This document shows positions 1 through 29,677 of a stretch of 29,677 nt of DNA, in pieces. Positions within the stretch are counted from its first letter, which is position 1; each line of letters starts with the position of its first letter. The notes under the pieces were generated by a model. That model did not search any database and was not told where the DNA came from. It saw only the letters and a list, made by a program, of their open reading frames with translations. The translations under genes were made by a program, and so were the position numbers. This DNA is from a virus. The stretch covers positions 1 through 29,677 of IMG/VR virus record IMGVR_UViG_3300037502_002311, one strand, 5' to 3'.

Positions 1-2
1 TG

Positions 3-44
3 GCAGTGGCGGAGGGTATGACACCGGGCCTTGCCACATTGTAA
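3..44 (+). CDS. Possible C-terminal end of an upstream gene (partial)
   Basis: One frame is open from the window edge and stops at the TAA at 42-44, giving the tail AVAEGMTPGLATL. The composition is compatible with coding sequence, and the stop sits 12 bp before a strong promoter, as expected where one transcription unit ends and another begins. The piece is only 13 codons, so it could be chance. No function can be given. Confidence 0.2.
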   Translation, partial: AVAEGMTPGLATL

Positions 45-56
45 GACAGGGGGGGC

Positions 57-85
57 TTGAAACGTAACACGCCTTCCCCTATGAT
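57..85 (+). promoter_or_regulatory. Strong sigma70-type promoter ahead of the first gene
   Basis: A TTGAAA -35 box (57-62) and a TATGAT -10 box (80-85) are separated by exactly 17 bp. Each differs from the bacterial housekeeping consensus at one or two positions. Transcription would start near 91-93, about 45 bp upstream of the ATG at 136. It is the best promoter match I found in the window and suggests the first gene is read by unmodified host RNA polymerase, as expected for an early phage gene. Confidence 0.7.
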
Positions 86-93
86 CGTCACAT

Positions 94-113
94 GCTGCGG
101 CAGTCACCGCAGC
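94..113 (+). promoter_or_regulatory. Stem-loop at the predicted 5' end of the first transcript
   Basis: GCTGCGG (94-100) and CCGCAGC (107-113) form a perfect 7-bp stem with a 6-nt loop, starting within a few bases of the predicted transcription start. A stem at the extreme 5' end commonly protects mRNA from decay. The same dyad could instead be an operator for a dimeric repressor just downstream of the promoter. The sequence cannot separate these. Confidence 0.4.
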
Positions 114-135
114 CAAACCCCAGAGGATAGGAACC

Positions 136-753
136 ATGTTCGCAGACTTCCCCGCCGCCGATTGGACCCTTGCCCGTGGCATCATCGCATCGCAGGCCGT
201 GCGGGCCGGAATCGACCACGCCCGGGCAGACGACATGGCACAGACCGCCATGCTCGCAATCCTGAAGAGGACCAAACCCTACCGGGTTCCGGTCGAAGGC
301 CCAGCCCACGCGGCCCGCATCATGGCCCGCTTCGCCCAGCGGCAGGGCTGGCATACGCTGGACCATGCCGCCCGGGCATCACGCCAGAGGGCCAGCCGGG
401 GCCTACAGGCCGAGGCGGACGCCCACGTGGTCAACGTGGCACTGGGCCGCAGCACAACCCCCAGCCCCGCGGACATGGCGGACGACGCGGATCGTCTGGG
501 GGTGCCGGTGGATCGTATCCACGCCGCCCACGGGATCGGACCGGGGGCCCTTGCCGAGCCGGGACACACCCCCAGCGTCTACGGGAGCGGACCGGCCACG
601 CCCACGCCCGTGGCAGGGGCCCGCTTCGCACGGCTGGCGACCGATCCCAACATGGACGCCACGCTCGCGGCTCGCAGCGGCCCGGTATGGCGGGAGGGGG
701 CGGACCTGACCCACTACCGCGACCAACTGGCCGAGTACTACGCCGGTCGCTGA
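136..753 (+). CDS. Putative sigma-factor-like regulatory protein (sigma region 2 resemblance)
   Basis: This 205-aa protein starts at an ATG preceded by an AGGATAGGAA-type ribosome site and lies directly behind the strongest promoter. Residues about 25-86 (GIDHARADDMAQTAM... through ...HAARASRQRA) resemble sigma-70 region 2: an acidic alpha-helix with the pattern A-D-D-x-x-Q, then a stretch where ECF sigma factors have a conserved 'W-L-x-x-I-A-R-N' helix (here HAARIMARFAQRQGW), ending in a basic patch. I see no clear region 4 helix-turn-helix in the Pro/Gly-rich second half. If real, it could redirect host polymerase to phage promoters. It could instead be a different small helical DNA-binding protein. 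The coding call is firmer than the function. Confidence 0.5.
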   Translation: MFADFPAADWTLARGIIASQAVRAGIDHARADDMAQTAMLAILKRTKPYRVPVEGPAHAARIMARFAQRQGWHTLDHAARASRQRASRGLQAEADAHVVNVALGRSTTPSPADMADDADRLGVPVDRIHAAHGIGPGALAEPGHTPSVYGSGPATPTPVAGARFARLATDPNMDATLAARSGPVWREGADLTHYRDQLAEYYAGR

Positions 754-823
754 GCGTACCGGGTTGCGGGTGAGAGAGCGCCGCACAAGGCGACCCACCC
801 GCAGCCCGGCGGACGATGCAACC

Positions 824-844
824 GCACCGCACCCCCGGCGGTGC
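824..844. repeat. Perfect 7-bp inverted repeat
   Basis: GCACCGC (824-830) and GCGGTGC (838-844) pair perfectly around a 7-nt C-rich loop. It lies 22 bp after another long-stem dyad (766-802). There is no T-tract after either, so they do not look like ordinary intrinsic terminators. They may be RNA structures or protein-binding dyads. Confidence 0.4.
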
Positions 845-891
845 AGCCAGCCCGGCCCATGGCCGGACGAGGCCTGAGGGGACGACGCCGC

Positions 892-1131
892 ATGGCACGC
901 CCAGCGGCTCACCGTACACGCCGCGACCAGCGGCAGACCGCAGACGCCCGCCGCCGTGCCCATGAGCAGGCCGCACCGGGCGAGCCTACCGCGGGGGGTA
1001 GCCGTCGGAGGCGACGGACAGGCGACCCGCGGGCGACCCGTGCCCGCTCAGCACGGGACCCGTACACCACGCCCGCCACCAGGCGGACGCGACGACGACC
1101 GGCACCAGGCGGTGGACGGCACCTGGACTAG
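892..1131 (+). CDS. Weak candidate: Arg-rich basic protein
   Basis: An ATG frame of 79 codons encodes a very basic, Arg/Ala/Pro-rich protein (MARPAAHRTRRDQRQTADARRR...). The first third has a natural-looking composition. The rest (SRRRRRTGDPRATRARSARD) is typical of what GC-rich non-coding DNA yields when translated. A GAGGGG stretch lies 11 bp upstream of the ATG, which is long for a ribosome site. It resembles no family I recognise. It could be a small nucleic-acid-binding protein or simply a chance open frame. Confidence 0.25.
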   Translation: MARPAAHRTRRDQRQTADARRRAHEQAAPGEPTAGGSRRRRRTGDPRATRARSARDPYTTPATRRTRRRPAPGGGRHLD

Positions 1132-1179
1132 AACCGGCAGCGGGTGACCGCAGGCCGGACACTGGACTAGGGGAGGGCG

Positions 1180-1314
1180 ATGCACCGCATCCCGCCCGGG
1201 CCCGTGGCGACAGGCCTTGCCACGTACCAGCGGCCCGGCTTTCGGCGGTGCTTGACCGGCCGAACGGCTAACCCGTTGCGGCGTCACGGGTTGCGACGAT
1301 TGCCGAGGGGATGA
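1180..1314 (+). CDS. Weak candidate: 44-aa basic ORF with strong ribosome site
   Basis: A 44-codon frame (MHRIPPGPVATGLATYQRPG...) begins 2 nt after a GGGGAGGG stretch, an unusually good Shine-Dalgarno match although very close to the ATG. The product is short and Arg-rich with no recognisable motif. The AACCCGT/ACGGGTT stem-loop at 1270-1292 lies inside the frame, which argues that the RNA rather than the peptide may matter. Confidence 0.2.
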   Translation: MHRIPPGPVATGLATYQRPGFRRCLTGRTANPLRRHGLRRLPRG

Positions 1315-1516
1315 AGACCACCCCCGGAGGCCCCCCAAGACCTGAGTGGTTTATTGTCAATCCCCCTCCTGGACTTTTCAAAAACCCCTACTTTCCCGTG
1401 GTTTTCCTCCACGTGGTCGCCCGCCCGGAGTTTTCCAACCCTCTAGCGCCGCGTGGTTCTGGCGGCAAGAAAACCACGCCTGAGTTTGTTGCAAGACGCC
1501 GGGTGCATTGGTCTGT

Positions 1517-1834
1517 ATGGCCAACCCGCTGTCCTGTCTCTGGAACGTCGTCCAGGCCCTGTCCCGCTCTGGGAAGTGGCCCGCGGCCCGCAGGAAACAC
1601 CTGGCCGTCCAGCCGATCTGCCAATGCTGCGGCCGGGATGTAGATCTGGAAGTCCACCACATCCACCCGGTGCATGCCGGCGGTGACGAGCTGGCCCCAA
1701 CCAACCTGATTACGTTCTGCCGCGACTGTCACTTCGTCGTCGGTCATGCGTGCGACTGGCATTCCTGGCGGAACGACGTTCGTCATATCGCAATGATCCT
1801 TAGGGGGTCTGATGTGAGGCGCGTCGATGGCTGA
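1517..1834 (+). CDS. HNH endonuclease
   Basis: The 105-aa product carries a compact HNH nuclease fold. A CQCCGRD knuckle at residues about 36-42 is followed by EVHHIHP (about 46-52), where the paired histidines supply the metal-bound catalytic core. The second half has the LAPTNLITFCRDCH signature (about 60-73), with the Asn and the second Cys pair expected in zinc-stabilised HNH proteins. Such small HNH proteins in phages are either homing-type nucleases or nicking partners of the terminase during packaging. A TTG at 1508 is in frame, but the ATG at 1517 is preferred; neither has a strong ribosome site. The gene's last 8 bp overlap the next gene, implying coupled translation. It lies about 10 kb from the large terminase, so a packaging role is less obvious than where the two genes are adjacent. 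Confidence 0.85.
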   Translation: MANPLSCLWNVVQALSRSGKWPAARRKHLAVQPICQCCGRDVDLEVHHIHPVHAGGDELAPTNLITFCRDCHFVVGHACDWHSWRNDVRHIAMILRGSDVRRVDG

Positions 1835-2654
1835 TCTCAGCAAGCTGCGAAAGCTGATCTCCGAGACTGCGGATGCCGCCCGCGGGTCGATCAGGGCGTA
1901 CCACGGTAGCCCGTATGACTTTGACAGGTTTGACGCGTCCAAGATTGGCACTGGAGAGGGCGCGCAGGTTTACGGGCACGGCTTGTACTTTGCCGGGGCG
2001 GAGGATACGGCCGACACGTATCGCAAGTCGCTGTCTGCCCTCCGACGCACGCCGCATGAAGATGCGCTGGAGTTCTGGCGACGGCATACGGAAGAGGCGG
2101 GTGGAAACCGTGCTGTCGGGATCGGTAGGGCGCTGGACTGGGCGATTGAAAGCCGTGACGAGGCGGCCGGCATTCCGGAGGCGGAATCAAGATGGAACAA
2201 GATCATCAACCACCTGACTAATCTGGATGTAGAACAGCCGCTACCAAAGCGATCCGGCCACATGTATGAAGTAGAGCTGGGCGTGCCAGAAGAGGCGTTG
2301 CTTGACCTGGACACCCCGGTGGTTGACCAGCCCCGGGCGATCCAGGACATGCTGGGCAGCTACGGCCGGGCCCCGTCGCACTTCACGTTCGGCCAAGAGG
2401 GATGGCGTGGATCGAACGCCCTGTTCCGGGCAAAGGATAACCTTGGTGGATCCGCGGCAGACGCTTCCAGGGTCTTGCTGGAGCGTGGCATACCTGGAGT
2501 TCGCTACCTAGACCAGCATTCACGCGCCGCTGGCAAGGGGGCCACCCGCAACTACGTGATGTTCCCCGGCACCGAAGATCGCATCCAAATCCTCCGCAAG
2601 TTCGGCCTCCTACCGCCACTCATGGCCCCTGCCCTGATGCAGGACGACCAGTGA
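1827..2654 (+). CDS. ADP-ribosyltransferase-like protein (ART-PolyVal type)
   Basis: The 275-aa protein carries the AYHGSPYDFDRFD...IGTGEGAQ...GHGLYFA signature (residues about 24-56) typical of ART domains found in phage polyvalent proteins (Pfam ART-PolyVal). His26 and Tyr54 fit the H-Y pair that grips NAD in diphtheria-toxin/PARP-like transferases. The C-terminal GVRYLDQHS...TRNYVMFPGTEDRIQIL block matches the closing strands and holds the candidate third residue. In most phages this domain is one module of a very large internal protein; here it stands alone. It would transfer ADP-ribose from NAD to a host target such as RNA polymerase or a defence protein; the target is unknown. The start ATG at 1827 overlaps the HNH gene by 8 bp. 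Confidence 0.75.
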   Translation: MADLSKLRKLISETADAARGSIRAYHGSPYDFDRFDASKIGTGEGAQVYGHGLYFAGAEDTADTYRKSLSALRRTPHEDALEFWRRHTEEAGGNRAVGIGRALDWAIESRDEAAGIPEAESRWNKIINHLTNLDVEQPLPKRSGHMYEVELGVPEEALLDLDTPVVDQPRAIQDMLGSYGRAPSHFTFGQEGWRGSNALFRAKDNLGGSAADASRVLLERGIPGVRYLDQHSRAAGKGATRNYVMFPGTEDRIQILRKFGLLPPLMAPALMQDDQ

Positions 2655-2704
2655 TGGATGACCCCTACTACTTCCTCTTCTCAGACGACTGGATGGAGGA
2701 CTGA
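2654..2704 (+). CDS. Tiny acidic peptide ORF (16 aa) in a stop-start chain
   Basis: The frame MDDPYYFLFSDDWMED starts in an ATGA overlap with the ADP-ribosyltransferase stop and ends in an ATGA overlap with the next gene. The spacing is what a real translated cistron would show. The peptide is acidic and aromatic-rich. It may be a true micro-protein or only a leader whose translation delivers ribosomes to the next start. Confidence 0.35.
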   Translation: MDDPYYFLFSDDWMED

Positions 2705-2850
2705 TGGACGAGAACGGCGACAAGATCCGCAAGCTCAAGGGCCTGTGGGCAAACATCCACGCCAAGCGTGAGCGCGGCGAGAAGCCCGCCAAACCTGGGG
2801 ACAAGGGCTACCCAGACCAAAAGCAGTGGGAGAAGCTCAGTGGCAAGTGA
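2704..2850 (+). CDS. Small basic phage protein (48 aa)
   Basis: The frame MDENGDKIRKLKGLWANI... encodes a 48-aa, Lys-rich helical protein containing HAKRERGEKPAKPGDKGYPD, a sequence style I know from short conserved phage proteins that occur beside the next gene's family. It starts at an ATGA junction, and its last 11 bp overlap the following GTG start. No biochemical function is known to me. Co-occurrence with the next gene suggests the two act together or share a transcript for a virion-related job. Confidence 0.65.
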   Translation: MDENGDKIRKLKGLWANIHAKRERGEKPAKPGDKGYPDQKQWEKLSGK

Positions 2851-3106
2851 GGACAACATCCGCCGCCTCCGATCCCCGGCATGGACTCGCAAGGAAGGCC
2901 AGGACCCAGACGGCGGGCTCAATGCCAAAGGCCGTGCGGCCTACAACCGTGAGACGGGAGGGAATCTCAAGGCACCTCAGCCGGAAGGCGGGCCGCGCCG
3001 GGATTCGTTCTGTGCCAGGAGTGCCGGACAGATGAAGATGTGGCCAGAGGCTGCCAAAGACCCCAACAGTCGGCTACGGAAGGCCAGGCGAGCATGGAAC
3101 TGCTGA
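2840..3106 (+). CDS. DUF6321-like small phage protein
   Basis: The 88-aa protein contains the run GGLNAKGRAAYNRETGGNLK, then PRRDSFCAR, and ends in DPNSRLRKARRAWNC. I recognise this set as the widespread but uncharacterised phage family DUF6321. Two conserved cysteines, in SFCAR and the terminal WNC, are retained. The start is the GTG at 2840, with a GGGAGAAG ribosome site just upstream, inside the end of the previous gene. The family is found near structural genes of many marine and freshwater phages. Its compact basic character suggests nucleic-acid or virion association, but that is inference. Confidence 0.75.
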   Translation: MASEDNIRRLRSPAWTRKEGQDPDGGLNAKGRAAYNRETGGNLKAPQPEGGPRRDSFCARSAGQMKMWPEAAKDPNSRLRKARRAWNC

Positions 3107-3125
3107 CGATGCGAGGTACCCAGTG

Positions 3126-3521
3126 ATGGTATGCCGATGCTGCGGTGACCCACCGTGCCAAACGGACGGAGACTGTGAGCCTTACATTGGATGCTCAGAC
3201 CCCGGCTACGGCTCGCTGGTTGTCAACGGGCAGGCGTATTGCTGCCCGGAGGGGTATGCCTACATAGGTTTTAGCGGGGGCGACTGCCTGCGTGTCCCGG
3301 AGGGCACTCCGGGCGACGACGACCGGGTTCCCGCCGGCGACGGCGTGGAGGCCATCGTTCTGTGCTGCGACGGGATTTGCAAGAACACCGTCGAAGACAC
3401 CGGCGCATGCTACGAGAACCCGGGCACAGAGGAAGAGATTTGCACCGAGCAGTTGTACGACGATTGTCAAAGGGCAAACCAAAGCAATCAGTTCTCCTTG
3501 TGTGACGCATGCCCACCGTAA
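3126..3521 (+). CDS. Cysteine-rich protein of unknown function
   Basis: The 131-aa product has about 17 cysteines (roughly 13%), starting VCRCCGDPPC and including several CC pairs (YCCPEGY, LCCDGIC). It is strongly acidic with almost no Lys, and has no hydrophobic signal peptide or membrane segment. The spacing looks like a small disulfide-knotted or metal-binding module repeated two or three times (YCCPEGYAYIGFSGGDC; VLCCDGICKN). Such a composition is rare in phage proteins made in the reducing cytoplasm. It might be a virion surface or spike protein that oxidises after lysis, or a metal binder. The GTG at 3123 is an alternative start; GAGGT lies upstream. The end overlaps the next gene by 13 bp. 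Confidence 0.7.
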   Translation: MVCRCCGDPPCQTDGDCEPYIGCSDPGYGSLVVNGQAYCCPEGYAYIGFSGGDCLRVPEGTPGDDDRVPAGDGVEAIVLCCDGICKNTVEDTGACYENPGTEEEICTEQLYDDCQRANQSNQFSLCDACPP

Positions 3522-3937
3522 CGATTCGCCTGGCCTCCCTGCAGAACTGGGCCCACATGAGGCCTCCCGGTTACGTGGAGGATGTGATCTCCAGGTCGCG
3601 GCTGCGCCCTGACGGGAAGCTGGAGCTGCCGATTGAGGAATACGAAGCCCTGCGGGCCAAGTATGACTCTCAGCCGCCTGGCGGTGCCGGCACAGAACTC
3701 AAGGCGATCCTGAACGGCATGGGGTTTAAGCGCCGCAAAGGCTGCAAGTGCGAGCGCCGCGCCAGGTTCATGGACCGCATGGGTGTTGAGTGGTGCCTGC
3801 AGAACATTGACACAATAGTTGGCTGGCTCCGGGAGGAGCATGGCCGGAAGAAGACCGTGATTCCATTCATGCGTCTTGCCGCAGAGCAGCTCGTCCGGCT
3901 TGCGATTCGCCGTGCGAGGAAAGAGGGCAATAGGTAA
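3509..3937 (+). CDS. Conserved CxC...C small phage protein
   Basis: The 142-aa protein has an N-terminal strand segment (MPTVTIRLASLQNW) and then GTELKAILNGMGF, KGCKCERRARFMDRMGVEWC and NIDTIVGWLREEHGRK (about residues 60-115). This order (Gly-Thr-x-Leu-Lys, CxC, a helix with 'M-D-x-x-G-x-x-W-C', then I-V-x-W-L) is a pattern I have seen in small proteins of phages and of some bacteria with phage genes. The three Cys may bind zinc. The function is not established. The ATG at 3509 lies within the end of the Cys-rich gene, so the two are probably translationally coupled. Confidence 0.7.
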   Translation: MPTVTIRLASLQNWAHMRPPGYVEDVISRSRLRPDGKLELPIEEYEALRAKYDSQPPGGAGTELKAILNGMGFKRRKGCKCERRARFMDRMGVEWCLQNIDTIVGWLREEHGRKKTVIPFMRLAAEQLVRLAIRRARKEGNR

Positions 3938-3949
3938 CGGAGGACCACC

Positions 3950-4291
3950 ATGGACGAAGACGAAGGCGTTTTGGCTCAGATCCGTCGCGAGCAGGCTGCT
4001 GTGGGGCAGCAGCGTGCCCAGGATTACTACCGCAGGCTCCGCGAGCGAGGAGACGCCATCGACTCCATGGGCGGCGTCCACCCAGCGGTGACGGCCCAGA
4101 TGGGCGCTCGGCAACACTTCGGCCAGCTCGGTGCCGCCGCGGGCCAGGTCAACAGCGCCATCGACGGCGAGATGCGGTCCCGTGCTAGCCAGGCCCGGGA
4201 AGCCCGCCGCCTGGAGCATGAGAAGGAGCTGATGCGGATGAAGAGCCAGTCGGACATCTACGGCGCGGCCATCCGTGCCCTGATGAGCTGA
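3950..4291 (+). CDS. Hypothetical helical protein (113 aa)
   Basis: A well-placed GGAGG ribosome site ends 6 bp before the ATG. The product is almost wholly helical, rich in Ala, Arg, Gln and Glu, with a likely coiled coil at the end (SRASQAREARRLEHEKELMRMKSQ, residues about 78-102). It has no Cys or recognisable motif. Its place just upstream of the capsid genes, and its composition, suit a small virion-internal or assembly protein, but this is only inference. Confidence 0.65.
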   Translation: MDEDEGVLAQIRREQAAVGQQRAQDYYRRLRERGDAIDSMGGVHPAVTAQMGARQHFGQLGAAAGQVNSAIDGEMRSRASQAREARRLEHEKELMRMKSQSDIYGAAIRALMS

Positions 4292-4293
4292 CG

Positions 4294-5025
4294 ATGGACT
4301 TCCGCTGGCGTGTCCCACTGCATCCGGACGATGCGGCGTACAACCGCAAGGTGTACGAAGACGCCCGCGCCGACGTTTCCGACATCGAATCCGCCCAGCG
4401 ATCCCTGGACCTGCACCGCCTGGCTCATGTCGCCGCTGGGGCCCGGCACGCCGAGAGGATGATGCGCCAGGGTCAATACCCCGGCTTGTCTGGTCGCGAA
4501 GTTGACCAGGAGATGGCGGCCCGGGATGGGGTACGATTCGCGGACCGCAGCGGTGCAGCCGGCCGCAGCATGCAGCTTGGGTATCTCGGAGGTCTTGCAC
4601 GGGCCGGCGAGTGGGCGTCGTCTGAGCCAGAGAGTCGCCACATCGGCATGCAGGCGATGCTCGTTCCTGAGCAGGCGTTGATGCACGCCATGGAAGCGCT
4701 TTCGTCCGACGGGGATGTTCCGCGACCCGCCAGCGAGACGGCGAGCAGGCTTGCCGCGGCGGTGCCTGCGGCGTTTTTCCCGGAGGTGGGGTATCCCATC
4801 CAGCCCGCGTATGACCGGCTGTACCGCGAGCTTGGCCCAATCAAGGGGGCCTTCGTTGACTACGCGGCCATGCCTGGCGTGGACGTCATAGGGCGGCCTG
4901 CCTTGCGCGGCGCGGAACGAATGCGCTACGGCGCTGGCGCACGCACTGATCTCATCGACCAGGCCGGCGATGTGATTCGCCGCCTTCGCAACTCGCCCCA
5001 GGTGCGAGTTGGGTACGCACGCTGA
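4294..5025 (+). CDS. Hypothetical protein (243 aa), possible virion protein
   Basis: The start ATG follows the previous stop by 2 bp, so the genes are probably coupled; the ribosome site is weak. The first 110 residues are helical and charged (DDAAYNRKVYEDARADVSDIESAQRS). The central part has MGMQAMLVPEQALMHAMEA-like hydrophobic helices, and the C-terminus is basic. I do not recognise a family. The rhythm of amphipathic helices resembles the disordered and helical proteins at the far right of the window. It is the last gene before the capsid module. Confidence 0.65.
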   Translation: MDFRWRVPLHPDDAAYNRKVYEDARADVSDIESAQRSLDLHRLAHVAAGARHAERMMRQGQYPGLSGREVDQEMAARDGVRFADRSGAAGRSMQLGYLGGLARAGEWASSEPESRHIGMQAMLVPEQALMHAMEALSSDGDVPRPASETASRLAAAVPAAFFPEVGYPIQPAYDRLYRELGPIKGAFVDYAAMPGVDVIGRPALRGAERMRYGAGARTDLIDQAGDVIRRLRNSPQVRVGYAR

Positions 5026-5099
5026 AAAATCCGTTTGCGGATTGACGCACCGGGGCACTCTTTCCTCAGGCACCCCCTTTGCCGTCAGAGAGGAAAGTA
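5026..5099. promoter_or_regulatory. Leader region of the capsid module
   Basis: This 74-bp gap is one of the few between genes. It contains AATCCG/CGGATT (5028-5033 and 5038-5043), a perfect 6-bp stem with a TTTG loop and no T-tract after it. A TTGACG box (5042-5047) overlaps the second arm. No good -10 hexamer lies 16-18 bp downstream, so a classical promoter is not supported. A phage-modified promoter, or an RNA-processing hairpin feeding the capsid genes, remains possible. An AGAGGAAAG ribosome site serves the ATG at 5100. Confidence 0.35.
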
Positions 5100-6098
5100 A
5101 TGAGCGACGAAGACATCCAGTCCCAGGTAGCGGAAGCCCCTGAGTCTGATTCGTCCCCGCAGATCGTTGACAACTCGCCTGATACGCAAGCGTCTCCGCA
5201 GCCGCAGGGCAGCGTGTATGACGCGTTTAAGTCGCTGCCTGAGTTCCGCGGGCAGGACGACATCTCCATCGCCCGCAACCTGTACCAGACCTACCACGGT
5301 TTCGGTCAGGCCCAGCAGCAGCTCCGGCAGTACCAGGAGTATGCGTCGGAGTACGCTCGCAACGCCGACCAGTTCCGCAAGTGGCAGGCCGCTCAGCAGC
5401 AGGCCGCCGCTCCGCCGCAGCCGCAGAAGCCCAAGTGGTGGGATCCGCCGCAGGTCCGCGACGAGTGGAAGCAGTTCATCGTTCGCGACCCTGAGTCTGG
5501 CCGTGAGATCATCGCCCAGGATGCTCCGCTGGACGCCCAGTCTGCGATCAAGGCCTATCAGGCCTACACGGCGCAGTTCGCCAAGAAGTTCGTCACGGAT
5601 CCGGAAGGCACCCTCAAGCCTTTCGTTGAGGACCTGGTCCAGCAGAAGGCCCAGGAAATCGTCCAGCAGCAGCTTGGACAGTACACCACACAAAACTACG
5701 TACAGTCGCTGGAACAGCAGAATTCCGACTGGCTGTACAACCAGGACGGCAGCGTCTCCAACGAGGGGCGCGCCATCCAGCACTACATCGATCAAGCAGC
5801 TCGGTCAGGTATCGCTGATCCGCAGGCCCGGTGGGTATTCGCCACCAGCATGCTGGAGCGCGACCTGCTGAACATGCGGTATCAGCAGATGATGGCGCCG
5901 CCGCCGATGCAGGCTCCGATGGAGCCGCCGGCCCCCGCCCCGTCGCCTGTTGAGCAGTCGAACATGCAGTTTTTGCGGGAGCGTGCCACGCGTGCGCCCA
6001 GCAGGAGCGGTGGGGCGACGGAGCCAAGGGCTCCCAAGCCTAAGCGTTCGTTTGAGGACCAACTACGGGGCCAACTCGTTAAGGACGGAGTGATCTAA
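5100..6098 (+). CDS. Capsid scaffolding protein (putative)
   Basis: This 332-aa protein lies immediately before the major capsid gene, the usual place of a scaffold. It has an acidic, disordered N-terminus (SDEDIQSQVAEAPESDSSPQ) and a conserved-looking FRGQDDISIARNLYQTYHG segment. A long Gln/Ala-rich helical centre follows (about residues 75-240), then a Pro-rich linker (PPPMQAPMEPPAPAPSP) and a basic C-terminal helix (KPKRSFEDQLRGQLVKDGVI) of the type that binds coat protein. It would template procapsid assembly and leave before or during packaging. An in-frame TTG at 5079 is an unlikely start, because the ATG at 5100 has a good ribosome site. Confidence 0.7.
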   Translation: MSDEDIQSQVAEAPESDSSPQIVDNSPDTQASPQPQGSVYDAFKSLPEFRGQDDISIARNLYQTYHGFGQAQQQLRQYQEYASEYARNADQFRKWQAAQQQAAAPPQPQKPKWWDPPQVRDEWKQFIVRDPESGREIIAQDAPLDAQSAIKAYQAYTAQFAKKFVTDPEGTLKPFVEDLVQQKAQEIVQQQLGQYTTQNYVQSLEQQNSDWLYNQDGSVSNEGRAIQHYIDQAARSGIADPQARWVFATSMLERDLLNMRYQQMMAPPPMQAPMEPPAPAPSPVEQSNMQFLRERATRAPSRSGGATEPRAPKPKRSFEDQLRGQLVKDGVI

Positions 6099-6101
6099 AC
6101 C

Positions 6102-7208
6102 ATGCCCAGTACGACTGACTTCGCGCGTTCTATTGCAACGACCATTGTCAACTACCTCCGCGAGGAGGAGGTGGCAAGCCTCCGGCGTTACATGGTCCTC
6201 GCGGCCATCGAACAGCGCGGCAATGTTCGCATGAACATGGCTGGGCGCGGCGTTGAGTGGGAGGTGTCGTACCGGCTGCATAAGCCGACCGGGAACAACG
6301 GAGAGACTCCGCGTTCCTTCAGCCGCCAGAACCTCTGGAAGAACGCCAGCCTTGAGTACCGGGGCTATCAGGCGACGGACGTCCTGTACCGCAAGGAGCT
6401 TCTGGAGAACCGAGGCACCAGCGCGCTTATCAACGTCGCTGGCAAGATGGCCTCGCGCCTCCAGACGAGCATCGAACAGTACCTCGCGCAGGAGGTCTGG
6501 ATCGACGGCAGTTTGGCCGGGAACGAGCTGCGGTACCATGGCCTTGAGTCGTTCATGGGGAACAACGGCACCATCAAGTTCGATGACGGCACCCAGCGTG
6601 CCGCCAACGCTGCCGATCCGTTCGCGTTTCCCAGCGACACGTACGCCGGTCTTTCCACGGCTCTGGGTGCTTACGGCGGCTCGCAGCTTGAGGGCGTCTG
6701 GCCCTACGGCCGAGCGGAGAGCGAGTTCGACTTCTACTCGCCGATCCTGGTCAACACCACCAGCAGCTTCTTCGGCGGCACCACGTGGGCGGCCAACTGC
6801 ATCAAGGCGCTTCGCGAGGGCCTCCACACGGCGAAGCGGAACGACACCAAGGAAGACGCCATCGACCTGATCGTCATGGATCGGAAGATGTACACGGACT
6901 TCCTCAACGCGTACGAGGACAAGCAGCGGTTCATCGTCAGCAAGGAGAACGGCCTGAAGTCGCTGGGCTTCACCACGGTGGAGTTCGACGGCGTGGAGAT
7001 CGGCACCGAGTACGGCGTGCCGGCCAACACGGCGTACGGTCTTGCGATTGGGAACGTCGAACTGTTGAACATGGAAGGTCAGATGTTCAACAGTGAGGGA
7101 CCTTTCTACGACGAAATTTCCAACAGCTATAGGTACGTGGTAAGCACGCTCGGCAACCTTAAGTTCAAGAGTCCGAGGTCGTTTATCAAGTGGAAGAACT
7201 ACGCCTGA
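6102..7208 (+). CDS. Major capsid protein
   Basis: This 368-aa protein directly follows the scaffold with a 3-bp gap. The size, a helical N-terminal arm (TTIVNYLREEEVASLRRYMVLA), a beta-rich middle and ATPxxFSRQNLW-type loop region, and a C-terminal AIGNVELLNMEGQMFNSEGPF segment fit HK97-fold coat proteins of short-tailed phages. The segment DLIVMDRKMYTDFLNAYEDKQR (about residues 255-276), followed by FDGVEIGTEYGVPANTAY, matches the pattern of a spine helix and an A-domain strand found in many coat proteins ('...the value recorded in position..., a target residue reported'). It would form the icosahedral shell. The next gene and a terminator follow at once, allowing separate high-level expression. 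Confidence 0.85.
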   Translation: MPSTTDFARSIATTIVNYLREEEVASLRRYMVLAAIEQRGNVRMNMAGRGVEWEVSYRLHKPTGNNGETPRSFSRQNLWKNASLEYRGYQATDVLYRKELLENRGTSALINVAGKMASRLQTSIEQYLAQEVWIDGSLAGNELRYHGLESFMGNNGTIKFDDGTQRAANAADPFAFPSDTYAGLSTALGAYGGSQLEGVWPYGRAESEFDFYSPILVNTTSSFFGGTTWAANCIKALREGLHTAKRNDTKEDAIDLIVMDRKMYTDFLNAYEDKQRFIVSKENGLKSLGFTTVEFDGVEIGTEYGVPANTAYGLAIGNVELLNMEGQMFNSEGPFYDEISNSYRYVVSTLGNLKFKSPRSFIKWKNYA

Positions 7209-7224
7209 TCCCAAGGAGTGAAGA

Positions 7225-7779
7225 ATGTCTCTGCTGAATGATCCTCCGTTCGCGCTTGGCCAGACCCTCGGCGTGGAGACTCTTGCCGACGGCGGCAGCT
7301 GGGTGGGCGCTCTCAAGGAGTTCCCGGACGTCAACCCCGTGACTGGCGCCGTGCGGTCCAATCGCCGCAAGCTGTGCGTTGCGGTCCGGAACACCTCCGG
7401 CGTCGCGCTACTTCCCAAGCGTGTGGTCACGTGGAAGTCTGGCAGCTTCTCTGAGGTCAACGGCTACACCGCCGCGACCGACGCGGCCTCGGCCGGCGTG
7501 GTGGACGAGTGGCTGCCGGCCTCTGGCGTGGCGAACAACGATGTGTTCTGGCTGACCATCCAGGGTCCGACGGAGGTCAAGCTGGGCCCCGGCCTTACGG
7601 CTGCGGTGGATAGCGCTCTGGTGGCCCTTACGGCAGCGGCCAGCACGCACTCCACCACGGCGGGCCAAGCCCAGACGGGTGCTGCGACCTTCCTGCAGAA
7701 CGGCTACATCGGCCGGGCGATCTCGGCGGGTACGACTGCCCAGAACGTCCTCGCCATCGTCAATCTCGTCCGCAGTTGA
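7225..7779 (+). CDS. Probable capsid decoration (head-cement) protein
   Basis: The 184-aa product is small, beta-rich, Ala/Val/Thr-rich and almost free of charge clusters. It contains CVAVRNTSGVALLPKRVVTW (about residues 50-69) and a C-terminal GYIGRAISAGTTAQNVLAIVNL. This pattern, one domain with a final conserved 'G-x-A-x-x-A' strand pair, is common in proteins encoded just after phage coat genes that stud or cement the shell. A clear AAGGAG ribosome site precedes the ATG. The gene ends 29 bp before an intrinsic terminator, so scaffold, coat and this protein form one strong unit. The role is inferred from position and fold-like composition. Confidence 0.65.
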   Translation: MSLLNDPPFALGQTLGVETLADGGSWVGALKEFPDVNPVTGAVRSNRRKLCVAVRNTSGVALLPKRVVTWKSGSFSEVNGYTAATDAASAGVVDEWLPASGVANNDVFWLTIQGPTEVKLGPGLTAAVDSALVALTAAASTHSTTAGQAQTGAATFLQNGYIGRAISAGTTAQNVLAIVNLVRS

Positions 7780-7808
7780 TACTTGCCCTTTTGGGGGCTA
7801 AGGGGGGA

Positions 7809-7842
7809 GCCTCTGACCTGGGCAACTGGGTCAGAGGCTTTT
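7809..7842 (+). terminator. Intrinsic terminator after the capsid module
   Basis: GCCTCTGACC (7809-7818) and GGTCAGAGGC (7829-7838) make a perfect 10-bp stem around a 10-nt loop, followed at once by TTTT (7839-7842). This is a textbook Rho-independent terminator, 29 bp past the decoration gene. It would let coat-protein mRNA accumulate separately from the downstream genes. Confidence 0.85.
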
Positions 7843-7861
7843 CCTGTTTCTGGACTACGCA

Positions 7862-8008
7862 ATGGAATCAGCCATCCCCAACCTGGAGTTCATCCGGCAG
7901 CTCATCGCTGAGGCTCGCCAGGACGTTCCCGGCATGGACATGGAGCGTCTGCGGATGGTGATGACAGAGGGATCCCCCATGGTGACTGAGCAGCAGGAGG
8001 ACCGCTGA
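7862..8008 (+). CDS. Hypothetical small acidic protein (48 aa)
   Basis: The frame MESAIPNLEFIRQLIAEARQ... codes for a 48-aa amphipathic acidic protein ending TEQQEDR. Its stop overlaps the next ATG by one base (TGATG), which supports translation. No strong ribosome site precedes its own ATG, and it lies only 19 bp after the terminator, so its transcription depends on read-through or an unseen promoter. No family is recognised. Confidence 0.5.
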   Translation: MESAIPNLEFIRQLIAEARQDVPGMDMERLRMVMTEGSPMVTEQQEDR

Positions 8009-10083
8009 TGATCCGGCAGCAGCCAGGGCGCCCGGGCGTTAACCCGCTGAGGGCTGGAGGAAACGCTGGCGGGCTTGAGCAGGGCTACCAGCAGCCGCAG
8101 GGCAACCAGACCAAGGGCCTGGACCTGTCTTCGTACGCCCCCGGCCGTGCCCAGCCCATCCAGCCTCCTTCGCAGGGCGAGCCCTATCAGGCGTACACCG
8201 AGAACGCGAACATGCGGCTTTCGCCCCCGCGGCCACAGTCTGGCCAGCAGCCAAGTGCGCAACGCTATCAGCTCGGCGGCGGCACTGAGTACGCAGGTGG
8301 CACGCCGTACTTCAGCGAGCGGCCAGGCCCCATGCCGCGGCAGCAGTGGGCCGCACCGTTGCGAGAGACGCCTGCCGCGGGCACGCAGCAGCAGGTGCCA
8401 TTCACGCAGTCTGCCGTGGGCGTTGGTGGCCAGCAGTTCTCAGACCCGTCTCAGGCGATTGCTCAGCGTGACGCCCTGATCCAGCGGATCAACGAGGCGA
8501 GGGCGCCGATGTTTGCCAACGCCGGAATGTACGTGGGCGGCGCAGCTCCGCCCCCGCCCCAGCCGCTGGACTTCAACGCGCTCCTTGGCCAGGCGAACGA
8601 AATGGTTGCCGGCGGGTGGCAAAACCCGTTTGCGGCGCCTGCCCAGCCGTCCATCTCCGGCCTGATGTCCCCACCACCGGGGGGCTACTATCCCGGCGGA
8701 ACGATGAACGACGGGTACGGCATGCGCCCCTACCCCACGTGGAATCCGAGGCCGTCTTTGACTGACGGCCAGGCCTACCCACTGCCGGCGGTTGGCTATC
8801 CCGGATTCCCGTCACAGCCTCCGATGGCTCCGCCGCAAAGCCGGCCCATGCCACTTCCTGGCCCGGGGCCAGCGCCCGGGTACGGCACGCCTCCAGAACG
8901 CCGCGGCGGTATAAGGACAGCGGACTGGCGTGATGCAGACGGCGACGGGGTAGACGACAGGGACCAAGACGGCCCCGGCATGCCGCCGTATCCTCGGCCG
9001 ACGCCAAACCCCAAGGGCGTCGGCAGTGGCAACTGGCCCATGCGCCCTGACGGTGGACTTGCCCCGGCGCCAGCGCCCGGGTCCGGCGCGCCTCCAGATC
9101 GCCGCGGCGGGTCCGGCCGGAGCGCCGGCGGCGGGGAAGGCATTTGGAAGGAGTACCTGTCCACGCCTAGCGTGCGCGACTGGGCGCTGAACTCTGACGG
9201 GCCTGCTGCGGAGAACGCCAGAAAGAAAATGATGGAACTGGGGATGATGCCTCCTTCCCGGCCCGGCCAAGCAAGCCCGGTCGCTCCGCCGTCTCAGGGG
9301 ACTCCGGCACAGCGCCCGCCGAGTTGGGGCATGCCCGGGATCCCGCCCCAAATGCCGCCGTCGAATCCGCCGCCGCCCCAGTATCAGCCGCCTGCAGAGG
9401 GAACTAGCCGCATTGACCCAGGAACTGGCAAGGCTGTTACCTACAGCAACGGACAGTGGACTTGGCGGCCCAACCCAGTGAGCGGCGCAGTTACTTATGA
9501 CGTATCGCGTTTTGGGGACGGAACTCCAGCACCTCCGCCTCCCGCCGCGCCTGCCACCCAGCAGCCGGCTGACCCAAGCGCCGTCACCGACCTGACTTCT
9601 CTGCCGTTCTACAAGTCTCTGTTTGTGGGCGACACGGTTCGCCGGATGCCGAACGGCCAGTACCAAGTCTTGGATTGGTCCGGCAAGCCTGTTGAGGTGT
9701 ACGCAAGCAACGGGACGGAGCCGATAATCAGGTCCGGCAAGGGCCGCACCGGCAACACAATCTGGGGCTCAACGCCAGAAGGTGCCGCGGAAAATGCGGC
9801 GAGACTTCAGCGGTTAATGGAAGAAGACGCCCCTCGCAAGCAGGCGCAGTCTGCTGACATTGACGCAAAGCTGAAGCGGCTTGAGGAACTGCGAACAGCC
9901 GCTCTCCGGAGGGCGAAGGCTGGCAAGCTCAGGGAAGGTGGTTTCAAATCTCCGGAGTACCGCGAGTACAACGACCTTATGAATTTTGCATCTGCTCTTG
10001 ATGATGATCGCACGCAGTGGGATCAGCTGACCGCTCAGCAGCGAAACATGGTCAGAAGGCTCAACCCCACAGCTGCTTTTTAG
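8008..10083 (+). CDS. Proline/glutamine-rich disordered virion protein (691 aa)
   Basis: The first 560 residues are dominated by Pro, Gly, Gln and Ala and should be unstructured. They include the internal duplication PAPGYGTPPERRGG / PAPGSGAPPDRRGG (about residues 288-301 and 355-368). Between the copies, DADGDGVDDRDQDG (about 309-322) reads as a DxDxDG-type calcium-binding loop like those of thrombospondin type-3 or dockerin repeats. After residue about 560 the protein becomes charged and helical, with a likely coiled coil (DIDAKLKRLEELRTAALRRAKAG). No enzyme motif is visible. A flexible virion protein, perhaps an internal or tail-associated linker, is the best guess. The start is coupled to the upstream 48-aa gene. 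Confidence 0.6.
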   Translation: MIRQQPGRPGVNPLRAGGNAGGLEQGYQQPQGNQTKGLDLSSYAPGRAQPIQPPSQGEPYQAYTENANMRLSPPRPQSGQQPSAQRYQLGGGTEYAGGTPYFSERPGPMPRQQWAAPLRETPAAGTQQQVPFTQSAVGVGGQQFSDPSQAIAQRDALIQRINEARAPMFANAGMYVGGAAPPPPQPLDFNALLGQANEMVAGGWQNPFAAPAQPSISGLMSPPPGGYYPGGTMNDGYGMRPYPTWNPRPSLTDGQAYPLPAVGYPGFPSQPPMAPPQSRPMPLPGPGPAPGYGTPPERRGGIRTADWRDADGDGVDDRDQDGPGMPPYPRPTPNPKGVGSGNWPMRPDGGLAPAPAPGSGAPPDRRGGSGRSAGGGEGIWKEYLSTPSVRDWALNSDGPAAENARKKMMELGMMPPSRPGQASPVAPPSQGTPAQRPPSWGMPGIPPQMPPSNPPPPQYQPPAEGTSRIDPGTGKAVTYSNGQWTWRPNPVSGAVTYDVSRFGDGTPAPPPPAAPATQQPADPSAVTDLTSLPFYKSLFVGDTVRRMPNGQYQVLDWSGKPVEVYASNGTEPIIRSGKGRTGNTIWGSTPEGAAENAARLQRLMEEDAPRKQAQSADIDAKLKRLEELRTAALRRAKAGKLREGGFKSPEYREYNDLMNFASALDDDRTQWDQLTAQQRNMVRRLNPTAAF
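8869..9111 (+). repeat. Direct repeat of 42 bp inside the proline-rich gene
   Basis: Segments 8869-8910 and 9070-9111 match at about 38 of 42 positions and both encode a PAPG-x-G-x-PP-x-RRGG block. The near identity at DNA level suggests a recent in-frame duplication or recombination within the gene. The calcium-loop-like sequence lies between the two copies. Confidence 0.65.
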
Positions 10084-10087
10084 CCGG

Positions 10088-10116
10088 TTGACGCCATAGA
10101 TGTACGCAAGTACACT
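10088..10116 (+). promoter_or_regulatory. Sigma70-like promoter ahead of the GT-methyltransferase gene
   Basis: A TTGACG -35 box (10088-10093) and a TACACT -10 box (10111-10116) are spaced by 17 bp in the 59-bp gap after the proline-rich gene. The -35 is five of six and the -10 four of six. Transcription would begin near 10123, with an AAGG ribosome site before the ATG at 10143. It could give extra transcription of the following enzyme and packaging genes. Confidence 0.5.
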
Positions 10117-10142
10117 AATGCACCCTCCCCCCAAGGTGTTCC

Positions 10143-11555
10143 ATGCAGCAGAAGTTCAACGTCGGCTTTGTGACTTTCTCCTACGGCGGCAACGGCGGCA
10201 TCTCGTCTGAGGTGCCCAACATCCGGGAGTGGATGGTGCCGCTGGTCGCTGATCTCTCCAAGGACTCACGGATCGACCAGATCCGCGTCTGGAACCTGGC
10301 GGACACGCCGATCACCATGACCCGCAACAGGGCGGTTGTCATGGCCCGGGAGTACGGTGTTGACTGCCTGGTGATGGTGGACTCCGACATGCACCCGGAC
10401 GTTCACGCTGGCTCACTTGACGCGAAGCCCTTCTTCCAGACCAGCTTCGACTTCTTTGTGGACCACTACTCCAAGGGTCCCTGTGTGATCGGTGCCCCCT
10501 ACTGTGGGCCTCCGCCCGTGGAGTGCGTGTACGTGTTCCGCTGGAACAACATGCAGAGCCACAACCCAGGCCCGGACTTCCAGCTGGAGATGTATGACCG
10601 GCACACGGCGGTCAAGATGGCCGGCATCCAGGAGTGCGCCGCACTGCCCACCGGGCTGATCATGTATGACATGCGGGCGTTCTCGCTCACGGAGCCCAAG
10701 ACGACGGACGACAAGCCGTGGTTCTACTACGAGTGGAAGGACCACTTCTGTGCCGAGAAGGCGTCCACGGAAGACGTCACCATGACCCGCGACCTGTCGC
10801 TCGTCGGCACGCAGAAGCTGGGCTACAACCCGGTGTACTGCAACTGGGATGCGTGGGCTGGTCACTGGAAGCCCAAGTGCGTCGGCAAGCCGCAGGTCAT
10901 TGACGCCGCGGGCGTGTCGGCCAAGCTCAAGGACTGCTGGTCCGGCAACTATGAAGTCGGCGTCAAGCTCTGCGACCTCAAGGCACCGGAGTGGCTGGAC
11001 ACGCTCAAGAAGCAGTCGTCCTTTGACGGTCTTGGCATGGAGCTTCCGGAGCGGGACTGCGATGCCATCCGCCGAATGATCACGGACTTCCAGGCGGTTC
11101 ACAACCGCCCTCCAGTCGTTGCCGAGATCGGCTCTTGGGCTGGACGGTCTGCAATCCTTATGGCGTCCCTGGGGGCCACGGTGTATTGCATCGACCACTG
11201 GAAGGGCAACCAGCATGACGCCGGCACCGCCGGGGTGGATCCGGAGACGGCGTACCAGACGTTCCTCCGGAACACCGCCAGGTACCGCGAGGCCGGAAGC
11301 ATTATCCCGTTCCGCGGAAGCTCCGCCGAGGCGTCGGTCCATTTCCTGGCCACCGGCACGGATTTCGACATCGTCTACATCGACGCCGAGCATACGTACG
11401 AGGCGGTCAAGAAGGACATCGCCATGTGGCGGCCCATGGCCCAGCACCTGATCGCGGGACATGACTACGGCGTCTTTCCTGGCGTGGGCAAGGCGGTTCG
11501 CGAGGCGTTTGCCGGCTGGCGAACCGCCGGCAGCGTGTGGATGGCTAAGCCGTGA
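10143..11555 (+). CDS. Fusion of a glycosyltransferase-like domain and a SAM-dependent methyltransferase
   Basis: The first about 290 residues look like a GT-A glycosyltransferase. NLADTPITMTRNRAVVMARE (about 51-70) is followed by VDCLVMVDSDMHPD (about 73-86), whose DSD is the expected metal/nucleotide-sugar binding motif. Residues about 300-470 look like a class I methyltransferase: VVAEIGSWAGRSAILMA (about 323-339) is a glycine motif I, and DFDIVYIDAEHTYEAVKKDI (about 408-427) is the acidic motif and following helix of the Methyltransf_24 type. The product could build and methylate a glycan on host surface or virion, or modify a phage component; the substrate is unknown. Its stop overlaps the next GTG start, tying it to the packaging genes. 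Both domain calls rest on motif reading. Confidence 0.7.
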   Translation: MQQKFNVGFVTFSYGGNGGISSEVPNIREWMVPLVADLSKDSRIDQIRVWNLADTPITMTRNRAVVMAREYGVDCLVMVDSDMHPDVHAGSLDAKPFFQTSFDFFVDHYSKGPCVIGAPYCGPPPVECVYVFRWNNMQSHNPGPDFQLEMYDRHTAVKMAGIQECAALPTGLIMYDMRAFSLTEPKTTDDKPWFYYEWKDHFCAEKASTEDVTMTRDLSLVGTQKLGYNPVYCNWDAWAGHWKPKCVGKPQVIDAAGVSAKLKDCWSGNYEVGVKLCDLKAPEWLDTLKKQSSFDGLGMELPERDCDAIRRMITDFQAVHNRPPVVAEIGSWAGRSAILMASLGATVYCIDHWKGNQHDAGTAGVDPETAYQTFLRNTARYREAGSIIPFRGSSAEASVHFLATGTDFDIVYIDAEHTYEAVKKDIAMWRPMAQHLIAGHDYGVFPGVGKAVREAFAGWRTAGSVWMAKP

Positions 11556-12079
11556 GAACCTGCGTCAAGTGCAAGAAGGACCTGCCGGACGAGGCGTTCC
11601 ACCTTGCGTCTGACGGCAAGCGTCACCCGCGATGCAAGGCCTGCCGCACGGCCTACGAACGCAAGAGGCGAAAGCAGAAGAAGGACGACCGGCTTGACCA
11701 GATTGAGCGAGACGCGGTCGATGTGTTCTGCAAGGCGGCGAGGCTTGGTGGTGGGAATATCCCGCACAGCGCTGAGCTGCTGGAGACGCTGCTGGATTAC
11801 ATGGGCGGGACCAGAGGCTTCGCCAATCTGTTTATGAAGCAGTACTACGATAGCCCGCCGGGCGGGGCGTTCCGGACGAAGCAGCTGGAAACCATCGTCC
11901 GCCTGGTGACGAACAACGCCGCGATGGGCGGGGCGAAGAAGCCTCTGACGCTGTGGAGCGAGGAGGAGCTGGAAGACGAGCTGCGGGTGCGGCTGATTGA
12001 GACTGCCGCCACCCTGCGAACGATCACCGTCGAAGCCTTGCCGGAGGTCCGTGAAGAAGCACCCGCGCAAGATCCCTGA
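11552..12079 (+). CDS. Putative small terminase subunit with zinc-knuckle N-terminus
   Basis: The 175-aa protein starts at a GTG overlapping the previous stop (GTGA). It opens with CVKC and CKAC (Cys 4, 7, 28, 31), a four-Cys zinc-binding knuckle, followed by a very basic helix (YERKRRKQKKDDR). The rest is helical with a GGTRGFANLFMKQYYD stretch and an acidic C-terminus. Position directly before and overlapping the large terminase suggests it is the DNA-recognising small subunit. A zinc knuckle at that end is unlike the usual helix-turn-helix form, and the residues after position 60 would be the oligomer part. An independent regulator or HNH-derived protein is the alternative. Confidence 0.55.
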   Translation: MRTCVKCKKDLPDEAFHLASDGKRHPRCKACRTAYERKRRKQKKDDRLDQIERDAVDVFCKAARLGGGNIPHSAELLETLLDYMGGTRGFANLFMKQYYDSPPGGAFRTKQLETIVRLVTNNAAMGGAKKPLTLWSEEELEDELRVRLIETAATLRTITVEALPEVREEAPAQDP

Positions 12080-13739
12080 TCCGCCCAAGCCTGACGGGGT
12101 GGACCTCAAGGCCGCGCTGACCCAGCACTCGCTGGGCGTTCTCAAGGAAGTCCAGGCTGAGATCAAGAGCCGTCGCATTGAGGCGTTGCGGCTGTATGAG
12201 CCGATGCCCCACCAGGATCTCATGCACTCCGAGCGATGCTCCGAGCGGATCATCCTTGGTGGCAACCGCAGCGGAAAGTCCCTCAGCACCTTTGTGGAGG
12301 ACGCCCGCGCTGCCACGGGCCAGGACCCGTACGGCAAGTACCCGGAGCGAGACGGCATCCTGATCATCGTCGGCCGCAACTGGCCGCACATTGGCCTGGT
12401 GTGCTATCCGATGCTCTTCAAGGCCGGGGCATTCAAGATCATCAAGGACCTTGAGACGGGCGACTGGCGTGCGTTCCGCCCTGTGCAGGACGCTGATCGC
12501 ATTGCCGAGGCCAAGCCGGCTCCGCCGCTGATCCCGCCGCGGTACGTGGTGGACACCTCCTGGGTGCTGAAGAACGCCGGCTACTGCCAGAAGGTCACGC
12601 TCGCCAACGGCTGGGTGATCAACTTCTTCTCGTCCGAGGGTGAGCCTCCGCAGGGATTTCAGGCGGATTTGGTCCACCTGGACGAGGACGTCTCCAATCC
12701 CGCATGGGTGGGTGAGATGCAGGCTCGTCTCGCAGACCGCAAGGGCCGCCTGATGTGGTCTGCAATGCCACATTCCAAGAACGATGCGTTGCTGGGTCTG
12801 TGTGAGCGAGCCGACCGCGAGGCCGAGCTTGGCACAGAGAACCCCATCATTAAGAAGTTCGTCTTCAGGTTTTTGGATAACGCCCATATCGACCAGGCCG
12901 AGAAGGAGAAGAACATCTCCCGGTGGTCTGCCCTGGGCGTGGACGAGCTTCGCATGCGTGCGGAAGGCGAGTTCACCCAGGACTCCATCCTGATGTACCC
13001 GTCATTCAACCCTACGGTCCATGTCCTCAAGCGAGAGGATCTGCCAGGCGGCATACCGCCCAACTGGTGCAAGTATGTCGCTATTGACCCTGGCCACACG
13101 GTCATGGCGTGCGTGTTTGGGGCCGTGCCGCCGGACGAGAAGTTCCTGCTGATCTATGACGAGCTGTACATCCGCAACTGCAACGCCCTGATCTGGGGCG
13201 AGGAGTTCGCCAAGAAGGCCCAGGACCAGCACTTCTACGCGTTCATCATGGACATGCACGGCGGCACGCTGCGCGACCTGGGCTCTGGCCGCCTCCCGTG
13301 CGACCTGTACTCCGAACAGCTCCGCACGCGGAACCTCAAGGCCCAGATGAGCGGCTACCAGTTTGTGCCTGGGTCAGACGACATCATCGCCCGGACGAAC
13401 CTGGTGCGGCAGATGCTGCACATCCAGGGCGACGGCAGCACGCGGGTGAAGTTCCTGGAAGGCGGCACGCCTGAGTTGCTCCGGGAAATCAAGCGATACA
13501 AGAAGAAGGTTGTGCAGAGTAACAACGGTCCGTTCATCACGGACATGCCCAACACTCGCGGCGAGGTCCACGCCGTCCAGTGCTTGGAGTACCTCTGTGC
13601 CTACGAACCACAGTATCACGCCCCCCCAACGACGCCGGGCGCGGAGCCCTGGTACGTGAAGTGGCTGGCCGAGAAGAAGAAGCGGCAGGGGGATGACGGG
13701 CGTGGGTATGTCGTTTTGGGTCCTACCAGAAAGGGGTGA
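12051..13739 (+). CDS. terL: Terminase large subunit
   Basis: The packaging motor ATPase and headful nuclease. With the GTG start at 12051 the protein has 562 residues. The Walker A loop GGNRSGKS is at about 70-77, and the Walker B-like DLVHLDED, with the catalytic acid, at about 206-213. The RNase H-like nuclease half has YVAIDPGHT (Asp at about 346) and FIMDMHGG (Asp at about 401); a third acidic residue probably lies near NTRGEVHAVQCLEYL. It would pump DNA into the procapsid through the portal. The GTG has GGAGG 3 bp upstream, closer than usual; the frame is open further upstream to 11997 but in a less likely composition. It overlaps the previous gene by 29 bp. Confidence 0.93.
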   Translation: MKKHPRKIPDPPKPDGVDLKAALTQHSLGVLKEVQAEIKSRRIEALRLYEPMPHQDLMHSERCSERIILGGNRSGKSLSTFVEDARAATGQDPYGKYPERDGILIIVGRNWPHIGLVCYPMLFKAGAFKIIKDLETGDWRAFRPVQDADRIAEAKPAPPLIPPRYVVDTSWVLKNAGYCQKVTLANGWVINFFSSEGEPPQGFQADLVHLDEDVSNPAWVGEMQARLADRKGRLMWSAMPHSKNDALLGLCERADREAELGTENPIIKKFVFRFLDNAHIDQAEKEKNISRWSALGVDELRMRAEGEFTQDSILMYPSFNPTVHVLKREDLPGGIPPNWCKYVAIDPGHTVMACVFGAVPPDEKFLLIYDELYIRNCNALIWGEEFAKKAQDQHFYAFIMDMHGGTLRDLGSGRLPCDLYSEQLRTRNLKAQMSGYQFVPGSDDIIARTNLVRQMLHIQGDGSTRVKFLEGGTPELLREIKRYKKKVVQSNNGPFITDMPNTRGEVHAVQCLEYLCAYEPQYHAPPTTPGAEPWYVKWLAEKKKRQGDDGRGYVVLGPTRKG

Positions 13740-13742
13740 TGT

Positions 13743-14048
13743 GTGTCCTATCAGATGCCTGAAGTGAGCGTGGGCGAGACGGTCCTGTACTACGTGCATG
13801 AGAACGCCGAGCCGATCATGGCGTTCGTCACCCGGGTGGGGCGTGGCACCATCGAATGCTGGTCGCTGTCCCCCGGGTACGGCGGCGTGGACCGCACCAG
13901 CGTCCACCACAAGGACGATCCGGCCCTGGAAAACCCCAACCTGAAGGCTTTTGGGGCGTGGTCGCACCGGCCGCGGGATCCCCGCATCGCCCAGCTCTCC
14001 GAGCGGCTTTCCGCCCTGGAGAAGGCCGGCGGGGGCAATAAGAAGTAG
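13743..14048 (+). CDS. Conserved small phage protein between terminase and portal
   Basis: The 101-aa product contains ETVLYYVHENAEPIMAFVTRVG followed by SPGYGGVDRTSVHHKDDPALENPNLKAFGAWSH, and then a helical tail (RIAQLSERLSALEKAGGGNKK). I have seen this general layout (an opening beta barrel with 'V-x-H-x-D-D-P' and then a Trp) in short proteins encoded beside phage portals. The function is unknown. The GTG at 13743 follows the terminase stop by 3 bp with GGGG about 6 bp upstream; an ATG at 13755 is the alternative start. Confidence 0.65.
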   Translation: MSYQMPEVSVGETVLYYVHENAEPIMAFVTRVGRGTIECWSLSPGYGGVDRTSVHHKDDPALENPNLKAFGAWSHRPRDPRIAQLSERLSALEKAGGGNKK

Positions 14049-14059
14049 CAGGAACACTC

Positions 14060-16042
14060 ATGGCCGACCAAAACCCGCTCCGCCCCATTGTGCGAGGGTG
14101 GCTAGACAAGATCGATCTAGCCCTCAAGCACAAGAAGCCGTTCCAGGACGACGCCGAAGAGGCCATGTCGTTCTATGACGGCGACAACGCCTGGATGTTC
14201 CGGAACGAGTACACCCGGGGCGAGAAGGGCTTTGTAAAGGGGATCGCCCCGCCGGCCTTCAGGATGACCGTGAACCGGGTTTGGGAGGCCGTCCGCCTCT
14301 TTGGGTCCGTGATTCACCACCGGAACCCTACCCGCAACGTCACGCCGCGGCAGTACCCCATCATCTCCCCGCAGATGCTGGGCATCTTCCCGCAGCCGCC
14401 GACGCCGCAGATGGGGCCAGACGGCCAGCCGGTGATTGGGCCTGACGGGCAGCCCGTCATGGCCCCGGACCCTGGAATGATGTTTTACCAGCAGATGACC
14501 CAGCAGACGCAGTTCCTGTCGGAGAAGCGCCAGCTGATCTCACGCCTGCTGGAGGAGTACCTGAACTACACTCCCAACGAACTGGACCTCAAGGCGCACT
14601 CCCGCAAGGTGGTGGACGAGGCCCTGATCAAGGGAGCGGGTTGCTGGTTCACGGAGCTGTACCAGCCGCCCGGTTCCGATATCCGGATTGCCGGGAGCTT
14701 CTTTGAGACGTTCGACAACGTCGTCTGGGATCCTGACGCCGACGACCAGGCCGACATCCAGTGGATCGCCCGCCGCCGCACACACTCAAAGGAGTTTGTG
14801 TCCGGCCGGTTTGGCATTCCCACCGAAGACCTCAAGGGCTCTGCGGAGAGCTACGATTCCCGCAGCAAGGCAGGCGACCAGGGCTACAAGACTCGCCAAC
14901 GCAACGGCAAGTCGATGGACCTCGTCACCTACTGGGAGGTCTACAGCAAGGTAGGGTTTGGCGACCGCCTCAAGGACAGCGACAAAGAGCTGAGGGGCAA
15001 GTTCGACGCTCTTGGGCCGTACTGCTATCTGGTGGTCTGCGAGGGCGTTGAGTATCCGCTGAACATTCCGCCGCCGATCCTGCAGGAGGAAGTGGACGAG
15101 ACAGGCATCCCGCCATCGCTATTTCAGGCTGCCCAGTGGCCCGTCCCGTTCTGGGCGGAGCCAGAGGGGTGGCCATGCACCATTCTCCAGTGGCATGGCA
15201 AGCCTGGATACTCCTACCCCATCTCGCTCATCAAGCCCGGAATTGGCGAGCTGAGGTTCATCAACTACGCGATGAGCTTCATGGCGACCAAGATCGCCAC
15301 CTCGGCAAGCACCATGATCGGCGTGGCCAAGGCTGCCGACAACGAACTCAAGGCCAAGATCCTGGACTCCGACGAGTCTGGGTTCAAGATCGTTGAGATC
15401 AGCGAGGCCATCGGCAGAAGCGTCAACGACGTCATCTCGGTGTTCAACCTGCCGGGCGTTTCGTCCGACATGTGGAGCATCATCGCCGCCGTGACGGAGC
15501 TTTTCGACCGCCGCGTCGGATTGACAGAGCTGGTTTATGGCATGTCCAGAAACCAGTTTAGGAGTGCTGCAGAGGCCGTCACTAAGGCAGAACAAATCTC
15601 CGTGCGGCCAGACGACATGGCCAACACCCTGGAAGACGCCTTGTCGTCTCTGGCCAGGAAGGAAGCGTTCCTGGCAAGGTGGCTTGTTAACCCAGAGGAC
15701 GTCGCACCGCTCCTGGGGCCGATGGCCGCCCAGGCCTGGCAGATGCATGTCCAGGCGATGAACCCGGACGAGGTCTTGAGGGAGTTTGACTTCCGCGTGG
15801 AGGCCGGATCCGCCCGGAAGCCCAACAAGGGCACCAAGGTGGAGCAGATCAACCAGGCCCTCCAGATCATGGCGCCGATTGCCCAGGGCATGCTCCAGGC
15901 CGGTCAGCCTGGCCTGATGAACGCGCTCCTGGAGGACTGGGGCCGGGCTATGGACATCGACGTCACCAAGTACCTGATTCCGCCTCCACCTCCACCACCG
16001 CAGGAGCCGGCACCCAATGCAGGTCCCCCAGGAAGTCAGTGA
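14060..16042 (+). CDS. Portal protein
   Basis: The 660-aa size, position after the terminase and sequence pattern all fit a portal of short-tailed phages. An opening helix-rich part (MSFYDGDNAWMFRNEY) leads to NRVWEAVRLFGSVIHHRNPTRNVTP (about residues 72-96). A low-complexity loop with a duplicated GPDGQPV (about 119-132) follows, then a helical stem and a long C-terminal helical region with LTELVYGMSRNQFRSAAEAVTKAEQ. It should form the 12-subunit channel at one vertex, bind the terminase during packaging and then the tail adaptor. It ends in a PPPPPPPQEP tail and overlaps the next gene by 26 bp. Confidence 0.88.
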   Translation: MADQNPLRPIVRGWLDKIDLALKHKKPFQDDAEEAMSFYDGDNAWMFRNEYTRGEKGFVKGIAPPAFRMTVNRVWEAVRLFGSVIHHRNPTRNVTPRQYPIISPQMLGIFPQPPTPQMGPDGQPVIGPDGQPVMAPDPGMMFYQQMTQQTQFLSEKRQLISRLLEEYLNYTPNELDLKAHSRKVVDEALIKGAGCWFTELYQPPGSDIRIAGSFFETFDNVVWDPDADDQADIQWIARRRTHSKEFVSGRFGIPTEDLKGSAESYDSRSKAGDQGYKTRQRNGKSMDLVTYWEVYSKVGFGDRLKDSDKELRGKFDALGPYCYLVVCEGVEYPLNIPPPILQEEVDETGIPPSLFQAAQWPVPFWAEPEGWPCTILQWHGKPGYSYPISLIKPGIGELRFINYAMSFMATKIATSASTMIGVAKAADNELKAKILDSDESGFKIVEISEAIGRSVNDVISVFNLPGVSSDMWSIIAAVTELFDRRVGLTELVYGMSRNQFRSAAEAVTKAEQISVRPDDMANTLEDALSSLARKEAFLARWLVNPEDVAPLLGPMAAQAWQMHVQAMNPDEVLREFDFRVEAGSARKPNKGTKVEQINQALQIMAPIAQGMLQAGQPGLMNALLEDWGRAMDIDVTKYLIPPPPPPPQEPAPNAGPPGSQ

Positions 16043-16541
16043 CCTCGGCTCCGACGCCGTCGAAACCTACACCCGCGCTCTTCCCTACGGAGAGCGATGG
16101 GCCCTCATGGTTGCCACGCAGACCCCGCCAGGCACGCGTGGAACGGACAGGGCGTTCATGGAGGGCCGCCTGAATGACCAGTGGCTGGACGACATGCCCA
16201 AGCGTCAGGCCCAAAGGATTCTCCGCGAGGCCCGTTCCGCGGGCATTAACCCTAATGGGAAGACATACGTGGGCGGGCTGGCCGACCTGCGGGCCCACCG
16301 GGACCCGGAGGCGTGGGTGGATTCCACCGCCGACGTCCTGCGTGTCGCCAAGAAACGCAACCTGACTGTGGAGGGGATCGTCAGCCACAAGGGCACCCAG
16401 ATCCCGCAGAAGCCCCCTGCCCTGAGCGAACGAATCATCCGAGACGACATCCGGCACTACCGCAAGCTGCACCCCGGGAAGAAGACCGCCGAGCTGCGGG
16501 AAATGGTTATCTCCAAGCACGCCCTGAAGAGGAAGAAATGA
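16017..16541 (+). CDS. Hypothetical basic protein downstream of the portal (174 aa)
   Basis: The protein is helical and basic, with WALMVATQTPPGTRGTDRAFMEGRLNDQWL (about residues 23-52) and a strongly basic end (KTAELREMVISKHALKRKK). A 26-bp overlap with the portal and an ATGA junction with the next gene place it inside the packaging/virion operon. I do not recognise the family. The name-free pattern 'P-x-G-x-x-W-x-x-M-V' in the first third looks conserved in style. It may be a virion-associated or DNA-binding protein. Confidence 0.65.
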   Translation: MQVPQEVSDLGSDAVETYTRALPYGERWALMVATQTPPGTRGTDRAFMEGRLNDQWLDDMPKRQAQRILREARSAGINPNGKTYVGGLADLRAHRDPEAWVDSTADVLRVAKKRNLTVEGIVSHKGTQIPQKPPALSERIIRDDIRHYRKLHPGKKTAELREMVISKHALKRKK

Positions 16542-16864
16542 ACGAGATCACGCGGTTCCGCGACACCATCGCTATTACGGCGTCCAGCTCTGCCAATACC
16601 GTCACGCCGCGGATTGCATTCGGCAACTTCGCTGGCGGCTGCGTTGTCATTGCCGCGACCGGAGGTGCCACGCAGATCAACTGGCATGGCTCCGCCGTCC
16701 CAGAGGCCACGCCTGTGCAAATCTACGCCGATGGGTCTGCGGTGACCACGGCGCTGACGGTGGGCATTCACCCCATCCCGGACGCCTGCTTTGCGCTTCC
16801 GTTCGTCGCCCCCGTGGTTGCCGGGGCCACCACCTGCGCCATGACCGTCTGCGTCAAGGGTTAA
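16538..16864 (+). CDS. Small beta-rich virion-type protein (108 aa)
   Basis: The ATG at 16538 overlaps the previous stop by 4 bp (ATGA) with GAGGAAGAA before it. The product is alternating hydrophobic/polar, Ala/Thr/Val-rich and low in charge (SANTVTPRIAFGNFAGGCVVIAATGGA). This suits an all-beta protein of the virion surface. Three Cys are present. I know this kind of short uncharged protein between portal and tail genes, but not a precise function. Confidence 0.6.
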   Translation: MNEITRFRDTIAITASSSANTVTPRIAFGNFAGGCVVIAATGGATQINWHGSAVPEATPVQIYADGSAVTTALTVGIHPIPDACFALPFVAPVVAGATTCAMTVCVKG

Positions 16865-16866
16865 CC

Positions 16867-17610
16867 ATGCCCATGAACAACCGGCTCCTGCGGCCGAGAC
16901 AGACCGGAAAGTACGCTGCCCTGCGCGTGGGGCTCGCTGCGTACTGGCCGCTCAACGAGACGGCCACTAGCGGAGACGTTACGGCTGAGGACTGGACGAA
17001 GCGAGGCAATAACCTTGCGTCAAACAACTCAGTGCTGAGTATTTCCGGCTTGCAAGGCAACGCTCGCCAGTTCGTCGCCGCCAACACGGAATACCTGTCT
17101 CGCGCATCCAATACCGACCTGACTCTAGGCAACGGCGATTGGACGCTGGCGTTCTGGTTCTGGCGTGCATCGCTGACAGGGCAGCAGGTATTGCTTGCGA
17201 AGGACACTACATCGTTGCGCGAGTTCAACGTAACAAGTTCGTTTGCCAACGATACGTCTCTGTTTACTCTGTCGCTGTTCAACACCAGCGGCGTTTCAAG
17301 AAACATAACGGCCTCTAGCGCGCAAACCGCTAACGCCTGGAACTTTGTAGTTGCCCGGCACGTTGGCAGCACTGGCGTGACGACCCTTCGCGTAAACACG
17401 GCCGTCTCCACATACACTCGCACTGGCTCGCCTGTGGAGGAATGGGCTGCACAAAGCATCCCATGGGAAATCGGCCGAAGAGGGTTCTTGGGCGGCACCT
17501 TGTATCTTGACGGCTACATAGACGAGTGCGCCAAGTGGAACCGTGCGTTGTCCGATTCTGAGCTAGACACCCTCTACAACTCCGGTGCCGGGATTGACCT
17601 GCGACGATGA
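16867..17610 (+). CDS. LamG/concanavalin-like jellyroll virion protein
   Basis: The 247-aa protein shows the LamG-like (Laminin_G_3) order: LAAYWPLNET near residue 28, WTLAFWFWRAS (about 97-107), WNFVVARHVGS (about 157-167), then LYLDGYIDECAKWNRALSDSELDTLYNSG (about 216-242), the hallmark closing motif of this fold. Such domains bind carbohydrate or protein. In phages they sit in tail fibres, decoration proteins or adhesins. The start follows the previous stop by 2 bp, and the end overlaps the next ATG. Its base composition is slightly less GC-rich than its neighbours, hinting at module exchange. Confidence 0.82.
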   Translation: MPMNNRLLRPRQTGKYAALRVGLAAYWPLNETATSGDVTAEDWTKRGNNLASNNSVLSISGLQGNARQFVAANTEYLSRASNTDLTLGNGDWTLAFWFWRASLTGQQVLLAKDTTSLREFNVTSSFANDTSLFTLSLFNTSGVSRNITASSAQTANAWNFVVARHVGSTGVTTLRVNTAVSTYTRTGSPVEEWAAQSIPWEIGRRGFLGGTLYLDGYIDECAKWNRALSDSELDTLYNSGAGIDLRR

Positions 17611-17969
17611 GCCAGACCACCGACCAGATCGACGCGGTAGTGTCTGCGCTCTGGTCTGGCGTGGTCGCCCAGCAGGAGTCGTACTTTGCCGCGCGAGGAA
17701 CGTACTACCAGATGCTCTGGACGCACAACGAGCCACCGACAGGGCCAACGGCACCAGACCGCCTAGCCAACAGGCCGACCGACCAGCCTGCCCATCCGAT
17801 GCAGGGACTCCCGCAGTCGATGCGGAGCCGCATGAAGATCGACACGTACGGCAAGCCAGACGGCTGGACGATGACGTTGCAGGCGATGATCGACGGAGTT
17901 CTGTGGGAGCGGTCGATTGACTGCGGGACTGATACCAGCCGCAGCAGCGAGTGGCGGGAAGTCGCATGA
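17607..17969 (+). CDS. Hypothetical virion-associated protein (120 aa)
   Basis: The ATG overlaps the LamG gene's stop by 4 bp. The 120 residues begin with a helix (TTDQIDAVVSALWSGVVAQQESYFA), continue through a Pro-rich stretch (NEPPTGPTAPDRLANRPTDQPA) and end with a beta-rich part containing Trp (TLQAMIDGVLWERSIDCG). No family is recognised. Tight coupling to the jellyroll protein suggests they work in the same structure, perhaps a fibre or head decoration. Confidence 0.6.
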   Translation: MSQTTDQIDAVVSALWSGVVAQQESYFAARGTYYQMLWTHNEPPTGPTAPDRLANRPTDQPAHPMQGLPQSMRSRMKIDTYGKPDGWTMTLQAMIDGVLWERSIDCGTDTSRSSEWREVA

Positions 17970-18107
17970 GAGCGCTGGCTGGGCTGGTGGTTAGCGAACC
18001 CCCCCAAGAGTGACATTGATATGTGGTGGACCGGAAGCGCGATTGATCGTCTCAGGCGCGCCTTGCTGGTTCCGCAGTGTTTGTCTGTTTACCCCAGGAG
18101 CAAGACC

Positions 18108-18404
18108 GTGCCCAATCAGTTGACTTATTCGATTGTTGCCGCCCCTGCGTCCGATGCGGACGTTGTGGAGCGGCTTCTGACCGTGACCGTGGACGGGGAG
18201 TCGTCTTCCAAGGCGTACCCCGGCGATGCCAGCAAGTTCGATGACCTGACCGTCTCGCAGGGGGCGAACGTCATCCTGTCGCTTGTGGACGTCGATGACG
18301 CCGGGAATCGCTCTGGCGCCGCCACCCTGGCGTTTGAGGCCCTGGACACCATCCCGCCGGCCGACCCCAGCGGCCTGGGCGTAACGCTCGTTTCTGAGTC
18401 CTGA
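18108..18404 (+). CDS. Ig/fibronectin-III-like small virion protein (98 aa)
   Basis: A GTG at 18108 with AGGAG 7 bp before it is chosen over the far upstream ATG at 18021, which lacks a ribosome site. The product has alternating strands, VVERLLTVTVDGES, then LVDVDDAGNRSGAATLAFEALDTIPPADPSG; a 'D-x-A-G-N-x-S' turn followed by 'D-T-x-P-P' is typical of fibronectin-III/Ig-like repeats. Such modules in virions act as weak glycan binders or spacers. It closes the run of small beta proteins and is followed by a terminator. Confidence 0.65.
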   Translation: MPNQLTYSIVAAPASDADVVERLLTVTVDGESSSKAYPGDASKFDDLTVSQGANVILSLVDVDDAGNRSGAATLAFEALDTIPPADPSGLGVTLVSES

Positions 18405-18413
18405 TCGGTTTTG

Positions 18414-18451
18414 GTGCCCCTTCAGGCTCTTCCCCGGGCCTGGAGGGGCAC
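18414..18451 (+). terminator. Probable intrinsic terminator before the tail genes
   Basis: GTGCCCCTTCAGGC (18414-18427) pairs with GCCTGGAGGGGCAC (18438-18451) through 14 base pairs with one G-U, around a 10-nt loop. The T-tract after it is weak (TTGTCT), but the stem is unusually long and strong. TTTT also lies just before the left arm, so the element might act in both directions. It lies 10 bp past the Ig-like gene. Confidence 0.7.
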
Positions 18452-18465
18452 TTGTCTGTAGGCCC

Positions 18466-18487
18466 GTGACCTATTTGTGACCCATTT
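18466..18487 (+). repeat. Two tandem 11-bp repeats directly before the adaptor gene
   Basis: GTGACCTATTT (18466-18476) is followed without a gap by GTGACCCATTT (18477-18487), 10 of 11 identical, ending 2 bp before the ATG at 18490. No ordinary ribosome site is seen there. One helical turn spacing suits a DNA-binding protein, and the position suits a translational operator. A related GTGACATTGAT lies near 18012. Confidence 0.5.
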
Positions 18488-18489
18488 CC

Positions 18490-19620
18490 ATGGCCTACCT
18501 TACCTATTTCGATCTCGTTGAATCGCTGATCACCTCGTCCTACGGCGGCCCCCAGGACGCGGAGCAGCGAGACATCCGCACGGCCATACACCGGGCGTAC
18601 AACGAGCTAACGACGATCAGGGACTGGTCCTACTACCACGTGCATGGCCGGGTGATCACCAGGCCTCCGCAGTCGGCGTCTGTCTCATATGTTGACGGCC
18701 CGGTTGTGTACACGCAGGCCGGATTGCCGGCAAGCGACTACACGCACATCCGCGCCGGCGACCGAATCGCGCAGATCGAAAAGTGCCTTGATCCAGGCAC
18801 AAACACAGCCTGGTCGATCAGCGCCGCCGTCCCGCTTCCTGAAAACACCTTACAGCCCGGCGACACGCTCACGTTTTACAAGAGCATCTACGCGCTGCCG
18901 GACGACTTCCGCAACCTTGACGAGCCGTCCGACGAGTTCAACTGGTGGTCTGGGATGTACGTGACTCCGGACCAGGCGATGAAGATGGAGCGCGTCAATA
19001 CCTCCGCTGGGGCGCCGTATCACTGGACGGTCATCAAGGACCCGCTGTCCACTGGCTGGGCGCTCAAGCTGGTCGGATATCCCACAGGCGTCGAAACAAT
19101 CGACTTCACCTATCGCAGGTCCGCCAGGCCGCTGAAGTACTCCGGGCATGAGGCGGCACTTCGTCAAGGGACGATAACACGCTCCGTGCGAACCGTCACT
19201 GGCTCTGGAACCGCCTTCCCGGCCGATGCGGTTGGCGCAATCCTGCGTGTCGGCACCACTGCGGACTCGCCGGGCACCATTGAGTCCCTGACGCCATGGG
19301 TTTCGGAGGGGCTGATTACGACGCGCACCAGCGGCACATCGCTGCAGACCAATGCTACTGGAACAATCGCCAGCACAACCCGCTATCTCATCACGGACCC
19401 AATCGACATCCCGGCCCACATGTTCGGCGTGATGGATTCGGCGTGCGATTACTTCCTTGCCAGGATTCGCGGCAAGGATGTGGACAAGGCGGCGCAGCTG
19501 TACCAGCGCGACCTTCGGCTCGCGATGGAGATGGACCAGCTTGCTCCGCTGTCTGGGCGTTCGCGGGAAGTCTGGCATGACGGTGGATGGAGGTCGCCGC
19601 TCCAGGCGGATGGCGGATGA
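18490..19620 (+). CDS. Head-to-tail adaptor (tail tubular A / gp4-like) protein
   Basis: The 376-aa protein follows the pattern of short-tailed phage adaptors that bind the portal ring. The N-terminal helices DIRTAIHRAYNELTTIRDWSYY (about residues 28-49) are the kind that contact the portal. YALPDDFRNLD (about 133-143) is the 'Y-x-L-P-x-D-F' motif I associate with this class, and a C-terminal helix DYFLARIRGKDVDKAAQLYQRDLRLAM closes it. A beta-rich insertion (about 210-300) rich in Ser/Thr lies between. It would form the 12-mer joining portal to nozzle. Its 4-bp overlap with the next gene couples it to the tail. Confidence 0.65.
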   Translation: MAYLTYFDLVESLITSSYGGPQDAEQRDIRTAIHRAYNELTTIRDWSYYHVHGRVITRPPQSASVSYVDGPVVYTQAGLPASDYTHIRAGDRIAQIEKCLDPGTNTAWSISAAVPLPENTLQPGDTLTFYKSIYALPDDFRNLDEPSDEFNWWSGMYVTPDQAMKMERVNTSAGAPYHWTVIKDPLSTGWALKLVGYPTGVETIDFTYRRSARPLKYSGHEAALRQGTITRSVRTVTGSGTAFPADAVGAILRVGTTADSPGTIESLTPWVSEGLITTRTSGTSLQTNATGTIASTTRYLITDPIDIPAHMFGVMDSACDYFLARIRGKDVDKAAQLYQRDLRLAMEMDQLAPLSGRSREVWHDGGWRSPLQADGG

Positions 19621-19883
19621 TTGTCATCGACAAGTGGGCCGGCTTGGTGACCAACGCAAGCCCCTACGCCATACCACCAGGCGCAGCGGTGACGCAGGTG
19701 AACCTGCAGGTCATTGTCCCTGGCCAGGTTTCACTGCGGCCTGGCACCGCGGCGGTTTCGTTTACGTCGCACACTGGTTCCGCATCTGCCATCGTCCGCA
19801 TGATGCGCCTGCCTGGGCTGCCTGAGGGCGTCATCTACCAGTCTGCGGACGGCAGCGTGAGGATAGCGAGAGGACCGCAGTGA
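19617..19883 (+). CDS. N-terminal piece of a tail nozzle-like protein (separate cistron)
   Basis: The ATG at 19617 overlaps the adaptor's stop. The 88-aa product (IDKWAGLVTNASPYAIPPG...AVTQVNLQVIVPGQVSLRPG) has the 'A-x-N-x-x-P... G-x-x-x-x-R-P-G' opening of phage nozzle/stopper proteins, followed by IYQSADGSVRIARG, the first propeller-like blade. It stops at 19883 and the next gene begins within its stop codon by GTGA. I infer that the two together replace the single protein of related phages. The gene boundary may be natural or a recent split. Confidence 0.5.
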   Translation: MIVIDKWAGLVTNASPYAIPPGAAVTQVNLQVIVPGQVSLRPGTAAVSFTSHTGSASAIVRMMRLPGLPEGVIYQSADGSVRIARGPQ

Positions 19884-22800
19884 GCGTGTTGTCCAGCCGT
19901 ACAAGCGGAGGCATCGTCCGGGCCGCAGTGGCCACGGGCGGGTCCGGATACACCGCCCCGCCATCCATCACTGTCTCCGGCGGTGGCGGCACAGGGGCGA
20001 CCGTCGTTGCTGTGATGGCCGGCACCCGCGTGGCTGATCTGCTCATCCGGTCGCAGGGGACCGGCTTTACCACGGCTCCGACGCTCACATTCTCTGGCGG
20101 TGGCGGGACTGGTGCGGCTGGAACGGCCTACGTGCAGTCCGGCCAGAAGTACCTGACGTTCTTCCGTGGCCGCAACGGCGACGTCTATGGCGTTGACGGC
20201 ATGGGGCGTGGGATTCGCTGGGACGGTGTTGCTGCCTCTGCCCAGCCTATCGGCGTCGCGCAGCCGGTGGTTGGGCCTGTGATTACTCAAAGCTCTACGG
20301 TCCGATACGAAGTAGAAGACGTCCAGATTGTCAACAGCGGCGCCGGCTACAACAACGCGCCTTCGGTCGTCTTCACCGGGGGCTCTCCGACGAGGGCGGC
20401 CAGGGCTCGCGCCGAGATATCCGACGGCCGTCTCACGGGCGTGATTGTCGAAGACCCTGGAGTTGGTTACCAGGAGACTCCGTCCGTCTCGCTGGCATCT
20501 GGCATTGGCAGCGGCGCAACATTCAGCGTCGGCCTGGTCGGCGGCGTGAGCCGCGTGCGTGTCGTCGCCAGCAACAACGAAGACGAAGTGGCTGGCGTCT
20601 ACGTTTCCAGCGGGGGATCCAAGTACCTCAGCACGCCCACCGTCTCGCTTACTGGCGGTGGCGGGACTGGAGCTTCGGCGGTTGCTGTGACACACAAGGT
20701 TGTCGGCGGCCTTGGGATTGTCGCCGGCGGATCTGGGTACACCACGGCTCCGACGTTGACGTTTAGCGGCGGCGGCGGCACCGGCGCAGCGGGCACGTGT
20801 TCTCTGACTGGATCTGCCGTGGGGGCGGTGTACGTAGCCAGCCCCGGATCTGGGTATACGTCTGCCCCCGCGATCTTTTTGTCCGGCGGCGGGGGCACCG
20901 GCGCCACGGTTGCCGCCACCATGGAGACGCGGGTTTCGCATGTCAACCTTGTGAACGGTGGCTACGGGTACACCAGCGATCCGTCTGTGACGTTCTCTGG
21001 CGGCTCGCCCGCGTCCACGGCAGCGGCCACGGCTGCGCGAGGAACCTCGGTTGCGGCCACGCAAGCGCTGCAGTGGGGCGTCACAAACGGACTGACAGGG
21101 CAGAACGCCAGGCTGATCCTTACTAGCGGCGGGAAGATCGACGGCGTGGTGGTTACGTCCGGCGGAACAGGTTGCACTGAGCCCGGCGTGACGGTGCATC
21201 TCAAGGGCGACACTGCGCGGCGGCTCTTTGAGGTCGATCAGTTCTTTGCCGTGGCATCTGTGAACCCAGCCGGAGAGGTAGGCATCCTGGGCTGGCCGAG
21301 CGAAGGGCCACCCCCTGCAGAGGCGGGCGGCGGATACATGACGCCGCCGATCATTTCTATTATCCCTGACAAGGACGACTTCTTTGGCGGCGGCGCAGCC
21401 CTCACGTGTGGCGTGGACACCAAGGGCAGGCTTACGGGCGTGACCGTCCTGGCGGGGGGTGCTTACTCAAAGCCACCCACCGCGGTCATCCTGGACACCT
21501 CTTCCCGGGCGTCCGCTACCATTCGGCCCGTACTCCGCGGCAAGTACCGCTGTGCATTCAGGTACCTGGACTCCACGCCGTCGTCACGTGGCGGCCCCAT
21601 CCCGTCTTCGATCTCCGACCTCACAGAAGTCGATATCCCGGCAGGCTCAGGCTCCATCACGTGGACTGTCAACACCACTCACGCAGACGCCAGGGCGACA
21701 CACGTTGAGCTGTGGCGCACAACCGCTGACCAATCCGTAGTGCTGTTCCGGGTGGCCACGCTCCCGCTTGCCGGGCTGTCGCCGTACGTGGACTCCATAA
21801 GCGACACGCGGCTGACGGACGTTTCCCGGGCAGACTACGGCCTCCTGCCCATCACTCTCCCGTCAGGCCAGGTCAACGCCCGCCGGTTTGCCGTGCCACC
21901 GGGAGAGTTCCAGGTGGCGTGCATGTTCCAAGATCGCGCCTGGTATGGCGTGGACAGCACGGGAGAACGGCCAAACTCAGTCATGTTCTCCGAGATTGAC
22001 GAGCCGGAATCCGTCCCGGCGGATAACGAGCTTGTCATCCAGGAGAACACTGGCGAACCGGACAAACTTGTGGCCATGGTCCCCCTTGGGCCGTCGCTGC
22101 TTTTGGTGCAAACGGCTCACTTATACAGACTTTCGTACGTTGCCCAGCCGGTCATAGATGCGGCCATCGTTCTCGGTGCCTACCGCGGAGTCCTCAACAG
22201 CCGTTGCTGGTGTGTTCTCGGCGGCGAGGCGTTCCTGGTCGATTCGTTTGGGATGTATTCCTATGACGGGCAATCGGAGACAGCCGTCTCGGTTCCAATC
22301 GACAACTTCTGGCGTGACGGCCTGATCGACTTCGCATCCGCCAGCACGTTCCACGTGGAGGCCGACACGGGGGCGCGCGTGGTGCGGTTCTTCTACCGCC
22401 AGGCCGGCGACACCGGATCCACTCCGCAGCGGGCGCTCTGCTACTGCGTGTCTACCAAGGCATGGTGGGAAGAGACGTTCCCATTCCCGGTCACAGCCGG
22501 GTGCTACGTGGACGCGTCTGGCAAGCAGATTCCTCTGTACGGTTCTGGCAGTGGTGCGATCCTGAAGCAATCCGGGGCTTCCGACAGCGGCGCGGCCATC
22601 CCGTATTCGTACCGGACGGCGGAGTTGCCGCTGACGAACGACGACGGAAGCCGGTCTATCACGTTCCTGTACAAGCCCACAGTCAACGACTCGTCGCTGT
22701 CGTTGCAGCTTGCGTACAACAACTCCGCTAGCCCGCGATCCAATGCAGTCTCCAGCGACCGAGGGGCTGGCTTTGTTGCAGCGGCCGGTGGCGGCGCCAG

Positions 22801-22984
22801 CCTCAACATGAAGCTGACCCGCTCCGCTCTAGGTGACGCCAGTGGGGTTGCCCGCGCCAGCTACGCAGGGAGAAACCCTGGCGTCCAGTCTGCCGGCGGC
22901 GACCGTCACATGGCTGCGATTGTGTCCGGCACTGCGTCCGAGCCGGTGGTGCTTCGCAGCATCGCCATTGAGGGGGCCGGCTAA
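19880..22984 (+). CDS. Tail nozzle-like protein carrying a GSGYT-type tandem repeat array
   Basis: The 1034-aa protein begins at a GTG overlapping the previous stop. About residues 12-550 consist of some ten or eleven units of about 38-45 aa built on GGSGYTxxPTxTFSGGGGTGA; these form short beta segments common in phage tail proteins. The rest has GEFQVACMFQDRAWYGVDSTGERPNSVMFSEIDEPESVP (about 675-713) and LVAMVPLGPSLLLVQTAHLYRLSY, typical of beta-propeller nozzle proteins such as T7 gp12 or P22 gp10. The C-terminal 250 residues are beta-rich. The role would be the tube at the tail tip; the repeats may decorate its outside. Cys residues occur in the propeller part. Confidence 0.65.
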   Translation: MSVLSSRTSGGIVRAAVATGGSGYTAPPSITVSGGGGTGATVVAVMAGTRVADLLIRSQGTGFTTAPTLTFSGGGGTGAAGTAYVQSGQKYLTFFRGRNGDVYGVDGMGRGIRWDGVAASAQPIGVAQPVVGPVITQSSTVRYEVEDVQIVNSGAGYNNAPSVVFTGGSPTRAARARAEISDGRLTGVIVEDPGVGYQETPSVSLASGIGSGATFSVGLVGGVSRVRVVASNNEDEVAGVYVSSGGSKYLSTPTVSLTGGGGTGASAVAVTHKVVGGLGIVAGGSGYTTAPTLTFSGGGGTGAAGTCSLTGSAVGAVYVASPGSGYTSAPAIFLSGGGGTGATVAATMETRVSHVNLVNGGYGYTSDPSVTFSGGSPASTAAATAARGTSVAATQALQWGVTNGLTGQNARLILTSGGKIDGVVVTSGGTGCTEPGVTVHLKGDTARRLFEVDQFFAVASVNPAGEVGILGWPSEGPPPAEAGGGYMTPPIISIIPDKDDFFGGGAALTCGVDTKGRLTGVTVLAGGAYSKPPTAVILDTSSRASATIRPVLRGKYRCAFRYLDSTPSSRGGPIPSSISDLTEVDIPAGSGSITWTVNTTHADARATHVELWRTTADQSVVLFRVATLPLAGLSPYVDSISDTRLTDVSRADYGLLPITLPSGQVNARRFAVPPGEFQVACMFQDRAWYGVDSTGERPNSVMFSEIDEPESVPADNELVIQENTGEPDKLVAMVPLGPSLLLVQTAHLYRLSYVAQPVIDAAIVLGAYRGVLNSRCWCVLGGEAFLVDSFGMYSYDGQSETAVSVPIDNFWRDGLIDFASASTFHVEADTGARVVRFFYRQAGDTGSTPQRALCYCVSTKAWWEETFPFPVTAGCYVDASGKQIPLYGSGSGAILKQSGASDSGAAIPYSYRTAELPLTNDDGSRSITFLYKPTVNDSSLSLQLAYNNSASPRSNAVSSDRGAGFVAAAGGGASLNMKLTRSALGDASGVARASYAGRNPGVQSAGGDRHMAAIVSGTASEPVVLRSIAIEGAG
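19920..21530 (+). repeat. Tandem protein repeat array in the nozzle-like gene
   Basis: Copies of a GSGYTTAPTLTFSGGGGTGA-like block occur about eleven times, for example near 19935, 20055, 20340, 20465, 20615, 20730, 20850, 20955, 21165, 21330 and 21450. Copies near 20073 and 20745 are also similar in DNA. Spacing is 90-160 bp with degraded copies towards the end. The pattern points to expansion by unequal recombination or slippage. Confidence 0.75.
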
Positions 22985-23907
22985 TGGGCTTTGACACCCA
23001 GAGCATGCCGTCGCTCGCTCGCCTGTCTGGCGGGCAACTGCCTCCCCAGCTTGCACAATCGTTGATGCAGCTCCTGGGTAACTGCGCGCAGCCGATCACG
23101 CACCGCGGCAACGTAACCATACAGCCAGGCCTGTCGCTGTATCACATGTCCGGCGTGTACGGGGCAGGACCTGGAGGAGGCTACTCACCTGGGTTCCCGG
23201 GGCAGACTCCCTGGAACCCGGCGGACTTTGCGCCAATCCTCCCGGGGCCTGGAGGCGGCTCCTCAGGCGGCACGTTCGTTGACGTCCCTGGGTTTTCAAG
23301 AGGCCCATCCAACTTCCACAGCTACGGCGGCGATACGTTTAATCTCCCAATCTCACAGGCGTTCAACACCTACCCAACGTACGGCGGGCCGACGTTCCAG
23401 GTGGGCGGCGCCATCACGTTTGGCGATGCCTACGGCGACAACATCACCGTAAACAACATTGATGCCCGTACCATCAACAACAATCCCCCTGGCCAGTCAG
23501 GCCAGGCAGGTCCAGCCGGGCCGGCGGGTTCGACTGGTGCGGCCGGCATACCGGGCCTGAACGGGACCGGCGGATTCGGCGTGTCCGTTGGCCCGGCTGG
23601 TGCGCCAGGGGCGGCGGGGATCGACGGGTTTGATGGTATTGCCAACAACGGCCTCAACGGCTTCAACGGAGCCAATGGATTCGACGGGTTCGGCGGGGCC
23701 AGGGGCCGCGATGGCAGGCGGGGCCGCATGGGCATCCAAGGCCGGGACGGCGTGACGACCATTGTCACCCTCCCGGGATTCCCAGGGCCTCCGGGCAACG
23801 ACGGGGACAACGGATACGCCCAGATTCCAGAGTTTGAGCTTACGGACGACTGCCAGATTGTGCCTAAGGACAACATCAAGCAGGTAGTACCTGTGGTGTA
23901 TGTCTAG
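22984..23907 (+). CDS. Collagen-like tail fibre protein
   Basis: The 307-aa protein has a Gly/Pro-rich N-terminal half and then Gly-X-Y triplets from about residue 168 to 278 (GQSGQAGPAGPAGSTGAAGI...), broken by short interruptions and carrying Asn/Asp/Phe in the Y position (GLNGFNGANGFDGFG). This would form a bacterial-type collagen triple helix, common in phage tail fibres and head fibres. The last 30 residues (YAQIPEFELTDDCQIVPKDN) are a globular cap that may set trimer register. ATG overlaps the nozzle stop (TAATG), so it belongs to the tail unit. Confidence 0.8.
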   Translation: MGFDTQSMPSLARLSGGQLPPQLAQSLMQLLGNCAQPITHRGNVTIQPGLSLYHMSGVYGAGPGGGYSPGFPGQTPWNPADFAPILPGPGGGSSGGTFVDVPGFSRGPSNFHSYGGDTFNLPISQAFNTYPTYGGPTFQVGGAITFGDAYGDNITVNNIDARTINNNPPGQSGQAGPAGPAGSTGAAGIPGLNGTGGFGVSVGPAGAPGAAGIDGFDGIANNGLNGFNGANGFDGFGGARGRDGRRGRMGIQGRDGVTTIVTLPGFPGPPGNDGDNGYAQIPEFELTDDCQIVPKDNIKQVVPVVYV

Positions 23908-23940
23908 CCAAAGAGACATTAGGTTGTAGGAGACAAGCAC

Positions 23941-25632
23941 GTGGCGCAGTATCAGTTTTTTGGGGATCCGCTCGGCCAACTGGCCGCGACCAAGGCGCAC
24001 CAGAACGACGCCATGGTTCGCGCCACCCAGGCCGAAGCCCGCGGGCGGGCCATGGCAGCCGCCAACCAGGCTGTGCCCGCGGCGCAAGCCGACATTCTGT
24101 CAACGATCTTTTCCCAGCCGGCCCTGTTCGCCAACGCGATTGGCAACGCATACGGTGCTGCGGCCCCGTCGCTTGCGAGCGCCTACAACGGCCTGGCTGG
24201 AGGGATTGGCCAGACTTACGGCGGCTATGCGCAGGGTCTTGGCAACGCTTACGGAGGCTATGCCCAGGGCCTTGGAAGTCTTGCCAACACGGCTGGAAAC
24301 GCGTTCAACGCATACACGGGCGGCCTGGGGAACGCGTACGGCGGGTACGCCCAGGGCGTCGGCGCTCTGGGCAGCAGCGCTGCGAACGCGTACGGGGCCT
24401 ATGCATCCGGCCTTGGGAATGCGGCGACTGCAGCTTCAAACGAGCGATCCAACATCGCCGCCGCCAATGCCATGGCAGAAGCCGCCCGGCAGGGGGCCAT
24501 GGGGAACGTCGGCGCCGCTGCCCTTGGCGCGTATGGCTCTGCGGCAAACTCGGCGCTAGGCGCATGGGGTGCCAACCAGACGGCCTACAACTCCGCCATG
24601 GCGGACATGATGGCCGCCAACCAGCAGGCCCTTTCGACGTACGGTTCGACCCGCAACGCGGCGCTTGGGACCCTTGGCAACGCGTACGCATCCGCCGGCC
24701 AGGGCCTCGCCAACGCAAGTGCGTTCTCCGACGCCAGCATGACCATGTCCGACGGCGGTGCTGGCGGTGGTGGCAGCGGCTTCACGGCCACGGGAGTTGG
24801 CGGTCCGATTGCCGACGGCAGCTATGGTGGCGGAGGGGCCCTTGGCGGTCTTTCGACGCAAGTGTCGAAGCGTTCCGGGGCGAATCCTGAGCGGTTCTCC
24901 GGCCAGACATTCGGCGGCCTTGATGGCCTCCAGTCGAACCTCATGTCGTCCGACGTCACTGGTGGCCTGAGCAACAACTACATGACCGGGCTTGGTGCCC
25001 TGAACGCCCAGCACATGACCTCCCGTGGCACGCCTGCCGACATGCTCAAGTCTTCGCTGGCGGGCTTGCGAGGTCTTGCCGGGGACGCGTACGGCGAGGC
25101 TGGCCGCGGCATGGACCAGTTCTACGCATCGCAGAATCGCAGCAACACTGACCAGTCCGGGCTGCTTGCCGCACTCTCCTCCGGGTACTACGGGGCGCAG
25201 TCGCAGCTTGGCTCGTTTGCGGGAGGCCTGGGGCGAAACCTGCGAGACACCAACGCCCAGATGGGCAACGCGTTTGGCGGCCTCCAGCGTCAGCTTGGAT
25301 CGTTTGCCGGTGACATGGGTGCAGGGTTTGGGTCCACGCAGAGCCAGATGGGCGCCGGATTCGGTGACGCCATGGGCCGTCTCGGCAGCGGGTATGACAG
25401 CGCCCGCAGCGGCATCAACAGCGGCCTGCAGCAGGCGTCGTCCCAGATCGGCCAAATGAACAATGACTTCCGGAACGACGCGCAGCGGTTTATTCGCAAC
25501 ATGACCAACAACCCCACCCTTGCCGACATGCAGGAGCGGTGGGAGATTGAGGATGCGCGCAACGAACGCATTCGTAGCCAGCGGGAAGGAATCGCCCCGC
25601 CGACGCGTCGGCCGACTAGGGTGACGCGGTGA
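23941..25632 (+). CDS. Gly/Ala-rich repeat protein, putative internal virion protein (563 aa)
   Basis: The GTG start has AGGAG 8 bp upstream. Residues about 75-160 hold repeats of a GNAYGGYAQGLG-type block. A long Ala-helical part (NIAAANAMAEAARQGAMGNVGAAAL) follows, then a GGGGSG linker, and then a C-terminal region with repeated LGSFAG and QMGxxFG units. No enzyme motif is visible. The alternation of low-complexity Ala/Gly helices resembles ejection proteins that pass through a narrow tail channel; this is inference from composition and place. A tail fibre or a structural spacer is the alternative. Confidence 0.6.
   Translation: MAQYQFFGDPLGQLAATKAHQNDAMVRATQAEARGRAMAAANQAVPAAQADILSTIFSQPALFANAIGNAYGAAAPSLASAYNGLAGGIGQTYGGYAQGLGNAYGGYAQGLGSLANTAGNAFNAYTGGLGNAYGGYAQGVGALGSSAANAYGAYASGLGNAATAASNERSNIAAANAMAEAARQGAMGNVGAAALGAYGSAANSALGAWGANQTAYNSAMADMMAANQQALSTYGSTRNAALGTLGNAYASAGQGLANASAFSDASMTMSDGGAGGGGSGFTATGVGGPIADGSYGGGGALGGLSTQVSKRSGANPERFSGQTFGGLDGLQSNLMSSDVTGGLSNNYMTGLGALNAQHMTSRGTPADMLKSSLAGLRGLAGDAYGEAGRGMDQFYASQNRSNTDQSGLLAALSSGYYGAQSQLGSFAGGLGRNLRDTNAQMGNAFGGLQRQLGSFAGDMGAGFGSTQSQMGAGFGDAMGRLGSGYDSARSGINSGLQQASSQIGQMNNDFRNDAQRFIRNMTNNPTLADMQERWEIEDARNERIRSQREGIAPPTRRPTRVTR
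24217..24420 (+). repeat. GNAYGGYAQGLG-type internal repeats
   Basis: Four or more copies of a 12-residue unit of the GNAYGGYAQGLG type occur between about 24217 and 24420, the first three with nearly identical DNA (for example around 24220, 24253 and 24334) and the last diverging (GAYASGLGN). The array looks like a young duplication. Confidence 0.65.
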
Positions 25633-25964
25633 TTTCCTACAACTCGCAGTTCAATCCGCCGGTGCCGTACTCGCCTCAGCAGAGGGCTGCCGCTCTCTCT
25701 GGGCTGAACATGCAGTCACCTTACGCTGCGTACGGCCAGAACCAGCAAGACGTCCTTGACGCGGCCGGCAGCGTCAATGCCGCAGCGTTCGACGTCGCGG
25801 CGAGCAAGGAGAACGCTGACAACGAGATGCAGCGGATGCGGGCACAGCAGTCTCTCGCCCTGGCCGGGCTGCAGCAAATGTCGCAAGCCGAAGATCAGCA
25901 GCGTCAGCTTGCCAGCGCCAGGCTGAACTCCGTGAGCCCACTCCTACAGGGGCTTTTCTCTTGA
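25629..25964 (+). CDS. Small Gln/Ala-rich helical protein (111 aa)
   Basis: The GTG overlaps the previous stop by 4 bp. The product has a Pro/Tyr-rich opening (SYNSQFNPPVPYSPQQRAAALSGL) and a long helix of Gln, Ala and Met (ENADNEMQRMRAQQSLALAG). It ends in hydrophobic residues (VSPLLQGLFS). It is the first of two alike short genes (see the next one). A role inside the virion with its neighbours is likely but unproven. Confidence 0.6.
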   Translation: MISYNSQFNPPVPYSPQQRAAALSGLNMQSPYAAYGQNQQDVLDAAGSVNAAAFDVAASKENADNEMQRMRAQQSLALAGLQQMSQAEDQQRQLASARLNSVSPLLQGLFS

Positions 25965-26380
25965 ACAACGTCAACGTCTACACGCAGCCGCCGCTCGGCA
26001 TTGGCGGCCAGCAGATCGGCGCCGCGTTTAACAACGCCCAAGCCCAGGCCCTTGCCCTTGGGGACCCGCGTGGCGCTCTCAAGCGTGGAAACCTGATTCG
26101 CCCTGGCGTCTCTATCGGACGCGGCCAGATGAACCAGGCTGGCATCCAGGGTGCCAGCGAGATGGCGAACGCAGTGGCAGATGCCTACTCACAGAACCTG
26201 CAGCAGAACGCATACAACGCCAACATGCAGCTCCAGGGCCAGCAGGCCAACGAGCAGTACGCCCAGGCGCTGGGCGGGCTTCAGCAGCAGAACGCCTACA
26301 ACCGCCAGGCGGACGCGATCCAACGCCAGAGCATGATGCTGGGGCTGGCAGGCAATCTCCTTGGAGGACTTTTGAGGTAA
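25961..26380 (+). CDS. Small Gln/Asn-rich helical protein starting at TTG (139 aa)
   Basis: The start codon is a TTG overlapping the previous stop (TTGA), with AGGGG about 9 bp before it; no closer in-frame ATG fits. The protein is Gln/Asn/Ala-rich (QNAYNANMQLQGQQANEQYAQALGGLQQQNAYNRQ) and has a hydrophobic, Gly-ended C-terminus (MLGLAGNLLGGLLR). Composition matches the preceding gene, so both may come from an old duplication. The C-terminal segment could insert in a membrane. Confidence 0.6.
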   Translation: MNNVNVYTQPPLGIGGQQIGAAFNNAQAQALALGDPRGALKRGNLIRPGVSIGRGQMNQAGIQGASEMANAVADAYSQNLQQNAYNANMQLQGQQANEQYAQALGGLQQQNAYNRQADAIQRQSMMLGLAGNLLGGLLR

Positions 26381-26382
26381 CC

Positions 26383-26625
26383 ATGGCTGCGAAAAAGAGC
26401 GTTAGCGTTGCGATTCCGGGCGACCTCACCAAGTCAGCCATGGCCCGCATTATCCAGCAGCTCATGGCCGCTTCGGACGGCGACGAGGAGCAGGAGGTCC
26501 TGGATCAGCTTGAGCAGGCGCACAAGGAGTCCAACGACCTCGCAGACCTCCGTGAGGAGAAGCGTGGCTCCGTGAGCAAGATCGCTATGGAAGACGACGA
26601 GCCAAAGAAGGGCAAGAGGGCATGA
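26383..26625 (+). CDS. Small acidic/charged protein (80 aa)
   Basis: A GAGGT ribosome site lies 4 bp upstream of the ATG. The 80-aa product has a short opening (AAKKSVSVAIPGDLTKSAMARIIQQLM), an acidic centre (DGDEEQEVLDQLEQAHKE) and a Lys-rich end. It resembles a helical partner or chaperone-like small virion protein. It is coupled to the next gene by ATGA. The family is not recognised. Confidence 0.6.
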   Translation: MAAKKSVSVAIPGDLTKSAMARIIQQLMAASDGDEEQEVLDQLEQAHKESNDLADLREEKRGSVSKIAMEDDEPKKGKRA

Positions 26626-27509
26626 GCGACCTGATCCGCCGCGCACTGACCGAGATGGCCGACGAGGCCCGCAAGGCAGAGGTTGTCCGCAACCTCGCCC
26701 GCACGGCGTTGAACGACGCCGTCCACTTTGGCCGGTCGCAGGACGTTATTGATGACCTGGCCCGCAAGCTCGCCCAGCTTGAGTCTCCGCAGGTGCAGAT
26801 CGAAGTCCCGCGTCAGCCGCTTGACCCCGTGTCCGTGGAGTACGCCGCCGTTGGCGGTCCACGCTCCTGGGCGGAAGAGCGAGTGATGAACGCCGCCGGC
26901 ACGGAGGCCCTGGAGAACGCAGACCCGCCGTCTTCCGAGGCCCTGGGCGCACTCAAGGGGAACGCCCTGATGCGGTCCAGGCTGGAGCGGTTGAGCCCGG
27001 AGCAGCGTGCGCAGTCGGTCGCGGCCCTGGCATTCCAGGCCCAGGACGATGCCCGTGCCGCCAGTCTCCAGCGGGCTGCTGCTGCTGAACGCCGGCGCGT
27101 TCAGACCCAGGCCGCCATGGACGCCATCGGCCGCGCGGCCAGCAAGTACGCGGTGCCAGCGGTCGCCGCCGCGGCGGGGGGCGTCGGCGTGTATGACGCC
27201 CTGGCCAACAGGCAGATGCGGTCGGAAGACCAGCGTGCGTACGCCGCCGATGCCGACAGGCGTCTGGAGGGCCGCCGCCTGACCAGTGAGGCGATGCTGG
27301 CGGCCATGGACGAGCTTGGGGAGGACATCACGTTTGACTCCGGTCTAGGGCCTATGGAGGCCGCAATCCAGGAGTTCAGGGACCCATCTATTCCGCCTGA
27401 CCCCATGCCTACGCCGGACATTTTTACAGAAGACCCGGCTATTTCTTTCGACAACGAGAGCCCGTCTGAGGCCATCAGCCGGATCCTGCGGCAGCGATAC
27501 GGGAGATAG
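26622..27509 (+). CDS. Alpha-helical protein with one possible membrane segment (295 aa)
   Basis: The ATG overlaps the previous stop by 4 bp. The protein is rich in Ala, Glu and Arg and helical throughout, with AAAAERRRVQTQAAMDAIGRAASK leading to a Gly/Ala/Val-rich segment YAVPAVAAAAGGVGVYDALA (about residues 176-195), the only candidate membrane or fusion-like stretch in this region. The last 60 residues are Pro/Asp-rich and disordered. An internal virion protein that helps DNA cross the inner membrane is one possible job; no known family is recognised. Confidence 0.6.
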   Translation: MSDLIRRALTEMADEARKAEVVRNLARTALNDAVHFGRSQDVIDDLARKLAQLESPQVQIEVPRQPLDPVSVEYAAVGGPRSWAEERVMNAAGTEALENADPPSSEALGALKGNALMRSRLERLSPEQRAQSVAALAFQAQDDARAASLQRAAAAERRRVQTQAAMDAIGRAASKYAVPAVAAAAGGVGVYDALANRQMRSEDQRAYAADADRRLEGRRLTSEAMLAAMDELGEDITFDSGLGPMEAAIQEFRDPSIPPDPMPTPDIFTEDPAISFDNESPSEAISRILRQRYGR

Positions 27510-27511
27510 TT

Positions 27512-29452
27512 ATGCCTACCGGCTGGATGGACGAAGCGACCTGGCAGCAGCGGCAGGCAGACGAGCGCACCCGCATGTCTCGGCAGCTGTGGGGACGGGA
27601 CTACCCGCTGCCGGATATCCCTGGTGGCGCCGTTGGCCCTGACGAATGGGTGAACCCCGGCAGGAACGAGCTTGGCTATGCAGGCGGCTACCCGGTGTGG
27701 GATCGGAAAGAGTCCGTCCAGAGCCGTGCCGAGCAGATCATGGTGGAGAACCCCGGCGTCTACTCGCCTGAGATGGCGATTGAGATGGCCGAGAAGGAGG
27801 TTCCGCGCTACAGCCGCAGCGAGCAGCGGATTGTTGACATGGAGCAGTACTTCATCAATCAGGGCATGGACCCTGATGCGGCCCGCGAGCGTGCCGTGAT
27901 GGAGGAGGAGGATGCATGGCGAAACCGCGGCAAGGCGGCCAGGTCAGCCCCTCCCGCCCGGCCCGCATCGCAGCTTCCGCCACTTGAAAGCTACAGCCGC
28001 AATGATGGTGCCCGCCTGCCCCTGCCCGCCGACGGAGAGGTGAAGTTTGGAAGCAAGCCCGCTGCCAATCCTGCGCCCTCGGCGCCGGACGACATGTGGG
28101 CAGGCTGGGAGGCGTTTGAGGGGGCCGACGTCGAACTGGTCAAGCAGGTCGCCACGTACCTTGTGAAGACCAAGAAGATGGCCCCCAACGCTGCCTGGCA
28201 GGCCGCCCAGGTTGAGGCGTCCCGCCGAGGCAAGAAGGGCACCACTAGCACCCACGGTGAGCTGGACTCACGCATAGCCGGCGGGCGTGCGTCGGAGGTC
28301 CAAACCCCGGGCCGCAGGGTGCCAGGGCCAAACGATCCGACGGGCGTGCCGACGTCGGTGTCCCGCGAGATGGGCCCTGAAGAGCAGTACCAATACAACT
28401 ACCGCGCTCCGTCCGGCTCCGGCGGGTACGACATGTCCAACCGCGACATGGACATGGCGGCGCGTGGAATGGTGCCCATCCAGACCCCGGATGGCGTGCG
28501 GTACATGGTCAGTGCTGAGTACCACCCAGACCAGATCGGCCGCGATGGCGTTCCTGGGATGCGGCCGGACCTTGCAGAGCATGGCTACGAAGTTGTCGAA
28601 GAGCGAGACATCACGGGCGCGAAGCGCCGGGTCTACAAGTACACGGGTGATGGAGCCACGCGGGCTTACAACGAGGTCCCGCAGGGGTTCGGCGGCTTCG
28701 CTCCAGGATCTCCCCGCGCCCGCAGGGCCCGCATCAAGGCCATCGCGGAAAGCGGTGGCATGACGTATGCGGAGGCAGAGGGGCTTGTCTCGCAGGCCGA
28801 GGCGGAGGCTCAAGCTGCTCGCGATGCCGGAAAGCCCGCTCCTGCTCTAGGCTCGCACGCCATGTATGATCGCGCCCGCGACCAGGCTCAGACGAACCGC
28901 GACCGCGACCGCCTGGAGCGAGTGAAGGCTGCCCGCCAGGCTGCCATGCTTGCCGGAGGCCAGCCGACCAGCGGGCCTGGTGGCACGCGAGCGTTCTCCG
29001 CCGGCCTTGGAATGCTGCCTGATGATTGGCGGAACCAGGTCATGGCGAACCAGCTGAGCGGAGGCTTAATCCGGGGCGCCACGCCAAACGACGTCACTGC
29101 TGCACAAAACCAGCAACTCACGGAGCTTGGCCAGCGGGTCGCAACGGGCCAGGGGTTCGCCCAGGGGGCAGCCGACTTTGAGGCCCTTCGGTACAAGGAG
29201 CGGCTGCAGCAGGAACAGCGCATCCGGCAGGGCCGCGCGATTGCCAACAACGCGCGACGCGGTGCCTCAGATGCCGGCTCCGCCGAAAGGCGGGCACGCG
29301 AAGCGCTGGCAGACCATGAAAACGGCTATAGCAACGAAGAGATAGATGCGATCCTGAACGAGACGTCTGGTTCGGTTCCGCTCATACAGATGCCGCCAGC
29401 CGGCGCGACTGGTCCGAGCGCCGGCGGCGCTGACGGCGGGTTCACTGGGTAG
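27512..29452 (+). CDS. Large charged internal virion-type protein (646 aa)
   Basis: A GGGAGA ribosome site lies 5 bp before the ATG, with the previous stop only 2 bp away. The N-terminal third is hydrophilic (WDRKESVQSRAEQIMVENPGVYSPEMAIEMAEKEV), the centre disordered (RSAPPARPASQLPP), with a helical YLVKTKKMAPNAAWQAAQVEA segment (about residues 218-238) and an Ala/Glu/Gln-rich second half with many predicted coiled-coil helices. The lack of a transmembrane or enzymatic signature and the place before a polyvalent-type gene suit an ejected internal protein. It may also be a tail-tip or structural protein. Confidence 0.6.
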   Translation: MPTGWMDEATWQQRQADERTRMSRQLWGRDYPLPDIPGGAVGPDEWVNPGRNELGYAGGYPVWDRKESVQSRAEQIMVENPGVYSPEMAIEMAEKEVPRYSRSEQRIVDMEQYFINQGMDPDAARERAVMEEEDAWRNRGKAARSAPPARPASQLPPLESYSRNDGARLPLPADGEVKFGSKPAANPAPSAPDDMWAGWEAFEGADVELVKQVATYLVKTKKMAPNAAWQAAQVEASRRGKKGTTSTHGELDSRIAGGRASEVQTPGRRVPGPNDPTGVPTSVSREMGPEEQYQYNYRAPSGSGGYDMSNRDMDMAARGMVPIQTPDGVRYMVSAEYHPDQIGRDGVPGMRPDLAEHGYEVVEERDITGAKRRVYKYTGDGATRAYNEVPQGFGGFAPGSPRARRARIKAIAESGGMTYAEAEGLVSQAEAEAQAARDAGKPAPALGSHAMYDRARDQAQTNRDRDRLERVKAARQAAMLAGGQPTSGPGGTRAFSAGLGMLPDDWRNQVMANQLSGGLIRGATPNDVTAAQNQQLTELGQRVATGQGFAQGAADFEALRYKERLQQEQRIRQGRAIANNARRGASDAGSAERRAREALADHENGYSNEEIDAILNETSGSVPLIQMPPAGATGPSAGGADGGFTG

Positions 29453-29457
29453 TTGCA

Positions 29458-29677
29458 GTGTCGCAGTCACCGCTGTTTGACATCTACGATGGCGACATCG
29501 ATCCGCTTGGGGTCGTCCCCCTGCGGAAGCGCCGCACCCTAGCCGACCTGATGCCGGAGGAGGAGAAGGACTCACTCCTCCGAGAGCTTGCCAACCAGGG
29601 CTCCTCTGGCCTGTCGGCGTTTGGCTACGCGCTAGACACTCCCGGCGCTTTCGTCCGCGGCGTCCTGGCTGGCGACC
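29458..29677 (+). CDS. 5' end of a large internal/polyvalent protein (partial)
   Basis: A GTG at 29458 opens a frame that runs off the window. The visible 73 residues (SQSPLFDIYDGDIDPL...) include LADLMPEEEKDSLLRELANQ and GLSAFGYALDTPGAFVRGVLAGD. The last part matches the 'G-L-S-x-x-G-x-x-L-D-x-P-G-x-x-V-R-G-x-L-A-G' opening that I associate with very long phage internal proteins carrying LPD/polyvalent domains. The gene would continue beyond the window, and its size and enzyme domains cannot be seen. No strong ribosome site precedes the GTG. Confidence 0.6.
   Translation, partial: MSQSPLFDIYDGDIDPLGVVPLRKRRTLADLMPEEEKDSLLRELANQGSSGLSAFGYALDTPGAFVRGVLAGD

Follow-up and report, generated by a model that had tools for sequence, protein, structure and literature searches.

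The locus and its relatives

Does the left end of this virus record carry a transcription switch, in which host RNA polymerase makes a phage sigma factor that then reads other phage promoters? The window, that is, the whole stretch of DNA that we analysed, is a linear virus record of 29.7 kb, probably a fragment, and contains a tailed-phage structural module with PHROGs matches to a major head protein and a terminase. The unit under study lies directly 3′ of the stop codon of a small preceding gene. Its 205-aa open reading frame (ORF 136-753) has orthologues in five other uncultured phage contigs of IMG/VR (L002-L005 and L008; 47-82% identity), which together with the window make up the comparison set of six contigs; searches of genome contigs, plasmids and annotated phages gave no convincing relatives. 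The promoter, the hairpin and the ORF co-occur in the window and in all five related contigs.

A conserved host-type promoter with a 5′ hairpin

The non-coding elements of the unit are as follows.

57..85, + strand: sigma70-type promoter TTGAAA-N17-TATGAT (-35 box at 57-62, 17-nt spacer, -10 box at 80-85; 10/12 match)
94..113, + strand: perfect 7-bp inverted repeat or RNA hairpin with a 6-nt loop, GCTGCGG-CAGTCA-CCGCAGC (98% pairwise identity)
759..809, + strand: long hairpin starting five bases past the stop codon (z-score -5.0)

Judged from the window alone, the promoter and its hairpin are near chance and unremarkable. The whole window holds three sigma70-like sites matching at 9/12 or better (4.3 expected) and one at 10/12 or better (0.57 expected), and the hairpin segment folds with a z-score of -2.0, seven of 200 shuffles folding equally well. 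The two elements are significant because they are conserved across the six contigs, in every one of which a sigma70-type promoter (9-11/12) precedes the orthologue at the equivalent place. In the relatives these promoters read:

L003: TTGACA-N18-TACAAT
L005: TTGACA-N17-TACAAT
L002/L008: TTGAAC/TTGCAA-N17-TAGAAT
L004: TTGCAA-N17-TATGAT (window-like)

The five relatives also carry an identical hairpin stem 7-10 nt past the -10 box, the loop showing a single A/T change. When five of the six contigs were aligned, the hairpin had a pairwise identity of 0.98 and the two promoter boxes (-35 and -10) one of 0.77, against 0.51 for the spacer. The higher identity of boxes and hairpin is as would be expected for a functional promoter joined to a sequence-constrained element. 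The promoter and the perfect stem-loop near the transcript start, both described in the first-pass annotation, are present as claimed. From this promoter, recognised by comparison, host RNA polymerase with its housekeeping sigma would start at about position 92; the hairpin begins within a few bases of that point, so that the mRNA would open almost immediately with a stable stem-loop and would carry the second hairpin past its stop codon.

Most likely, the role of the 5′ hairpin is to shield the end of the transcript from decay and so stabilise the message, or else to serve as the binding site of a regulator. For this element only, there is a serious though somewhat doubtful alternative, namely that a dimeric repressor, of the phage or of the host, binds 94-113 as its DNA operator. 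Its position overlaps the transcription start, and the stem shows no compensatory changes, its 14 bases being the same in every one of the six contigs, which fits the sequence itself being read; with so few relatives, however, compensatory changes are hardly to be expected. Phage operators are often repeated, whereas the hairpin is single-copy in each contig, and we rejected it as a repeated operator on that ground. It is known, moreover, that stem-loops in the 5′ UTR can stabilise mRNA (reviewed in PMC7509114). When IMG/VR was scanned for exact copies, one turned up in each of the five related contigs; one further match, in the unrelated contig L012, falls within a coding sequence and was set aside as chance. 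Rfam gave nothing of note near ORF 136-753.

The hairpin past the stop codon folds likewise in five of the six contigs, without a T run, and its covariation is not significant. It may be a terminator, a 3′ protector or something else.

A sigma region 2-like domain

The coding features of the unit are listed below.

136..753, + strand: 205-aa ORF (ATG start), a diverged sigma-70-family-like protein, with orthologues in five contigs and under purifying selection
157..405, + strand: residues 8-90, sigma region 2-like domain (Pfam, NCBIfam, hhalign, AlphaFold2, Foldseek)
466..528, + strand: residues 111-131, marginal helix-turn-helix-like stretch collinear with sigma region 4.2 (score reached by 2/200 shuffles)
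529..750, + strand: residues 132-205, highly conserved C-terminal segment (alignment)

The first-pass annotation had likened the gene product to sigma region 2, and the family, profile and fold comparisons agree on this, each of them weak when taken alone. Sigma70_r2 is the sole Pfam match, a weak one, in three of the five family members scanned; in scans of whole records it fell on ORF 136-753 or its orthologue in four of them (the window and three relatives), scoring 13-17 bits in window-type N-domains. RNA polymerase sigma factor models are likewise the sole NCBIfam matches in the family. The L004 orthologue matches NF008889 (E 7.5e-5) and NF009177 (E 4.1e-4) over residues 33-126, covering region 2 of these ECF models and what follows as far as the beginning of region 4. 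No match exceeds its curated cut-off (13.6 bits vs 24 for Pfam, 22.4 vs 181 for NCBIfam).

For a profile-profile comparison we used 13 ECF sigmas drawn from E. coli, plasmid and phage records. The family alignment scored 31.9 against this profile in hhalign (P 2.9e-4), a value reached by none of 200 column shuffles (maximum 24.9), and the reversed alignment scored 18. When an HMM of the same 13 sequences was run over 969 stop-to-stop ORFs, four orthologues of ORF 136-753 ranked at the top, with E-values of only 0.04-0.1. The AlphaFold2 model of the N-domain has a mean pLDDT of 72, with ten-residue blocks within residues 11-70 at 68-87, and its ten best Foldseek matches in the PDB are all sigma factors, every one at E >1; no confident non-sigma fold emerged. 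Many sigma factors are found among the fold matches of the low-confidence full-length model, and PhyR chains too are among the fold matches. The BFVD fold search gave a mixed list with a few phage sigma factors, and a direct PDB sequence search just a weak match to a designed protein. Within the region 2.2 core-binding motif D-x-x-Q-E, D33 is invariant, the Q is kept in four of the six sequences and the E only in the other two.

The family, profile and fold comparisons, though weak one by one, agree with each other and make it very probable that the N-terminal ~90 residues are homologous to sigma-70 region 2, and the sigma-like label for ORF 136-753 is probably right. It could still be that the protein is no relative of sigma factors, and that the likeness of its first 70 residues to region 2 arose by chance in a helical phage protein of another kind, DNA-binding or structural. 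The weakness of every single match and the lack of any NCBIfam match for the window allele itself would suit that explanation, as would the short three-helix arrangements common to many helical proteins. We hold it to be improbable, given that independent methods and two diverged domain alleles point to the sigma family and that no competing family appeared.

Region 4, the C-terminal segment and exchange of the N-domain

As for region 4, this protein offers a marginal helix-turn-helix at most. Residues 111-131 are modelled as two short helices with modest confidence, and PF04545 has no match at ORF 136-753. The last ~75 residues are the most conserved part of the protein in the orthologue alignment, and this segment (residues 132-205) has no match in Pfam, PHROGs or NCBIfam.

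The L004 orthologue (4998-5609 of its contig) is a mosaic gene, with an L005-type N-domain and a window-type C-terminus: dN in the N-domain is 0.07 to L005 and 0.69 to the window, and in the C-terminus 0.11 to the window and 0.35 to L005. The sigma-like domain has therefore been exchanged as a module. No comparison of either half gives a dN/dS of 0.7 or more, and most C-terminal values lie under 0.4, in keeping with a gene that is translated and held under purifying selection.

Other promoters and a second sigma factor

Three further features bear on the wider claim of a switch, the last two of them in related phage contigs.

10088..10116, + strand: another conserved sigma70-type promoter, preceding the gene at 10143 (in six contigs)
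L023 853-1767, - strand: separate sigma-70 ORF, matching TIGR02937 (sigma70-ECF) with E 3e-8 over residues 12-148
L026 856-1767, - strand: separate sigma-70 ORF, matching TIGR02937 with E 7e-7

The switch had been argued partly from a lack of sigma70 boxes before the later operons. This fails for the operon at 10143, where TTGAC(G/A/C)-N16/17-TACA(C/T)T is kept in all six contigs, and because of this conserved promoter the inference from missing boxes is unsupported. The shared phage motif predicted upstream of 5100, 10143 and 18490 was not found either, as no motif common to these sites and 1508 rose above shuffles. Upstream of the gene at 5079 we noted a conserved element (5025-5102) made of two conserved blocks and a variable spacer. 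Part of it is an inverted repeat (CTTTCCTC/GAGGAAAG) that may mask the Shine-Dalgarno sequence. The element does not recur, and we rejected it as a recurring phage promoter.

Nor is ORF 136-753 the sole sigma candidate of the group. Four relatives (L023-L026) encode a separate and clearer sigma-70 protein, beyond the region covered by the window. TIGR02937 matches in L023 and L026 are accompanied by matches in L024 and L025, and Sigma70_r2 scores around or above its cut-off in the four relatives. In the L002 contig the separate sigma gene lies ~11.5 kb upstream, in window orientation. In L023 and L026, the 3′ half of this ORF overlaps a convergent serine resolvase ORF by ~460-475 nt. If a phage sigma switch exists in this group, the separate protein has no weaker claim to it than ORF 136-753, and the window would not show it.

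The overall reading of the first-pass annotation therefore stands in part: the host-type promoter is conserved and the N-domain very probably is a region 2, whereas the missing boxes, the shared motif and the single sigma fell away. A phage sigma switch is a plausible hypothesis, although one of the supports stated for it was wrong.

Proposed function

We favour, with moderate confidence, the view that an uncultured tailed phage has here, from base 57 to ~810, a single small early unit, which the host transcribes and which encodes an ECF-like sigma or a sigma-like RNA polymerase appropriator. Its transcript, made by the host enzyme, would appear early in infection. The product would be a diverged ECF-like protein made of the region 2-like domain, a possible marginal helix-turn-helix and the family-specific C-terminal segment. 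Because of its homology to region 2, the N-domain is predicted to bind host core RNA polymerase, and the protein would direct this core enzyme to phage promoters.

A bolder version of the same idea, which we consider speculative and rather unlikely, is an RNA polymerase appropriator in which an exchangeable sigma region 2 module is joined to a new C-terminal domain replacing standard region 4, working alongside the second phage sigma and with its synthesis controlled at the conserved 5′ hairpin.

The protein might instead mimic a sigma factor without initiating transcription. Its region 2-like domain would take the place of sigma on host RNA polymerase, or engage the partner of another sigma, and so block or remodel host transcription, much as PhyR employs its sigma-like domain in partner switching; host sigma70, or else the second phage sigma, would then read the phage promoters. 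We regard this as doubtful but credible. The unrecognised region 4, the lack of a phage promoter motif upstream of later operons, the host-type promoter conserved at one downstream operon at least (10143), the other sigma already present in relatives and the PhyR chains among the fold matches would all agree with such a role. Against it speak the collinear helix-turn-helix-like stretch at the expected place of region 4 and the L004 match to ECF models as far as the start of that region. PhyR has a sigma-like fold that serves a purpose other than initiation. It also has a receiver domain, which was not found in ORF 136-753.

Returning to the reading as an ECF-like sigma or appropriator, the closest known arrangement is that of phiEco32 and its relatives, in which early genes are read by host sigma70 and middle and late genes by gp36 (PMC3594737, PMC4281155, PMC4331800), for which a promoter motif has been identified (PMC4281155). 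This ECF-type phage sigma is identical to the SU10 CDS32 product, and phage 7-11 has a similar system. Like the ORF 136-753 product, gp36 is a phage sigma-70-family-like protein of ~205-215 aa from a tailed phage with host-type promoters, and the core-binding motif of region 2.2 can be aligned between the two (DHARADDMAQTAMLAIL against DYHEAEDVAQEVLLNAW). The host-type promoter upstream of a sigma-like gene, conserved in six of six contigs, adds to the likeness to a phiEco32-type cascade. However, gp36 is annotated as a sigma factor, while in ORF 136-753 region 4 is not recognised and the C-terminus is unrelated to known families; a target motif was not found upstream of later operons, and relatives have a second sigma. 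That second protein belongs to the sigma-70 family, as ORF 136-753 probably does, and is encoded by related phages, but is the clearer match. Bacterial ECF sigmas of the RpoE type share the region 2-like domain (profile-profile P 2.9e-4), yet the similarity is much lower than among ECFs themselves, with region 4 again unrecognised and the C-terminal extension unique.

The viral strategy of placing a phage sigma-like protein behind a host-type start signal is already known; the protein itself appears new and unusual. If our interpretation is true, two sigma-like proteins occur in a group of uncultured phages of ~60 kb, and one of the two retains just a region 2-like domain, joined to a novel C-terminus. 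Phage sigma factors would then be more varied than is known so far, and there would be a small system in which to test the minimal needs of a sigma factor. The conserved host-type promoter and hairpin make it a compact early unit open to testing.

Other observations in the window

Beyond the unit, a short conserved stretch (GCATTGGTCTGTATGGC, 1490-1530) opens the next gene and is followed by very different proteins among the relatives, so that in the alignments it looks like a module-exchange boundary. The protein encoded at 1827-2654 has a sub-cut-off match to a polyvalent-protein ADP-ribosyltransferase domain (PF18760, E 4e-5). Downstream of the head genes, 7808-7843 resembles an intrinsic terminator, being a conserved hairpin with a T run.
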